Positions 1-64,000 of a stretch of DNA of 64,000 nt are shown here, piece by piece. The notes under the pieces are model-generated. The model ran no database searches. It saw nothing but the letters and a program-made list of their open reading frames with translations, and was not told where the DNA came from. The DNA lies in NCBI RefSeq assembly GCF_900142435.1, contig NZ_LT670846.1, positions 524,750 through 588,749 on the forward strand, written 5' to 3'. Numbering within the stretch: the stretch's first letter is position 1; each line of letters starts with the position of its first letter. This DNA is from Thermocrinis minervae. Lineage in GTDB: Bacteria; Aquificota; Aquificia; Aquificales; Aquificaceae. The position numbers and the translations under genes were made by a program.

Positions 1-97
1 TCTTCCTACCGCTTTTAGTAGACATGCGGGCTAAAAAACCACTCTTCCTTTTCCTTTTTAGGTTAGAGATGTGAGTTATGTTCCTGGCGCTTGCCAT
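1..97 (-). CDS. rpmH: Ribosomal protein L34, 5' part only (gene runs off the window)
   Basis: Reading the minus strand from an ATG at 97 gives 32 codons to the window edge. The stretch NLKRKRKSGFLARMSTKSGR is the basic core of L34, a 44-50 residue protein of the large ribosomal subunit. A strong AAAGGAGG ribosome binding site lies at 103-110, five bases before the ATG. The N-terminus (MASARNITHIS) differs from the usual MKRTYQPS-type start. The gene follows atpE on the same strand, just after a hairpin with a T-run. The remaining 10-20 codons are outside the window. Confidence 0.85.
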   Translation of the reverse strand, partial: MASARNITHISNLKRKRKSGFLARMSTKSGRK

Positions 98-111
98 GGG
101 TTCCTCCTTTT

Positions 112-134
112 AAAAAAGCAGGGGAGAAACCCCC

Positions 135-137
<3 letters not shown>
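112..137 (-). terminator. Weak hairpin plus T-run between atpE and rpmH
   Basis: On the minus strand the atpE stop codon runs directly into AGGGGG-TTTCT-CCCCT (120-135), followed by GC and six Ts (112-117). The stem is only about 5 bp, so this may attenuate rather than fully end ATP synthase transcription. The rpmH ribosome binding site begins immediately after. Confidence 0.45.
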
Positions 138-449
<312 letters not shown>

Positions 450-458
450 TCAACCTCC

Positions 459-1121
459 TTAGTGATGTTCTTCATGGACAACTGCACCTGCGAGGTATAC
501 TACCGAAAGTATCATGAATATGTATGACTGTATGAACACAGCCAAAAACTTTATAGCTATTATAAATAGCAGCAAAAGTGGTGATACAGCCATTATAAGG
601 TAGTTTTTGATAACCAAGCTTACTAACACTAATAGGAGTAGAGCTCCACCTTTCATGTTGGCGAAAAGCCTTAAGGTTAGAGTTATAGGCCTTGCCAGGT
701 GTGAAATCACTTCTATCACAAAAAAGACGGGAGCAAGGTAGACGTTTGGTCCCATGAAATGCTTAAGGTAGCCTATACCATGGTGTCTAAAACCTTCAAA
801 GTTGTAAAAAAGGAAGACGAGTAAAGCCAAAGCCAAGTTTGTGTTTACGTTAGCTGTTGGAGCTTCTAAACCTGGCACCATGCCGAGAAGGTTAGAAAAG
901 AAGACAAAAAGTCCTATACTTGCTATCAAAGGTACATAACTTAATCCTTCCTCTCCTATGTTTTCCAGTATCATACTCCTGACAAACCTGAGGTACCCTT
1001 CCCAGATGGCTTGAAATTTAGTAGGCCTTATGGAAGGTTTGCCAGCCATCAGTATAAGAGCTAGGGATATTCCCATAGCTACTATACCCAGGTAGACATG
1101 CGTGTAGCTTATGCTTTCCAT
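459..1121 (-). CDS. atpB: ATP synthase F0 subunit a
   Basis: Stator subunit forming the proton half-channels against the c ring. The 220-residue protein has five or six hydrophobic helices and the family signature ISHLARPITLTLRLFANMKG, whose TLRLFANM arginine is the essential one. The C-terminus ends in AGAVVHEEHH. It is first in an atpB-atpE(-rpmH) unit. A TATAAT (minus strand, 1132-1137), preceded by TG as in an extended -10, sits 10 bases before the ATG, so the mRNA leader should be very short. Confidence 0.97.
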   Translation of the reverse strand: MESISYTHVYLGIVAMGISLALILMAGKPSIRPTKFQAIWEGYLRFVRSMILENIGEEGLSYVPLIASIGLFVFFSNLLGMVPGLEAPTANVNTNLALALLVFLFYNFEGFRHHGIGYLKHFMGPNVYLAPVFFVIEVISHLARPITLTLRLFANMKGGALLLLVLVSLVIKNYLIMAVSPLLLLFIIAIKFLAVFIQSYIFMILSVVYLAGAVVHEEHH

Positions 1122-1148
1122 GGCATCTAAAATTATAGCAGAAGTTGC

Positions 1149-2000
1149 TTATATTTGAGAAAACCTGTAGACCTTGCCACAGAATTTACATACTACTTCA
1201 GCTGGACCTTCCTTGAGTATCTCAGAGAGTTCCTCTTCTGAGAGTAAAAGAAGGCTGGCCTTGGCTATATCTTCGTTGCACGGACAGTAATACTCTATTT
1301 CCTTTAGTCCTAAGATTCTTGGTTCCATACCTTTAAGAAGCTCTACACTTATGTCCTCTGGCCTCTTGTTTACAAGCTCTTCCATGGGAGGTAAGAAGGC
1401 TGCCCTTGAACTTATGAGCTCCTTAGCCTCTTGGGTTGCTCCTCCCATCACCTGGACCATGTATCCACCGGCAAAGCTTACCCTTCCTCCTTCGTCGAAG
1501 AGTACAGCCATGTCCGTATAGGTCTCTAGCTGTTCTGATTGGTAAAAGTAGTAGTTTAGAGCTTCTTTTAGGTTTGTACTCACCAGCGGTACTATGCTTG
1601 TGTATGGTACTCCCAGGCGTAGTTCTTTGACTACCATGAGGGTTCCATCAGGGTACCGGGGAATATCTCCTTCTATAAAACCTCTTACTCTACCCTTTGC
1701 ATCTGCTTCAGCTACTACGACACCGTCGGCGTGTTCTACTTTAAAGAGTACCTTCTGGTCTGTGGCATGCTTTAGCAAGGACGTAAGCATAAGGGCACAT
1801 ATTAGGGCCTCTCCGAGGACTTTAGCTTTATCCTTGTCCAGGTTGTGTATGTTCTGAGCTGTTTTTACTGTGTTAGTTGCACGTAGGGTGTATACTCTTA
1901 TGGGTTCGTACCTTGGTACGGCTATGACCATGTAGTCCTTGTTTTGGAAGTACTCCTTTATTTCGGCCTGAGTTTGGGTATCTAATTCCTTGAAGAGCAT
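1149..2000 (-). CDS. hslO: Redox-regulated chaperone Hsp33
   Basis: Cytosolic holdase activated by oxidation. The 283-residue length matches the family. The C-terminal zinc switch is complete: CPC (Cys239, Cys241) and CKFC (Cys271, Cys274). The N-terminal substrate-binding domain includes the typical GEALICALMLTSLLKH segment. It lies between atpB and tldD on the same strand with short gaps. The ATG at 2000 has no strong ribosome binding site. Identification rests on the cysteine pattern and overall length. Confidence 0.95.
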   Translation of the reverse strand: MLFKELDTQTQAEIKEYFQNKDYMVIAVPRYEPIRVYTLRATNTVKTAQNIHNLDKDKAKVLGEALICALMLTSLLKHATDQKVLFKVEHADGVVVAEADAKGRVRGFIEGDIPRYPDGTLMVVKELRLGVPYTSIVPLVSTNLKEALNYYFYQSEQLETYTDMAVLFDEGGRVSFAGGYMVQVMGGATQEAKELISSRAAFLPPMEELVNKRPEDISVELLKGMEPRILGLKEIEYYCPCNEDIAKASLLLLSEEELSEILKEGPAEVVCKFCGKVYRFSQI

Positions 2001-2017
2001 AATTTTCTAATTTAAGC

Positions 2018-3400
2018 CTAGACTTGTGTTCCACCAAGGAGGAGGTTCCTTATCCTTATTGTGGGTTGGGCGTCCGTTACGGGTACACCCTGACCCTCCT
2101 TACCGCACGTGCCTATGGACCATCCTAGGTCATAACCAACGGCGTCCACATCCATAAGGGCCTTGGGACCGTTTCCCATAAGAACCGCAGACCTTATGGG
2201 ATGTGTAATCTGACCGTTTTCTATCAGGTACCCCTCCATTATCTCAAAGACGAAATCTCCTGTTACCGTGTTGACCTCGCCTCCACCCATCTTTACTACC
2301 AACACACCTTTCTTGGTACTTTTTATTATGTCCTCGGGATTTTCTTTACCAGGTGCTATAAAGGTGTTGGTCATCCTCACCATGGGTATGTGCATGAAGC
2401 TCTGTCTTCTTCCATTGCCGGTGGATTCTTTACCATCTTTCATCGCGCTCAATCTGTCGTACATGTAGCCTACGAGGTAACCTTTGTCTATGAGTACAGT
2501 CCTCTGGGCTGGTACTCCTTCATCGTCTACAGTAAAAGAGCCGTTGTGTCCTGGAAGAGTAGCATCGTCTACCACGGTGACTAGCTCACTGGCTACTTTC
2601 TGCCCAAGCTTGTCCTTATAAACGGAGAGGCCCTTTTGCACAAGATCTGCTTCAAGACCGTGACCAACTGCCTCGTGTATCATAGTCCCACCAGCTTGAG
2701 CAGACATAACCACGGTAAAGTTTCCTGCGGGAGCGGGCTTTGCAGAAAGCATCAGAACAGCCCTTGAAGCTGCTTTCTTGGCCACTTGTTCCGGTGGTGT
2801 CCTTTCAAAGATTTCAAAACCACCCATACCACCTAAGGACTCATAACCCCTTTGTAGTATTTGGCCATCGCTTGCCACTACCTCCACAAAGAACACTACC
2901 CTCTTTTGGGTGTCCTCAGCGAGCTGTCCGAGAGAGTTTATGATCATTACCTCTCTAGTTTTGTCCATAAGGACTACCTGCACTTGCTTTATCTTATCTG
3001 AGTAGCTTCTAGCTGCATCGTTTGCTCTTTTAAGTATTTCCTCTCTGTATCTTAGATCCACAAGGTCTATGTCTATTAGGCAGTCTGTCCGACCTAGGAT
3101 ATACTTCTTTCCTATGGCTACAGGACCGTGTCCTGAACCACCAGCTAGAGCTTTGGCTATCTCAAGGAGGTTCTCGTAAGTTGGTTCTGTGGTGTATCCG
3201 TAATAGGTCTTATTGTCTTTTATGAGTCTTATGCCTACGCCTTCCTCGACACCCCATAGTACTCTGTCTATCCTGTTGTCTTCTAAGTGCATCCTGCACG
3301 TTCTGGATCTTTCGTAGAAGATCTCTCCGTAAGTTCCTCCCTTAGAAAGCAAGTTTGAGAGTATGTATCCTGCTTTTTCCTTAAGCATATCCTTTACCAT
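2018..3400 (-). CDS. tldD: Metalloprotease TldD
   Basis: Zinc metalloprotease that usually acts as a TldD-TldE pair on small peptides. The 460-residue protein carries the HEAVGH motif (His242, Glu243, His247), which marks the catalytic TldD subunit rather than TldE, and the C-terminal GTCGKEGQGVPV segment. No TldE (PmbA) partner is in the window. Its start overlaps the accD end by 20 bases on the same strand, so the two are translated from one message. Confidence 0.95.
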   Translation of the reverse strand: MVKDMLKEKAGYILSNLLSKGGTYGEIFYERSRTCRMHLEDNRIDRVLWGVEEGVGIRLIKDNKTYYGYTTEPTYENLLEIAKALAGGSGHGPVAIGKKYILGRTDCLIDIDLVDLRYREEILKRANDAARSYSDKIKQVQVVLMDKTREVMIINSLGQLAEDTQKRVVFFVEVVASDGQILQRGYESLGGMGGFEIFERTPPEQVAKKAASRAVLMLSAKPAPAGNFTVVMSAQAGGTMIHEAVGHGLEADLVQKGLSVYKDKLGQKVASELVTVVDDATLPGHNGSFTVDDEGVPAQRTVLIDKGYLVGYMYDRLSAMKDGKESTGNGRRQSFMHIPMVRMTNTFIAPGKENPEDIIKSTKKGVLVVKMGGGEVNTVTGDFVFEIMEGYLIENGQITHPIRSAVLMGNGPKALMDVDAVGYDLGWSIGTCGKEGQGVPVTDAQPTIRIRNLLLGGTQV

Positions 3401-4229
3401 CTTTGGCCTTCCTCCAAAAGGTACTCATCTTTAAAAGTCTGTGTAGTGTGCTTTTAAGCTGCCTCCTGTCTATTACCATGTCCACCATACCCTTTTTTAG
3501 TAAGAATTCGGCCCTTTGAAAACCTTCTGGAAGCTGTTGCTTTATGGTCTGCTCTATCACTCTTGGACCTGCAAAGCCTATAAGAGCTTTTGGTTCGGCT
3601 ATTATTATGTCCCCCAAGAAGGCAAAGCTGGCAGAGACTCCGCCCATGGTAGGATCAGTAAGCACCGTTATGTAAGGAACTCCAGAGTTGTTAAGAAAGC
3701 CGACGGCCATAGATGTCCTTGCCATCTGCATGAGGGATATTATCCCCTCCTGCATGCGCGCACCACCAGATGTTATGACGCTTATTAAGGGTATGCCCTC
3801 TTTTACTGCCAACAGACATGCCCTGTAGAACCTTTCTCCCACCACAGAACCCATACTTCCTCCTATGAACTCAAAGTCCATGACTGTCAGGATAATTTCC
3901 TGATCTACAAGGCTGCCTCTTGCCACTACCATAGCCTCTGTAAGCTTGGTCTGTTCTTGAGCTTGCTTTAATCTGTCCTTGTAGGGTTTTGTATCTTTGA
4001 ACTTTAGAGGATCATCTGGTAGGACGTTTTCAAAGAGTACCTCGTAAGTACCGTCCAGAAGGCTTGATATCCTCTCAAAAGCACCCATCTGGAAATGGTA
4101 GCCACAGTTGGGGCACACTTTCAGGTTCTTCTGTAGCTCTGGGATATACAGGATGGTTTTACAGTCAGGACACTTGGTCCATAGACTTTCCTGCTGAGGT
4201 TTTCTCCTAAACCTGTCTAGTATACCCAT
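3381..4229 (-). CDS. accD: Acetyl-CoA carboxylase carboxyltransferase subunit beta
   Basis: Transfers carboxyl from biotin to acetyl-CoA in the first step of fatty acid synthesis, together with AccA (not in the window). The 282-residue protein has the N-terminal four-cysteine zinc ribbon (Cys20, Cys23, Cys39, Cys42) and the crotonase-like core with TSGGARMQEG and DPTMGGVSASFA. The minus strand upstream has TGCTATAAT about 17 bases before the ATG, a likely promoter with a short leader. It overlaps tldD by 20 bases. Confidence 0.97.
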   Translation of the reverse strand: MGILDRFRRKPQQESLWTKCPDCKTILYIPELQKNLKVCPNCGYHFQMGAFERISSLLDGTYEVLFENVLPDDPLKFKDTKPYKDRLKQAQEQTKLTEAMVVARGSLVDQEIILTVMDFEFIGGSMGSVVGERFYRACLLAVKEGIPLISVITSGGARMQEGIISLMQMARTSMAVGFLNNSGVPYITVLTDPTMGGVSASFAFLGDIIIAEPKALIGFAGPRVIEQTIKQQLPEGFQRAEFLLKKGMVDMVIDRRQLKSTLHRLLKMSTFWRKAKDGKGYA

Positions 4230-4258
4230 AAGACCTACAGCCTGAAATTATAGCAGAA

Positions 4259-5233
4259 TTAGATTCTGACCTCCCTTTCCCTTACTCTTGGGTCTATCCA
4301 CGCTAGGAGAAGGTCAGCTATGAGATTTCCTACTATGAGCATGAGGGTACCTATGTAGAGTCCACCCATCACCAAATACAGGTCTTGAGAGAGGACGGCG
4401 TTTAGCATCAAGGAGCCAAGACCAGGCCAATCTAGAACTATCTCTACCAACGCTGCACCAGAAAGAAGACCGGCTATCTCAAAACCTATCAAAGTGGTAA
4501 ACGGATTGAGTACATTCTTTATGGCATGCTTTATGAGCACCCATTGGGAGACTCCCTTGGCTTTTAGCATTACCACTACGGGGCTGTTCAAAAACTCTAT
4601 GACGCTGCTTCTTACTAACCTTAAAAGCCCTGCTGTTGATATGAGTGTAAGTGTCAAGACAGGCAATGCCATATGCCTTAGTATGTCTACAACTTTACCT
4701 ACGGTAGAAAGGTTATCGTAGTTGGGGCTTTTTATGCCACCTACGGGTAGGATTCCTGTCTTGGCACTCAGAAGTATGAGTAAGAAAGCAAGGAAAAAGG
4801 AAGGGACAGACATAAAGGTGTAAGAGAAGAGCCTTATAAGCTTGTCTAGAAGACTCCCCTCCTTCATGCCTGCCACAAAGCCTAGGAAGAAGGCAAAAAA
4901 CCAGGATAGGATGGCGGAACTTACTGTAAGCAGGAGCGTGTTTCCTATCCTCTCCTTTATAAGATCTGCTACTGGGGCGTGGTACTGAAAAGAGTAACCA
5001 AGGTCAAAGAGGATAGCAGACTTGAGCCATTTTAGATACTGAAGGATGATAGGTTGGTCCAATCCGTACTGCTTTTTTAGCATCTCTATGGTTTGAGGAG
5101 ACACCTGTGGGTTTAGTTTAAGCTGATCCAGGTAGTCTCCGGGTGCAAGCTTTATAAGAAGGAAGGAGAGAAAGGTAACACCTACTACCGTAGGTATGGC
5201 CTGAAGAAGTCTAAAGAACAAGAATCTAAACAT
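4259..5233 (-). CDS. ABC transporter permease, oligopeptide/dipeptide (DppB/OppB) type
   Basis: Inner-membrane permease of a peptide or nickel-type ABC importer. The 324-residue protein has the family N-terminus (MFRFLFFRLLQAIPTVVGVTFL), six predicted membrane helices and the EAA-like loop around VEIVLDWPGLGSLMLNAVLSQD. The second permease, the ATPases and the binding protein are not adjacent, so the substrate cannot be inferred. Its start abuts the stop of the small gene upstream (1 base shared at 5233). Confidence 0.92.
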   Translation of the reverse strand: MFRFLFFRLLQAIPTVVGVTFLSFLLIKLAPGDYLDQLKLNPQVSPQTIEMLKKQYGLDQPIILQYLKWLKSAILFDLGYSFQYHAPVADLIKERIGNTLLLTVSSAILSWFFAFFLGFVAGMKEGSLLDKLIRLFSYTFMSVPSFFLAFLLILLSAKTGILPVGGIKSPNYDNLSTVGKVVDILRHMALPVLTLTLISTAGLLRLVRSSVIEFLNSPVVVMLKAKGVSQWVLIKHAIKNVLNPFTTLIGFEIAGLLSGAALVEIVLDWPGLGSLMLNAVLSQDLYLVMGGLYIGTLMLIVGNLIADLLLAWIDPRVREREVRI

Positions 5234-5583
5234 CAGAAGTAATTAGCTATATAATGTTTAGTGGTTGAAAAGTACCTCTCTATCTCATCCTTATGCTTTT
5301 CTTTTACGTACCTTAGGAGTTTATAATGTTCCCATAGACCTATTAGGGGAAGTCGGCTTTTCTTCTCTATGAGGAAGAGTAAAGCTCCTACAAAGTCTCT
5401 TCTTGCCTCTTCCTTTAAATCAAAGTCTGGGTCTAGGAGGATCCTTAAGAGCATCTTGGCATCAAGGATGAGGTTCCTCACGTACTCCATGGTGGGTGGT
5501 ATTTCAGACAGTCTACGCGTAAGCTTCTGCTTTAGCTCCTCCAAGGGTATATCCCTGTAGTACTCCTGGAGCTTTTTGTCCAT
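5233..5583 (-). CDS. Small protein of unknown function (116 aa)
   Basis: A helical, charged protein of 116 residues with no motif I recognise with certainty. A hydrophobic segment (FVGALLFLIEKKSRLPLIGLW, about residues 65-85) loosely resembles YkvA-like DUF1232 proteins but lacks their DLIPD-type signature. It is divergent from thrS and shares its promoter region: a minus-strand TATAAT at 5592-5597 is eight bases before the ATG. It is probably co-transcribed with the ABC permease and accD. Confidence 0.75.
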   Translation of the reverse strand: MDKKLQEYYRDIPLEELKQKLTRRLSEIPPTMEYVRNLILDAKMLLRILLDPDFDLKEEARRDFVGALLFLIEKKSRLPLIGLWEHYKLLRYVKEKHKDEIERYFSTTKHYIANYF

Positions 5584-5591
5584 AGAGTAGA

Positions 5592-5599
5592 ATTATACT
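5592..5599. promoter_or_regulatory. Overlapping divergent -10 elements for thrS and the 116-aa gene
   Basis: The bases attatact serve both strands: minus-strand TATAAT (5592-5597) is 8 bases from the ATG at 5583, and plus-strand TATACT (5594-5599) is 7 bases from the ATG at 5607. With usual -10 to start-site spacing, both transcripts would begin at or next to the initiation codon. No ribosome binding site fits between. Confidence 0.6.
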
Positions 5600-5606
5600 A
5601 TCCATT

Positions 5607-7535
5607 ATGGAAAAGGTAAGCTTGGAGTTCAATGGACAGACGTATGAGATAGACAAAGGAACGCTTGTAAGGGACTTCCTTTCCCAGGTGGGGGTACAGG
5701 ATGCCCTTGGTATAAAGTTGAATGGTGAGGTCTTGGACCTTCAGACACCAATAAGGATATCGGGAAAGGTTAAGGTGATAACAAAACAGGATCCTGAAAG
5801 CTTAGAGATACTAAGGCATTCCCTCTCTCACATAATGGCGCAAGCTTTAAAGGAACTCTATGGAGATGATAAGGTACACCTAGGTGTGGGTCCTACTACT
5901 GAGGATGGCTTTTACTATGATGTGCAGGTAGAGGGTAAAACCATCTCGGAAGAAGACCTCCCAGTCATAGAGCAGAAGATGAGGGAGATAATCCAAAGAA
6001 ACTATCCCATAGTGAGGGAGGAGTTAAGCAGGGAAGAAGCCATAGAGCTTTTCAAAAGGTTAAAAGAGATTTACAAGATAGAGCTTATAGAGAGGATAGA
6101 GAAGGACAAGGTTATCTCTGTCTACAGACAGGGGGAGTTCGTGGATCTGTGCAAGGGTCCGCACCTGCCCTCCACGGGCATGGCAGGAGCCTTCAAGCTA
6201 ACCCATGTGTCCGGCGCTTACTGGATGGGTGACTCCTCAAGGCCTATGCTTCAAAGGATATATGGCATAGCCTACTGGAGCCAGGAAGACCTTCAGAAGA
6301 GGCTTGAATTCTTAGAAGAGGCAAAGAAAAGAGACCACAGGAAACTGGGCAAAGAGCTTGAGCTTTTTCTTATAGATGAAGACGTGGGGGGTGGCCTCGT
6401 TATATGGCTTCCCAAAGGCGGCATATACAGGAAAATCTTAGAAGACTACTGGAAGGAGGAACACTTAAAGAGAGGCTACCAACTCGTGTACACACCGCAT
6501 GTAGGAAAGGCTAAACTCTGGGAGATAAGCGGGCACCTCGACTACTACAGACAGAACATGTTCCCAGAGATGAAGATGGAAAACGAAGAATATTTCGTAA
6601 AGCCAATGAACTGCCCCTTCCATATAACCATCTATAAGAGTAAGGTAAGGAGTTACAAGGAACTTCCTCTAAAGCTGGCAGAGCTTGGGACCGTATACAG
6701 GTACGAGATGTCTGGAGTGCTGCACGGGCTTATGAGAGTAAGAGGTTTTACACAGGATGATGCTCATATATTCTGCACTAAGGAACAGGTGCAGGAGGTC
6801 ATAAAGGAAACTTTGGAGTTTGCCATACAGATGCTCAAAAACTTCGGGTTTGAAGACTTTAAAGTTTACATCTCCACTAAGCCGGAGGATGCCATAGGCT
6901 CCGAAGAGCAGTGGCAGTTAGCAGAGAGCTCCCTTGTAGAAGCCGTTAAAGGTCTAGGTCTTGAGTACGAAATAGACGAAGGTGGTGGAGCTTTCTACGG
7001 TCCCAAGATAGACGTAAAGATCAAGGATGCTATAGGCAGGCTTTGGCAGTGCTCCACTATACAGTTTGACTTTAACCTACCCGAAAGATTTGATCTAGAG
7101 TACGTAGGATCTGACAACAGAAGATACAGACCCTACGTCATACACAGGGCCATACTAGGTTCCATAGAAAGGTTCACAGGCATCCTCCTCGAACACTATG
7201 CGGGACTTTTACCTCTTTGGTTAGCTCCTGTACAGGTGAGGATACTCACTGTGGCAGACAGACACATCCAGTACGCGAGGGAGATAAAGGATTATCTAAC
7301 CTCCAAGGGGTTTAGAGTGGAACTAGATGAAAGAGAGGAGAGACTTGGAGCCAAGATAAGGGAAGCAGAACTCCAAAAGATACCCTACATGGTCATAGTG
7401 GGAGACAAAGAGGTTCAAAGCAAATCCTTGTCTGTAAGGAGTAAGAAAGAAGGAGATTTAGGAAGCATGTCAGTAGAGGAGTTTGAAGAACATCTTAGGA
7501 GAGCTTTAGGGCATGGGGCAAGCGTGCCCACATAG
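5607..7535 (+). CDS. thrS: Threonyl-tRNA synthetase
   Basis: Charges tRNA-Thr in the cytosol. Full-length 642 residues: N-terminal TGS domain (about 1-60), editing domain with HSLSHIMAQAL and CKGPHLPSTG, class II catalytic core with the zinc-ligand motif MNCPFH, the RVRGFTQDDAHIF motif 2 region, and a C-terminal anticodon-binding domain ending in VRSKKEGDLGSMSVEEF. The start is the first ATG behind the -10, with no leader. Its 3' end overlaps the acyltransferase gene by 23 bases. Confidence 0.97.
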   Translation: MEKVSLEFNGQTYEIDKGTLVRDFLSQVGVQDALGIKLNGEVLDLQTPIRISGKVKVITKQDPESLEILRHSLSHIMAQALKELYGDDKVHLGVGPTTEDGFYYDVQVEGKTISEEDLPVIEQKMREIIQRNYPIVREELSREEAIELFKRLKEIYKIELIERIEKDKVISVYRQGEFVDLCKGPHLPSTGMAGAFKLTHVSGAYWMGDSSRPMLQRIYGIAYWSQEDLQKRLEFLEEAKKRDHRKLGKELELFLIDEDVGGGLVIWLPKGGIYRKILEDYWKEEHLKRGYQLVYTPHVGKAKLWEISGHLDYYRQNMFPEMKMENEEYFVKPMNCPFHITIYKSKVRSYKELPLKLAELGTVYRYEMSGVLHGLMRVRGFTQDDAHIFCTKEQVQEVIKETLEFAIQMLKNFGFEDFKVYISTKPEDAIGSEEQWQLAESSLVEAVKGLGLEYEIDEGGGAFYGPKIDVKIKDAIGRLWQCSTIQFDFNLPERFDLEYVGSDNRRYRPYVIHRAILGSIERFTGILLEHYAGLLPLWLAPVQVRILTVADRHIQYAREIKDYLTSKGFRVELDEREERLGAKIREAELQKIPYMVIVGDKEVQSKSLSVRSKKEGDLGSMSVEEFEEHLRRALGHGASVPT

Positions 7536-8151
7536 TTTTTTCGCTAGAGCTTTCCTAAAGCCCTTCTGCCCTATAACTAAGAAGCTCTTTAGAAAGATCT
7601 TCAAGATAGAGGTATACGGTTTAGACAAGGTTCCGCGAGGATCCTGCATAGTGGCTTCCAACCACAGGAGCCACCTGGATCCACCTGTACTCAACTCCGT
7701 CTTTGATGAACCGCTCAGATTTTTGGCCAAGGAGGAACTCTTCAGGGTTCCCTTCTTGGGCCCTTTACTTCCCCACATGGGGGCTGTTCCCGTAAAAAGA
7801 GGTTCGGGCGATGTAGAAGTACTGGAGATATCCCTGGAGCTCCTCCGCAAAGGTTGTAAGGTATGTATCTTTCCAGAGGGTACGAGGGCAAACCCAGGCG
7901 AGTTTTTAAAGCCTAAGCTGGGGGTGGGCCTTCTTGCCGTAAAGAGCAGAAAGCCTGTCCTCCCCGTATACATACATGGTACGGATATGGTACTTCCTAG
8001 AGGAAAGAGCTTTCCATCGTTGGGACATCCTATAAAGGTGGTTATAGGTGAGCCTGTGGTCTATCACCACGAAGAGGAGAGTCCAAGGGTCTACAGACAG
8101 GTAGCTCAGGACATAATGGAGAGGATTAAATGCCTAAGCTCATCTTTGTGA
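7513..8151 (+). CDS. plsC: 1-acyl-sn-glycerol-3-phosphate acyltransferase (PlsC family)
   Basis: Membrane-associated lysophosphatidate acyltransferase of phospholipid synthesis. The 212-residue protein has the catalytic HX4D box NHRSHLD (His51, Asp56), the second motif around FRVPFLGPLL, and FPEGTRA (about residues 120-126). It overlaps thrS by 23 bases and mobB by 22 bases, so all three are probably one transcript. The exact acyl acceptor cannot be read from the sequence. Confidence 0.9.
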   Translation: MGQACPHSFFARAFLKPFCPITKKLFRKIFKIEVYGLDKVPRGSCIVASNHRSHLDPPVLNSVFDEPLRFLAKEELFRVPFLGPLLPHMGAVPVKRGSGDVEVLEISLELLRKGCKVCIFPEGTRANPGEFLKPKLGVGLLAVKSRKPVLPVYIHGTDMVLPRGKSFPSLGHPIKVVIGEPVVYHHEEESPRVYRQVAQDIMERIKCLSSSL

Positions 8152-8537
8152 GCGGATACCACAACAGCGGGAAGACCACCCTCATAGAGAAGCTCTCCCA
8201 GGAGCTGCAAAGGAGAGGCTACAGGGTTGGGTACGTCAAGCATGATCCAAAGGGTCACGCCAGGACGGATAAGGAAGGTTCGGACACCCACAGGATGTTC
8301 TCCATCCTTGACAGGGTATGCCTAATATCAAAGGACTTTGTAGTTCTCTGGGACAAAAGTACACCCGACCCTTTTAGGATAGTTGAGGAGTACTTTAGAG
8401 ACTTTCACGTAGTCTTTTTAGAAGGTTGGAAGGATCTTAGGGGTGTAAAAAGGCTGGTGGTGGATGACATACCTTTAGAAGGGTTGAAAGTGAATAACCT
8501 TCCCTTTGAAGAAATCATCAAGTACATTTTGGAATAA
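8130..8537 (+). CDS. mobB: Molybdopterin-guanine dinucleotide biosynthesis protein B
   Basis: GTP-binding accessory protein for the molybdenum guanine dinucleotide cofactor. Only 135 residues: P-loop GYHNSGKTT (residues 9-17), YVKHDPKGHARTDKEGSDTH and a VVFLEGWKD segment typical of MobB. It directly precedes the broken formate dehydrogenase gene, a molybdenum/tungsten enzyme needing this cofactor. The adjacency is a remnant of a functional pairing. Confidence 0.92.
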   Translation: MPKLIFVSGYHNSGKTTLIEKLSQELQRRGYRVGYVKHDPKGHARTDKEGSDTHRMFSILDRVCLISKDFVVLWDKSTPDPFRIVEEYFRDFHVVFLEGWKDLRGVKRLVVDDIPLEGLKVNNLPFEEIIKYILE

Positions 8538-8542
8538 TTCAA

Positions 8543-8856
8543 AGGACCTTAATCAGGGACTTTATAAACTCACCCCAAATACCTATAAAACCCCTCTACA
8601 GACCACCTGGAGCCAAAGAGTGGAAGGAAATCTTATAAACAGATGCGAGAGCATAGTGAGGTACAACGAGGAGTATGTAAAGCACTTTACCAACGCACCG
8701 TACATAGTGAAAGACACGTACAACTTCGATCCAGAAACTGGACTCTTCTCAGGGTACTACCCAGGAAAAAGGAGCTACGATCAGAGCCTATGGCAGTATG
8801 AACTGGATGAAAGATGAGTATTCCAACTTCTTAGGCAGTTTTACTCTCGTACTTAG
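8543..8856 (+). pseudogene. Decayed formate dehydrogenase alpha subunit (Sec-type FdnG/FdoG/FdhA) remnant
   Basis: Three consecutive plus-strand pieces match separate parts of the formate dehydrogenase-N/O catalytic subunit. Piece 1 (8543-8635) includes IKPLYRPPGAKEWKEI, like the KxPxYRAPGS-W-EISW segment. Piece 2, in another frame (about 8633-8814), includes EEYVKHFTNAP and TGLFSGYYPGKRSYDQSLW, like E. coli EYVKHYTNAS and GLFSGYDAEKRQYDKSSW. Piece 3 (8818-8853), after a TGA, reads VFQLLRQFYSRT, like VWNLLKEHVSRYT. The frame change, stop and missing stretches show a dead gene. The deleted middle part would have held the selenocysteine. It lies between mobB and selC. A 103-codon open frame across it (8506-8817) is not a real protein. 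Confidence 0.83.
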
Positions 8857-8859
8857 GTA

Positions 8860-8959
8860 GGGAGAGTATGGCGGACTGGTGTCGCCCCGGGACTTCAAAT
8901 CCCGTGGAGGGTAGCTCTGGCTACTCCTCGGAGGGTTCGATTCCCTCACTCTCCCGCCA
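8860..8959 (+). tRNA. selC: tRNA-Sec (anticodon TCA)
   Basis: A 100-base selenocysteine tRNA. Acceptor stem of 8 bp (8860-8867 with 8948-8955) plus a 5-bp T stem (GAGGG/CCCTC, loop TTCGATT) gives the 13-bp bacterial tRNA-Sec arm. The anticodon loop CTTCAAA (8893-8899) holds TCA at 8895-8897, decoding UGA. A long extra arm (GGGTAGC/GCTACTC) and an enlarged D stem are present. Discriminator G and CCA are encoded (8956-8959). The last 14 bases overlap, in antisense, the end of comF. It follows the formate dehydrogenase remnant by three bases. Confidence 0.95.
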
Positions 8960-9596
8960 CAAAAAAGCCATGAACCTCATCCGCACCTACGCAGAGTAAA
9001 AGTTCTGCAAGCCTGCTGACTGTAGTGCCCGTGGTTATAAGATCATCCACTACTAGTATCCTTTTACCCTCCACAAAGTCTATGATCTCTTTCTTAAGCC
9101 TGTACTCTTTAGCATATCTTTTTCTCTCTTCTTTGCCCTTTGCTAGGGCCATGGGTTTGGAAAGACCAACCCTCTCAAATAGCTGTAGAGCTGGCACCTG
9201 TGCTCCCTGTAGTATGGCCTTCACGTGGTTAAAGCCCCTGGACCAAAATCTTCTTATGTTTAAAGGTGGGTAGGTTATTACGTCTGGCCCTATCTCCTCT
9301 ATGTACTCCCAAAGGTATGGTGCTATCCTTCTGCCAAGCTCATAAGCAAGAGTCTTGGAGTTTTCAAACTTTATAACCCTTATTACCTCCCTGAGTACCC
9401 CTTGGTAGAGACCAAACACTCTGTACGAAAAGAGATAAGGAATCCTCTTGTACTCGTACGGATGGAAGGGCTTTATGCTGTCAAGGCAGGGACTGCAGAA
9501 GTAACCCTGACTGAGGTTGTCTAAAGTACCACCGCAGTTTATACATCCCTCTTCCACTATTCCAAGCAGCCTCAGAGGTAGCTTTAAAAGGTCCAT
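8946..9596 (-). CDS. comF: ComF family phosphoribosyltransferase-like protein
   Basis: A 216-residue protein with an N-terminal zinc-ribbon-like motif (Cys18, Cys21, Cys34, Cys37) and a C-terminal PRPP-binding loop in VVDDLITTGTTVSRL, the pattern of ComF/GntX proteins linked to DNA uptake. Its enzymatic role is unproven in the family. Its stop codon and last codons lie inside the selC gene on the other strand. It is last in a minus-strand rimO-comF pair with an 11-base gap. Confidence 0.9.
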   Translation of the reverse strand: MDLLKLPLRLLGIVEEGCINCGGTLDNLSQGYFCSPCLDSIKPFHPYEYKRIPYLFSYRVFGLYQGVLREVIRVIKFENSKTLAYELGRRIAPYLWEYIEEIGPDVITYPPLNIRRFWSRGFNHVKAILQGAQVPALQLFERVGLSKPMALAKGKEERKRYAKEYRLKKEIIDFVEGKRILVVDDLITTGTTVSRLAELLLCVGADEVHGFFVAGE

Positions 9597-9607
9597 CAGT
9601 CTTTCTG

Positions 9608-10867
9608 TTAGCTCACGCGGGCTACAAGGTCATAATCTTTGACTTTGAGCACCTCAACCTCTACCATGTCTCCCTTCCTTAGCTCCCTTTCTGACTCTAT
9701 GTAAATTACTCCGTCTACTTCTGGAGCATGCATGTAAGACCTTCCGATGGGTACAAGACCAAACTCCTGGTCAAAACCATCCACAAGAACCATCAGCCTC
9801 CTACCTACGAGCTCCTTTGCCTTCTTTTTGAAGATCTTTTTGGCCAGGGATGTGAGCTCTTTAAACCTCCTGTGCTTTTCCCTCTTGGGTACCTTATCTC
9901 CCAAGCTGTAGGCATGCGTTCCTTCTTCATGATAATACTCAAAGACTCCCACCCAGTGGAAGTGTCCCTCTTCAACTAACCTAAGTAGTTCTTGAAAGTC
10001 AGATTCTTCCTCCTCTGGGTAGCCTACTATAAAGGTTGTCCTAAGTACTGCGTTGGGTAGGTGTTTGTGGATCTTATCCAGAAGATCCATGATGTCCTTC
10101 TTTGTGTAGCCTCTTCTCATACTCTTTAGGACTTTGTCCGATACGTGTTGTAGGGGGATGTCCAGGTAGGGTAATACCTTCTGAGAGCTGGCCATAAAGG
10201 AAAGGAGATCCTCGTCCACGTCTGAAGGATACAGGTAGAGAAGCCTTATCCACTCTATTCCTTCTATCCTTTGAAGCCTTTCAAGGAGTTCCACTAGAGC
10301 TTTCCTGTGGTATAGATCCTTTCCATAGTAGCCTGTATCCTGGGAGACTATGCATAGCTCTTTAACACCCTTCCTGGCCAGGTTCTCAGCCTCCGAGACT
10401 ATCTTCTCAATAGGTTTGGATCTGTGTCGCCCCCTTATCATAGGTATGGCACAGAAGGAACAGAGTCTGTTACATCCTTCGGCTATCTTTAGATAAGCGT
10501 AAGCACCGGGGGTGGTAAGGACTCTCTCGTAGGGCCTTTCTTCGAGATTGAGGTACCTGGCTATCTCCTCGTGGCTCTGTGTTCCAAAAAAGGCTTCTAC
10601 TTCTGGAAGCTCTTTTTGTAGCTCTTCTTTGTACCTTTCTACCAGGCACCCCATTACTATAACCCTCTTGTTCTCAGCAAATTCCAGAATGGTCTGTATG
10701 CTTTCCAGTTTGGCAGGTTCTATAAAACCGCACGTGTTTATTATGATGAGGTCTGCCTCTTCTGCGTTGGACGTTATGTTTGCACCCCCAGCCAGAAGCC
10801 TGCCTATTAGGTTTTCTGTATCGACGAGATTCTTGGCGCAGCCCAAGTTTATGACGCCTATCTTCAT
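9608..10867 (-). CDS. rimO: Ribosomal protein S12 methylthiotransferase RimO
   Basis: Radical-SAM enzyme adding a methylthio group to an aspartate of ribosomal protein S12. 419 residues: N-terminal methylthiotransferase domain with Cys10, Cys46 and Cys74, radical-SAM CNRLCSFC (Cys132, Cys136, Cys139), and a C-terminal TRAM domain. The start MKIGVINLGCAKNLVD is diagnostic for RimO rather than MiaB. The start overlaps the lysA stop by 4 bases, indicating translational coupling. Confidence 0.94.
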   Translation of the reverse strand: MKIGVINLGCAKNLVDTENLIGRLLAGGANITSNAEEADLIIINTCGFIEPAKLESIQTILEFAENKRVIVMGCLVERYKEELQKELPEVEAFFGTQSHEEIARYLNLEERPYERVLTTPGAYAYLKIAEGCNRLCSFCAIPMIRGRHRSKPIEKIVSEAENLARKGVKELCIVSQDTGYYGKDLYHRKALVELLERLQRIEGIEWIRLLYLYPSDVDEDLLSFMASSQKVLPYLDIPLQHVSDKVLKSMRRGYTKKDIMDLLDKIHKHLPNAVLRTTFIVGYPEEEESDFQELLRLVEEGHFHWVGVFEYYHEEGTHAYSLGDKVPKREKHRRFKELTSLAKKIFKKKAKELVGRRLMVLVDGFDQEFGLVPIGRSYMHAPEVDGVIYIESERELRKGDMVEVEVLKVKDYDLVARVS

Positions 10868-12123
10868 ACCCTTGCCTTTTCAAAAAGGTCTTCGTAGCTT
10901 TCCCTTTCTCTTATGACTCTGACCTGACCTTTTTCCACAAGCACTTCGCACGCTCTTGGTCTTGCGTTGTACTGAGAAGACATAGCAAAGCCGTAGGCAC
11001 CAGCCGAGAGTACAGCCAAGTAGTCTCCTCTCTCTACCCTTTGTATCTCTCTGTCCAACGCTAGGAAGTCTCCCGTCTCGCATATGGGACCCACCACGTC
11101 TGCCTTTAGGTAACCTGTATCCTTGTAAACCACAGGCACTATGTGGTGATAAGCTTCGTACATGGCAGGCCTTACAAGGTCATTCATACCTGCGTCCACT
11201 ATGATGAAGTGTTTGTGTCCTTTGTCTTTAAGGAACTGTACTTGGGTTATCAGAAGGCCTGCATTCCCTACTATGGACCTTCCTGGTTCAAGCACGAGTC
11301 TAGCTCTCACTCCCTTAAGGATAGGACCTATGGCCTGAGCCAGGTCCGAGGGATGAGGAGCTGCCTGCTCCGGTTTGTACTTTATGCCAAGACCCCCACC
11401 TACGTCCAGATACTGGATGTTAAAGCCTTTATTCTCTAGGTACTCGTAGAGTTCTACTACTTTCTGAACAGCTTCTATGTAAGGTGATATGTCCAGTATC
11501 TGAGAGCCTATGTGACAGTGTATGCCTACAACCTCTATGTTTTTAAGGCTTCTGGCATACTCGTATACCTCTTTCGCAGTCTTTATGTCCACTCCAAACT
11601 TGCTCTTCTTCATCCCCGTTGATATGTAAGGGTGGGTCTTTGGGTCTACGTCTGGGTTTACCCTTATGGCTACTCTTGCCTTCCTTCCTAACCTCCCAGC
11701 TAGCTCATTCAGTACGTCAAGCTCCATGAGAGACTCTACGTTGAACATAAGGATATCTTCCCTTAGAGCGTATTCAAGCTCTTGGATAGTCTTCCCCACA
11801 CCCGCGTACACTATCTTCTTAGGGTCCATGCCAGCCAGTAGGCAGGCGTGTAGCTCTCCCCCCGATACTATGTCAGCACCAGCACCTTCTTCTTTGGCTA
11901 TCTGTATTATGTGAGGGTTGAAGTTGGCCTTTACCGCATAGCACACGAGGGCTTCTGGGAAGGCCTTCCTGTATTCTCTTATCCTGTCCCTTATGTAGCT
12001 TGCGCTGTAGACGTACAGAGGGGTCCCGTACTCTTGGGCAAGCTCCTTTAGAGAAACACCTTCCATGTAAAGCTCACCATCTTTATACTCCAAATAGGGG
12101 TTGTACTCCTTCAGAAGCTCCAT
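10864..12123 (-). CDS. lysA: Diaminopimelate decarboxylase
   Basis: PLP enzyme making L-lysine from meso-diaminopimelate. 419 residues, alanine racemase-like barrel with the PLP lysine Lys65 in CYAVKANFN, the HCHIGSQI segment and the GGGLGIKY glycine loop. The C-terminal domain has GPICETGDFLA, containing the substrate-contacting cysteine and glutamate. It is the first gene of the lysA-rimO-comF unit and divergent from the DHH-CBS nucleotidyltransferase. Confidence 0.96.
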   Translation of the reverse strand: MELLKEYNPYLEYKDGELYMEGVSLKELAQEYGTPLYVYSASYIRDRIREYRKAFPEALVCYAVKANFNPHIIQIAKEEGAGADIVSGGELHACLLAGMDPKKIVYAGVGKTIQELEYALREDILMFNVESLMELDVLNELAGRLGRKARVAIRVNPDVDPKTHPYISTGMKKSKFGVDIKTAKEVYEYARSLKNIEVVGIHCHIGSQILDISPYIEAVQKVVELYEYLENKGFNIQYLDVGGGLGIKYKPEQAAPHPSDLAQAIGPILKGVRARLVLEPGRSIVGNAGLLITQVQFLKDKGHKHFIIVDAGMNDLVRPAMYEAYHHIVPVVYKDTGYLKADVVGPICETGDFLALDREIQRVERGDYLAVLSAGAYGFAMSSQYNARPRACEVLVEKGQVRVIRERESYEDLFEKARV

Positions 12124-12151
12124 AGTCCAACTATTTTAAGCTATTTATGTG

Positions 12152-14608
12152 ATGAAGGTAGTGGTATTAGAAGAAGGGGCAGACTTGGACGCTCTGGCTT
12201 CCGCTTTTGGTGTGACCCTCCTGTTTGAAGATGCATACGTCTACGTGCCTTCTAAACTCTCCTACAGGGCATCGCAGGCCTATAAGATATTTTCCGACAT
12301 CATAAGAAAGACGGACAAGCTACCCGAGGAGTTTGAGCTTGTTCTTGTAGACTCTCACAACGTGGAAGACTACCTAGGACTCTATAGGATAAAAAAGGTT
12401 TACATCTACGATCACCATCCAAAGGCGCCCAAGGATTTTGATGGAAAGGTAGAGCCTGTGGGAAGCACCACTACGCTGGTGGTAGAAGAGTTGATGAAGA
12501 GGGGGATTTCCTTGTTTTCTAAGGAGGCTACCCTCTTAGCCCTGGGTATCTATGAGGATACGGGAAGCCTCACCTACGAAGGTACTACACAGAGGGACGT
12601 GAAAGCCCTTGAGTGGCTCTTCGGCTTTGGGGTGGACCTTAAGCTCATAAAGAGCATATTACACAGGCGCGTGAGTCTTCAAGATCTTCGTTTCCTATCG
12701 GAAAGCGTAGAGTCCATAGAAGAGCTATACCTAAACGGCAAGAGAATAGTCATCTTGGTCTTTAAGGCGGAGGAGTACAGGGAAGGTCTGTTGGAGGATG
12801 TCTACAGGCTCAGAGAGGTTGAGGACTCTGATGCCTTCTTCGTGATAGTCCAAGCAGGGGACAAGGTGTACCTTTTTGGAAGATCCATAAGAGGCTCCTT
12901 TGATGTGGCCCAGGTTCTGGAAAAGCTAGGTGGTGGTGGACACGAATATGCCAGTGCTCTAAAGCTACATCATGTTTCTGCCGAAAGGGTAAGGTCTTTA
13001 CTTGTCAAACTCCTTAAAGGTGAGCACGTTCCACTACGTGTGAAGGATGTGATGAGCTATCCACCTTTTGTCCTGCATAAGGACACTTCTGTGAAAGATG
13101 CTGTGAGCGAGCTCTCCCAGAGAAACTTCGCCGGCTGCCCTGTGGTAGACGATGAAGGCAAGGTGGTGGGAGTGGTCTACAAGAAGAACCTCCTTAAGGT
13201 CCTAAAAAGATATCAGGAAGACCCTATAGGGAACTTTATGGTGGAAGAGGTACACACCCTCAAGGAAGATGACCTCATTTGGAAGGCCGAGGAGATCCTC
13301 TCCAGCTTTGGAGAGAAACTCATACCGGTAGTGGATGACAGCGGTGCGCCTGTGGGTGTAGTCACAAGGTTTGACATACTTAGGATCCTAAAGGAGCATA
13401 CCTATCCACAGAAGGCACATATAAAAACTTTGAAGCTTCCCAAGAACATAGAAAGCCTGTGTAGGGAAATAGGATCACTTGCCGAGAGGATGGGATACAA
13501 GGCTTATTTGGTGGGTGGTGTGGTGAGGGATATGCTCATGAACAAGGAAGTTTGGGATTTGGATGTGGTAGTAGAGGGCAATGCTATAGAGCTTGCTGGA
13601 GAGCTCGCCAGGATCCATGGCGTGGATCTCCATCCCTTCCCAGAGTTTGGAACAGCACACCTTAAGATAGACTCCATAAAGCTTGAGTTTGCCACCACCA
13701 GGAGGGAGACCTATCCGCATCCAGGAGCTTACCCGTTAGTAGAGTTTGCATCTTTAAGGGAGGACCTTTTAAGGAGGGACTTTACCATAAACGCCATGGC
13801 CGTTTCCTTGATGTCTGAAGACTTTGGTACTCTTATAGACTACTTTGGTGGTCTAAGAGACCTAAAGGATAAGCTGATCAGAGTTCTGCACCCACTATCC
13901 TTCGTGGAAGACCCTGTAAGAATACTTAGGGCTCTAAGGTTTGCAGGCAGGCTTGGCTTTAGGCTTTCAAAGAGTACAGAAAAACTGTTGATAAAAGCAG
14001 TAGAGTTAGGCCTTTTGAAGGAAGCTCCACAAGGCAGGATCTTCTCTGAGATAAGGCTAGCACTAAGGGAAGAAAACCTTCCGGAGATAATAAAGCTTTA
14101 CAAAAAGTACCGTGTGCTGGAGAGTTTATTTGAAGGCTTCAGCTGGGACGATCAGCTGGAGAGAAGGTTGAAAGGTCTAAGGTCCGTTATAGAATGGCAC
14201 AGGATAGAATTTCCTCAAGAACGTCTAGACTACGGGTGGCTTTACCTCATGCTCCTTCTCCTAAGGGTAGACGCAGCTGGCTACATGAATTTCCTTAACG
14301 CACCTTCGTGGGTAAGGCAGGGGTATACCTTCCTCAAGAAGGATCTAGACAGACTGCTTGGAGACTTAAAGAAGGCCCAAAAACCCTCGGAGGTTTACAG
14401 ACTCCTTAAAGGTAAGCATCTTTCTGTACTCCTCCTGCTTATGAGTTTCCCAGAGGTTCAAGACAGAGTAAAGCTTTACCTTGAGAAGCTAAGACATGTT
14501 AAGGTGGACCCAAGGGAGTTTTCTGGACTCTCTGGACCAGACTTGGGTAAAGCCATGGAGGAAAAGAAGAGCCAACTTATGGACAGCCTCTTTAGCCTGA
14601 ACTCCTGA
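12152..14608 (+). CDS. DHH-CBS tRNA nucleotidyltransferase, probably the A-adding enzyme
   Basis: An 818-residue fusion: DHH phosphoesterase domain (DHH in YIYDHHPKAP, about residue 88; DHHA1 GGGGHEYASAL near 265), two CBS repeats (about 295-420), then a class II nucleotidyltransferase with LVGGVVRD, the DLD catalytic pair, LRRDFTINAMA and [12 protein letters not shown]. In Aquifex, CCA ends are built by separate CC- and A-adding enzymes. The long form is here assigned to A addition with moderate confidence; a poly(A) polymerase role is possible. I chose the ATG at 12152 over the GTG at 12149. The 3' end overlaps the convergent permease gene. Confidence 0.85.
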   Translation: MKVVVLEEGADLDALASAFGVTLLFEDAYVYVPSKLSYRASQAYKIFSDIIRKTDKLPEEFELVLVDSHNVEDYLGLYRIKKVYIYDHHPKAPKDFDGKVEPVGSTTTLVVEELMKRGISLFSKEATLLALGIYEDTGSLTYEGTTQRDVKALEWLFGFGVDLKLIKSILHRRVSLQDLRFLSESVESIEELYLNGKRIVILVFKAEEYREGLLEDVYRLREVEDSDAFFVIVQAGDKVYLFGRSIRGSFDVAQVLEKLGGGGHEYASALKLHHVSAERVRSLLVKLLKGEHVPLRVKDVMSYPPFVLHKDTSVKDAVSELSQRNFAGCPVVDDEGKVVGVVYKKNLLKVLKRYQEDPIGNFMVEEVHTLKEDDLIWKAEEILSSFGEKLIPVVDDSGAPVGVVTRFDILRILKEHTYPQKAHIKTLKLPKNIESLCREIGSLAERMGYKAYLVGGVVRDMLMNKEVWDLDVVVEGNAIELAGELARIHGVDLHPFPEFGTAHLKIDSIKLEFATTRRETYPHPGAYPLVEFASLREDLLRRDFTINAMAVSLMSEDFGTLIDYFGGLRDLKDKLIRVLHPLSFVEDPVRILRALRFAGRLGFRLSKSTEKLLIKAVELGLLKEAPQGRIFSEIRLALREENLPEIIKLYKKYRVLESLFEGFSWDDQLERRLKGLRSVIEWHRIEFPQERLDYGWLYLMLLLLRVDAAGYMNFLNAPSWVRQGYTFLKKDLDRLLGDLKKAQKPSEVYRLLKGKHLSVLLLLMSFPEVQDRVKLYLEKLRHVKVDPREFSGLSGPDLGKAMEEKKSQLMDSLFSLNS

Positions 14609-15824
14609 ATATGTCTACCGGGTTTACCTTGCTAGCCCTGTAGGAAGGATAAAGACTTGCAAGCAACGAAAAGATAAAGGAGGAGATGAACCCATAGACA
14701 AAGTACATGGGATCCCTATCCAGTATGAAGCCTTTGGTTCTTATTAGGCCCTCCACTTCAAGCTCCACGGAGGAAAGATACTCCTGAAGCAAGAAGCCTC
14801 CCAAACATCCGATCAATCCTCCCACGATGCCTATAAGGGTTCCCACCAGCAGAAATATGAGGGTTATGTCCTTTGTTGAGTAACCCATGGCCATGAGTAT
14901 GGCTATGTCTCTTCTCTTTTCCAGCACGCTCATCATTATTATGTTGAATATGCCAAAGGCTGACACGGTGAGTATAGCAAAGACTATCATGTAGGTGATG
15001 AGATTCTGTATCTTAAAGATCTGCAAGAAGTTTACGTAGGCCCTCTGCCAGCTTTCCACTTGGTAGTTTACCTCCTTTGCTATCATCCTGGCTAGGCTCT
15101 CGGCTTTATTCACGTCCTTTATCCTTACCACTATCTCGTTCACCTCGTTGGGTCTGTCTGTTAAAGCTTGGAGAGTTTTTATGTTCACATAGACCCTTGA
15201 GTTGTCTATGTTGGTTATACCAGAGTTAAAGAAGTCTTGAACCCTAAGAAGGGTAGTCTTTCCGTTAGGAGTAACAAGGATCACTTTCTTACCAAGGTCT
15301 TCTATGCCAAGGTCTCTAGCTACCAACTTTCCAAGTATTATTCCATCCTTGTTGGTGCTGAGCGAGTGGAGCCTTTTGTTCTCCAAAAACCTCTCTACGA
15401 CCGTTGCCCGCCTTTCGTACTCTGGATCTATGCCTATTATGTTCACTGGCTTCTCCTTTACTCCGTACTTTAGCACACCCCTCACTACCAGGTGTGGGGC
15501 TACACCTATCACCTCTTGCATACCTTCTAGCTCCCTCATTAGCTCAAACCATCCGTTTATCCTGTCCTCTTCCTTTGGTTTGCTTCCATAGACCTCCACA
15601 AACCCTTCTACTATCCTACTAATCCTTAGGTCTTCCTTAGGTTTTATGCTTATGTGAGGTTCTAGATCTATAACCTGGTTTACGAAGTAATGCTGAAAGC
15701 CAAACATAAGAGATGTCATTACCACGAAAGCAGTCACACCTATGGCCACGCCAAGGATGGAGACCAGGGTTTGCCTTTTTCTTTCCGTAAGTAGTTTAAA
15801 AGAGACAAAGAGGATGTGTATCAT
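14592..15824 (-). CDS. FtsX/MacB/LolC-type ABC transporter permease
   Basis: A 410-residue permease with one N-terminal membrane helix (TLVSILGVAIGVTAFVVM), a large periplasmic domain (about residues 45-270) and three C-terminal helices. This is the FtsX-family layout of MacB- and LolC/E-type systems. The upstream gene encodes a periplasmic adaptor and overlaps by 4 bases, so the pair is an adaptor-permease set. No ATP-binding protein gene is adjacent. Substrate unknown: lipoprotein, peptide or drug export are all possible. Confidence 0.88.
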   Translation of the reverse strand: MIHILFVSFKLLTERKRQTLVSILGVAIGVTAFVVMTSLMFGFQHYFVNQVIDLEPHISIKPKEDLRISRIVEGFVEVYGSKPKEEDRINGWFELMRELEGMQEVIGVAPHLVVRGVLKYGVKEKPVNIIGIDPEYERRATVVERFLENKRLHSLSTNKDGIILGKLVARDLGIEDLGKKVILVTPNGKTTLLRVQDFFNSGITNIDNSRVYVNIKTLQALTDRPNEVNEIVVRIKDVNKAESLARMIAKEVNYQVESWQRAYVNFLQIFKIQNLITYMIVFAILTVSAFGIFNIIMMSVLEKRRDIAILMAMGYSTKDITLIFLLVGTLIGIVGGLIGCLGGFLLQEYLSSVELEVEGLIRTKGFILDRDPMYFVYGFISSFIFSLLASLYPSYRASKVNPVDIFRSSG

Positions 15825-16933
15825 GGTAGGAGTATCTTATCGCCTGGCTTTAGACCTTCAAGCACTTCATAGTACCTATCCTCCACCATGTGGCCTACCT
15901 TGACGGGTACCCTTACCACCCTTATGCCTTCGTCCTTGAGCACATAGCCGTCCTTGTAAGCTTCTCTTGGTATAAGTAGAGCCTTTTTTTCCTCAACGAA
16001 TACATTGGCCTCTACTGTGGCGTTGGCTGGGGTATCGGGTGGAAGGTTTGCCTCCACCTTTACTCTAAAGGTTCTCCTGCTTTTGTCTATGCTCCTATTC
16101 ACCAGGACGAGCCTGCCTTCAAAGGTCTTGCCTGGAAAGGCATCAAGCTTTATGAACACCCTTTGCCCTTCCCTTAGAAGACTCATGTACTCCTCATCTA
16201 CGTCCAGCCACACCTCCATCTTTTTTATATCGCCTATTTCAAACATCCTGTTGTCGGATACAGAGTTTACGTAGTCGCCTGGGTTTACGTACTTTGCCAG
16301 GATGTATCCCTCCGTAGGACTCCTTACTGTGTATTTTCTGATGTCCTCTTGGAGGGCTTTCTCTTGAGCAAGGAGTTCTCTCCTTTCTGTCGTGAGGGCG
16401 CTTATGTTGTCCTGGTAGGAGCTCTTTGCCCTTTCGTAAGATCTTAGTGCTGCTGTATAGCTCCTTTCGGCCTCCTCCATCTGTTCCTTTGGTATGAGAC
16501 CCTGCTTGTATAGCTCTTTCCTCCTCTCGTAGTAGCTTTTTAGCTTCTGTACATTCTCCTCAAGATTTTGAATCTCCTCCTCAAGGCTTTTCCTGTAGGG
16601 TGAGCCTTCTTTTAATCTCTCTTCGACTAACAGTCGTCTCTCCCTTAGAGCCCTTAACTGCTCTCTTAAGGTTGAGCTATCTATGGTGGCCAAAACCTGG
16701 CCTCTTTTTACAAAGTCACCCTCTTTAACGTAGACATCTTTCACTACTCCCGAAACTTCAGACTTTACGATCACATAATTTTCTGGTCTTGTGTAGCCTG
16801 AGGCATAGACCATTACCTTTATCACTCTTTCTTGGACTGTGTAGTGTTTGTCTGTTTCTCTAAGCTTGTGGATGATACCAAGGACTAAGAGTACAGCTAG
16901 AGGGATGGGGAGAAGGTAGATAAGCCTTTTCAT
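15821..16933 (-). CDS. HlyD/MacA-type periplasmic adaptor
   Basis: Membrane-fusion protein linking an inner-membrane transporter to an outer-membrane channel. From the ATG at 16933 it is 370 residues: membrane anchor (RLIYLLPIPLAVLLVLGI), barrel-sandwich halves around VIVKSEVSGVVKDVYVKEGD and VRSPTEGYILAKYVNPGDYV, a long coiled coil between them (about residues 90-190) and a C-terminal beta domain. The frame stays open upstream to 17086, but that part would read through the tRNA-Val gene, so it is not coding. It overlaps the permease gene by 4 bases. Confidence 0.92.
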   Translation of the reverse strand: MKRLIYLLPIPLAVLLVLGIIHKLRETDKHYTVQERVIKVMVYASGYTRPENYVIVKSEVSGVVKDVYVKEGDFVKRGQVLATIDSSTLREQLRALRERRLLVEERLKEGSPYRKSLEEEIQNLEENVQKLKSYYERRKELYKQGLIPKEQMEEAERSYTAALRSYERAKSSYQDNISALTTERRELLAQEKALQEDIRKYTVRSPTEGYILAKYVNPGDYVNSVSDNRMFEIGDIKKMEVWLDVDEEYMSLLREGQRVFIKLDAFPGKTFEGRLVLVNRSIDKSRRTFRVKVEANLPPDTPANATVEANVFVEEKKALLIPREAYKDGYVLKDEGIRVVRVPVKVGHMVEDRYYEVLEGLKPGDKILLP

Positions 16934-16944
16934 GTCTTCTAAAA

Positions 16945-17017
16945 TAGGCGCGAGGGGACTTGAACCCCTGACCTCCGGCGTGTCGGGCCGGCGCTCTTCC
17001 GTCTGAGCTACGCGCCT
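16945..17017 (-). tRNA. tRNA-Val (anticodon GAC)
   Basis: A 73-base cloverleaf on the minus strand: acceptor AGGCGCG/CGCGCCT, D arm GCTC, anticodon stem CCGGC/GCCGG with loop CCGACAC (anticodon GAC), and T arm AGGGG-TTCAAGT-CCCCT. The discriminator A is followed by TTTT, so CCA is not encoded. The gene leads directly into the HlyD-type gene and is divergent from the short nucleotidyltransferase gene. A minus-strand TATAAT (17028-17033) lies 10 bases upstream. Confidence 0.95.
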
Positions 17018-17027
17018 TTGTGGATAA

Positions 17028-17033
17028 ATTATA
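17028..17033 (-). promoter_or_regulatory. -10 element for tRNA-Val
   Basis: Minus-strand TATAAT ten bases before the tRNA 5' end. A TTGACA occurs further upstream on the minus strand (17059-17064), but at 25 bases the spacing is too long for an ordinary -35, so only the -10 is claimed. The element lies within the start region of the divergent nucleotidyltransferase gene. Confidence 0.5.
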
Positions 17034-17038
17034 TCATC

Positions 17039-18595
17039 ATGATGGAAAACGTAGAGTTTGTCAAGGGAGTAAAGCATACGGCGCACGGACTCAACTTCTA
17101 CCTGTCTTACTTTGATGACATTGCAAGACTGCTACCTAGAGAAGACTATTGTTTTGTGGTGGGCGGTTGGGTAAGAGACAGACTTCTGGGGGAACCCATA
17201 GGCTACAGTGTAGATGTAGACCTTTTGGTTACGTGCAGTCCTACAAAGATAGCTAAGGAGTTTGCTCAGCTTATAGGTGGTTCATACTTTGAGTTTGAGA
17301 AGAAGGGACTTTTGAGAAGACCCACGGTAGCTACAGTAGTGCTGAGACTTGGACCATACCGTTACAGGTTTGATTTCTCTCAGATAAAGGGCAGGGATGT
17401 GGAGAAGGCTCTTATAGAGGACTTAAAAAGTAGGGACTTTACAGCCAACGCTATGGCTGTAAGCATAGACGACATTCTAAGTATAGGAGCAAAGCAGACC
17501 ATAATATACGACCCTACGGGCGGAGTGGAAGACCTGGAGAAAGGTATTCTAAGGCCTGTGTCCACACAGAATTTAGAGGAGGATCCTGTCAGGATACTTA
17601 GAGGCTTTAGACTTGCTGTAGAAAAGGATCTACAGCTTACAGAAGACTTTTACCAGTTTGTGAAGAAGAAAGCCCACCTTTTAGCCAAAGCTCCTGCGGA
17701 GAGGATAAGCCTGGAACTGCTTAAGATCCTGAGGAGTGAGAGGTCTGCAAGGGTAATAAGGGACCTCTACGAGCATGGTATTTTAGAAGTGATAGTACCA
17801 GAGGTGGCAAGGCTAAGAGAAATAAAGGATCAAGGACAGCACCACATATATCCCCTTGACGAGCACACCCTTAAGGTCTTGGAGCATCTTGAAGAAGTGC
17901 TAAAGGAGAAGGAAAAGTACCTACATGCAGAACTCCTTAAGGATCTGGGTTCTATGCATGTCCACGGCGATTTTTCTGACGTTGAGCTTTTAAAGCTTGC
18001 TAGTCTGCTCCATGACATTGCCAAGCCTCATACCTTTGCCATAAAGGACGGGAAGGTAACCTTCTACAATCACGACAAGCTGGGAAGCCAGATAGCCCTT
18101 GAAGTATGCAGAAGGTTAAGGCTAGGAGAGCAGGCCGCAAAGTTCGTGGCAAAGATAGTGGAACATCACCTAAGACCTTTCTACCTGAGGGAGTCGTTGG
18201 AAAAAGGACAGCTAACCAGGAAGGGTCTGGCTAGGTTCTGGGTAGACTGTGAAGATGTAGCTCCGCACCTGTTTTTGCACGCCATAGCGGATGGCTTAGC
18301 AAGTGGAGACTCTCAGGAGGAGATGCTAAACCTACTAAAAACCATAGAAGAGCTAACGCACTTTAAGCTTTCTATGAATAGTCAAACTAAGCTGGAGCCA
18401 CTGCTCAACGGAAAAGAGATCATGGAGATATTCAAAGTTCCGCAGGGTCCTATTGTCGGTAAGCTAAAAAATTTACTCTTAGAGGCCCAGATGGAAGGAA
18501 AGGTGAAGACAAAGGAGGAAGCCATAGAGTTCCTAAGGAGTTATCTCTCCAACTCAAACTTGACTGGAGAGCCATCTGGGAACCTAAGCTCGTAG
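17039..18595 (+). CDS. tRNA nucleotidyltransferase with HD domain, probably the CC-adding enzyme
   Basis: Class II nucleotidyltransferase of about 518 residues: [12 protein letters not shown], the DVDLLV catalytic pair, [13 protein letters not shown] and [13 protein letters not shown], followed by an HD-type domain ([21 protein letters not shown]). It lacks the DHH and CBS domains of the other homologue 2.4 kb away. By analogy with Aquifex this short form would add the two Cs. The frame opens at a TTG (17018) inside the tRNA promoter; the ATG at 17039 or 17042 is the realistic start. Its 3' end overlaps the convergent lipoprotein gene by 55 bases. Confidence 0.88.
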
Positions 18596-19287
18596 AGGAT
18601 TCCACATGACTCGTCTCTCCTGCCTACCTTTCCTAAGGGTTGGTTCTTTTTGACAGCCTCTCCCCTCCTTTTCACCAAAAGATCACTCGCGTAGGTATAA
18701 ACAGACATGTACCCATCTTTGTGTTTTACTATGAGCACCCATCCGTAGCTTTTTAAATCGTTACCTGCGTAGAGTACTTGCCCATCCTCTACTGCCCTGA
18801 AGAACTCATCACAGGATGTCTCTATCCAGTAGCCTTTGGCTTCCTTCTTTATGCCTCTTACAGAAAAGGCGGGCACCTTTACCCTTAGGGGTTTTTCTTC
18901 CTCTGGAAGTTTTTCTGTCTGCCTTTCTACCTTGATCTCCAATATGAAAGGTTCTGAGCTTACTATTTCCTCCCTTATCTTCTTTACGTGAGCCTGGTAG
19001 ACTATCCTCGTCCCCCAAGGATGTTTGCCTACGCGGATAGGTCCAGTAGAGACCTTTACATCTTGACAGAAGAGGTCCAAAACTACCCTGCTTGGGTTCT
19101 TCATCGTAAACACTCTGTAGTCCACCTTTCTGTTTGCCTCTATCCTGAAGAAGGAAAAATCTTTCTCTTCTCTAAAATGCACCTTACAAGATGTAACCTC
19201 TTTTGCCTTGTGCTCTTCCGCTTGCCACCTGTCTGTGGAAGCGCATCCACTAAACAATAAGGCTAATGCTATCAGTAACAGTACCAT
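18541..19287 (-). CDS. AMIN-domain lipoprotein with degenerate LytM/M23-like domain
   Basis: A 248-residue predicted lipoprotein (lipobox LLFSGC, Cys15). The middle holds an AMIN-like peptidoglycan-targeting segment ([15 protein letters not shown]). The C-terminus resembles LytM/M23 domains of EnvC/NlpD-type amidase activators ([20 protein letters not shown], then [18 protein letters not shown]) but lacks the zinc-binding HxxxD and HxH residues, so it is probably non-catalytic. Envelope localisation is predicted. The upstream NAD(P)HX repair gene overlaps its start by 38 bases. Confidence 0.8.
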
Positions 19288-20776
19288 TTTCTATTCTCTT
19301 GTAGGCTTCAGGTATGCATTCTACAAGGTCCATGGCTCCTATGCTCTCCCTGTGTAGCTTCTCGTGTGCTATCTCGCCGGCAATTCCGTGCAAAAAGACT
19401 CCAAGCTTTAGCGCATCCTCTACATGCATGCCCCTTCCAAGGAGAGAAGTAAGCACGCCTGCCAAGGCATCACCTACACCACCCTTGGCCATAGCTGGTG
19501 TGCCTCTAAGGGAAATAAAAACCTTGCCGTCTGGAGTTGCTACAGCAGTCCTTGAAGACTTTAGCACCAGGTAACAGCTGTAGTTTGTGGAAAACTCCAG
19601 CGCAAGGTCTATAAAGTTCTCAAGTATGTACTCCTTGCTGTAGCCGGTAAGCCTTGAGAACTCTCCCACGTGAGGTGTGAGCACTGTAGGAGACTTCCTT
19701 CTTTTGAGAAGCTCCAAACATTTACCGTCCGATAGGTTGTTAAGACCGTCTGCATCCAAAAGGAGGGGTCCCTCCCATCCTTCCAGCAGACCGCAGACTA
19801 TCCTCTGACCCTCCTTGTACCTGTCCATGCCCATGCCAACAGCAAGAGCAGAAAACCTATCCTTCATGGAAAGGATAAGGTTTAGAGCCTTTTCATCAAG
19901 CCTCTCGTCTCCAGGTAGGGGTATACTCATCTCCTCCACTAGGGAAGACTCAAAGATGTGGCTAAGGCCTTTAGGAACTCCTACACTCACAAGCCCAGAA
20001 CCAGTCCTAGTACATGCCCTTGCAGATATCATGAGGGCTCCTGTTTTACCTAAGGAGCCACCCACCAGAAGCACGTGACCCATGATACCTTTGTGCACGT
20101 CCACTTCTCTCTTTGGAACCTCTACATCCCCTATTATCCATCTTTTTACTCCTTCAGCGGCCTGCTCTGGTATGCCTATGTCCACAACTACAACCTTTCC
20201 ACACCTCTTGGCGGCGGGATGTAACACATGGCAAACCTTAGGAAAGGCAAAGGTGACTGTAAGGTCTGCCCTTACAGAAGGCTCGTAGATAGTATGCTTG
20301 TCCGCAGAAAGACCCGAGGGGATGTCTACACTGACCACTGGTACACCCAAGGAGTTTATCCAGACTATTACACGGCTAGCTTTCTCATCAACGGGCGGTC
20401 TAAAGCCCGTACCAAAAAGGCCGTCTACTATAAGGTCATAACCACCCGAGGGGAATTCCTTCAGGGGTTCCTTACCTAGCTTTAGGAGAATATCAAACTG
20501 CAGTTTGGCATCACCCTTCAGGTCTTCTCCTAAGGGAAGAAGGTAGTCTACCTTGTAGCCATGCAGGTGCATATGCCTTACAAGGGCTAAGGCATCTCCC
20601 CCGTTGTTGCCTTTACCAGCTACTACAAGAACCCTTTTTGCGTAAGGGAATTCATCCCTTATAGCTCTAAATAGGCCAAGGGAAGCCCTCTCCATGAGTA
20701 CTACGGAGGGTATACCGTAGTACTCTATAGCTCTCCTGTCTGCCGATGACATTTCAGCAGCTTTTAATACCTTCAT
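19250..20776 (-). CDS. nnr: Bifunctional NAD(P)HX epimerase / ADP-dependent NAD(P)HX dehydratase
   Basis: Repairs hydrated NADH and NADPH. The 508-residue protein fuses an N-terminal YjeF epimerase domain (GKGNNGGDALALVRH, DGLFGTGF, VSVDIPSGLSADKH) to a C-terminal ribokinase-like dehydratase domain (GGSLGKTGALMISARA, LDADGLN, TPHVGEFSRL, GGVGDALAGVLTSLL). Heat favours NAD(P)H hydration, so the enzyme suits a thermophile. It is divergent from trpF with only 9 bases between the starts. Confidence 0.96.
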   Translation of the reverse strand: MKVLKAAEMSSADRRAIEYYGIPSVVLMERASLGLFRAIRDEFPYAKRVLVVAGKGNNGGDALALVRHMHLHGYKVDYLLPLGEDLKGDAKLQFDILLKLGKEPLKEFPSGGYDLIVDGLFGTGFRPPVDEKASRVIVWINSLGVPVVSVDIPSGLSADKHTIYEPSVRADLTVTFAFPKVCHVLHPAAKRCGKVVVVDIGIPEQAAEGVKRWIIGDVEVPKREVDVHKGIMGHVLLVGGSLGKTGALMISARACTRTGSGLVSVGVPKGLSHIFESSLVEEMSIPLPGDERLDEKALNLILSMKDRFSALAVGMGMDRYKEGQRIVCGLLEGWEGPLLLDADGLNNLSDGKCLELLKRRKSPTVLTPHVGEFSRLTGYSKEYILENFIDLALEFSTNYSCYLVLKSSRTAVATPDGKVFISLRGTPAMAKGGVGDALAGVLTSLLGRGMHVEDALKLGVFLHGIAGEIAHEKLHRESIGAMDLVECIPEAYKRIENGTVTDSISLIV

Positions 20777-20785
20777 ATTTATAGT

Positions 20786-21400
20786 ATGAAGGTAAAGTTC
20801 TGCGGCCTTACGAGAGAAGAAGACGTTTCCAAAGCCGTAAGCCTGGGTGTGGACTACGTAGGCTTTATCTTGTACCCTTTGAGCAAGAGGTATGTAAGGC
20901 CAGAAAGATTGAAGGAGCTCTTTAAAGTGGCTGAGGATGCAAAGAAGGTTGCCGTCTTTGTTGAACCATCCTACGAGGAAGTTAAGCTTGCCTTAGACTA
21001 TGGTGCTGATCTTATCCAGTTGCACGGAGATGAAAGCATAGACTTTGCCAGAAAAATAGGTATGGAAAGGGTGATAAAGGCCTTCAGGGTTAAACAAGAC
21101 TTTAGTATAGACCAACGCTGGAAGGAAGCTTACGCCATCCTTCTAGATACGTACCAAGAAGGCCTTTACGGTGGGACAGGAAGGACCTTTGACTGGTCTG
21201 TAGCCAGAAGGTTCGTGGAGGGGGGCTTTAGGATATTCCTGTCAGGCGGACTGAACCCACAAAACGTACAAGCAGCCGTAAAAGAAGTAAGGCCTTACGC
21301 AGTTGACGTGTCCTCTGGTATAGAAAAGTCTCCTGGTGTAAAAGACCACAAAAAAATGGAGGAGTTCATGCATGCAGTTAAGGACTCATCTAAAGATTGA
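20786..21400 (+). CDS. trpF: Phosphoribosylanthranilate isomerase
   Basis: Third step of tryptophan synthesis, an Amadori rearrangement on a TIM barrel. 204 residues with the N-terminal KFCGLTREEDV (catalytic cysteine), DYVGFILYPLSKR, LIQLHGDES, the LLDTYQEGLYGGTG aspartate loop, FLSGGLNPQNV and AVDVSSGIEKSPGVKD. No other trp gene is in the window. The 3' end overlaps the thioesterase gene by 29 bases. Confidence 0.96.
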   Translation: MKVKFCGLTREEDVSKAVSLGVDYVGFILYPLSKRYVRPERLKELFKVAEDAKKVAVFVEPSYEEVKLALDYGADLIQLHGDESIDFARKIGMERVIKAFRVKQDFSIDQRWKEAYAILLDTYQEGLYGGTGRTFDWSVARRFVEGGFRIFLSGGLNPQNVQAAVKEVRPYAVDVSSGIEKSPGVKDHKKMEEFMHAVKDSSKD

Positions 21401-21758
21401 CCAGAGCTTGAGCGGAAAGCCTATAGAGCTAAAGGAAGGTTATGCGCTCGTGGAGCTCAAGACAGACGAGCGTATGGTTGCAGACGAGATGGGCCTTGTC
21501 CACGGTGGATTTATCTTCAGCCTAGCAGACTACTGTGCCATGCTTACGGTAAACGAGGAGACTGTAGTCTTGGCTGGAGCCAACGTCAAGTTCAAAAAGC
21601 CCGTAGTGGTAGGAGATACACTTCTTGCAGAAGGAAAGCTCTTATCCAAAGAAGGTAAAAAACGCATAGTGAAGGTTACAGTAACCAGAGGTGGAGAAGA
21701 AGTCTTTGAAGGAGAGTTTATCTGTGTAGTACCTGAAAAACACGTGTTAGCTCCTTAA
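21372..21758 (+). CDS. Hotdog-fold thioesterase (PaaI-like)
   Basis: A 128-residue single hotdog domain. LVHGGFIFSLADYCAMLTVNEE is the PaaI/4HBT helix region with the HGG motif, followed by ANVKFKKPVVVGDTLLAEGKLLSKEGKK. It probably hydrolyses an acyl-CoA; the substrate cannot be told. It overlaps trpF by 29 bases and is followed by the promoter region of the cytochrome bd-like operon. Confidence 0.82.
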   Translation: MQLRTHLKIDQSLSGKPIELKEGYALVELKTDERMVADEMGLVHGGFIFSLADYCAMLTVNEETVVLAGANVKFKKPVVVGDTLLAEGKLLSKEGKKRIVKVTVTRGGEEVFEGEFICVVPEKHVLAP

Positions 21759-21808
21759 GCAGGACTACCCTTAGGATCCTCTTCGGCGATCTGTGTGATT
21801 TTACTATC

Positions 21809-21872
21809 TTGACATGTGTTAAAATTAAGTTAATATTAAAATTAAATTAACGTTATAAATAACGTAGGAGGT
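21809..21872 (+). promoter_or_regulatory. Promoter, palindromic operator-like site and RBS of the bd-like operon
   Basis: TTGACA (21809-21814) and TAATAT (21831-21836) are separated by 16 bases, a good housekeeping promoter. Downstream is a perfect inverted repeat, ACGTTAT-AA-ATAACGT (21850-21865), covering the expected early transcript, and a TTAATATTAA palindrome overlaps the -10. GGAGGT (21867-21872) is the ribosome binding site, eight bases before the ATG at 21881. This is one of the few genes here with a clear leader and a candidate operator. Confidence 0.65.
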
Positions 21873-21880
21873 TAGCGGTC

Positions 21881-23290
21881 ATGGATGTGCTAGGTCTGTA
21901 CCCCATGTGGTACGTACCGATCTTTGGTAGTGCCTTTACCATAGCCCTAATAGCTACCATCCATGTGATGGCTTCACACACCTCTGTAGGAGCTTCCATA
22001 CTCCTCGCTTACCTTGCTACTAAAGCGTACAAAGAGAACAACCCAAAGATCTACGACTACATCAAAAAGTATCTTCTTGGTCTTCTTGTGTTTTCCTACG
22101 TGTCTGGATCTATAACTGGTCCGGGTATATGGTTTTCCGCAACAGTTGCCAACCCAAGGGGTATATCGGCACTCATACACAACTTCGTTTGGGTCTGGGC
22201 TTCTGAATGGATATGGTTCGTGGCAGAGGTCACGTTAGTCTACATACTCTTTTATACACTCGGACGCATAGATCAGAAGAGCTGGCTTAGGCTTGTATGG
22301 ACGTTCGCCATAGGATCATGGGCTACCATGTACGTGATAGTTGGAATACTCTCCTTCATGCTTTCTCCTGGACACGAAAAGTGGTTTACTACTGGTAATA
22401 TACTGGACGCTTTTTATAACAAGAACTACTTTCCACACCTACTTATGAGGAGCTCTTTTATGTTCGCCATAGCCGGTACCGTAGGTATAGCCATAGCAGC
22501 ATTGATGAAGAAGGACGTAGATGAAAAAACTTACAAAGACATAGTAAAGACTATGTCTTACTGGGGGATAGGGGGCATAGTCTTTGGCCTTATGTTCTTT
22601 GCTTGGTACGTATCTACACTACCAGAAAGATCCATACTACAGCTAAACTCCATCATACCCTCTTACCTTATAGTACCCTTAGGTATCATAGTTGTACTGC
22701 TGCTTGCCCACTTCCTCCTAACAGCAGTGAAACCTGATCTTGCAAGGGTGTGGGTAGCTTATCCTTTGTACATATCCATATTCTTCTTGGGTGTCTATCC
22801 AGAAGAGAAGATAAGGGAGACCATACGTAAACCTTACGTGGCTGGAGAGTTCGTATGGGTCAACCAGATTATAGCTAAGGATGTGCCGGCGAAGGGTATA
22901 AGCTCCGAGGTACCTGTAATAAACCAGAAGGGTCTACTCAAGCTGGATCCCTTCGTACCAGAGGGCCTAAAGACCATAACGCCTGAGAACAAGGTCATGG
23001 CTGGAAAAGCTTTTGCAGTCCTGGCCTGTTCTGGATGCCATAACGTAACAGGCTCCACAGGTCTGAGACCCTTCGGCCAGAAGTTTGCAGGCATGACCGA
23101 TGAAAACTCCGTGTATAACTTCTTGGTGTCTTACCTCAGAGACAACCCTCCGCCATACATGCCAAGGTTGGTGGGTACAGATGAAGAGATAAGAGCACTT
23201 GCCGCTTACATAGCAGACCTTGTATCCAAGGGTGGTTCTGTATCGGCCAGGATTGTAGTGCCTCAGAAGAGCTTAGAGGCTAAAAAGTAA
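21881..23290 (+). CDS. Cytochrome bd-like membrane subunit with C-terminal cytochrome c domain
   Basis: A 469-residue protein with about nine membrane helices (residues 10-310), including the histidine-rich TIALIATIHVMASHTSVGAS. A class I cytochrome c domain follows: haem motif CSGCH (Cys383, Cys386, His387) with Met427 in PPYMPRL as likely axial ligand. The membrane part resembles CydA-related quinol oxidase subunits of Aquificales and Nitrospira-type bacteria, but I cannot prove the haem ligands. Together with the next gene it probably forms a respiratory oxidase or electron-transfer complex. Classical CydA lacks a cytochrome c tail. Confidence 0.65.
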   Translation: MDVLGLYPMWYVPIFGSAFTIALIATIHVMASHTSVGASILLAYLATKAYKENNPKIYDYIKKYLLGLLVFSYVSGSITGPGIWFSATVANPRGISALIHNFVWVWASEWIWFVAEVTLVYILFYTLGRIDQKSWLRLVWTFAIGSWATMYVIVGILSFMLSPGHEKWFTTGNILDAFYNKNYFPHLLMRSSFMFAIAGTVGIAIAALMKKDVDEKTYKDIVKTMSYWGIGGIVFGLMFFAWYVSTLPERSILQLNSIIPSYLIVPLGIIVVLLLAHFLLTAVKPDLARVWVAYPLYISIFFLGVYPEEKIRETIRKPYVAGEFVWVNQIIAKDVPAKGISSEVPVINQKGLLKLDPFVPEGLKTITPENKVMAGKAFAVLACSGCHNVTGSTGLRPFGQKFAGMTDENSVYNFLVSYLRDNPPPYMPRLVGTDEEIRALAAYIADLVSKGGSVSARIVVPQKSLEAKK

Positions 23291-23294
23291 GGAG

Positions 23295-24593
23295 GTGAGT
23301 GAGATGGAGTTTGTAAGATGGTTCCTTCTCCTTGTGCTGTCTCTAATGCTGGTTTACGGATCTTCCTTTGCTGTGGATGTGGGTTCTCTCTTGAAAGCCC
23401 AGGCAGATAAAGCTGGCTCTCCCTTCTTTCCCGTCGTCATGCAGGTGCTACAGGTACTTACTTGGGCACTGCACATGTTGTTCGTCTATACATCAATAGG
23501 AGGGCTTTTTGTAAGCATATACGGCTATTCTAAAGGTGGAGAAAACTGGACTAGACTGGCTAAGGCCACCCTTGAGCTAGCAAAGGTGAGCGTGTCGCTT
23601 GCTATAGTACTTGGAGTGGCTCCGTTACTCTTTTATCAGGTTATCTACGATCCGCTTTGGTATACGTCTGCGAACCTTTCAGCTGCATGGTACATCATGT
23701 TCATAGTATTCCTACTCATAGGCTACTACATGATATGGGCATCCTACTTTATGAAAGACAACCCCAAAAGAGCCTTAGTATTCTCTTTACTAGGAGTCGT
23801 TTTTCTGCTGATGGTAGGTTTTATCATCCACGTGGTCAACTATCAGGCCCTCTATCCGGAGAAGTGGGTAGAGTGGTACACATCCGGTGGTACCACTATG
23901 AACACGAGTGGGTGGAACATATACGCCTTTAACCTCTTTAGATACCTGGCCTTCTTGGTCTTTCCAGCTGTTTCGGTTACGGGTGTACTCCTGATGCTGT
24001 ACAACTGGTACTTCTACCCGAGGGAGGACATGGATAAGGCTTACTTAGACTGGGCCGGGAGCGTTGGTTCTAAGTTGGCTCTTTATGGAGGATTAGGTTG
24101 GCTTTCTTCCCATACCCTTTACATCCTCTCAGTCCCATCCGAATGGGGAGTTAAGACTAATCCTATAACGTGGCTTAGCGTGCTTGGACTGTTGATCTGC
24201 GCCGGTGTTATCCTGGTAGCTCAGAAAAACCCTGCCAAATTCTCCATTCCTTCTGTTCTGTCTAGCTTTTTAGCCATACTGTTGGTAGCAGTCTTCAGGG
24301 AATACCTAAGGATGGCTTCAGTGGGGCGTTTTGGATACTCCATATACGAGTACAAGCTAAACTTAGAATGGTACAGCCCTCTGCTATTTCTCGGTACTAC
24401 GCTCACGGGTCTTATACTATACTCCTACGCATGGTGGATGGCCTACCGAGCCGGTAGGACACAACGCGGCAAAGTGTACGAAGCTAACGAAACGGAACAT
24501 CACTTGGGTGATGCGGCTGTATTCGTGGTCATCCTGTGGGCTATCGTGTGGATAGGAGTGGGACTTATAGTCATAGTCAGGAACTACGGCTGA
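23295..24593 (+). CDS. Second membrane subunit of the bd-like complex
   Basis: A 432-residue polytopic membrane protein with about nine helices, rich in Trp and Tyr, starting 5 bases after the cytochrome c-fused subunit. The first helix looks like a signal/anchor (FLLLVLSLMLVYGSSFAVDV). Conserved-looking histidines lie in LQVLTWALHMLFVY, VGFIIHVVNYQ and GWLSSHTLYILS. Pairing and topology suggest the CydB-like or second CydA-like partner of a quinol-oxidising complex. I found no haem c motif. A GC hairpin follows the gene. Confidence 0.6.
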   Translation: MSEMEFVRWFLLLVLSLMLVYGSSFAVDVGSLLKAQADKAGSPFFPVVMQVLQVLTWALHMLFVYTSIGGLFVSIYGYSKGGENWTRLAKATLELAKVSVSLAIVLGVAPLLFYQVIYDPLWYTSANLSAAWYIMFIVFLLIGYYMIWASYFMKDNPKRALVFSLLGVVFLLMVGFIIHVVNYQALYPEKWVEWYTSGGTTMNTSGWNIYAFNLFRYLAFLVFPAVSVTGVLLMLYNWYFYPREDMDKAYLDWAGSVGSKLALYGGLGWLSSHTLYILSVPSEWGVKTNPITWLSVLGLLICAGVILVAQKNPAKFSIPSVLSSFLAILLVAVFREYLRMASVGRFGYSIYEYKLNLEWYSPLLFLGTTLTGLILYSYAWWMAYRAGRTQRGKVYEANETEHHLGDAAVFVVILWAIVWIGVGLIVIVRNYG

Positions 24594-24601
24594 TGGTACA
24601 T

Positions 24602-24617
24602 GCCCCCTTTTGGGGGC
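24602..24617 (+). terminator. GC hairpin after the bd-like operon
   Basis: GCCCCC-TTTT-GGGGGC forms a perfect 6-bp stem 8 bases after the stop at 24593. It is followed by TTGCATT rather than a long T-run, so termination may be partial. A TATAAT at 24624-24629 starts the next unit right behind it. Confidence 0.55.
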
Positions 24618-24638
24618 TTGCATTATAATTAAACCCCG

Positions 24639-25013
24639 ATGAGGAGGATCTTAATCCTTTTACCCCTTATTCTCTCAATGGGAGAGCCCGTATACCTCAA
24701 AGAGGCAAAAGTAGAGGTTACAGACAAGTATGGCAACACCTTTGAGCTCTCTTCCCTGAGTTGCTCCGGCAAGGATTACCTTAGAGCAAAGGAAGGCGCT
24801 GTAGAGTTTTCAGTTCCTCTGTCGGAGATCAGGGACATTAAAGTTCTACAAGAGGAAGGAGATAGACTATCCGTCATGCTAACCCTGAGTTCAGGGAAGA
24901 GAGAGAAACTGCATGTATCAAAGAACCTTTACTGTGAAGGCAAGAGCTCCATAGGGAATGCCAGCTTCTATCTTAGAGACATAAAGGAAATCAGCATAAG
25001 GAGGGAAAGGTAA
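24639..25013 (+). CDS. Small exported protein of unknown function
   Basis: 124 residues with a short signal peptide (RRILILLPLILSMG) and a beta-rich, charged remainder containing two cysteines (Cys43 in LSCSGKD, Cys99 in NLYCEGKS) that could form a disulphide. No family recognised. TATAAT at 24624-24629 is nine bases upstream of the ATG, so the transcript is near-leaderless. It lies three bases before nuoA, suggesting co-transcription with the complex I genes. Confidence 0.7.
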   Translation: MRRILILLPLILSMGEPVYLKEAKVEVTDKYGNTFELSSLSCSGKDYLRAKEGAVEFSVPLSEIRDIKVLQEEGDRLSVMLTLSSGKREKLHVSKNLYCEGKSSIGNASFYLRDIKEISIRRER

Positions 25014-25016
25014 ACC

Positions 25017-25373
25017 ATGGAATACTTAGGAATTTTGATATTCTTCCTAGTAGCTCTGTTTATAGGTTTCGCTTTTGCTTTCCTAAACGACCTTCTTGGC
25101 CCCAAAGCAAAGGATAAGCTTGAAGACTATCCCTACGAATGTGGAGTACCCCTCTACGATCCAGAGGCAAGAGGAAACTTCAACCAGGGTTATTACCTCC
25201 TTGGGCTACTTCTTATACTCTTTGACATAGAAGTAGCTTACCTTTTTGCCTGGGCAGTAGTATTTAAGGATGTAGGTACTCAAGGCCTCATAGGCGCTCT
25301 GCTCTTCATAGTCATCCTTACTGTAGGCTTTCTCTACGAGTGGAAGAAGGGTGGTCTTGACTGGCAGTTATGA
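25017..25373 (+). CDS. nuoA: NADH-quinone oxidoreductase subunit A
   Basis: Membrane subunit of complex I. 118 residues, three helices, with the conserved YECGVPLYDPEARGNFNQGYY loop region (YECGV and F-YYL) and FDIEVAYLFAWA. It begins the nuoA-nuoB-nuoCD-nuoH set. A 67-base gap with its own -10 and ribosome binding site separates it from nuoB. Confidence 0.96.
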   Translation: MEYLGILIFFLVALFIGFAFAFLNDLLGPKAKDKLEDYPYECGVPLYDPEARGNFNQGYYLLGLLLILFDIEVAYLFAWAVVFKDVGTQGLIGALLFIVILTVGFLYEWKKGGLDWQL

Positions 25374-25416
25374 TCTGAATCAACAGTTTTTGAGTAAGCC
25401 TACCAAAAGTTAAATT

Positions 25417-25422
25417 TATAAT
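25417..25422 (+). promoter_or_regulatory. Possible -10 element before nuoB
   Basis: TATAAT at 25417-25422 in the nuoA-nuoB gap, followed by AAGGAGGT seven bases before the ATG at 25441. No convincing -35 at normal spacing. It could give nuoB-nuoCD-nuoH an extra internal promoter. Confidence 0.4.
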
Positions 25423-25440
25423 AATCAAGGAGGTTGGAAT

Positions 25441-25971
25441 ATGGCTAGCATAAACTCCAACGGCTTTGTACTTACCACGGTGGATGAGCTTCTAAGCTGG
25501 GGAAGGAGAAACGCCCTCTGGCCTGTGACCATAGGCCTTGCCTGTTGTGCTATAGAGATGATGCATGCAGCGGCTTCCCGCTTTGACTTAGATAGACTTG
25601 GAGTCATCTTTAGAGCTTCTCCGAGGCAAGCGGACCTACTCATAGTAGCAGGTACCGTTGTCAACAAAGTGGCGCCCATGCTAAAGCTCATTTGGGACCA
25701 GATGCCAGACCCTAAGTGGTGCATATCCATGGGAGGTTGTGCTTCAGCAGGAGGACCTTTCCCAACTTATTCAACCCTCCAAGGTGTAGACAGGATAATA
25801 CCCGTGGACGTGTACATACCAGGCTGTCCGCCACATCCCCAAGGACTCTTATACGGCATCCTACAGCTTCAGAAGAAGATAAAGGAAAAAGGTGTCAAGA
25901 AGTATGATAAGGCCTTTGAGGAGTTCAAAAAGGACCTTGTAAGACAAGGACTTAAAGAGGTAGAGGTTTAA
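25441..25971 (+). CDS. nuoB: NADH-quinone oxidoreductase subunit B
   Basis: Carries iron-sulphur cluster N2, the last one before quinone. 176 residues with the four ligands Cys35-Cys36 (ACCAIEM), Cys100 (GGCASAGG) and Cys129 (GCPPHP). A strong AAGGAGGT precedes the start. The stop overlaps the nuoCD start. Confidence 0.97.
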
Positions 25972-27725
25972 TGCCCTGGATAAACAGAGCAACTCTAGAA
26001 AGGCTGAAGTTTGAGTTCAAGGACATAACTGTAGAAGAAGGTAAGAGCGTAAGCATTCACGTGCCTAGGGACAAGTACATAGAGTTCCTAAGGCATCTAA
26101 AGGAAAAAGAAGGTTTTAGACATTTCATAGATTTTACGTGCATAGACTTTCCACAGACGAAAAACAGGTTTATGGGGGTCTGTCATCTCTATAATCCAGA
26201 CACCAACGAGAGGGTTCTGGTAAAGACCTGGGCAAAGGATGGTAAGCTCCCTACCCTTACCCACCTATGGGCTGGTGCCAAGTGGGCGGAAAGAGAAGCC
26301 TACGATATGTTTGGCGTGGAGTTCGAAGGACACGAGAACCTAAGACGTATGTTTATGTGGGAGGGCTATGAGTACTTTCCTCTTAGGAAGGACTTCCCTC
26401 TGCAGGGCTTCCCAGAAGTGGAGCTACCCTCTTTGACAGAGGTGCTAGCTGGAAGAACAGACCCACCTAGCCACGACTTTGAACTCCTTCACACAAAGTT
26501 GGCTACTCTAGAAGACCTTGAAAGAACAGAAAAGGCTAGGCTTAAGAAGAAGGCGCAGCTAGTATTAAACTGGGGCCCTCTGCATCCAGGTACTCACGGA
26601 ACCATATGGTTTATGTTTGACCTGGATGGTGAGAAGGTAGTCCAATGTGATGTTATCCTTGGCCAGCTACACCGCGGTATGGAGAAAATAGCCGAAAACC
26701 TCTACTACTTCCAGTTTTTACCCTACACAGACAGGATGGACTACATATCGGCCATATGCAACGAGCTTGCCTACGTAACAGCAGTGGAGAAACTTTTGGA
26801 CGTAGAAGTACCCGAGAAGGCAAGGTATATAAGGACCATGTTTGCTGAGCTTCAGAGGATAAACTCCCACCTTCTGTGGCTTGGCACGGGAGCCCTTGAC
26901 CTTGGAGCTCTAACCGTGTTCCTGTACGCCTTCAGAGAAAGAGAGAAGATAATGGATATAATAGAAGGAAACGCAGGCTACAGACTTACCACAGCTTTTC
27001 TCCGCATAGGTGGAGTACACTATGATCTGGCCGAAGGAACTCTGGATGTGGTAAAGGCCTTCATAAAAGACTTTCCAAAGAGACTCGCAGAGTACCATCA
27101 GCTTCTTACCAGGAACCGCATATGGTTACGTAGGACAAAAGACGTGGGAGTGATTACCAGAGAAGACGTGTTCAACTATGGACTTACAGGTCCAGTGGCA
27201 AGAGGTTCAGGTGTACCCTATGACATCAGAAAGCTGGAACCTTATGCAGCGTACGATGAGGTAGAGTTTGACATACCTGTGGGAGAGGTAGGAGATGTCT
27301 ACGACAGATATCTGGTGAGAATGGAGGAGATGGTCCAAAGCTTGCGCATAATAGAGCAGTGCGTGGCAAAGCTTGAGAAGATGCCAAAGAGCGCTCCGTA
27401 CGTAAACAAAGAGCATCCTGCTGTCATGGCTCCTAAGGAGTATGTGTTTAACGACCTCGAGGACATGGTTAAGAACTTTAGGATAGTAGTACATGGAGAA
27501 AGCGCTCCACCGGGAGAGGTTTACGCCTCCGGTGAGAACCCAAGGGGAGAGCTAGGCTTTTACATCTACTCTACAGGTGGTTCAAAACCCTACAGGCTAA
27601 GGATAAGGTCTGGAGCCCTGTACAACCTATCTATATTTCCTAAGCTAATAGAAGGTAGGACCATAGCCGATGCAATAGCTTTACTTGGAAGCTTAGACCC
27701 TGTTGTAGGAGAGACGGACAGATGA
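25971..27725 (+). CDS. nuoCD: NADH-quinone oxidoreductase fused subunits C and D
   Basis: 584 residues. The N-terminal NuoC part (about 1-170; HLWAGAKWAEREAYDMFGVEFEGH and RKDFPLQGFPE) is joined to a NuoD part beginning near residue 200 (LNWGPLHPGTHG, QLHRGMEKIAE, RINSHLLWLG). NuoD shapes the quinone site with NuoB. The D-domain C-terminus FPKLIEGRTIADAIALLGSLDPVVGETDR is normal. It overlaps both neighbours by a few bases, so expression is coupled. Confidence 0.97.
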   Translation: MPWINRATLERLKFEFKDITVEEGKSVSIHVPRDKYIEFLRHLKEKEGFRHFIDFTCIDFPQTKNRFMGVCHLYNPDTNERVLVKTWAKDGKLPTLTHLWAGAKWAEREAYDMFGVEFEGHENLRRMFMWEGYEYFPLRKDFPLQGFPEVELPSLTEVLAGRTDPPSHDFELLHTKLATLEDLERTEKARLKKKAQLVLNWGPLHPGTHGTIWFMFDLDGEKVVQCDVILGQLHRGMEKIAENLYYFQFLPYTDRMDYISAICNELAYVTAVEKLLDVEVPEKARYIRTMFAELQRINSHLLWLGTGALDLGALTVFLYAFREREKIMDIIEGNAGYRLTTAFLRIGGVHYDLAEGTLDVVKAFIKDFPKRLAEYHQLLTRNRIWLRRTKDVGVITREDVFNYGLTGPVARGSGVPYDIRKLEPYAAYDEVEFDIPVGEVGDVYDRYLVRMEEMVQSLRIIEQCVAKLEKMPKSAPYVNKEHPAVMAPKEYVFNDLEDMVKNFRIVVHGESAPPGEVYASGENPRGELGFYIYSTGGSKPYRLRIRSGALYNLSIFPKLIEGRTIADAIALLGSLDPVVGETDR

Positions 27726-28738
27726 GTGAGCTAGCTCTTTACGTATTGGTTACCTTGGTAAAGATAGTGGTACTTGTAGGAGTACTTTTAGGTGTGGGCG
27801 CTTACCTGACTTGGTTTGAAAGGAAGCTGGCAGGACACATACAGGCCCGCATGGGACCAAAGCTCGTAGGCCCTTTTGGCCTCTTGCAACCGCTGGCAGA
27901 CGGTATAAAACTCCTTACCAAGGAAGCTATAATACCAAGAGGTGCTGACAAGCCTGTTTATTACCTTGCCATAGTTATGGCCCTTGCTCCTTCTCTTCTT
28001 ATCTTCTCTGTCATACCCTTTGGTCCTTCCTTTAAGCTTTTCGGCCATGAGATAAAACCCATAGTGGCTGATGTCAACATAGCCCTGCTTATAGTCTTTG
28101 CTATGGGATCTTTGGCCGTATACGGTACCATCTTTTCAGGATGGGCTTCAAACTCTAAGTACGCCTTTATAGGTTCCCTTAGGAAGTCCGCCGTCATAAT
28201 AGGTTACGAGGTGGTGCTTGGGTTTGCTGCTCTTGGTCCTCTGCTTCTTGCCGGTACGCTAAGCACCACCGGAATAGTACAGGCCCAGATAGAGAAGGGT
28301 ACATGGTTCATAGTGTACCAACCTGTTGCTTTCATACTGTTCTTGTTCTGTATGCTTGCCGAGTCTGGAAGGGTACCTTTTGACATTCAGGAGGCTGAGG
28401 CTGAGCTAGTCACCGGTTATAACGTAGAGTACGGTGGTATGAAGTTCGGTGTTTTCCCATTAGCTGAGTGGTACCTAAACGTCATGGCCCTTTCTATGGT
28501 AGCCGTCATACTCTTCTTCGGTGGATGGCACGGTCCAAACATCCTAGGACCTATATCACCCTACTTCTGGTTCCTGGCAAAAACCTTTGCCTTGGTATTC
28601 TTTATCCTGTGGCTTCACTGGACGCTTCCACGCTTTCAGGCCAAGGACATAACGGAGATAGCTTGGAAGTACATGCTACCCATAGCCCTGCTAAACGTGG
28701 TAGCTACGGCTCTATTGAAGTACTTCGGTCTATTTTGA
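27722..28738 (+). CDS. nuoH: NADH-quinone oxidoreductase subunit H
   Basis: Membrane subunit at the quinone entrance. 338 residues, eight or nine helices, with ERKLAGHIQARMGPKLVGPF, GLLQPLADGIKLLTKE, the AESGRVPFDIQEAEAELVTGYNVEY loop and FFGGWHGP. The cluster stops here: NuoI-N and NuoEFG are not in the window. The last nine bases overlap the convergent hexapeptide-repeat gene. Confidence 0.97.
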   Translation: MSELALYVLVTLVKIVVLVGVLLGVGAYLTWFERKLAGHIQARMGPKLVGPFGLLQPLADGIKLLTKEAIIPRGADKPVYYLAIVMALAPSLLIFSVIPFGPSFKLFGHEIKPIVADVNIALLIVFAMGSLAVYGTIFSGWASNSKYAFIGSLRKSAVIIGYEVVLGFAALGPLLLAGTLSTTGIVQAQIEKGTWFIVYQPVAFILFLFCMLAESGRVPFDIQEAEAELVTGYNVEYGGMKFGVFPLAEWYLNVMALSMVAVILFFGGWHGPNILGPISPYFWFLAKTFALVFFILWLHWTLPRFQAKDITEIAWKYMLPIALLNVVATALLKYFGLF

Positions 28739-29248
28739 CGAAAGGTACTGATTTTTGTAGTTTATATAGTTCATGGCAGATTCTTTTATGAGCTCTATCT
28801 CTTCAGGTCTTAGGTCCCTCACTATCTTCGCCGGCACCCCAGCCACCAGTACACCCGACGGAAACCTCTTGTTGGGAGTAAGCAAGGCACCAGCACCTAT
28901 GAGTACAAAGTCCTCTACAACCACGCCGTCCATGACCACAGCTCCCATACCAACCAATACGTAGTTCCCTATTGTGCAGCCGTGGAGTATGACTCTGTGA
29001 CCCACCGTTACGTAATCTCCCACTATAGTGGGATGCGTGTCGTGCGTCACGTGTACGACTGAGTTGTCCTGTATGTTGGTTCCTTTCCCTATGCGTATGT
29101 AGTTTACATCACCCCTTATGACTGTACCATACCACACGCTCGAGTCAGGTCCTATCTCCACGTCTCCTATGATCACAGAATTCTCCGCTATGAAAACACC
29201 TTCACCTATCTTTGGACTTTTACCCTTGTATTCCCTGATTACGGGCAT
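28730..29248 (-). CDS. Gamma carbonic anhydrase-family hexapeptide-repeat protein
   Basis: 172 residues of left-handed beta-helix repeats. The histidine pattern HVTHDTHPTIVGDYVTVGH and RVILHGC matches the metal ligands of gamma carbonic anhydrases (Cam/CamH, YrdA, PaaY). Carbonic anhydrase activity is not certain in this subfamily; acyl-CoA thioesterase and carnitine-related roles are known. Minus-strand TATAAT (29256-29261) is seven bases from the ATG, a leaderless layout. Tail-to-tail with nuoH. Confidence 0.88.
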   Translation of the reverse strand: MPVIREYKGKSPKIGEGVFIAENSVIIGDVEIGPDSSVWYGTVIRGDVNYIRIGKGTNIQDNSVVHVTHDTHPTIVGDYVTVGHRVILHGCTIGNYVLVGMGAVVMDGVVVEDFVLIGAGALLTPNKRFPSGVLVAGVPAKIVRDLRPEEIELIKESAMNYINYKNQYLSSK

Positions 29249-29307
29249 GTGAAGGATTATAAATCATCTAGTCTTTATAATTTTAAAACTTAGCTGGATA
29301 AACTACT

Positions 29308-29997
29308 ATGAAGAAGTACGAGAAGGACAGGGAGGCTTTTGTACTGGAATACCTTCCTCTGGTAAGGAGGATAGCTCAAAGCATTCACAGGCATGTTTAC
29401 GGCATTGTGGACATACGTGACCTTATAGGTTATGGAGTGCTAGCCATCTTAGAGTCTATAAACAAGCTAGACAAAACAAAAAATCCGGAAGCCTACCTCA
29501 GGCTACGAATAAGAGGAGCTATGTACGACTACCTTAGGAGTTTGGACTTTGTAAGCAGAAGCTTAAGAGATAAGGCTAAAAGGATAAGGCAGGCCCTTGA
29601 GGAGTTAAGCAAAGAAAAGGAACCTACGGATGAAGAAATAGCTAAGTACCTAGACGTAAGTGTGGAGGATCTCCATAAGGATCTACAAAAGCTTTCAGCC
29701 TCGCAAATACTCTATCTGGATGAGATCTTTAAAGAGGGAAGGAGTTATGAAGAGATATTCAGCTCTTCGGAGGAAACTCCAGAAGATATAGTCATCAGGG
29801 AGGACCTGGAGGAAAAGTTAAAGGAAGCCATAGAAAGGCTGAACGATAGAGAAAAATTGGTGCTGCAACTTGTGTTTTATGAAGAACTACCCATAAAGGA
29901 AGTAGCTAAGATTTTGGGCGTCTCCATGGCTAGAGTATCCCAGATAAAAGAGGATGCCATTGAGAAGATCAGAAAGTATCTAATCTCTGTTTTATGA
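29308..29997 (+). CDS. fliA: RNA polymerase sigma factor FliA (sigma-28)
   Basis: Group 3 sigma factor for late flagellar genes. 229 residues: region 2 (YLPLVRRIAQSIHRHVYG, DIRDLIGYGVLAILESINK), the SRSLRDKAKRIRQALEELS region 3 helix, and region 4 (LNDREKLVLQLVFYEELP, KEVAKILGVSMARVSQIKEDAIEKIRKYL). A TATAAT at 29276-29281 lies 26 bases upstream. The 3' end overlaps the convergent small gene by 29 bases. flgH and flgI are 7 kb away. Confidence 0.9.
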   Translation: MKKYEKDREAFVLEYLPLVRRIAQSIHRHVYGIVDIRDLIGYGVLAILESINKLDKTKNPEAYLRLRIRGAMYDYLRSLDFVSRSLRDKAKRIRQALEELSKEKEPTDEEIAKYLDVSVEDLHKDLQKLSASQILYLDEIFKEGRSYEEIFSSSEETPEDIVIREDLEEKLKEAIERLNDREKLVLQLVFYEELPIKEVAKILGVSMARVSQIKEDAIEKIRKYLISVL

Positions 29998-30268
29998 GTT
30001 CTATAAGCTTAAGATGGAGGTTCTCATATTCTTTAGCCATCTTCATAAGTTTTTCATTCCTTGTCAAAAAGGCTCTGTCCACGATGGGTTTAACCTGCTC
30101 TTTGTACTGCCTTTGATACTCTTCAAGGTCACACCTTAGCTCTTCTTCTGTAAGGTCTTCTATGCTTGCGGAGTACATTCTGATGGTGGTCTTTATGGAA
30201 ACTATGAGGTTTTCAAGCTCCTTTTCCAGGTCACCCTTATCCTTTCCTGCTTGAGTAAAACCTTTCAT
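29969..30268 (-). CDS. Small coiled-coil protein of unknown function
   Basis: 99 residues from the ATG at 30268, which has a perfect AAGGAGG five bases upstream; the longer frame starting at 30301 lacks one. Nearly all helical and strongly charged (LEKELENLIVSIKTTIRMY, LTEEELRCDLEEYQRQYKEQ). Size and place, tail-to-tail with fliA, would fit a flagellar chaperone such as FliT or FlgN, but no signature supports that. It follows the M16 genes on the same strand. Confidence 0.7.
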   Translation of the reverse strand: MKGFTQAGKDKGDLEKELENLIVSIKTTIRMYSASIEDLTEEELRCDLEEYQRQYKEQVKPIVDRAFLTRNEKLMKMAKEYENLHLKLIELIKQRLDTF

Positions 30269-30279
30269 GATATCCTCCT

Positions 30280-31539
30280 TTATGGCTTTACTACCACACA
30301 ATGATGTTCTTTTATAAATCTATCCCTGGCGGATAAAACGTCCTTTAGGCTTACCTTTTGTATCAGCTTTGGATACTCTTCGTCCATCTTCCAGCCTAAG
30401 CCCATAACTTCGTAGAATCCCAGGTACCAGGCTTGGCTTAACCTTGTTTGATGGCTAAGGAGAAACCCACCTATTATCTTGCTCTTTGCAAGCTCTACAT
30501 CTTCTTCCTTTATGGTTGAGTTTCTTACAACTTCAAGCATATCTTTAAGGGCATCCTCAGCTTTATCCGGAGAGGTACCCACGTATGTGAAGAGTCTCGG
30601 AGAGAATAACCTTGTAGGGAACATGGAGTACGTGGCGTACGCATACCCTTTTTGCTCCCTCAAAAACTGAAAGAGTTTAGAGGTCATCCCTGTTCCAAGG
30701 ACTGCGTCAAGGACTTTGAAAGAAAACCAGTTGCCATCATCCAACTTAGGACCGTTCCACGCGCAAAGGATAGTAGCTTGAGCACCTTGTCTGCTTACGT
30801 AGACCACCTTAGACTCTTCTACGGATGTGTTCTCCTCCTTGAAAGTAAATTCTCCTGGTGGTATCTTAGAGAGGACTTTCTCCACCTTTGGGAGGACTTC
30901 TTCTGCATTGAAGTCTCCAACCAAGACAAACACCACATTTTTCCCCTTTAGTATTTGGTTCCAACGTTTGACAAGGTCATCCTTTTCTATCTTAGAGACA
31001 TCCTCCTCGGTCCCTAATGGTGAAACTTCGTAGGGTGTACCTTTAAAGGTCAACCTCCTTAAGTTTTCCATGGCAAGCTCAAAGCCCTTCTCCCGCTTAG
31101 ATCTTATGGCGCTTATGACATTCTTCTTTTCCCTCTCGAGTTGTTCCTCTGGGAAGGTAGGTTCAAGGAGCATACTCTCTAAAACTTCCAAAGCTTTGTC
31201 TAATCCTTCTGTTTTAGTGGCAAAGCCTATTTGTACATAGTCGTCCGTAGTGTCCGCAGATATACTGCCACCGTAGTCCTCAAAGGCAGAGGCTATCTGG
31301 AAACTGTCAAACTTCTTTGTCCCTCTCAGGAGCATTATTGACGTGAGGTTTGTGAGACCTCTCTTCCATTCCTCGTGAGTTCCAGACTTTATAAAAGTGT
31401 AACCACCTAGTATGCCTTCTCCTTTGGTTTCCTTGAGTATAATCCTCACTCCGTTGTTCAAGGTCTTTTCCACCATCCTGCTTCCTCCAAAGCCAAAGGC
31501 TGAAAAAAAGAAAGTTAAAAGCAGAAGAAGGTATATCAT
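30280..31539 (-). CDS. M16 family peptidase-like protein, inactive (non-catalytic) subunit
   Basis: 419 residues, exported (signal MIYLLLLLTFFFSAFGFG). It has the M16 fold but lacks the zinc motif HxxEH: the corresponding region reads RGLTNLTSIMLLRGT. The C-terminal R/Y pair is retained (YAYATYSMFPTRLFSPRLF). It forms a two-gene unit with an active M16 peptidase and overlaps it by 4 bases, the usual layout of heterodimeric periplasmic M16B peptidases. Confidence 0.88.
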   Translation of the reverse strand: MIYLLLLLTFFFSAFGFGGSRMVEKTLNNGVRIILKETKGEGILGGYTFIKSGTHEEWKRGLTNLTSIMLLRGTKKFDSFQIASAFEDYGGSISADTTDDYVQIGFATKTEGLDKALEVLESMLLEPTFPEEQLEREKKNVISAIRSKREKGFELAMENLRRLTFKGTPYEVSPLGTEEDVSKIEKDDLVKRWNQILKGKNVVFVLVGDFNAEEVLPKVEKVLSKIPPGEFTFKEENTSVEESKVVYVSRQGAQATILCAWNGPKLDDGNWFSFKVLDAVLGTGMTSKLFQFLREQKGYAYATYSMFPTRLFSPRLFTYVGTSPDKAEDALKDMLEVVRNSTIKEEDVELAKSKIIGGFLLSHQTRLSQAWYLGFYEVMGLGWKMDEEYPKLIQKVSLKDVLSARDRFIKEHHCVVVKP

Positions 31540-32816
31540 GGTACCATAAGAAGCTCGTTGTAAGGTTTGCCCAGGATGTACTTCTCTAATACTCTTATCA
31601 CATCCTGCTTTCTTACCGATCTTATGTTGTTAGTAAAGTACTTGTAGAAATCAAGGGTACCGGCAACGGTAAGAGAATAGCCAATATAGTAAGCATCGGA
31701 GTCCACCTTTTCCCTCGCGAAGAGTTCTGAGTTGATTATCCTATCTTTTGCCTTCTCTACTTCATCATCTGTTAGTTCTGTTTTAAGTTTTTCAAGGAGT
31801 TCGAACACTTTTGTCCTGACCTCTGGGTACATCTTTCTATCAAGGGCTGCGTAGATTACGAATAGGTTATCCCTGGGTCTTCCAAAGTCATAGGTACTTA
31901 TGCTATAGACTAAGCCTTTTTCTCTGAGCTCCCTGTAAAAGAGAGATGTCCTTCCAGATCCTAAGATCTGATCAAGAACCAACAGAGCATAGTACTCTTT
32001 GGAAGTTATTGGTGGTGCCCACCATCCTATTACCCAATAGGATCTTTCTAGTCTTTTATCCTCTATCTCCTTAAACCTGCTTTCGAGTTGTTGAGGTTCT
32101 GGGAGGATGTCAGGCCTAGCCACGGGTCTGCCTTCTTCCTTACCAAAGGTTTTTAAGACTTCCTCCTTTACCTCCTCTGGATTTACATCACCCACAATCA
32201 CTATGTACATGTTCCTAGGTTGGTAGAAGTTGTTGAAGAATTCAAGGAGTGCTTTCCTTGTAAACTTCCTTATGGTATCTTCGAAGCCTATTATGGGATA
32301 CCTATAGTTGGAGACCTTGTAAGCAAGAGCTTCAAACTCTTCCCAAAGGACGTCTTGAGGGTTGTCCTTGCCTCTCCTTAGCTCCTCTATGACTATGGGC
32401 TTTTCTTTCTCTATCATGTCCTCTGAAAGGAGTGGTTTTTGTGTAAGTTGGTAAAGGATCTCGAGTCCTTCTTTCCAGTAGGGTTTTGCTATCTCTATAT
32501 GGTAGAAGGTGTACTCTTTGGAAGTTCCTGCGTTTATATGACCACCGTAGCCTTCAACTATCTTGTCTATCTGCCCATATGGATACTTTTCAGAACCATT
32601 GAATAACATATGCTCTAAAAAGTGTGCCATTCCCTTCTGGGTGTAATTTTCATAGATGGAACCTACCTTAAACCAAACGTGCAACGCCACAGCTTGGGTA
32701 TCTTCTCTCTCTTTTATAACCAAGGTAGCACCGTTTGGCAGCTTGTAAACTTTTAGAGGACTCGCGAGAGCTACACTCATAAGGATCACCTCCAGTATAA
32801 GACTGATCAACCACAT
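31536..32816 (-). CDS. M16 family zinc peptidase, catalytic subunit
   Basis: 426 residues, exported (N-terminal hydrophobic ISLILEVILMSVALASP). The inverted zinc motif HFLEH (His65, Glu68, His69) is intact, followed by the downstream glutamate region (EKPIVIEELRRGKDNP) and the YSISTYDFGRPRDN segment. It probably degrades peptides in the periplasm together with the inactive partner downstream. It is the first gene of the unit and backs onto the CRISPR leader region. Confidence 0.92.
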   Translation of the reverse strand: MWLISLILEVILMSVALASPLKVYKLPNGATLVIKEREDTQAVALHVWFKVGSIYENYTQKGMAHFLEHMLFNGSEKYPYGQIDKIVEGYGGHINAGTSKEYTFYHIEIAKPYWKEGLEILYQLTQKPLLSEDMIEKEKPIVIEELRRGKDNPQDVLWEEFEALAYKVSNYRYPIIGFEDTIRKFTRKALLEFFNNFYQPRNMYIVIVGDVNPEEVKEEVLKTFGKEEGRPVARPDILPEPQQLESRFKEIEDKRLERSYWVIGWWAPPITSKEYYALLVLDQILGSGRTSLFYRELREKGLVYSISTYDFGRPRDNLFVIYAALDRKMYPEVRTKVFELLEKLKTELTDDEVEKAKDRIINSELFAREKVDSDAYYIGYSLTVAGTLDFYKYFTNNIRSVRKQDVIRVLEKYILGKPYNELLMVP

Positions 32817-33334
32817 ACCACAAACAAATTTAAATATAGCCTCTACACAGATCTTATAAAGATTTTTCTGTATGGTCTCGGATTGATCACCCTAACTATC
32901 TCTAACCTTATATTCTGTAGAGTCGTGTTGTGAAGTTGTTGATACTCAAAGTGTTCGATGGCATAGTTTCCCAAAAATCAAAGATTACCATCCTTGAGGT
33001 GTTAAAAATTTTGTCGTTCAGTTTTACTGCCATATAGTCCTTGCAAGACAAAAGTTTTATAAGGGTACTTTTGGGAATACTTTTGGAAAAACGCAATTTT
33101 TGCACTTTTTGACCTTATGGGTGTCTAAAACTGATGTGTATCTTTTAAAAAGCTTGAAAATCAAAGATTTGTGAAGGGTATGGAGAGTCTTTATTTTCAA
33201 ATTTTTAGATATCTGGATTCCTCATGTTTATGCATTTCTGAGGCTTGATACTCAATGACTTTAGGAGGGTGAAAGTGCTGTTTTTGAGGGTCCTTCTGGC
33301 CCACTGGCGGTTTCCGGAAATGCACCTTCACTTG
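32817..33334. other. Gene-free AT-rich region upstream of the CRISPR array
   Basis: No convincing gene; the 65-codon frame at 32908-33105 has no ribosome binding site and no recognisable features. The stretch holds two separated direct repeats: TTGATACTCAA (32939-32949 and 33245-33255) and AAAATCAAAGATT (32974-32986 and 33157-33169). It contains the distal CRISPR leader and, at its left end, the promoter of the M16 genes. Confidence 0.5.
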
Positions 33335-33397
33335 AAGGGGGTACCCCCTTGACAAAATCTTTGAAGTGTGTATAATAGATAGATAGGTAAAGTTGAG
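33335..33397 (+). promoter_or_regulatory. CRISPR leader promoter with overlapping palindrome
   Basis: TTGACA (33349-33354) and TATAAT (33371-33376) are exact consensus hexamers 16 bases apart, ending 21 bases before the first repeat. A perfect 16-base palindrome, AAGGGGGTACCCCCTT (33335-33350), overlaps the first two bases of the -35. This places the leader on the left and transcription of the array to the right. Confidence 0.8.
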
Positions 33398-34704
33398 GTT
33401 TCTAATCTTCCTGGTGGAGTTGAAAGGCTCTATATTAAAAACTGTAGCTATCGCGTATTTATCAGTGTTTCTAATCTTCCTGGTGGAGTTGAAAGTCTTC
33501 TTCTAGGTCTTTCTTTTTATGCCTGTCGAACGTTTCTAATCTTCCTGGTGGAGTTGAAAGATACTTCTCTCTATCATACTCTAAAAACTTATCTCTTAGT
33601 TTCTAATCTTCCTGGTGGAGTTGAAAGGGCCTGGATGGTTAAAAGTGTTCTATGATGTACTTCCGTACCGTTTCTAATCTTCCTGGTGGAGTTGAAAGTC
33701 AAAAGTTTTCATGTCTATCAATATAGCTTAAAAATTTGTTTCTAATCTTCCTGGTGGAGTTGAAAGCCTGATGCTTCTATCTTGAGTTCTTTGAGCGGAA
33801 AATTGTTTCTAATCTTCCTGGTGGAGTTGAAAGTAGACAAATTTCAATAAGCACGCTTCTGAAGTGTATTCATGTTTCTAATCTTCCTGGTGGAGTTGAA
33901 AGTGATTGAAATTAAATGGAGCTGGGATGTTTACTAGAGTTTCTAATCTTCCTGGTGGAGTTGAAAGTACGGAGCACGCACGATATTGGTGAGATGGTAA
34001 TGAAGTTTCTAATCTTCCTGGTGGAGTTGAAAGGACCTGGTTGCTCTTGGTCTTCAAGCTCTTGTAGATGTTTCTAATCTTCCTGGTGGAGTTGAAAGCC
34101 GTGGCTTCGTGGCTTCTTACGAAGCCACTTCGCCAGTTTCTAATCTTCCTGGTGGAGTTGAAAGTTTGTTTAGCTGCACTGGCTTGTATGTCTTGATCTC
34201 AACGTTTCTAATCTTCCTGGTGGAGTTGAAAGCCGCTTATAAAACGCACACGTACAGCACCCACTACAGTTTCTAATCTTCCTGGTGGAGTTGAAAGGAT
34301 GATTACCGGCGCGCTGTTGTCTGGGTTCAGACAGGTTTCTAATCTTCCTGGTGGAGTTGAAAGATACAGTGAAGCATTGTATTCAATTAACTTAGACGAG
34401 GTTTCTAATCTTCCTGGTGGAGTTGAAAGAATAACTGTTTCAATCGCTTACGTGATGCAGATGAAAGTTTCTAATCTTCCTGGTGGAGTTGAAAGTGCTT
34501 CATGGCACCTACCTCCTTTAAAAGATTTTTACAAGTTTCTAATCTTCCTGGTGGAGTTGAAAGCATCGATCTCGTTAATCTCTGCTTTGTAAGTAAAGTC
34601 TAGTTTCTAATCTTCCTGGTGGAGTTGAAAGTGATTTTCAAGCTTTAGCAGTTTTCTGAAATTATGAAGTTTCTAATCTTCCTGGTGGAGTGTGGAGTTG
34701 AAAG
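33398..34704 (+). CRISPR. CRISPR array, 20 repeats and 19 spacers
   Basis: The 29-base repeat starts GTTTCTAATC, continues TTCCTGGTGG and ends AGTTGAAAG. Nineteen copies (starts 33398, 33467, 33532, 33599, 33670 and so on to 34603) appear identical; the twentieth (34669-34704) carries a 7-base tandem duplication (GTGGAGT twice). Spacers are 36-42 bases, mostly 36-39, and all look different. Leader and promoter are on the left, the degenerate repeat on the right, so the array reads rightwards. Length and GTTGAAAG end fit type I-B or III systems; no cas gene is in the window. Confidence 0.99.
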
Positions 34705-34719
34705 GGTAGACTGTTAGGT

Positions 34720-36751
<2,032 letters not shown>

Positions 36752-36753
36752 GT

Positions 36754-37413
36754 ATGTTCAGCATTTTGTTTCTACTTTTGGCCTTTTTATTTTCTTGCTC
36801 TCAAAAGGCAACGACGTTAGAGCAGTACGAAAAGGAAAATCCTTACCCTGGTAAGGAGGGTATAATCTACGCTTCTAAAAACAGCCTTATGCCTAAGAAT
36901 GTTGATGTAAACATGTACGCAGATGCAAAAGCCAGCAGGGTGGGGGACGTTATCTTTATAAACGTGGTTGAAAGTTTAAGGGCTGTGCAAAGTGTGGCCA
37001 ATCAGAGTAAGAGGAGTGCCTCTGTAAAAGAGTCTGTAGCTTCTTTCTTTGGTTTAAGTCAGAGTCTTTTAAACAAGCTTTCGGCTTCTGGTTCTGGAAG
37101 CTTTAACAGTTCAGCTAATGCTCAATCCCAAAACTCCGAAATCCTTACAACTACCCTGGCAGGCAGGGTGATGAAGGTATACCCTAACGGTACTATGCTC
37201 GTTGAAGCTAGAAAGACCATATACGTGAATGGTTCAAACAAAGAAGTAGTCATAATGGGTATAGTGAGACAGGAAGATCTTGATAGCTCTAACACTGTAC
37301 CTAGCAACAAGATAGCGAACCTTTATGTCTTTGTGGATGGTAAGGGTTTTGCTGAGGATGGGGGTACTCCAGGATGGTTAGCCCGTATATTCGCAAAAGT
37401 CTTGCCCTTCTGA
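36754..37413 (+). CDS. flgH: Flagellar L-ring protein FlgH
   Basis: Outer-membrane ring of the flagellar basal body. 219-residue lipoprotein with lipobox LLAFLFSC (Cys15) and the FlgH core (YADAKASRVGDVIFINVVES, LTTTLAGRVMKVYPNGTMLV, GIVRQEDL, NTVPSNKIANLYVFVDGKG). It overlaps flgI by 40 bases in another frame. Other hook and basal-body genes are not in the window. Confidence 0.95.
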   Translation: MFSILFLLLAFLFSCSQKATTLEQYEKENPYPGKEGIIYASKNSLMPKNVDVNMYADAKASRVGDVIFINVVESLRAVQSVANQSKRSASVKESVASFFGLSQSLLNKLSASGSGSFNSSANAQSQNSEILTTTLAGRVMKVYPNGTMLVEARKTIYVNGSNKEVVIMGIVRQEDLDSSNTVPSNKIANLYVFVDGKGFAEDGGTPGWLARIFAKVLPF

Positions 37414-38459
37414 TAGCTTTTGTGTCTGTTTCCTTTGGAGCCAAGATAAGGGATATAGCCACCATAGAAGGTAACAGGAGTAACTACCTTGTAGGTTATG
37501 GCCTGGTTGTGGGATTAAAAGGCACGGGAGACAGCAAAAGTACCCTGTTTACAGTACAGAGCATAGCTAACATGCTGACACGTATGGGTATCAAAGTAGA
37601 TCCAAGAAGAATGACCACTAAGAACGTGGCGGCAGTTATGGTAACTGCTAAGATACCACCGTATGCAAAGCCTGGTATGACTTTTGATGTAGAGGTTTCA
37701 TCTCTTGGTGATGCTAAAAGTTTAGAAGGCGGAACTCTTCTGATGACACCTCTTAAGGGTCCAGATGGTGAAATCTACGCTCTAGCTCAGGGGCAGGTGA
37801 TAGTAAGCGGCTACGAGGCTAGAGGCCAGGCGGCAAGACAGGTACAGAACACACCCACTGTGGGTAGGATACCCAACGGTGGAGTTTTGGAGAAGGAGTT
37901 ACCTTTTAGTTCAAACTTTTCGGAGGTGCGTCTGTATTTGGACAACCCGAGCTTCTACTTTGCAAACCTTGTAGAGAAAGCTATAAACAACCACTTTGGC
38001 AAGCAGGTGGCTAAGGCGGTAGACAGCTCCACCATAAAGCTTACACTGCCTGATGGAATGGATCCCATAGCCTTCCTAGCGCAGGTGGAGGATATAGACG
38101 TAAACGTGTCTGCACCGGCCAAGGTTGTGATAGATGGAAGGTCTGGTGTAGTTCTCTTCGGTGGTAACGTAACGATAGACCCTGTTTCGGTTACTGTGGG
38201 TACCCTTACGGTAACCATAACAGAAAGACCGGAAGTTTCCCAACCACCACCCCTATCGGGTGGACAGACAACAGTGGTACCAAGGACGGAGGTAAAGGTA
38301 CAACAAGCAGAAAGGAGAATACTAAGCTTACAGGGAGCTACTGTTTCGCAGCTGGTGGACTCTCTAAACAGGATAGGAGCTACTCCACGCGAGATAATAT
38401 CTATACTTCAAGCTATCAAGCAGGCTGGAGCTCTGAAGGCTAAGCTAGAGGTCCTTTAA
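37374..38459 (+). CDS. flgI: Flagellar P-ring protein FlgI
   Basis: Periplasmic ring around the flagellar rod. 361 residues with a signal peptide (SLALLIAFVSVSFGAK), the N-terminal IRDIATIEGNRSNYLVGYGL, GTGDSKSTLFTVQSIANML and the C-terminal LSLQGATVSQLVDSLNRIGA, PREIISILQAIKQAGAL. Normal length. The start within flgH implies tight coupling. The last bases overlap the convergent dehydrogenase gene. Confidence 0.97.
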   Translation: MVSPYIRKSLALLIAFVSVSFGAKIRDIATIEGNRSNYLVGYGLVVGLKGTGDSKSTLFTVQSIANMLTRMGIKVDPRRMTTKNVAAVMVTAKIPPYAKPGMTFDVEVSSLGDAKSLEGGTLLMTPLKGPDGEIYALAQGQVIVSGYEARGQAARQVQNTPTVGRIPNGGVLEKELPFSSNFSEVRLYLDNPSFYFANLVEKAINNHFGKQVAKAVDSSTIKLTLPDGMDPIAFLAQVEDIDVNVSAPAKVVIDGRSGVVLFGGNVTIDPVSVTVGTLTVTITERPEVSQPPPLSGGQTTVVPRTEVKVQQAERRILSLQGATVSQLVDSLNRIGATPREIISILQAIKQAGALKAKLEVL

Positions 38460-39757
38460 CATCTTCCCATACAATAGTACTCAAAACCCAGCTCTTTCAT
38501 CCATGCTACGTCAAACATATTCCTTCCGTCCACTATTACTGGTATCTCCAGCAAATCTTTTACCCTCTGTAGGTCTGCCTTCTTAAACTCGTCCCACTCA
38601 GTAAGGATGAGTAAGGCTGTGGCACCCTCTAGGGCTGAGTACATGTCTGGGAAGTATTTTATCTGCTTTCCTTCTGGGAAGAGGAGCTTAAAGTTATCCA
38701 TGGCCTTTGGATCGTACAGGTGCAGTATAGCCTCTTCCTTTAGCAGTCTCTCTATTACCTTTATGGATTGAGCTTCCCTTATGTCATCCGTATTGGGTTT
38801 AAAGGCTAAGCCCCAGACAGCAAGCTTTTTACCCTTTAGGCTCCAAAGAGCTTGCTTCACTTTATCTATAAAAACGTCAATCCTCCTGCTGTTTATCCTC
38901 TCTACTTCCTCAAGGAGGCTAAAGTCCACGCCATGGTCCTTTGCCATCTTTATAAATGCCTTTATGTCCTTTGGAAAACAGCTACCACCCCAACCAAGAC
39001 CAGCATCTAGGAAAGCCCTACCTATCCTCTTGTCAAAACCCATGCCGTCAGCCACGAGCTTTACATCGGCTCCCACCTTGTCGCAAAGGTCGGCCACCAT
39101 GTTTATGAAGGAGATCTTCATTGCCAGAAAAGAGTTGGAAGCATGCTTTATGAGTTCTGAAGTTGCGGGATCTGTGACGAGTATGGGGCAGTTGAAGTCT
39201 TTGTAAAGATCTTCGAGTATCTTGCGAGCCCTTTCGCTCTCTACACCTATTACTATCCTGTCTGGTTCTAAGAAGTCTTTTATAGCACTACCTTCTCTTA
39301 AAAACTCAGGGTTTGAAGCTACATCAAACTCTATAGGTTTTTTTAGGTATCTCTGTACAGTTCTCTTTATTAGCTTGTGGGTGTTTACTGGTACTGTAGA
39401 CTTCTCCACTAGGAGTTTGTAGGAGTTCATAAGCTTGGCTGTTTCCCTTGCTACTTCCTCTACCTGCGATAGTTCTGCAGAGCCATCGGGCTTTTGTGGT
39501 GTACCTACACATATAAAGATAACATCCGAAAACTCTATACCCTCTGCCAACTCTGTGGTAAAGTGTATCCTTCCCTTCCGAAGGACCTCTGACAGCATCT
39601 CTTCCATGCCAGGCTCGTATATGGGAACCTTTCCCTCCTTTAGCATTTGAACCTTTTGAGGGATCTTCTCAACTACCATAACTTCATGTCCCAGGTGTGC
39701 AAAGCATACACCTGTGGTGAGGCCCACGTAGCCAGCACCCACTACAGTTATTTTCAT
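38456..39757 (-). CDS. UDP-glucose 6-dehydrogenase family protein
   Basis: NAD-dependent four-electron oxidation of a nucleotide sugar, typically UDP-glucose to UDP-glucuronate. 433 residues: Rossmann motif GAGYVGLTTG, the GTPQKPDGSA loop, NPEFLREGSAIKDF, the catalytic cysteine in GGSCFPKDIKAF, and GLAFKPNTDDIREAQS. A GDP-mannose dehydrogenase activity cannot be excluded. A matching nucleotide-sugar epimerase lies at 46.8 kb. It overlaps the PyrK-like gene by 4 bases. Confidence 0.93.
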   Translation of the reverse strand: MKITVVGAGYVGLTTGVCFAHLGHEVMVVEKIPQKVQMLKEGKVPIYEPGMEEMLSEVLRKGRIHFTTELAEGIEFSDVIFICVGTPQKPDGSAELSQVEEVARETAKLMNSYKLLVEKSTVPVNTHKLIKRTVQRYLKKPIEFDVASNPEFLREGSAIKDFLEPDRIVIGVESERARKILEDLYKDFNCPILVTDPATSELIKHASNSFLAMKISFINMVADLCDKVGADVKLVADGMGFDKRIGRAFLDAGLGWGGSCFPKDIKAFIKMAKDHGVDFSLLEEVERINSRRIDVFIDKVKQALWSLKGKKLAVWGLAFKPNTDDIREAQSIKVIERLLKEEAILHLYDPKAMDNFKLLFPEGKQIKYFPDMYSALEGATALLILTEWDEFKKADLQRVKDLLEIPVIVDGRNMFDVAWMKELGFEYYCMGRC

Positions 39758-40518
39758 GATGTGGCCTCCCTCAAAGCTCTTCTTCTAAGCTCCTTAAGGT
39801 ACTCTTCTAATGCTAGGCTTTCTTCCTCCACGTAAAGGTTTTCTCTCAGGGTGAGACTCTGCCAGTCTAAGGAGCTTGCTTCAAACCAAGGGCCATCGGT
39901 ACACGAGAGCCTTTCCTTACCTTCTGAGTATACCCTGCAGGAGAGACATAGGCCTACCCCGCACAGGATAGGAGCTGTGGAGAGAGCTATGCAAGGGTAA
40001 CCCTTAAGGGATTCTACAAAATCCTTTAGCTCCGAGGCCTTTCCAGCCACCACCACAAGGTCAGCATCTTTTGGCATTTCAAAGGATAGAGAGACTTTAT
40101 CAAAGGCATCTTCTACAATTTCCAAGGGTGGATACTTTCCGGATACAAAAAGGTAGACCTTATTGTCTAAGGACTTTAGAGCCTTGGCCACGCTGTAAAG
40201 GGATGCTGGACCCCAATCTATACCGTACATGTAGACCTTACCGTACACGCCAAGAGGAAAAGGCTTCCCAAGAGGACCTGCCACGTAGAAGATCTCAGTA
40301 GAGTGGTAAAGCTCAAGCGTGCTCTTACCCCTCTTTTGAACCAGAAACTCAACTCTGTCGTTTTCTACCCTCAGTATGCTCAAGGGTATCCTCTCCGAAA
40401 GTTCTGTTGTCTGCAAAATGGCGTACTGTCCTGGCTGGAAGTTTGTCAGATGCTTTGCTTCTATCCCCAGAAGGAAATAGTCCTCCGATACGTCTCTTTT
40501 AAAGGTTATAGGATACAT
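39754..40518 (-). CDS. PyrK-like flavin/2Fe-2S electron-transfer subunit
   Basis: 254 residues from the ATG at 40518; an upstream TTG at 40536 in the same frame is less likely. A ferredoxin-reductase-like FAD domain (FQPGQYAILQ, RIPLSILRV, VAGPLGKPF) precedes the C-terminal 2Fe-2S motif CGVGLCLSCRVY...CTDGPWF, characteristic of PyrK, the electron-transfer subunit of class 1B dihydroorotate dehydrogenase. Related subunits serve NfnA/SudB. PyrD is not adjacent, so the partner is open. Confidence 0.82.
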   Translation of the reverse strand: MYPITFKRDVSEDYFLLGIEAKHLTNFQPGQYAILQTTELSERIPLSILRVENDRVEFLVQKRGKSTLELYHSTEIFYVAGPLGKPFPLGVYGKVYMYGIDWGPASLYSVAKALKSLDNKVYLFVSGKYPPLEIVEDAFDKVSLSFEMPKDADLVVVAGKASELKDFVESLKGYPCIALSTAPILCGVGLCLSCRVYSEGKERLSCTDGPWFEASSLDWQSLTLRENLYVEEESLALEEYLKELRRRALREATS

Positions 40519-40541
40519 GAGATTATGATAAACCAAAAGGC

Positions 40542-41939
40542 TTAGGCTCTTCTAGACCACGATATGGGTCCGTAGTGAACCTCTGAGGCAGCTTGACCTA
40601 TAGCCTCTGAGAGGGATGGATGTGTGTACATGCTTCTGGAGAGGAAATCCGCTTTAAGTCCCGCCCTCATTACATGTACCACTTGGTGTATAAGCTCACC
40701 TGCATTGGGGCCGACTATGTGACAGCCTAGTATGTTGCCAGAGTCGCTGTCTACCACTAACCTGACAAAACCTTCGTTCTCACCATCGTCCATAGCCTTA
40801 GGGTTTGTAACGTAGGAAACTACACCCACCTTCACGTCGTAGCCTTCGTCCTCGGCTTGTTCTTCTGTAAGTCCCACACTGGCCACCTCGTAAGCTGAGT
40901 ATATGATCTTAGGTACCCATCTGTCATCCTTCTTTAAATCTGTCTCTCCAAGCATATGACTTATGGCCACTTTCCCCTCATACATGGACTTGTGGGCCAG
41001 CATGAGTTGGGAGGTTATATCTCCGCAGGCGTATACGCTGGACACGCTTGTCTGACAGTAGGAGTTTACTTTCACAAAGCCCTTTTGATCCTTTTCAACA
41101 CCTATATCCTCAAGACCTATGTAAGAGGTATTGGGAGTCCTACCCACTGCAAGAAGTACAAGGTCCACCACCTCCTGCTTGCCATCCGATAGGTTGACGT
41201 AGACCTTGCCATCAACCACGCTGCAGGACTGTACAGAGGTCTTAAGCCTTATGTCTACACCTAGCTTTTTGAGCTTCCTACCTAAGTATCTGGCAGAATC
41301 TTCGGGTATGTCAGGAGAGGGTAAGATCCTGTCCTTTATCTCTACCAGTATGACATCCACACCATACATCCTGTAGATGTAGGCAAACTCAACACCTACG
41401 GCACCACCACCAACTATTAGCATCCTCTTGGGAAACTCCTCTAAGCTCCATATGCTGTCCGTGTCATGGATGTACTTGCCATCGCTTTTTAGATCACCCA
41501 AAGATGCTACTGAAGAACCAGTGGCCAAGAGGATAAACCTGGCCTTTAGTTTTACGTCGGACCCTTCCACGTAGACAGTGTTCCTGTCTTCTAAGATACC
41601 CCTTCCGTAGAATATGGGTATGCCTATGTGCTCAGCAAACCTTTTAAAGTTTTCCCTTATGGTAACCACTACCCTGTCTCTGTTTTCCTTGAGGCTTTTC
41701 ATATCAAGGGTATAGCCTTGAGGATGCACGCCGTAGTTTTTAATGTGATTTAGCTTTTCAATCAGATAAGCTCCGTGTCTCATGTACTTGGATGGTATGC
41801 ATCCCCTGTTTAGGCAGTTACCGCCTACCGTCTCGGGAGAGAGCTCCACGAGGGCTACTTTGAGTCCCCTTCTGTGGGCATAAAGACAGGCTTCGTATCC
41901 ACCAGAGCCTGCTCCTACTATTACAAGGTCAAACTCCAT
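40542..41939 (-). CDS. lpdA: Dihydrolipoyl dehydrogenase (E3)
   Basis: FAD disulphide reductase regenerating lipoamide in 2-oxo acid dehydrogenase or glycine cleavage complexes. 465 residues with VGAGSGGYEACLYA, redox-active GGNCLNRGCIPSK (Cys42, Cys47), the second dinucleotide motif VGGGAVGVEFAYIY, VYACGDIT and the C-terminal YTHPSLSEAIG holding the catalytic His-Glu pair. Its start overlaps the 69-residue gene by 11 bases. Confidence 0.94.
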   Translation of the reverse strand: MEFDLVIVGAGSGGYEACLYAHRRGLKVALVELSPETVGGNCLNRGCIPSKYMRHGAYLIEKLNHIKNYGVHPQGYTLDMKSLKENRDRVVVTIRENFKRFAEHIGIPIFYGRGILEDRNTVYVEGSDVKLKARFILLATGSSVASLGDLKSDGKYIHDTDSIWSLEEFPKRMLIVGGGAVGVEFAYIYRMYGVDVILVEIKDRILPSPDIPEDSARYLGRKLKKLGVDIRLKTSVQSCSVVDGKVYVNLSDGKQEVVDLVLLAVGRTPNTSYIGLEDIGVEKDQKGFVKVNSYCQTSVSSVYACGDITSQLMLAHKSMYEGKVAISHMLGETDLKKDDRWVPKIIYSAYEVASVGLTEEQAEDEGYDVKVGVVSYVTNPKAMDDGENEGFVRLVVDSDSGNILGCHIVGPNAGELIHQVVHVMRAGLKADFLSRSMYTHPSLSEAIGQAASEVHYGPISWSRRA

Positions 41940-42138
41940 CCTTCTTCCTTTTCCTCCTTTCCTTGTAGACTTCCTTCCTGCACTCTCTTATTATGGTCCT
42001 GTACTTGTAGTACACAGATGGTATGTTAATAGGAAGACTGTAGTACTTCTCAAGGTAAAGCATTATATCCTCTGTGGTCATGTACTTTCTGTTCCTTATA
42101 AGGCTCTTTATGTACTTTATTATCCTGGTTTCTTTCAT
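41929..42138 (-). CDS. Small basic protein of unknown function (69 aa)
   Basis: 69 residues, very basic, with helices that could form a small winged-helix-like fold (YMTTEDIMLYLEKYYSLP, followed by YYKYRTIIRECRKEVYKE) and a KERRKRKKDG tail. No family recognised. The ATG immediately follows the T-run of the sod terminator and has no ribosome binding site. Overlap with lpdA supports it being real; DNA or RNA binding is only a guess. Confidence 0.5.
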   Translation of the reverse strand: MKETRIIKYIKSLIRNRKYMTTEDIMLYLEKYYSLPINIPSVYYKYRTIIRECRKEVYKERRKRKKDGV

Positions 42139-42159
42139 TAAAAAAGGGGGAAGGCCCCC
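42139..42159 (-). terminator. Rho-independent terminator of sod
   Basis: On the minus strand, five bases past the sod stop: GGGGG-CCTT-CCCCC (42146-42159) followed by TTTTTT. A compact, well-formed terminator separating sod from the 69-residue gene and lpdA. Confidence 0.8.
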
Positions 42160-42164
42160 GCGGT

Positions 42165-42800
42165 TTACTTGATAAAGTCTTTGAGTGCCTCGTAAGCCTT
42201 CATAGCCTTAGCAAACCTTTCGTTTATTACATCCCAGTTTAGGTTTTCTAGGAAGGCGTCTATGTAAGGAGCTCTCTTGTTCTTTTGATCCACGTAGTAA
42301 GCATGTTCATAAGTGTCCAGCACTATAAGGGGTATGAGTCCTGTGTAGTTGTACACGTTGTGGGCGTCAAGGCCGTTAACTACAAGCCTTCCGGAGAAGA
42401 TGTCTAGTCCTAGTATGGCCCATCCCCTGAAGGCCATGCCTGCAGCCTTTATCTCCTGCACGCAGGCATCCCATGAACCAAAGTCTTCCTCTACCTTCTT
42501 CTTTAGCTCCTCAGAAGGTTGACCCTTGGGTCCAAGATGTCCAAAGTACAGCTCGTGCAGGACTACACCCATGTAGTTAAAGGTCTCCTCTACTTTGAGC
42601 TCTCTGTACTCAGAGTAGTTCTGGTTTGCCTTAGATCTGTCAGAGAAGTTAAGGTCCGCTAGCTTTTCTTGTATCTCATTGTACTTGGTTACATAACCCT
42701 TGTAGTGAGCTTCAAAGTGTGGCTCTATCTGCTGGTCAGATATGCCCTTGAGGTTTGAAGGTTTAAGGTGGTCCTTGGGTTGAACTTTATGTACTGCCAT
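42165..42800 (-). CDS. sod: Iron/manganese superoxide dismutase
   Basis: Converts superoxide to peroxide and oxygen. 211 residues from the ATG at 42800, which has AAGGAGGT seven bases upstream; the longer frame to 42818 is not used. Metal-ligand regions: PHFEAHYKGYVTKYN (first histidine), HELYFGHLG (second) and LDTYEHAYYVDQ (Asp, His). No GGHxNH-type motif; the divergent sequence is like other Aquificales iron SODs. Iron versus manganese cannot be told. Divergent from grpE. Confidence 0.93.
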   Translation of the reverse strand: MAVHKVQPKDHLKPSNLKGISDQQIEPHFEAHYKGYVTKYNEIQEKLADLNFSDRSKANQNYSEYRELKVEETFNYMGVVLHELYFGHLGPKGQPSEELKKKVEEDFGSWDACVQEIKAAGMAFRGWAILGLDIFSGRLVVNGLDAHNVYNYTGLIPLIVLDTYEHAYYVDQKNKRAPYIDAFLENLNWDVINERFAKAMKAYEALKDFIK

Positions 42801-42829
42801 GTTTTCACCTCCTTGCAAATTTTTCTCAA

Positions 42830-42860
42830 TTTACATTATAAGCCAAACGAGTTCTATAAT
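42830..42860 (+). promoter_or_regulatory. grpE promoter
   Basis: TTTACA (42830-42835) and TATAAT (42855-42860), 19 bases apart, with the -10 eight bases before the grpE ATG at 42869. The start of transcription should fall at the initiation codon. A minus-strand TATAAT (42835-42840) for sod overlaps the -35 element. Confidence 0.6.
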
Positions 42861-42868
42861 ATCTTTCT

Positions 42869-43447
42869 ATGGATATGGAGGCTGAAAAGAGGCAGGAAGA
42901 GCAAGAAGTACAGGAGCTACAGCAAGTTCAAGAAGCTCAGCAACAGGAGGAGCTGGAAAAGCTCAAGGAAGAATTAGAAAAGCATAAGGAGAAGCTTGCC
43001 AAGCTTGAAAATACAGCTAGGTTGGTAAACCAAAGGTTTATGGAACTCCAAAAGGAGTACGAGTACCTAAAGGAAAGGTACAGGAGGGATTTGGAAGAGC
43101 ATAAAAAGTACTGCTACGAGAAGCTTGCTTTGGAACTTCTCAACGTGCTTGATGATTTCGAGAGGGCTTTTGAGAGCATACCAAAGGATGAGAGTTCATA
43201 TCTTCAGGGCTTTGAGATCATATACAGGTCCCTGAAGAACATACTTGAAAATTATGGCGTAAGGGAAATGCAAGTAGAAGGTTCCGTCTTTGACCCGTAC
43301 CTGTGCGAAGCGGTGGACAAAGACTACAACCCAGATGTACCACCTAACACAGTGATTAAAGTGGTAAGGAAAGGCTATTACCTACACGATAAGGTCCTCA
43401 GGCCTGCAAGAGTCATTGTATCAGTACCCGAAGAAGAGGTAACGTGA
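42869..43447 (+). CDS. grpE: Nucleotide exchange factor GrpE
   Basis: Exchange factor for DnaK. 192 residues: a Glu/Gln-rich N-terminal tail, a long dimerising coiled coil (about 25-90), then the beta domain (VEGSVFDPYLCEAVDKDYN, NTVIKVVRKGYYLHDKVLRPARVIVS). The G-FDP-H/C-A and GY-L-D-vlRPA motifs are diagnostic. dnaK and dnaJ are not adjacent. A leaderless promoter precedes it; the stop overlaps the next start. Confidence 0.95.
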   Translation: MDMEAEKRQEEQEVQELQQVQEAQQQEELEKLKEELEKHKEKLAKLENTARLVNQRFMELQKEYEYLKERYRRDLEEHKKYCYEKLALELLNVLDDFERAFESIPKDESSYLQGFEIIYRSLKNILENYGVREMQVEGSVFDPYLCEAVDKDYNPDVPPNTVIKVVRKGYYLHDKVLRPARVIVSVPEEEVT

Positions 43448-43638
43448 TGGTTATAAAGTACAAGGACTTTCACAGGAAGATGACCCCCTTCAAGGACGAG
43501 AGCCTGGACGAGCTTATAGAGAAGCAAGTAAACGAATGGATAAAGATAAACAACGTCAAGGTTATAAACGTAGAGACTCTTTGGGAAAGGAACACCCACG
43601 TAACAGTTGGGATTAGAGTATGGTACATGCAAGAATAA
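43447..43638 (+). CDS. Small protein of unknown function
   Basis: 63 residues from the ATG at 43447, whose first base is the last base of the grpE stop. The sequence (DELIEKQVNEWIKINNVKVI, NVETLWERNTHVTVGIRVWY) looks like a small alpha-beta fold similar in layout to Cse60-like sporulation-associated proteins, a weak resemblance. Its end overlaps the NYN-domain gene by 19 bases. Position between grpE and the NYN gene with overlaps on both sides supports expression. Confidence 0.65.
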   Translation: MVIKYKDFHRKMTPFKDESLDELIEKQVNEWIKINNVKVINVETLWERNTHVTVGIRVWYMQE

Positions 43639-44135
43639 GAAAAAGAGCTGGCATATTCATAGATGGTACAAACTTCTACTTTATGCAGAGGCATATTCTC
43701 AACAAAAAGGTGGATCTGCACAAGTTTGTAGACTTTTTTAGGAAGGATTACGATATATACAACACCTTTTTCTACCTGTCCTACAGGGAAGGCGACGAAA
43801 AACAAGAGAGTTTTATAAAGCTTTTGGCCTTCAGTGGGATTACAGTCATAAAAAAACCTATAAAGCATTTAAAGGATGGCTCTTACAAGGGCAACCTGGA
43901 CGTGGACATAGCCATAGATATGATACTAACTAAGGATAACTACGACGTGGCGGTGCTGTGCTCAGGCGACAGCGACTTTGAAAAGCTCGTCTGGACTCTA
44001 AGGAGCTTTGGGAAAGAAATAGTCTGCGTCTCTACAAGAGAGAGCTCCTCCGTAGAGCTCATCAACGCGTGCGATAAATTCATAGACCTCGCTGAAATAA
44101 TGCCCTACGTGGAACTTCAGGAAAAAACAGATTAA
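43620..44135 (+). CDS. NYN domain (PIN-like) putative ribonuclease, LabA/DUF88 family
   Basis: 171 residues of the PIN-like NYN fold. Acidic active-site candidates lie in AGIFIDGTNFYF, GNLDVDIAIDMIL and AVLCSGDSDFEKLV. Relatives act on RNA or in light/clock regulation in cyanobacteria; the substrate here is unknown. The start overlaps the small gene upstream, placing it in the grpE operon. Confidence 0.85.
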   Translation: MVHARIRKRAGIFIDGTNFYFMQRHILNKKVDLHKFVDFFRKDYDIYNTFFYLSYREGDEKQESFIKLLAFSGITVIKKPIKHLKDGSYKGNLDVDIAIDMILTKDNYDVAVLCSGDSDFEKLVWTLRSFGKEIVCVSTRESSSVELINACDKFIDLAEIMPYVELQEKTD

Positions 44136-44148
44136 AATTTTAAACACC

Positions 44149-44469
44149 ATGAGCGTACTCGTGTTCGTTAGCATGACACCGTTAGGAAAGGGAGAGAGTG
44201 TGAGTGAGTACGTGGCTAGGGTTGTGGACATAGTAGACAAGTCTGGCCTTGACTACATACTCACCCCCATGGGTACCATCATAGAGGGAGAAACATGGGA
44301 TGAGGTTATGGAGGTTCTAAAGCAGGGCTTTGAAGCTCTTAAGAAGGACTGTCCGCGCATTTCCATAACCATGAAGATAGACTACAGGGAAGGCAAGTCT
44401 GGCAGGATAAAGTCAAAGGTAGAATCTGTAGAAAAGAAGATAGGAAGGCAGATAAAGAAGGTAAGCTAG
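44149..44469 (+). CDS. MTH1187/YkoF-type thiamine-binding family protein
   Basis: 106 residues with the family pattern SVLVFVSMTPLGKGESVSEYV, YILTPMGTIIEG and ISITMKIDYREGKSGRI. MTH1187-like proteins form tetramers of ferredoxin-like folds and some bind thiamine, though the role is poorly known. TAAAAT ten bases upstream is a candidate -10. The Lon-like gene follows after one base. Confidence 0.85.
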   Translation: MSVLVFVSMTPLGKGESVSEYVARVVDIVDKSGLDYILTPMGTIIEGETWDEVMEVLKQGFEALKKDCPRISITMKIDYREGKSGRIKSKVESVEKKIGRQIKKVS

Positions 44470-44470
44470 T

Positions 44471-46792
44471 GTGATAAAGAAGCTCAGCCATCAGGAGCTT
44501 ACCATAAACGTAAGCTACAGTGTCTCCACAGACAAGGTAAAGCCTGTAGAAGTATTCATAGGGCAGGATAGGGTAAAGAGGGCCTTTGACCTTGCTCTCC
44601 TAGTGGACAAGGAGGGTTACAATATCTACGTCTCAGGTCCAGAAGGCATAGGTAAGGCTACCTATACGCTCAGACGTCTTTTGCAAGAGGCAAAGAAGAA
44701 GCCGACACCCGAGGACATCTGCTACGTGAACAACTTTGAAAGTCCCATGAACCCCCTTTATCTCCTCGTACCACCGGGTATGGGCAAGACCCTAAGCCAG
44801 GATGTGGACAAGGCTATAGAATCCCTAAAGGTAGAACTTCCCAAGATATTTGAATCAAAAGAATACGATGAGGAAGTAGCGAGGATAACCAAGGAGTTTG
44901 AGAGAAGAAGGGAGGAAGTCATAAACAACCTTATACAGGATGCAGAAAAACACAGTTTGGGTGTTATCTTTACACCCTCTGGTATAAGGCTTTTACCACT
45001 TGTAGGAAGAAGGATAGTCCCACACGATGAGCTCATGGCAAACCCAAGGTTACAAGAGATTTACGAGAAGAACTACTCGGCCTTTGAGGACAAGTTCAGA
45101 GAATACTTAAGGACCTTGAGAGAAATAGACCATGAGCTCTCAGACAAGCTTTTGGAGCTCAGAGAGAAAACAGCTATGTACGTGGTGGATAAAGTTCTTT
45201 CCCGCTACAAGGAGAAATACAAGGACATACCGCAGGTGGTAAGTTTCTTCGAAAAACTTGAGCAGGAGATAGTAAAGAACATAGACTTGTTTATGGAGTG
45301 GCACATTTCAAAAGGAAACCCATCCCAGCTTAGAGCTTTGGAGAAATACTTTAATATCTTCAAGGTGAATGTCCTCGTAGACAACTCGGCTTTGGAGGGA
45401 GCTCCCGTAGTGTTTGAGGAAGTCCCCTCCTTTCAAACACTCTTTGGGAGAATATCCTACACGGCTGAGATGGGAGTTCTTTATGCAGATCACATGAGTT
45501 TGAGCTGTGGCTCTCTACACAGGGCAAGGGGTGGCTACTTAGTCCTAAGGGTTTTGGATGTGCTTAAGATCCCCTTTCTTTGGGATTCTCTTAAGAAGGT
45601 CCTCATGCACAAGAAGATACACATGACAGGGTTTTTGGACGACCTTATAGTCCCTCACGTGGGCATAAATCCCCAGCCTGTACCTGCAGACATAAAGGTG
45701 GTACTCCTCGGTGATCCGCTCACATACCACCTTCTTAGCATGTACGACCCAGAGTTTAACAGGCTATTCAAAGTAAAAGCTGAGTTTGATCCAACTGTAG
45801 AGTTAAACCAAGAGGTGATAGAGGTCTTCCCTGGGTTGATCAAAAAGATAGTACAGGAAGAGGGTTTAAAAGACCTTACGGCAGATGGACTCTCTGAGCT
45901 ACTTAAAGAAGCCATAAGGATGTCTGGGAGTAGGAATAAGGTTTCCACCATCATGGGACCCATAGTGGACATCCTGAGAGAAGCTTCTGCCATCTGTGAA
46001 TCCATGATAGATGCTAAGGATATAAGACGGGTCCTGAAGGAAAAGGTTTACAGATCAAACCTGATTGAGGAGAAGGTAAGACAGGCAATAGTAGAGGGGA
46101 AAATCATAGTAGACGTAGAAGGAAAGGCCATAGGTCAGGTAAACGGTATAAGCGTGTACGAGTTAGGAGACATAAGCTTTGGTAGACCCGTACGCATAAG
46201 TGCAACCGTTTATCCTGGAGAGAAAGGAGTCATAAACATAGAGAGGGAAGTAGAGCTAAGCGGGCCCATACACTCAAAAGCTGTACTCATACTCTCTGGA
46301 CTTCTCGCCAGTAGGTACTCAAGACATGTACCTTTGCATATATCCTGCAGCATCACCTTTGAACAGTCTTACGATGAAGTAGAAGGAGACAGTGCATCTG
46401 TAGCCGAACTTATGGCCATCTTATCAGCCATAAGTGGTATTCCCTTGCCTCAGTACATAGCCATAACAGGTTCCGTAGACCAGTATGGCAACGTACAACC
46501 CGTAGGTGGCATTAGGGAGAAGGTAGAAGGTTTTTATAGGGTTTGCAAGGCAAAGGGTCTGAACGGTAAACAGGGGGTGGTCCTACCTTCGAGAAACTAC
46601 GACAACCTAGTCCTTGACGATGAAGTCCTTGAAAGCTTGCAAAAAGGAGAGTTTCACATATACACGGTCGACCACGTGGATGATGTTATAGAACTAATGA
46701 TGGATATGCCAGCTGATAGGTTTGACAGGCTCGTGGTAAGAAAACTGGAGGAGTTTTACAAAAGGGAGAGAAGGATACCCAAGAAAAAGTAA
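44471..46792 (+). CDS. Lon-like ATP-dependent protease (AAA_32/LonC-type)
   Basis: 773 residues from a GTG start. N-terminal P-loop GPEGIGKAT (residues 56-64), a long helical insertion (about 110-290) as in the LonB/LonC-like YcbZ/BrxL-related group, then a Lon protease domain with the Ser-Lys dyad: Ser641 in EGDSASVAELMA and Lys684 in GGIREKVEGFY. The 43-residue spacing equals that of classical Lon. It lacks the Lon N-terminal substrate domain. One base behind the thiamine-binding gene. Confidence 0.9.
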   Translation: MIKKLSHQELTINVSYSVSTDKVKPVEVFIGQDRVKRAFDLALLVDKEGYNIYVSGPEGIGKATYTLRRLLQEAKKKPTPEDICYVNNFESPMNPLYLLVPPGMGKTLSQDVDKAIESLKVELPKIFESKEYDEEVARITKEFERRREEVINNLIQDAEKHSLGVIFTPSGIRLLPLVGRRIVPHDELMANPRLQEIYEKNYSAFEDKFREYLRTLREIDHELSDKLLELREKTAMYVVDKVLSRYKEKYKDIPQVVSFFEKLEQEIVKNIDLFMEWHISKGNPSQLRALEKYFNIFKVNVLVDNSALEGAPVVFEEVPSFQTLFGRISYTAEMGVLYADHMSLSCGSLHRARGGYLVLRVLDVLKIPFLWDSLKKVLMHKKIHMTGFLDDLIVPHVGINPQPVPADIKVVLLGDPLTYHLLSMYDPEFNRLFKVKAEFDPTVELNQEVIEVFPGLIKKIVQEEGLKDLTADGLSELLKEAIRMSGSRNKVSTIMGPIVDILREASAICESMIDAKDIRRVLKEKVYRSNLIEEKVRQAIVEGKIIVDVEGKAIGQVNGISVYELGDISFGRPVRISATVYPGEKGVINIEREVELSGPIHSKAVLILSGLLASRYSRHVPLHISCSITFEQSYDEVEGDSASVAELMAILSAISGIPLPQYIAITGSVDQYGNVQPVGGIREKVEGFYRVCKAKGLNGKQGVVLPSRNYDNLVLDDEVLESLQKGEFHIYTVDHVDDVIELMMDMPADRFDRLVVRKLEEFYKRERRIPKKK

Positions 46793-46795
46793 AAT

Positions 46796-47767
46796 ATGAG
46801 CATGATGATTCTGGTTACAGGTTGCGCAGGCTTTATAGGTTGGAAAGTGTCAAAGAAACTCCTTGAAGAAGGCCACATGGTAGTAGGTGTGGACAACCTA
46901 AACGACTACTACGACGTGAAACTGAAGGAATACAGGCTTAAAGACCTTCAAAATCACAAGAACTTCATCTTCTACAAAGTGGACATAGAGGACTTTGAGG
47001 GTCTAAAGGAGATATTCCAAAGGTATAAGTTTGACGCAGTTATAAACGAAGCTGCAAGAGCTGGAGTGCGCTACTCTATGGAGAATCCCTTCGTTTACAT
47101 GACCACCAACGCAAACGGAACCCTTAACCTGCTTGAACTTTGCAGAAGATACCAAGTAGGAAAGTTTGTACTCGCATCCACTTCATCCCTGTATGCAGGA
47201 CAACCCATGCCCTTTACGGAGGACCTTCCCGTGAACACCCCCATATCCCCGTACGCTGCTTCCAAAAAGGCCGCGGAAGTCATAAGCTATACATACCATT
47301 ACCTTTACGGTATAGATGTCTCCGTGCTTAGGTACTTTACTGTCTACGGTCCTGCAGGCAGACCAGACATGAGCATATTTAGGTTTATAAAGTGGGCCCT
47401 AGAGGAGAAACCTTTGGAGGTATTCGGAGACGGAGCCCAAAGCAGAGACTTTACATACATAGACGACATAGCCGAAGGAACCATAAAAGCCCTAAAGCCA
47501 TTAGGCTATGAGATAATAAACCTCGGTAACAACAACCCTCACACCCTACAGGAGGTTATAAACCTCATAGAAGATTACACGGGCAAAAAGGTCTCAGTGC
47601 AAAACAGAGAGTTTCATAAAGCCGACATGAAGGCCACATGGGCCAACATAGAGAAGGCAAAGAGGCTCTTGGATTGGGAGCCTAAAGTAAGCCTAGAGGA
47701 AGGCATAGGAAGGACGGTAGAGTGGTTTTTAGAAAACTGGGACTGGCTTAAAGAGGTAAGGCTCTGA
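46796..47767 (+). CDS. NAD-dependent nucleotide-sugar epimerase (UDP-glucuronate 4-epimerase-like)
   Basis: Extended SDR of 323 residues: TGCAGFIGWKVSKKLL cofactor motif, GVDNLNDYYDVKLKEYRL typical of UDP-glucuronate 4-epimerases, ARAGVRYSMENP, STSSLYAG and the catalytic YAASKKAAE. With the UDP-glucose dehydrogenase at 38.5 kb it could provide UDP-galacturonate for LPS or capsule. Several ATGs (46796, 46802, 46805) are possible starts. Overlaps the next gene by one base. Confidence 0.9.
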   Translation: MSMMILVTGCAGFIGWKVSKKLLEEGHMVVGVDNLNDYYDVKLKEYRLKDLQNHKNFIFYKVDIEDFEGLKEIFQRYKFDAVINEAARAGVRYSMENPFVYMTTNANGTLNLLELCRRYQVGKFVLASTSSLYAGQPMPFTEDLPVNTPISPYAASKKAAEVISYTYHYLYGIDVSVLRYFTVYGPAGRPDMSIFRFIKWALEEKPLEVFGDGAQSRDFTYIDDIAEGTIKALKPLGYEIINLGNNNPHTLQEVINLIEDYTGKKVSVQNREFHKADMKATWANIEKAKRLLDWEPKVSLEEGIGRTVEWFLENWDWLKEVRL

Positions 47768-48414
47768 TGGAACCAGACCTTAGAAACCTTGTCATATCCC
47801 TTCCAGCTTTAATGATGGCCGTAGTGTTTCATGAGTACGCTCATGGATGGATGGCTTACAGGATGGGAGACGCTACGGCGAAGGAAGAAGGAAGGCTTAC
47901 CATAAACCCCTTGCCACACATAGACCCCTTTGGAACGATAATCCTTCCAGGCCTCCTTATGCTGATGGGTATTCCCATCCTCTTCGGATGGGCAAAGCCT
48001 GTACCCATAAACCCCTTGAGGTTTAGGAATCTAAGGCTCGGTACTTTTTTGGTGTCCATAGCTGGCATAAGCATGAACTTTCTGCTTGCTATCATCTTCT
48101 CCATCCTATACAACATCTTAGACAAAAAGCTGTACGATGTACTACCACTTAGCATCACAGAACCTCTTCTTATATTCTCAGCCAAGGTCGTGCTTGTGAA
48201 TCTCGTGCTGGCAGTATTCAACGCCTTACCCATACCACCTTTAGACGGAAGTCGTGTCCTTATGAGCCTTTTCTCCGTGAGATACTGGGATCTCTTCTAC
48301 AGGTTTGAGGTCTATGGCTTTTGGATAATAATGGTGCTCTTAATGTTTGGTATAATCCAGAGGATCATAGTACCACCCATTTTCTTCCTGTACAACCTTC
48401 TGCTTGGCTTATAA
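47767..48414 (+). CDS. Site-2 protease family (M50) membrane metalloprotease
   Basis: 215 residues, about five or six membrane helices, with the zinc motif HEYAH (His22, Glu23, His26) in helix 1 and the third ligand in NALPIPPLDGSRVL. This short form without PDZ domain is the YwhC/Rv-like group; natural substrates are unknown. Its stop codon is inside the TATAAT of the purS promoter. Confidence 0.92.
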   Translation: MEPDLRNLVISLPALMMAVVFHEYAHGWMAYRMGDATAKEEGRLTINPLPHIDPFGTIILPGLLMLMGIPILFGWAKPVPINPLRFRNLRLGTFLVSIAGISMNFLLAIIFSILYNILDKKLYDVLPLSITEPLLIFSAKVVLVNLVLAVFNALPIPPLDGSRVLMSLFSVRYWDLFYRFEVYGFWIIMVLLMFGIIQRIIVPPIFFLYNLLLGL

Positions 48415-48415
48415 T
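48410..48415 (+). promoter_or_regulatory. -10 element of purS
   Basis: TATAAT overlapping the stop of the M50 gene, seven bases before the purS ATG at 48423. It implies a leaderless purS-purQ transcript separate from the upstream operon. Confidence 0.5.
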
Positions 48416-48422
48416 CTTTTCC

Positions 48423-48638
48423 ATGAAACGGTATAGAGTCCTTATACTTCCCAAAAAAGGCCTGCTTGATCCTGAAGGGAGAGCTATAAAAGAGATGCTT
48501 GTAGAAAACGGTTATCCTGTAAAGGATGTCCAGGTTGGAAAAGTGTTAGAAATTACGGTGGATGGTGACGTGAACGTGGATCAGATGGTACAGAAGTTTT
48601 TGGTAAACCCACTCATTGAGGAGTATCTGATAGAATGA
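48423..48638 (+). CDS. purS: Phosphoribosylformylglycinamidine synthase subunit PurS
   Basis: Small scaffold subunit of the three-part FGAM synthase of purine synthesis. 71 residues from the ATG at 48423; the frame is open to 48321, but that part lies in the M50 gene and is not needed. Typical features: LILPKKGLLDPEGRAIKEML, VGKVLEI, and [19 protein letters not shown] overlap with purQ. Confidence 0.93.
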   Translation: MKRYRVLILPKKGLLDPEGRAIKEMLVENGYPVKDVQVGKVLEITVDGDVNVDQMVQKFLVNPLIEEYLIE

Positions 48639-49315
48639 AGTTTGGTGTCTGTGTTTTCCCTGGCTCTAACTGTGACTATGACACTTACTACATAATAAGG
48701 GACCTTCTTCAAAAGGATGTAGTCTTCTTGCCCTATACTACCAGAAAGATAGAGAACGTGGACTGTGTAGTATTACCAGGAGGTTTTTCCTTTGGAGATT
48801 ACCTAAGAGCAGGAGCCTTGGCCAGCAAGACACCCCTCGGACAGGCTGTATACGACTTTGCCCAAAAAGGTGGCCTTGTCCTAGGTATATGCAACGGCTT
48901 TCAGATCCTGACAGAGCTTCACCTTTTACCAGGAGCTCTACTCAAGAACGAAAACATGCGTTTTGTGTGTAAGGATGTTTTCCTTAGGGTTGAGAACAAC
49001 GCCATACCCTTTACAAAAAGCATGGAGAAAGGACAGGTCCTCGTAGTCCCCATAGCACATGGAGAGGGAAGGTACTACGTAAGCGAAGAAGAACTCAAAA
49101 CCCTTGAGGAGAACGGTCAGATAGTCCTGCGATACTGTGACAGAGATGGAAACATATCCAAAGAAGCTAACCCAAACGGCTCAATATCTAACATAGCTGG
49201 AGTTTGTAACAAAGAAGGTAACGTCTTTGGCCTTATGCCACATCCAGAGAGGGCAAGCGAGGATATCCTCGGATACCACGACGGTCTACTCTTCTGGTAC
49301 TCCCTCATAAGTTAA
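48635..49315 (+). CDS. purQ: Phosphoribosylformylglycinamidine synthase subunit PurQ
   Basis: Glutaminase subunit delivering ammonia to PurL. 226 residues with [29 protein letters not shown], the nucleophile Cys86 in GICNGFQIL and the catalytic His-Glu in [10 protein letters not shown]. Coupled to purS; purL is not in the window. The end overlaps the convergent mtnP gene by 4 bases. Confidence 0.97.
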
Positions 49316-50145
49316 ACCACAGCACCCTCAAGGGCAGAAGGACAAGGACATACTCTCTCCTCAGGAAGGTTCTTGACAAAGAGCTTTATCACTTCTTTTA
49401 TCTCCTCCTCTTTCTGTTTCATCATCTGTATGACCTCATCGCTGGTAAGCTTGTTGGATGATATTCCTGCGGCAGGGTTTGCAACCACACACAGAGCAGA
49501 GTAACACATCTCCAACTCTCTCGCCAGAACAACCTCAGGGTACCCTGTCATACCCACCACATCGCCACCCAAAAGCCTTATAGCTCTTATCTCCGCTGGT
49601 GTTTCAAACCTTGGACCCTCAGTACACGCGTACACACCAGAACTATGATAAGGAAGCCTCAGCTCTTCAAGAACATCAATAAGAACCTTTCTCATCTGCG
49701 GACAGTAAGGTTGACTAAGATCTATGTGAACTACCTTACCAGCCTTAAGGAGCTCCGACGGTCTGTCCTTGCCCTCCACTTTTACAGACATAGCACCCTC
49801 ATAAAAGGTGCTTACCCTTCCCTTTGTAAACTCTATAAAATCATCCACCACCACGTAATCACCAGGTTTTAGATAATGTGATATGCCACCGACAGCAAAA
49901 ATACCAAGCACCCTTTTAACTCCTACCTCTTTAAGGGCCCAAAGGTTAGCCCTGTAAGGTACCAAGTGAGGAGGAATGGAGTGACCTTTTCCATGCCTTG
50001 AAATAAAGGCAATCTTTCTATCTTCCAGCTCACAGAGAACAACAGTGGAAGAAGGTTTACCAAAAGGTGTAGAAACGTCAACCTCTTCAACCACCTTTAA
50101 ACCCTCTATGCTGTAAAGCCCGCTACCACCTATTACCCCTAGCAT
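49312..50145 (-). CDS. mtnP: S-methyl-5'-thioadenosine phosphorylase
   Basis: Splits methylthioadenosine into adenine and methylthioribose-1-phosphate. 277 residues with [48 protein letters not shown] and [23 protein letters not shown]. The GMT segment fits MTAP. The restriction-modification operon now separates it from the deaminase gene at 56.3 kb, which acts on the same substrate. Minus-strand TAATAT nine bases before the ATG. Confidence 0.94.
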
Positions 50146-50171
50146 AAGGATATAATATTAAGGCAATTTAG

Positions 50172-50189
50172 TATAATGATACTTATAAT
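50172..50189 (+). promoter_or_regulatory. Tandem -10 elements of the restriction-modification operon
   Basis: Two TATAAT hexamers, 50172-50177 and 50184-50189, precede AGGAAGGT and the ATG pair at 50199/50202. No clear -35 at standard spacing. The mtnP -10 faces the other way in the same 53-base gap. Confidence 0.5.
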
Positions 50190-50198
50190 TAGGAAGGT

Positions 50199-53100
50199 AT
50201 GATGGATAGTTTCGAGAAATTCAAGGATTTATTGGAGAAGCTTTTTGAGTTTGAAGCCTCAGACCTAGACTTTGGCATTTACAGGATTTTAAACTACAAA
50301 AGAGAACAGATAAAAAAGTTTATTGATGAAGATTTAAAAAAGAAGGTTGATGAAGCTTTTTCTAAGTACAAGGATGAAAGGCTTGAGGACATAAATGAAA
50401 AACTTAAAGATTTAAAGAAAAAGATTATTCAAGCTTTGGGTGAAAATGCCATTACATCAACAGGAGACATTAAAGAAGAATTTAAGGAAACACCGCTTGG
50501 CAGGGAATACCTTCAGTTAAAGCAACGTAAAGAAGATATGGAAACCATAGACCAGATAAAGTCGCAGGTGTTTAACGATCTTTACAACTTCTTTTCAAGG
50601 TACTACGAGGATGGTGATTTTATTCCACAGTATAGGTATTCGATAAAGGGACATAAGTACGCTATCCCATACAACGGAGAGGAGATAAAACTCTATTGGG
50701 CAAACTATGACCAGTACTACATAAAGACAAGCACGCTTTTCAGGGACTACACCTTTAAAGCCGATGGCTATACTATAATCTTCCGTACAGTCCAGGCTCA
50801 GGATGAAATAGGACCAAACAAAGATATAAAAGGAAAGCTTTTTGTCCTTGATAAGGAAAAACCATTGGAGAGATTGGATGATAAAACCTTCATAATCCGC
50901 TTTCAGTACAGGGTGTTGACAGAAGAAGAGATAAAAGAGTACGAGGTAGAGAGTGGAAGCATCAGCTCAAAACAGGAAAAGATAAACCAAAGGATTTACG
51001 AGGAGATAATAAGTAAAGTGGATGATCCACACTTAAAGAAAGTTTTGGCCAAAGACTACAAGGGCAAGCAGCTTTTATTGTATCAAATTTCTAGATTTAC
51101 CGCAAAAAACATAAGGGATTTCTTCATTCACAAGAACTTAAAAAGATTTTTGTCGGAGCAACTAGACTACTTTATAAAGTCAGAAGTGCTTTCCATCGAG
51201 ACGTTAGAAAAAGAAAAGTTTTTAGACAAGCATATAACCAGGGCAAAGGTAGTGCGTGAGATAGGAGAGGCCATAATAGACTTCCTTTCTCAGATAGAGG
51301 ATTTTCAGAAGAGGTTGTGGGAGAAGAAAAAGTTTGTGATAAAGACTGAGTATGTGATAACCTTAGACAAGATCAAGGAACACGCAGGAGAAGATTTTTT
51401 AGAAGAAATCATAGACGAGATTTTGAAAAACAAGGAGCAGCTAGAGGAATGGAAGGAATTGTTTGGCATTGAAGTTAAGGGGAAAGAAGATTTAATTGAG
51501 AACAAAACTTTACACGGCAAAGAGTGGAAGAAGCTACCCATAGACACAAGGTACTTCAGTCAGGAGTTTAAGGAGAGGCTGCTGGAGAAGCTAACAGAGG
51601 AGAGGGATTTAGATGATATCCTGGATGGCTTGCTTATAAAGAGTGAGAATTGGCAGGCGCTGAATACCATTCTGCCAAAGTTTAAGGAAAAAGTGCAGAC
51701 GATTTATATTGACCCACCCTTTAACAAAGAGCAAGATGCTGACTACCTTTACAACGTGAAGTATAAAGATTCTACGTGGGCAACGATGCTTGAGAATAGA
51801 TTAAGATTAGCAAGAGAATTATTGAATGAAAAGGGAAGCATTTTTGTAAGATGTGATTATAACGGAAACTGGATTGTGAGACCTTTGATGGATGAGATTT
51901 TTGGAAAGGAGAATTTTAGGAATGAGATAATATTAAGAAAAGGAAATGTTCAAGCTGCATTGCCTTCAAGATTTAATCCAGCTACTGATTTTTTATTTTT
52001 TTATTTTAAAAATTTGGAAACAGGTTTGTTCAAACCGATAGTTAAGAAAAAGGATCATGAATTAAAATGGGTAAAAATGTTATCTCCTAAGGATAATCCA
52101 ATTAAGAATTGGTGCTATGTAAATGGAATTAAATTTGTAAGTCCTTCTGGATATCATTGGAATCAAAGTCAAGAAAATATAGATAGATTATTTAATGAAG
52201 GGAAAATAATTGCAATTACAGATGAAGGAGAAATACTATCCAAATTACCTAGAGAAGAAATCGAAAAATTAAAAATTAAATTTCAAAGAGGAATGATTTA
52301 TAAATTGGAAAGCGAGGAATTAGCCGTAGATTCTAATTGGGTTGATATTCCTAGTTATTCAAATATTACCTCGAAGTTAATAAATAATTATTTCCCAACC
52401 GAAAACTCCGAAATCCTTCTCAAGCGTGTTATAGAATCCACATCCAACGAAGGCGATTTAGTAATGGATTTCTTCCTTGGCTCTGGTACTACCACAGCAG
52501 TGGCACATAAGCTTAAAAGAAAATGGATTGGTATAGAAGCAGGAGAACATTTTTGGACAGTGATTTTGCCAAGAATGAAAAAGGTCTTAGCTTATGACAA
52601 ATCAGGAATAAGCAAGGAAAAGGATGTAAAGGAAAAGTACAATGAAAAGACTGCAGGCGGCTTTTTCAAGTATCAAATCCTTGAACAGTACGAGGACGCA
52701 TTGGACAACATTGAGCTTACGCCAAAGGAAGAATTGCAAGAGATGTTTAAAGATGAGTACCTTCTTAAGTACTTCCTTAGCTTTGAGACAAGAGAAAGCC
52801 CATACTTACTCAACATTCAAATGCTTAAAAACCCCTTTGCTTACAAACTGAAGGTAAATCTTACAAGTGTAGGAGAACCACAGGAGATGGTAGTAGACAT
52901 ACCCGAGACTTTTAACTACCTAATAGGATTGAAGGTGAAGAAGGTAAAGGTAAGAAACAACGATGGAAGAAAGTACCTTTTTGTTCTTGGTGAGAAGGAT
53001 GATAAAAACATTGCTGTTGTATGGCGTGAGTACGAAGATACATGGACTGAAGAAGATTTTAAGAAGGATAAAGAGTTTATCATAAAGGAGCTTGAGGATT

Positions 53101-53225
53101 GGGAGCCTGCAGTAGTCTATGTTAACGGCCAAAGTGTTCTAACTCCGAGGCTTGGAAAACTCACAGTAGAGATAAAGTGCATTGAACAAGAGTTTGGAAA
53201 GCTGATGGAAGAAACCGTACCATGA
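50199..53225 (+). CDS. Type III-like adenine-specific DNA methyltransferase (Mod)
   Basis: 1008 residues. Beta-class order: catalytic DPPF (Asp505, in YIDPPFNKEQDADYLYNVKY) comes before the AdoMet motif DFFLGSGTT (Asp757). The target-recognition region lies between them (about 575-730). An unusual helical, charged N-terminal domain of about 480 residues precedes the catalytic part (EcoP15I Mod is about 640 residues in total), and about 200 residues follow it. The start is the ATG at 50199 or 50202. Codons in the recognition region are much more AT-rich than the flanks. ATGA overlap with the helicase-nuclease gene. Confidence 0.9.
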   Translation: MMDSFEKFKDLLEKLFEFEASDLDFGIYRILNYKREQIKKFIDEDLKKKVDEAFSKYKDERLEDINEKLKDLKKKIIQALGENAITSTGDIKEEFKETPLGREYLQLKQRKEDMETIDQIKSQVFNDLYNFFSRYYEDGDFIPQYRYSIKGHKYAIPYNGEEIKLYWANYDQYYIKTSTLFRDYTFKADGYTIIFRTVQAQDEIGPNKDIKGKLFVLDKEKPLERLDDKTFIIRFQYRVLTEEEIKEYEVESGSISSKQEKINQRIYEEIISKVDDPHLKKVLAKDYKGKQLLLYQISRFTAKNIRDFFIHKNLKRFLSEQLDYFIKSEVLSIETLEKEKFLDKHITRAKVVREIGEAIIDFLSQIEDFQKRLWEKKKFVIKTEYVITLDKIKEHAGEDFLEEIIDEILKNKEQLEEWKELFGIEVKGKEDLIENKTLHGKEWKKLPIDTRYFSQEFKERLLEKLTEERDLDDILDGLLIKSENWQALNTILPKFKEKVQTIYIDPPFNKEQDADYLYNVKYKDSTWATMLENRLRLARELLNEKGSIFVRCDYNGNWIVRPLMDEIFGKENFRNEIILRKGNVQAALPSRFNPATDFLFFYFKNLETGLFKPIVKKKDHELKWVKMLSPKDNPIKNWCYVNGIKFVSPSGYHWNQSQENIDRLFNEGKIIAITDEGEILSKLPREEIEKLKIKFQRGMIYKLESEELAVDSNWVDIPSYSNITSKLINNYFPTENSEILLKRVIESTSNEGDLVMDFFLGSGTTTAVAHKLKRKWIGIEAGEHFWTVILPRMKKVLAYDKSGISKEKDVKEKYNEKTAGGFFKYQILEQYEDALDNIELTPKEELQEMFKDEYLLKYFLSFETRESPYLLNIQMLKNPFAYKLKVNLTSVGEPQEMVVDIPETFNYLIGLKVKKVKVRNNDGRKYLFVLGEKDDKNIAVVWREYEDTWTEEDFKKDKEFIIKELEDWEPAVVYVNGQSVLTPRLGKLTVEIKCIEQEFGKLMEETVP
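51930..52400 (+). other. AT-rich island in the target-recognition region of Mod
   Basis: Roughly 51930-52400, between the catalytic and AdoMet motifs, is visibly richer in A and T (long runs of aaaa, tttt, and A/T-ending codons) than the parts before and after. It matches the expected target-recognition domain. Boundaries are estimated by eye. Confidence 0.6.
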
Positions 53226-56200
53226 AAATAGAAAGGATAGAAAAGCACCTTGTATTAAATAAGTATCTGCTTTCACTTTTTGGCGTTGAAGAATTTAAGG
53301 AACTTCAAAAGAGGCTAAAAGATGTAGAGGAGGGTGTGGATAGTGATGGTAGAAGTCATTTTATAAATGTCCTAAAATCCTTCCGTGAAAGGAAGATTTC
53401 AGAGGATGCTCTACTTACTTACGATCAAAACATCCAAAATTACGTTAGGAAGATTAGTCATAAAAGAGGACCTATAAAGCTTAAGTATTTCCAATACCTT
53501 GCAGTACTCTTTACTGAAATAGTTTTGGACAACCTCAGAAACAGAAAGGCGGAGTTCATCCAAGAACTTAACGAATTCCTTAAAGATTACAAGAAGAAGA
53601 GAGATATTGATTTGATAGATGAATTCACGGAACGTGATTTAAACAAGATTGCTTTTTGGATGGCTACTGGCTCGGGTAAAACTCTAATAGCTCATATAAA
53701 CTACCACCAATTCTTTAATTACAATCTATTCTCACCGGACAACATAATATTTCTCACACCAAACGAAGGGCTATCAAAACAACATTTTGAAGAATTACAG
53801 AAGAGTGGTGTGCCATGTAGGCTTTACGAGGGTAACTTAAACGGAAGTAGGCTATACAGAGGAAATAACGAAGTTTTAGTCATAGAGATAACGAAGATTG
53901 TGGAAGAGAAAAAAGGTGGTGGTTTGACCATACCTGTGAGTGCTTTTGAAGGTAGGAACCTTGTATTTGTGGACGAAGGCCATAAAGGTAAAAGATCAGA
54001 AGAACAAAAATGGGCAAAGATAAGGAATAAACTCGCTGAGGATGGGTTTGTTTTTGAATACAGTGCCACCTTTGGTCAGATACTGGATGAAAAGAACAAA
54101 GATACTCTTAAGGAGTATGCCAAGGCCATAATCTTTGACTACTCCTACAAGTACTTTTATTTAGATGGTTATGGTAAAGATTTTTACGTGCTTAATGTCA
54201 AAGACATAAAACAGAATAAAAAGATTATGGAAAATTTCAGAGAAATCATGTTTGTTGCCAATATGCTTGACTTCTATGAACAGTTACTTGTCTATGAAAA
54301 GAATAGAAATATAGCTAGAGAATACAATATTGAAAAACCACTTTGGGTCTTTGTTGGAGCTACAGTCACGGGTAAAGGAGAAAATTCAGATGTTGTCGAA
54401 ATAGTGAAATTTATCAGAAAGGTGATCAAGCAGGAGGACTGGTTAAGAGAAAAAGTGGAAGAGATACTAAGTGGGAAGTTGAGAGATGAAGGGGGTGATA
54501 TTTTTAGGGATAAGTTTCATTACATAAGGGAACTAGGGTTTGAAGTTGATGATCTCTACATGAGAATCTTTGGTGGTAAAGGAGATTTCCAAGTGTACGA
54601 AATCAAAAGGGCTCAGGGTGAGTTTGGTCTAAGGGTCGGAGACAATCCCTACTTTGGTGTAGTAAACATAGGTGATACTAGTAAGTTCAAGGATGAATTG
54701 AAAAAGGAAGGAATATCTATAAAAGATGATGCAATATCTGATTCTCTCTTTGATGACATCAAGAAGCCAGATTCTCTCATAAACATCCTAATAGGTTCCA
54801 AGAAGTTCATAGAAGGGTGGGACACTTGGAGAGTTTCATCTATGGGCCTTATCAACATAGGAAAGGGTCAGGGTCCTCAGATCATTCAGCTCTTTGGAAG
54901 GGGCGTAAGGCTAAAGGGTAAAGACATGTCCCTTAAGAGAAGTGGAGAAGAAGGTCCACTCAAGATTCTAGAAACCCTGAACATATACAGCATAAAGGGT
55001 GATTACCTTGATGAATTCTTGGAGGCCATCAGTAAAGAAGGGGTTGAGTTTGAGACCATAAGGATACCCATCAAACTACTGCACGAGGAAAAGTGGAAAG
55101 ACCTTTATATACCTGCCCCAAAAGAAGGCAAAAAGTTTGAGGAAGAGGAAGTTTTAAGGTTAAGCTTGGATGATAAGATCTTTATAAACCTGGATGTTTC
55201 GATAAAACTACAAAAAGTAGAAAGAAGAAAACTGGAAGAAGATGAAGGTCCAGAAGAGATTAAACTAAGAACTGGACAAAGACTGCCAGAGAAGACCATA
55301 CATCTACTAAACTGGCAAAGGATATGGAAGGAGATTTATGATTTTAAAATCATGAGAGGGTACTGGAACCTAGTTTTTGACATAGATACACTGAAAACAA
55401 TCCTACAATCGGATAACTACAAAGTAAATACTCTACCTGAAAGTCTTGAAGTGAAAACTTTGGATGACTTGATCAGAGTGGAAGAAATAGCAATTTTGAT
55501 TCTCAAAAAGTACATAGACCAGTTTTACAAACGGCATGCGAGGCGTTTTGAGACAGAAAACATGAGCTGTAACCATCTGGGCAGAGAATATGTGCTTTCC
55601 GGCTTTGTATCATCTCCTTATAGCTATGAAGTTAAGATTACTAAGAGTAAGGAAAATGGTAAGAAAAATGAAGAGTTGATAAAAAGATTAAAGGAGCTAG
55701 CAGAAGATTTAAACAAACTGTGTCAGGAAGATCACATCTTGAAAGTGATTTGCTTTGATAGACATCTGTACCTACCAATACTCCTGAAAAAGGACAGTAA
55801 GGATAAGGATTATGATATAGTCATTAGTCCTTCTGGTCTTGTAGAGAGTGAAGGTAAGTTTATCATCGGCTTAATGGAGTATATAGAGAAGAACAAAGAC
55901 AGGTTTACAAACCTTGAGATCTACCTTTTACGAAATCAGTCAAGGTCTGGCATTGGATTCCAACTAGAATGGTCACGTTTTTATCCTGACTTTATCATGT
56001 GGGTAAAGAAGCCTGAAAAACAGATTATTGTGTTTATTGAACCACACGGATTGATACATGCTAAAGGTTTAGATGACGAAAAAATAAAGTTTGCCCACCA
56101 GATTAAAGAGATAGAGCAGAGTATAGGCAAGAAGGACCTTGTCCTAGAGTCCTTTATCCTATCAACTACACCTTACAACGATCTTATAAAGGGTGTTGCT

Positions 56201-56296
56201 TCTCCTCCAAAGCAAAGTGAGTACGAACGAAAAAATGTATTGTTCTTAGATGATGAAGATTGGCCTAAGAAGCTTTTTGACCGCCTGCTTTTATAA
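53222..56296 (+). CDS. Type III-like restriction enzyme helicase-nuclease subunit (Res)
   Basis: 1024 residues. Superfamily 2 motor: Walker A ATGSGKT (148-154), Walker B DEGH (251-254) instead of the usual DEAH/DExH, SATFGQ motif III and QIIQLFGRGVRLKGK motif VI (Gln553 onwards). Near the C-terminus YPDFI (Asp923) and FIEPHGL (Glu940) form a PD-(D/E)xK-like nuclease site with His where Lys is usual. The pair with Mod is a type III-like system; the large proteins suggest a distinct subfamily. The stop overlaps the -10 of the next gene. Confidence 0.88.
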   Translation: MKIERIEKHLVLNKYLLSLFGVEEFKELQKRLKDVEEGVDSDGRSHFINVLKSFRERKISEDALLTYDQNIQNYVRKISHKRGPIKLKYFQYLAVLFTEIVLDNLRNRKAEFIQELNEFLKDYKKKRDIDLIDEFTERDLNKIAFWMATGSGKTLIAHINYHQFFNYNLFSPDNIIFLTPNEGLSKQHFEELQKSGVPCRLYEGNLNGSRLYRGNNEVLVIEITKIVEEKKGGGLTIPVSAFEGRNLVFVDEGHKGKRSEEQKWAKIRNKLAEDGFVFEYSATFGQILDEKNKDTLKEYAKAIIFDYSYKYFYLDGYGKDFYVLNVKDIKQNKKIMENFREIMFVANMLDFYEQLLVYEKNRNIAREYNIEKPLWVFVGATVTGKGENSDVVEIVKFIRKVIKQEDWLREKVEEILSGKLRDEGGDIFRDKFHYIRELGFEVDDLYMRIFGGKGDFQVYEIKRAQGEFGLRVGDNPYFGVVNIGDTSKFKDELKKEGISIKDDAISDSLFDDIKKPDSLINILIGSKKFIEGWDTWRVSSMGLINIGKGQGPQIIQLFGRGVRLKGKDMSLKRSGEEGPLKILETLNIYSIKGDYLDEFLEAISKEGVEFETIRIPIKLLHEEKWKDLYIPAPKEGKKFEEEEVLRLSLDDKIFINLDVSIKLQKVERRKLEEDEGPEEIKLRTGQRLPEKTIHLLNWQRIWKEIYDFKIMRGYWNLVFDIDTLKTILQSDNYKVNTLPESLEVKTLDDLIRVEEIAILILKKYIDQFYKRHARRFETENMSCNHLGREYVLSGFVSSPYSYEVKITKSKENGKKNEELIKRLKELAEDLNKLCQEDHILKVICFDRHLYLPILLKKDSKDKDYDIVISPSGLVESEGKFIIGLMEYIEKNKDRFTNLEIYLLRNQSRSGIGFQLEWSRFYPDFIMWVKKPEKQIIVFIEPHGLIHAKGLDDEKIKFAHQIKEIEQSIGKKDLVLESFILSTTPYNDLIKGVASPPKQSEYERKNVLFLDDEDWPKKLFDRLLL

Positions 56297-56297
56297 T
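56292..56297 (+). promoter_or_regulatory. -10 element of the deaminase gene
   Basis: TATAAT overlaps the stop of the restriction gene and lies eight bases before the ATG at 56306, so the deaminase has its own leaderless promoter despite following the restriction-modification genes. Confidence 0.5.
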
Positions 56298-56305
56298 ACT
56301 TAAAC

Positions 56306-57586
56306 ATGTTTGACCTTCTTATAAAAGATGCTCAACTGCCAGGTAAGGGAAGGGTAAACATAGGTATAAAGGATGGTGTCATATCCTACGTAGGGGATAG
56401 GGAAAGTCATGCTAAGGAAATCATCCATGCCCATGGTAAGTATGTATTTCCTGCCTTTGCCAACATGCACACCCACATATCCATGAGCCTTCTTAGGGGT
56501 ATTGGTGCAGACTTCTCATTAAAGGATTGGTTAGAGAAAGTCATATGGCCTTTGGAGGGTAAGTTTGTAAGCCCAGAGTTTGTAAGGGATGGTGCCCTCT
56601 TGGGAATAGCTGAGAGTATTCTATCAGGTACTACCCTGCTGATGGACATGTACTTCTTTGAAGAGGAGATTGGAGCTGTAGCCCAGGAAGTGGGTATAAG
56701 GATAGGCCTTGGCTTTGGTATCCTTGATTTTCCCACAAAGGTAGCCAAGACTCAAGAGGAGTATATAAAGAGAGCCAGGGAGTTTGTAAAAGTCTTCAAA
56801 GGTGCTCATCTGGTTTTCCCTGTACTTTGTCCTCATGCCCCCTACACGTGCGGACCTTCTACACTCCTTAAGATAAAGGAGCTCGCGGATGAGGAAAACC
56901 TATACATCCACATACATGTAGCAGAGACTAAGGAGGAGGTAGAAAGGATAAGAGAAACTTATGGAAAAACTCCAGTGATGCACCTGGAGAGTCTTGGTTT
57001 TCTTTCTGATAGGGTTATCTGTGCCCATATGGTTTGGCTCTCCGAAGAAGAAAGACAAGTGGTCAAAGAGAGGAACGTAAAGGTAGTTCACTGCCCAGAG
57101 AGTAATCTAAAGCTAGCCTCTGGTATAGCGCCTGTCTGGGATTACGTAAGAAGAGGCATACACGTCTGCCTTGGTACAGATGGGCCTGCTTCCAATGACA
57201 ACCTGGACATGCTTGAGGAAACCTCTACCATGGTAAAGCTCCAGAGGGGTGTAAGCTTAGACCCGAAGGCTATGGATTCAGAAACAGCTCTTAGGATAGC
57301 TACTTACAACGGTTTTTCTGCATGTGGGATAAAAGCCGGTAAAGTGGAGGAAGGCTACGAAGCAGACCTAATACTAGTAGATATGGACAAGCCACATCTT
57401 CAACCCCTTTACGATCCTGTGGCTCAGCTCATCTACAGTGCCAAATCGTCCGACATAGACACAGTAATATGTAAGGGAAAGGTTCTCATGGAAAAGAGGG
57501 AACTAAAGACAATAGACATGGATTATCTAAGGTTTATAGCAAAGAAGTGGAGGGAGCAGATTGAAAGTTCCCTCAGGTCACTTTAG
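56306..57586 (+). CDS. mtaD: 5-methylthioadenosine/S-adenosylhomocysteine deaminase
   Basis: Zinc amidohydrolase of 426 residues: metal motif ANMHTHISMSLLRGIGADFS, PHAPYTCGPSTL, the third histidine in YIHIHVAETKEE, VHCPESNLKLASGIAP and the aspartate in GTDGPASNDNLDML. The HCPxSNxKLASGIAP and DGxASNNxLD patterns indicate MtaD rather than guanine or cytosine deaminase. The function links to mtnP on the other side of the restriction-modification genes. Convergent with the cytochrome gene (9-base overlap). Confidence 0.9.
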   Translation: MFDLLIKDAQLPGKGRVNIGIKDGVISYVGDRESHAKEIIHAHGKYVFPAFANMHTHISMSLLRGIGADFSLKDWLEKVIWPLEGKFVSPEFVRDGALLGIAESILSGTTLLMDMYFFEEEIGAVAQEVGIRIGLGFGILDFPTKVAKTQEEYIKRAREFVKVFKGAHLVFPVLCPHAPYTCGPSTLLKIKELADEENLYIHIHVAETKEEVERIRETYGKTPVMHLESLGFLSDRVICAHMVWLSEEERQVVKERNVKVVHCPESNLKLASGIAPVWDYVRRGIHVCLGTDGPASNDNLDMLEETSTMVKLQRGVSLDPKAMDSETALRIATYNGFSACGIKAGKVEEGYEADLILVDMDKPHLQPLYDPVAQLIYSAKSSDIDTVICKGKVLMEKRELKTIDMDYLRFIAKKWREQIESSLRSL

Positions 57587-58420
57587 AGCATCCCTGACAA
57601 GTGCCGGTACAAGGTGTACGTTGTGACACCTGTAACAGTAGTTTTCTACTTGCGAAAGCTTTTGGAATATCTTTTGGTGGTCCAACTTTTGTTCTTTTAA
57701 AAAGCTCTGTAGGTCTTCCAATGTGCTCCTGTAGTCCTGCCCTGCCAAGGATTCTATGGTTTTCTCTGACTTGTGACATTCGTAGCACATCTTGGTAAGG
57801 CTTTTTGCCCTTTCCACGAACTTTTTTCCCTCATCCCTCGCCTTATCCTCTTCTCCCTGGTTTAGAAAAACTATAAGGCCTTTTAGGGAGTTGGTCATGT
57901 TTACCATATAATCCTTGACTCCCAATACCTGGAGTTCAACAGGATCCTCGAGTTTTATATTGTCGTAAGGTGGAAAGTGATAGTATAGTTTTACGGCTAT
58001 CTGGTGTTGTGCGTGACATTTCTGACAAGTCTCTCCCAAAGCTTTGCTTGCTTTGGCTACGAGGTCTGGGTTCTTTGACTGTACTGCTTTCACAAGCTTT
58101 TTAGCAAGTTCAGGCTTGTAGTGATCTTTCCATTCGGGAACCTTCTTAGAGTTGTTTACATAAACCTCCTCCAACTGCTTTGCCCACATAAGAGCCTTTT
58201 CCCAGTCGCCTTGGCTTACGTTCACACGAACTCCATAAAAAGCCACGCTCATAGCGTGCATATCCTTCACAAAGGAGAGGTTCTTATCCTTGGGTGGATA
58301 GTAGTTGTCCAAGGACTTGGGCGGCCTTTGTATGGTTACCTTCTTGTCTTTTGTGTCCTCGTGAGCAAAAGCTAGAAGTCCAAGACAAAGCCCAAGAGCC
58401 AAGAGCTTTTTCCCACCCAT
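57578..58420 (-). CDS. Periplasmic tri-haem cytochrome c
   Basis: 280 residues with a signal peptide (KLLALGLCLGLLAFAHE) and three haem motifs: CQKCH (132-136), CYECH (212-216) and CYRCH (262-266). Outside these it is helical; the segment around the first haem resembles cytochrome c' / cytochrome b562-like bundles (DLVAKASKALGETCQKCH). Probably carries electrons in the periplasm; partners unknown. Strong ribosome binding site AGGAGGGGG before the ATG. Confidence 0.88.
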   Translation of the reverse strand: MGGKKLLALGLCLGLLAFAHEDTKDKKVTIQRPPKSLDNYYPPKDKNLSFVKDMHAMSVAFYGVRVNVSQGDWEKALMWAKQLEEVYVNNSKKVPEWKDHYKPELAKKLVKAVQSKNPDLVAKASKALGETCQKCHAQHQIAVKLYYHFPPYDNIKLEDPVELQVLGVKDYMVNMTNSLKGLIVFLNQGEEDKARDEGKKFVERAKSLTKMCYECHKSEKTIESLAGQDYRSTLEDLQSFLKEQKLDHQKIFQKLSQVENYCYRCHNVHLVPALVRDALK

Positions 58421-58454
58421 GAAACACCCCCTCCTATAGGGATATCCTACACTC

Positions 58455-59867
58455 TTAGGAGAACTTTAGCAAGACTTTGTTTATCCTCTGGACTACTTTG
58501 TCCTTGGGAAGAACATCAAACAGTATGTCTACACCCACTCCCTCTAAGCTACCGGTAAGACAGGCTCTCAAGGCATGCCAAAAGTCCTTTGCTTTTATAC
58601 CAAGATCCTTCTGAGCCTGTTTTGCCACCTCCTTTATCCACTGTCCACTTATCTCCTGGGCTTCTTCCAACTTTGACAACACGAAAGATAGAGCTTTATA
58701 GGAATTTTCAGTCTCAAGGATGGCTTTTGCTTCTTCGGAGAACTCTTCAGGGTCGGCAAAGAAGGGCCTCAATCTTTCTACGGCTTCTGAGAAAGTACTA
58801 AAGGAATCTCTAGCCTTTTCAAGAACCTTCTTAAGGTAATCGTCCTCAAAGCTGTAGCCAGCCTTATGGAAGAAGGGTTTTATCCTCTCTGCAAGAGTGT
58901 CCAAATCCAGAATCTGTCTTATATAGACTCCGTTCATCCATCTTAGTTTCTCCTTGTCAAAGATAGCAGGTGCACTGTTCACTGCACTCAAGTCAAAGAG
59001 GTTTATGAGCTCTTCCTTTGAAAAGATTTCCCTACCCTCTTCTGGTGGAGACCATCCTAGAAGGCACAGATAGTTAAACATAGCTTCAGAAAGGTAACCT
59101 TCCTCCCTGTAATTCCTCACAGAAACAGCTCCATGTCTTTTGGAAAGTTTGCTCCTATCTGGTCCAAGTATGACAGGAAGGTGAGCAAAAAGAGGAACCT
59201 TAAAGCCTAAAGCTTCATATATAAGTATCTGCTTAGGTGTGTTTGGTATGTGATCCTCCCCCCTTACCACGTGGGTGACACCCATCAGAGCATCGTCCAC
59301 CACCACAACAAAGTTGTACGTGGGCGTTCCGTCACTCCTGACTATAACAAAATCTCCAAAATCATCCACGTTTATGGCTATGTGACCTTTTATAAGGTCT
59401 TCAAAAACTACTACTCTACCGTCAGGAACTCTAAACCTTATGGTATAGGGTCTACCTTCCTTTTTAAACTTCTCTACCTCATCCTTGGTTAGATGTCTGC
59501 ACTTACCCGAATACCTGTAGGCTATCCCCTTTTCTTGAGCTATCCTCCTTTCTTCTTCCAGTTCTTCTGATGTACAGAAGCATGCGTAAGCGTGTCCTGA
59601 ATCTAAAAGCCTTTGAGCATATTCTCTGTAGATATCAAAACGTTCTGACTGGCGGTAGAATTCATCCCAGTCTATACCGAGCCATTTTAGATCTTCTATG
59701 ATGGACTCTTCAAATTCCTTCGTGGACCTCTCTAGGTCTGTGTCCTCTATACGTAGTATGAACTTCCCTTTATGGTGTCTAGCAAACAAGTAGCTAAAGA
59801 TTGCCGTCCTGGCGTTCCCGAGATGTAGATAGCCCGTAGGGCTTGGAGCGAACCTGGTAATTATCAT
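58455..59867 (-). CDS. gltX: Glutamyl-tRNA synthetase
   Basis: Class I synthetase of 470 residues: [18 protein letters not shown] (HIGH-type motif), [10 protein letters not shown], zinc-like [13 protein letters not shown]...[28 protein letters not shown] and KLSKRHGAV (KMSKS-type). The C-terminal anticodon domain is normal. It could be the non-discriminating form charging tRNA-Gln as well; the sequence alone does not decide. It overlaps rpsQ by 4 bases and sits at the end of the ribosomal operon segment. Confidence 0.96.
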
Positions 59868-60151
59868 CCAACTTCTTCTTGAGGAGTCTTGGCTCTTTGA
59901 AGTATTTTAACTACAACCCATCTTTTCGTCTTTGAGATAGGCCTGGTTTCTCTTATCACCACTACGTCCCCTATCCTGCATTCGTTGTTAGGGTCGTGGG
60001 CGTGATACTTTTTGCTCTTTATGATATGTTTTTTGTAAAGCGGGTGTGGAACTTTTCTGTCAACTTTAACCACTACTGTTTTCTGCATTTTATCACTAAC
60101 CACAACACCTACAAGCTCTTTTCTCTTTTCGTGCCACTTCTTCTCCATCAT
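59864..60151 (-). CDS. rpsQ: Ribosomal protein S17
   Basis: Primary 16S rRNA-binding protein. 95 residues with [32 protein letters not shown], and [24 protein letters not shown] choice: the second codon is also ATG. Overlaps rpmC by 4 bases. Downstream it is coupled to gltX, an unusual neighbour where rplN normally follows. Confidence 0.97.
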
Positions 60152-60348
60152 GACTCACCTCTTAACTCTTTTTCTCTTATAACAGTTAGTATCCTAGCGA
60201 TATCTCTTTTTATCTGTCTTATCTCCATAGGATTCTTAAGACCTTCTATTTTCTTCTTTATCCTGAGGCTCAGGAGCTTTCTCCTTAACTCTTCTTCCTT
60301 CTTCCTGAGCTCTTCTATGGTAAGGTTTCTAAGTTCGCTGGCCTTCAT
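60148..60348 (-). CDS. rpmC: Ribosomal protein L29
   Basis: 66 residues, two-helix protein near the exit tunnel: [20 protein letters not shown] and [19 protein letters not shown] are the family signatures. Overlaps rplP and rpsQ by 4 bases each. Confidence 0.97.
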
Positions 60349-60767
60349 GCTCTTAGACCCCCCTTGACCAGCCTAGTCTTTATGGGAAGCTTAGCAGCAG
60401 CAAGCTTAAAGGCTTCTTCTGCCACATCTTCAGGTACGCCAGAGAATTCAAAAAGTATCCTACCTGGCTTCACCACTGCTACAAAGCCTTCTGGATCTCC
60501 CTTACCACCACCCATACGTACTTCGTTAGGCTTTCTGGTGTAGGGTTTATCTGGGAAGATTTGTATCCACACCTTTGCTCCTTTCTTCAAAGATCTGACT
60601 AGGGCTACCCTTGCAGCTTCTATCTGTCTTTGGGTAAGCCAGCACCTTTCAAGGGCTTGTATGCCATACTCACCAAAGGCTAGTTTATTACCCCTAAAAG
60701 CGAATCCTTTCATAGAACCTCTTTGAGCTTTTCTGTACTTGGTCTTTTTAGGTGCAAGGAAAGACAT
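60345..60767 (-). CDS. rplP: Ribosomal protein L16
   Basis: 140 residues with [58 protein letters not shown] and [10 protein letters not shown]. Organises the A site of the large subunit. Standard S10-operon position between rpsC and rpmC, with a one-base gap after rpsC. Confidence 0.97.
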
Positions 60768-60768
60768 A

Positions 60769-61467
60769 TTAAATCACCTCCTTTTCTGCCTTCTTCAGGT
60801 CTTCCTCTATCTTCTTTATTATCTCTTCTTTCCCGCCCTTGAGTACATCACCCTTGTATATCCAAACCTTTATACCTAGGACACCGTACTTGGTGTAAGC
60901 TCTAGCGTATCCGTAGTCTATATCTGCCCTTAGTGTTTGCAGTGGCATCCTACCCACTAGGAACCATTCTGCTCTAGCGAGTTCAGCTCCACCTATACGT
61001 CCCTTTACCTGGACTTTTACTCCTTTTGCTCCAGCCTTTATGGCGTTATCTATAGCTCTTTTCATAGCCCTTCGATGGGATACCCTTCTTTCTATCTGAA
61101 GGGCTATTTCCTCAGCTACAAGTTGAGCGTCCAGTTCGGGAGTCCTTACCTCTTCAACAGATATGGTAATGTCTTTTGTCTTTGCTATATTCTCTATGTC
61201 CTTTTTAAGCTGCTCTACCTCTGCTCCCCTTCTACCTATTATTATACCAGGTCTTGCAGCTTGTATCCTTACCTTTATTACACCGGCAAGCCTTTCTATG
61301 ATCACCTTGGATATACCCGCAGAGGCATACCTTTCTTTAATGTACTCCCTTATCTTTATGTCCTGATGGAGGAAAGTGGTATACCTTTGTTTCTTCTCAA
61401 ACCACTTTGACTGCCAATCTTTTATTATTCCAAGCCTGAAGCCTATAGGATGTGTCTTCTGACCCAT
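60769..61467 (-). CDS. rpsC: Ribosomal protein S3
   Basis: 232 residues with [13 protein letters not shown], the KH-domain [19 protein letters not shown] and the C-terminal [31 protein letters not shown]. Lines the mRNA entry channel. One-base overlap with rplV. Confidence 0.97.
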
Positions 61468-61817
61468 CAGTCTTCCTCCCTTTCTTCTAACACTATGGTT
61501 ATGTGAGAGGTCCTCTTACGTATCATGGTAGCTCTACCGTGTGCCCTTGGCATCCACTTTTTATACATGGGGCCTTGATCTGCTACAGCCTTCTTTATGT
61601 AGAGCTTGTCAAGGTTTAAACCTTTTTGATCTGCATTAGCTATAGCGCTCTTGAGCACACCTTCTATTATACGTGCTGCCTTCTTAGGGATTACTTTAAG
61701 CTGGTAGAGAGCTTCACTTGCAGACTTACCTTTTATGACGTTCAACACCTGCCTGGCTTTTGTAGGGCTTATCCTGGCGTACCTAAGTATAGCCCTTGCT
61801 TCCTTCTTTACCTCCAT
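61467..61817 (-). CDS. rplV: Ribosomal protein L22
   Basis: 116 residues from the ATG at 61817, which has GAGGTG six bases upstream; a GTG three codons earlier is less likely. Features: [33 protein letters not shown] and [18 protein letters not shown]. Its loop reaches into the peptide exit tunnel. Confidence 0.96.
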
Positions 61818-61827
61818 GCTACACACC

Positions 61828-62283
61828 TCACTTCTTCTTTGCTACCTTTGCAGTCTTTTCTGGATGGCCTTTAAAGGTTCTTGTGGGAGCAAACTCTCCT
61901 AGCTTGTGTCCTACCATATCTGCAGTTATGTAGACTGGTACAAAGGTTTTCCCGTTGTGGACTGCTATGGTGTGTCCTACAAACTCAGGTATTATGGTAC
62001 TGTCTCTGCTGTAGGTCTTTATAACCTTTCTCTCTCCTGCCTCGTTCATCTTGCGTATCCTCATCCAAAGCTTAGGGTCAACCCAGGCCTTCTTGTTCAC
62101 GAGTTTTCTGTATTCATTCCATACTTCGTTATACTTTTGGACTGCCTTTTCAAAGAGTTCAGGAGTATGCTGAACCTTTCTTACTCTTTTGTATATCCTT
62201 TGGACTTTCTTGTAAAGCTTCAGGAATTTATCCAGATCCTCTATAAGCTTATTCCTTTTGTTCCACGCACCCCTAAAACTCAT
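61828..62283 (-). CDS. rpsS: Ribosomal protein S19 with long N-terminal extension
   Basis: 151 residues, against about 92 in most bacteria. The C-terminal half is classic S19 ([47 protein letters not shown]). The first ~63 residues are an added, highly basic helical region ([40 protein letters not shown]) replacing the short MPRSxKKGPF start. The ATG at 62283 overlaps the rplB stop by 4 bases, so the extension is very likely translated. Confidence 0.95.
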
Positions 62284-63146
62284 TGCTTGAAGACCTCCTT
62301 CCTCCTTGAGAGGATGAACTTATCTGAGTACTTCTTACCTCTTCTGGTCTTGTATCCTTTTGTCTTCCAACCCCAAGGGGATTCTGGATGTTTACCCTTA
62401 GTCTTTCCTTCACCACCACCGTGTGGGTGGTCTACTGGGTTCATAGCTGTACCTCTGGTGATGGGACGTCTTCCTAACCACCTTGCCCTTCCTGCTTTAC
62501 CAAGCTTTACAAGCTCGTGTTCCGCAAGACCAACAACTCCTACGGTTGCCATACACCTTTGGTGTACAAGCCTTACCTCTCCAGAGGGTAGCCTTATCTG
62601 CACGTAATCTTTCACCTTACCAAGTATTTGTCCTGATGTACCTGCTGCTCTTATGAGCTGACCGCCTTTCCCAGGGTGAAGCTCCACATTGTGTACAAGA
62701 GTACCCACAGGTATATACTTAAGGGGGAGTGCATTACCAGGTTTTATTTCGGGGAGGGGTTTACCTGCTTCCGCATCTTCGTAGGAGATGGACATAACTG
62801 TATCTCCAACGGATAGACCTTCAGGCCAGAGTATGTACCTTTTTTCTCCGTCTGCATACTGCAGAAGGGCTATCCTTGCCGACCTGTTAGGATCGTACTC
62901 TATGGCTACAACCTTTGCCGGTACGAGACTCTTATCTCTCTTAAAGTCTATGAGCCTGTATTTTCTCTTGTTTCCACCACCTCTTCCTCTGGTGGTTATT
63001 TTACCCTGTTGTCTGGATCTACCCTTTGCTCTGTGCCAGTATACTAATAATGACCTTTCGGGCTCTTCCTTTGTTACCTCAGCAAAGTCATAAAGAACTG
63101 CATGTCTCTGTCCGTTGGTTACTGGTTTAAGCTTTCTTACACCCAT
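62280..63146 (-). CDS. rplB: Ribosomal protein L2
   Basis: 288 residues, slightly longer than usual. [16 protein letters not shown]-type [40 protein letters not shown] and the peptidyl-transferase-proximal [12 protein letters not shown] with its histidine. The N-terminal region and GRNNxGRIT-type [15 protein letters not shown] are present. Confidence 0.97.
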
Positions 63147-63157
63147 CCTTTCTCACC

Positions 63158-63454
63158 TCACAAACTAAGAAGATCTATCTCTTTATCAGGTGGTATAGTC
63201 ACTATAGCCTTCTTGTACTTCCTGGTATAACCGTAACGCCTTGTTATCTTACCAAATATCCTCTTTTTCTTTGGCTTTACTATCATGGTGTTTACCTTAA
63301 GAACGGGTACGGAGAAGAGCTTTTCTATGGCATACTTTATCTCGTGTTTTGTGGCATCTAAGGCTACCTCAAAGACATACTTCTTCTCTTCCATAAGCCT
63401 GTTTGTCTTCTCCGTTATGATAGGCCTTATGATGATTTCCTCAGGTCTTCTCAT
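63158..63454 (-). CDS. rplW: Ribosomal protein L23
   Basis: 98 residues: [59 protein letters not shown]. Docking site for trigger factor and SRP at the tunnel exit. Overlaps rplD by 4 bases. Confidence 0.97.
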
Positions 63455-64000
63455 GCTTCCACCCTCTTATAGATTAGTTCTATGGCGGGTTTTTCTATGA
63501 TAAGCTTATCCGACCAGAGGATGTCATAGACGTTAAGACCTTCAACAGGGAGTACCTTAGCGTTAGGAAGGTTCCTGAAAGACTTTATCACCACTTCTCT
63601 TTTTTCAGGTAGCACCAACAAGACCTTTTCTTTATCCACACCCAGATTCTTCAAAAACTCAACAGCTTTCTTGGTCTTGGGTGCATCTCCTACGTTTACT
63701 TCATCCACAAAGATAAGGTTTCCAGTTTGAGCTTTATCAGAAAGGGCCATCTTCAGACCCAGCTTCCTTACTTTTTTAGGAAGTGTGTAAGAATAGTCTC
63801 TTGGTTTTGGTCCATGCGCGACACCGCCACCTACGAAAATGTTTGCTCCTCTCTCACCGTGTCTTGCATTTCCAGTTCCCTTTTGAGGTAGTAGCTTTCT
63901 GCCGCTGTAATTGACTTCTCCTCTTGTTTTGGTGCTGTGTGTTCCCTGTCTTCTGCATGCAAGTTGCCACTTTACCACTTCCCAAAGGATATGCTTTTTA
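63451..64000 (-). CDS. rplD: Ribosomal protein L4, partial (5' end outside the window)
   Basis: The in-frame ATG at 63978 gives 175 residues, but the frame stays open to the window edge with [19 protein letters not shown], which aligns with the usual L4 region before [10 protein letters not shown]. The true start is therefore beyond 64000 and ATG 63978 is an internal methionine. Other signatures: [20 protein letters not shown] and [20 protein letters not shown]. rplC and the rest of the operon would follow outside. Confidence 0.95.

Follow-up and report, generated by a model that had tools for sequence, protein, structure and literature searches.

Two adjacent genes of Thermocrinis minervae, a thermophile of the Aquificaceae, encoding the membrane proteins that we call subunits A and B, most likely belong, judging from sequence comparison, to the OR-C/CydAA' kind of the cytochrome bd superfamily, and we consider it probable (roughly 0.7) that the pair is a terminal oxidase of this kind fed by cytochrome c rather than by quinol. 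The OR-C family was named by Murali, Gennis and Hemp (2021, ISME J 15:3534), as cited in later papers (PMC13189123, PMC10839748, PMC12342949). The genes were found in a stretch of 64,000 nucleotides (the window) taken from the complete 1.37-Mb genome of the organism, in which the ORF of B lies directly 3' of that of A (Table 1). For B, the ATG at 23304, which stands 7 nt past an AGGAGG and gives a protein of 429 aa, is a more likely start than the GTG at 23295.

Table 1. Features of the A/B locus, in positions of the window.
Feature	Coordinates	Strand	Remarks
Sigma-70-like promoter	21809..21836	+	TTGACA at 21809-21814, 16-nt spacer, TAATAT; 10/12 consensus matches
Degraded Crp/Fnr-type site remnant	21816..21828	+	TGTT-AAAA-TTAA; from upstream-region comparison
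Inverted repeat ACGTTAT-AA-ATAACGT, ACGTTATAAATAACGT	21850..21865	+	In the leader; probably chance
Subunit A ORF	21881..23290	+	469 aa; CydA-like membrane domain, then C-terminal class I cytochrome c
Subunit B ORF	23304..24593	+	Diverged CydA-like (CydA'), about 10 helices, without cytochrome c
124-aa ORF	24639-25013		Signal-peptide-like start; between B and nuoA

Subunit A matched the Pfam family Cyt_bd_oxida_I (PF01654) over residues 20-227, with an E value of 1.1e-6, above the cut-off, and was the sole match to PF01654 in the T. minervae genome. When the profile of A was compared with the PDB, it matched 5doq_A, the CydA of the Geobacillus bd oxidase (E 1.7e-9), and the profile comparison with canonical CydA gave a modest match (E 4e-5, probability 70%). 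In a Foldseek search with the AlphaFold2 model of A (pLDDT 83), 5doq_A was again the best match (E 5.8e-7), and all 12 matches with E ≤0.001 were chains of bd oxidases; chains of alternative complex III appeared only from E 0.03 upward. The C-terminal tail (about residues 372-446) matched cytochrome c families of Pfam just under their own cut-offs, and its profile matched QcrC-type cytochromes c in the PDB. As had been predicted, A ends in a class I cytochrome c, with the CSGCH motif at residues 383-387 and Met427 present. Family, profile and predicted fold together indicate that A is a relative of CydA within the cytochrome bd superfamily.

For subunit B, no convincing match was found in Pfam or NCBIfam. 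Its profile aligned with that of A in hhalign (E 6.6e-7), and the AlphaFold2 model of B (pLDDT 90) gave bd oxidase chains as its top Foldseek matches, led by E. coli CydA (6rx4_A, E 1.5e-4). We considered and rejected B as a canonical CydB, as it showed no family match and its best fold match was CydA; on profile and model evidence, B is a second, diverged CydA-like protein, and not CydB. The description of both proteins in the original prediction, as polytopic and CydA-like, was thus supported by Pfam for A, and by Foldseek and profile comparison, including that of B with A, for both. Its figure of about nine helices each was inaccurate, as A has 8 membrane helices followed by the cytochrome c domain, and B has about 10. 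Structure prediction of the single subunits gave the fold of a bd oxidase, and not that of another family. Among 43 homologues of B, H57, H176, E333 and R336 were conserved in every one, and no conserved glutamates were found in the third helix. In Aquificaceae, B begins with a hydrophobic, signal-anchor-like extension (23304-23365 here), and the homologues of Proteobacteria and Campylobacterota are without one.

The conservation of residues in A was counted over 47 homologues. H28, E109, E116, R190, E309, R312, E313, R316, K317 and P318 were invariant, as were C383, C386 and H387 of the cytochrome c domain, and M427 was kept in 46 of the 47. We take the active-site haem residues of E. coli CydA to be H19, E99, E107 and E445, and its b558 ligands to be H186 and M393. 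In the alignment of A to G. thermodenitrificans CydA, H28 corresponds to the active-site His, and E109/E116 correspond to the two glutamates of TM3. The segment E313-T-I-R316-K317-P318 of A, present in 47/47, resembles by eye the E445-x-G-R-Q-P/GRQPW motif of CydA; because the profile alignments end before this region, the equivalence of E313 to E445 rests on the motif reading and the fold.

The features of a quinol oxidase (qOR) were not retained in the same way. In the AlphaFold2 model of A, helices six and seven are separated by about 15 residues (245-261), and because this segment is so short, the quinol loop (Q-loop) is absent. The b558 ligand pair is not conserved, as the His position (186) holds His in 34 of the 47 homologues, Gln in 10 and Ser in 3, and their seventh helix holds no conserved Met or His as a partner. 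The CydB partner is also missing, and a search of the T. minervae genome with PF02322 (CydB) gave no match. Since most homologues, A of T. minervae among them, retain His at residue 186, a low-spin haem may be located near the old b558 site. The suspicion that the complex may not be a plain quinol oxidase was well placed: it is probably not one, as the active-site haem residues are kept and the quinol loop is missing.

An alternative that draws on the same data is that the enzyme is fed by quinol at a non-canonical site, the fused haem c serving as the electron exit of a quinol:cytochrome c reductase or as a side branch. The b558-position His kept in 34/47 homologues would agree with this possibility, which was also the second option of the original prediction, and archaeal CydAA' enzymes are reported by the authors who named OR-C to be quinol users. 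However, we regard the quinol-fed alternative as unlikely, since it has to do without a Q-loop and without a conserved Met/His partner for b558, since the full set of oxygen-reducing residues, needless for a cytochrome c reductase, is kept, and since the chains of alternative complex III are far weaker fold matches. Between the two options offered earlier for the haem c, the sequence favours the entry of electrons from a c-type carrier over the exit of quinol electrons.

The arrangement of A in the membrane was assessed from the charges of its loops, in which K and R numbered 11 in 59 inside residues as compared with 4 in 89 outside residues, being about four times denser inside. This positive-inside distribution over eight helices places both the N-terminus of A and the cytochrome c domain in the periplasm. 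Canonical CydA has a ninth helix; in A, this helix seems to be replaced by the cytochrome c domain, joined right after the E313 motif. Because of this junction, we propose that the cytochrome c feeds the b595/d site directly.

In the cytochrome c-fed oxidase that we prefer, the bc1 complex would reduce a periplasmic c-type cytochrome, which would donate electrons to the haem c at the C-terminus of A; this haem would be tethered on the periplasmic face right after the E-x-x-R-K-P motif, beside the two active-site haems. The electrons would pass to b595-like and d-like (or b-type) haems at H28, E109/E116 and E313 of A, and O2 would be reduced at this di-haem site with cytoplasmic protons. B would be the CydA' partner in the place of CydB, with conserved His residues of its own (H57 and H176). 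We infer the haem content, the cytochrome c donor, the O2 acceptor and the formation of an A-B complex in this scheme. The genome encodes a bc1-type cytochrome b and six matches to the cytochrome c family PF00034, the domain of A being counted among them, and a search for heme-copper oxidases found two members only, apparently of the A-type and the ba3-type by our own reading. To the further proposal that haem c beside b595/d replaces b558 together with the quinol site, making the pair a genuine cytochrome c oxidase that is not of the heme-copper superfamily, used alongside two heme-copper oxidases in the minimal genome of a thermophile, we would give even odds.

As compared with the canonical bd quinol oxidase (CydAB, qOR), A is alike in fold and in the residues aligned with H19/E99/E107/E445, but has neither the Q-loop, the conserved b558 pair nor the ninth helix, and carries a periplasmic cytochrome c; its partner B is CydA-like, and not CydB. 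A shares with OR-C, as defined here through secondary papers, the character of a bd-superfamily CydA with a c-type haem and no quinol site, the 'C' of the name presumably denoting the fused c-type haem. B of Aquificaceae carries an extra N-terminal helix. OR-N relatives likewise have no quinol site, with cytochrome c as their presumed donor (PMC10839748), and the OR-N CydAA' of Nitrospirota and Nitrospinota (NIDE0901-like) has two CydA-like subunits with cytochrome c as the proposed donor (PMC10839748, PMC12342949). The present pair resembles OR-N CydAA' in having two CydA-like subunits without a quinol site, but OR-N is separate from OR-C in the published scheme. The cytochrome c here lies within subunit A.

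At an identity of at least 77%, A was found in 13 of the 37 genomes of the same family that were searched, T. minervae included, and its identity across Aquificaceae was 77-83%. Four genomes from a second family of the order (which we call Hydrogenothermaceae-like) carried a version of A at 34% identity. At four Hydrogenothermaceae-like loci (L014-L017), both subunits carry a C-terminal cytochrome c domain, with a CxxCH each. A search of species genomes gave 143 loci, of which 80 were kept, spanning, for example, Campylobacterota, Proteobacteria and Verrucomicrobiota. B came after A at nearly every locus with downstream sequence to inspect, the automatic downstream pick being another frame at two loci (L042 and L049), and this two-gene arrangement is shared by Aquificaceae, Campylobacterota, Proteobacteria and Verrucomicrobiota. 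A tree of A separated the Aquificaceae from the Proteobacteria and Campylobacterota with modest support, and the group at 34% identity was too distant for placement. The contig RFFP01000015.1, labelled as part of an Acidobacteria MAG, fell with Aquificaceae in this tree and is probably misbinned. Three other weak matches in relatives (L018-L020) were set aside, as they proved to be canonical CydA. In Proteobacteria and Campylobacterota, the commonest neighbours of the pair were cytochrome c families. The family is widespread and named, and apparently uncharacterised; we found no biochemical study of a cytochrome c-fused CydA in the literature searched.

The pair had been described as followed by nuoA-B-CD-H. 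We found that nuoA-, nuoB-, nuoCD- and nuoH-like ORFs, named by sequence reading, do follow, but only after an intervening ORF of 124 aa, for which searches of Pfam and NCBIfam gave zero matches. The adjacency to nuo is not conserved in relatives, whose neighbourhoods differ, and the nuo genes were therefore rejected as functional partners of A and B.

With regard to the promoter, TTGAC was found in the corresponding position in most Aquificaceae, and also in Hydrogenothermaceae-like relatives, and the number of promoter-like sites of such quality in the region was not above that in shuffled sequences. In one relative (G008, near position 402339 of contig C1), A has lost its promoter and its initial codons; the preceding gene, which by eye looks like moaA, extends nearly up to A, and no ATG comes before about residue 9. 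The palindrome TTAATATTAA, predicted over the -10, is present at 21830-21839. The perfect inverted repeat is present as well, but its proposed role as an operator was not sustained, the repeat being neither conserved nor over-represented. Perfect repeats with 7-bp arms and a gap of 0-4 occurred in 6.6-7.2% of shuffled upstream regions (p ~0.07), and this repeat was absent from the upstream regions of relatives. A genome search for it elsewhere, as had been suggested, showed it to be unique, with near matches of at most 3 mismatches numbering 65 as compared with 54 in the control, which is no excess. From the genome pattern search, the shuffles and the leaders of relatives, the repeat was rejected as an operator, and it is probably due to chance.

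In relatives, a Crp/Fnr-type site, TGAT-N4-ATCA (TGAT-AAAA-ATCA), was found with at most one mismatch between the -35 and the -10. The best half-site match in T. minervae has 3 mismatches in 8, whereas 10 of the 13 promoters in the comparison have at most one. The word ATGAT-N4-ATCAT occurred in 3-19 copies in 12 of 13 Aquificaceae genomes (none in G030), as compared with 0-2 copies of the reversed control, and these counts suggest a Crp/Fnr-type regulon reaching past the A/B pair in Aquificaceae. A promoter site within one mismatch was present in 9/9 genomes with a second Crp-family protein and in 1/4 genomes without (Fisher p 0.014, which overstates independence because the genomes are related); the second Crp-family proteins fall into two or more types, and the 13 genomes include incomplete ones. 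Both the intact site and the second Crp-family regulator, kept by most relatives, are missing from the T. minervae genome. A Crp/Fnr-type site at such a position would usually repress. In most relatives, GTTAA/TTAAC-like words also recur in the leader, past the -10 and ahead of the ribosome-binding site (21840-21865 here); they are possibly another operator, or just AT-rich sequence.

Since the promoter of relatives carries a Crp/Fnr-type site, and regulators of this type are used for NO and for anoxia besides O2, and since bd enzymes are described in the literature as acting on NO and peroxide too, the pair might instead be a cytochrome c-fed reductase of another small molecule, such as nitric oxide or peroxide, working through the bd di-haem site. 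This seems to us quite improbable, given that a genome of 1.37 Mb has retained the pair, that the heme-copper search in it found two members only, apparently of the A-type and the ba3-type, and no further one such as an NO reductase, and that the residues of the O2 site are all invariant, although neither point is decisive. A degenerate or non-catalytic pair, for instance an anchor for cytochrome c, would fit a literature without a known activity for the family and the truncated A of G008, which lacks its promoter and initial codons, but it is very hard to reconcile with 77-83% identity in Aquificaceae and with haem residues invariant over several phyla. A reading of A and B as alternative complex III or an NrfD-type protein was rejected on its weak fold matches; alternative complex III is also a respiratory membrane complex with haem c, but its chains match A at E 0.03 or worse, as compared with 5.8e-7 for bd chains, and no act genes (the set of that complex) were recognised among the ORFs adjoining A and B.

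To our knowledge, quinol is the electron donor of the bd oxidases characterised so far. The cytochrome c-bearing bd branch has been named from sequence, and the literature searched held no biochemistry on it. Its thermostable homologues in Aquificaceae are good candidates for purification, and their study would test whether bd enzymes can act as cytochrome c oxidases, by which route electrons bypass b558, and how large a proton-motive force such an enzyme makes.
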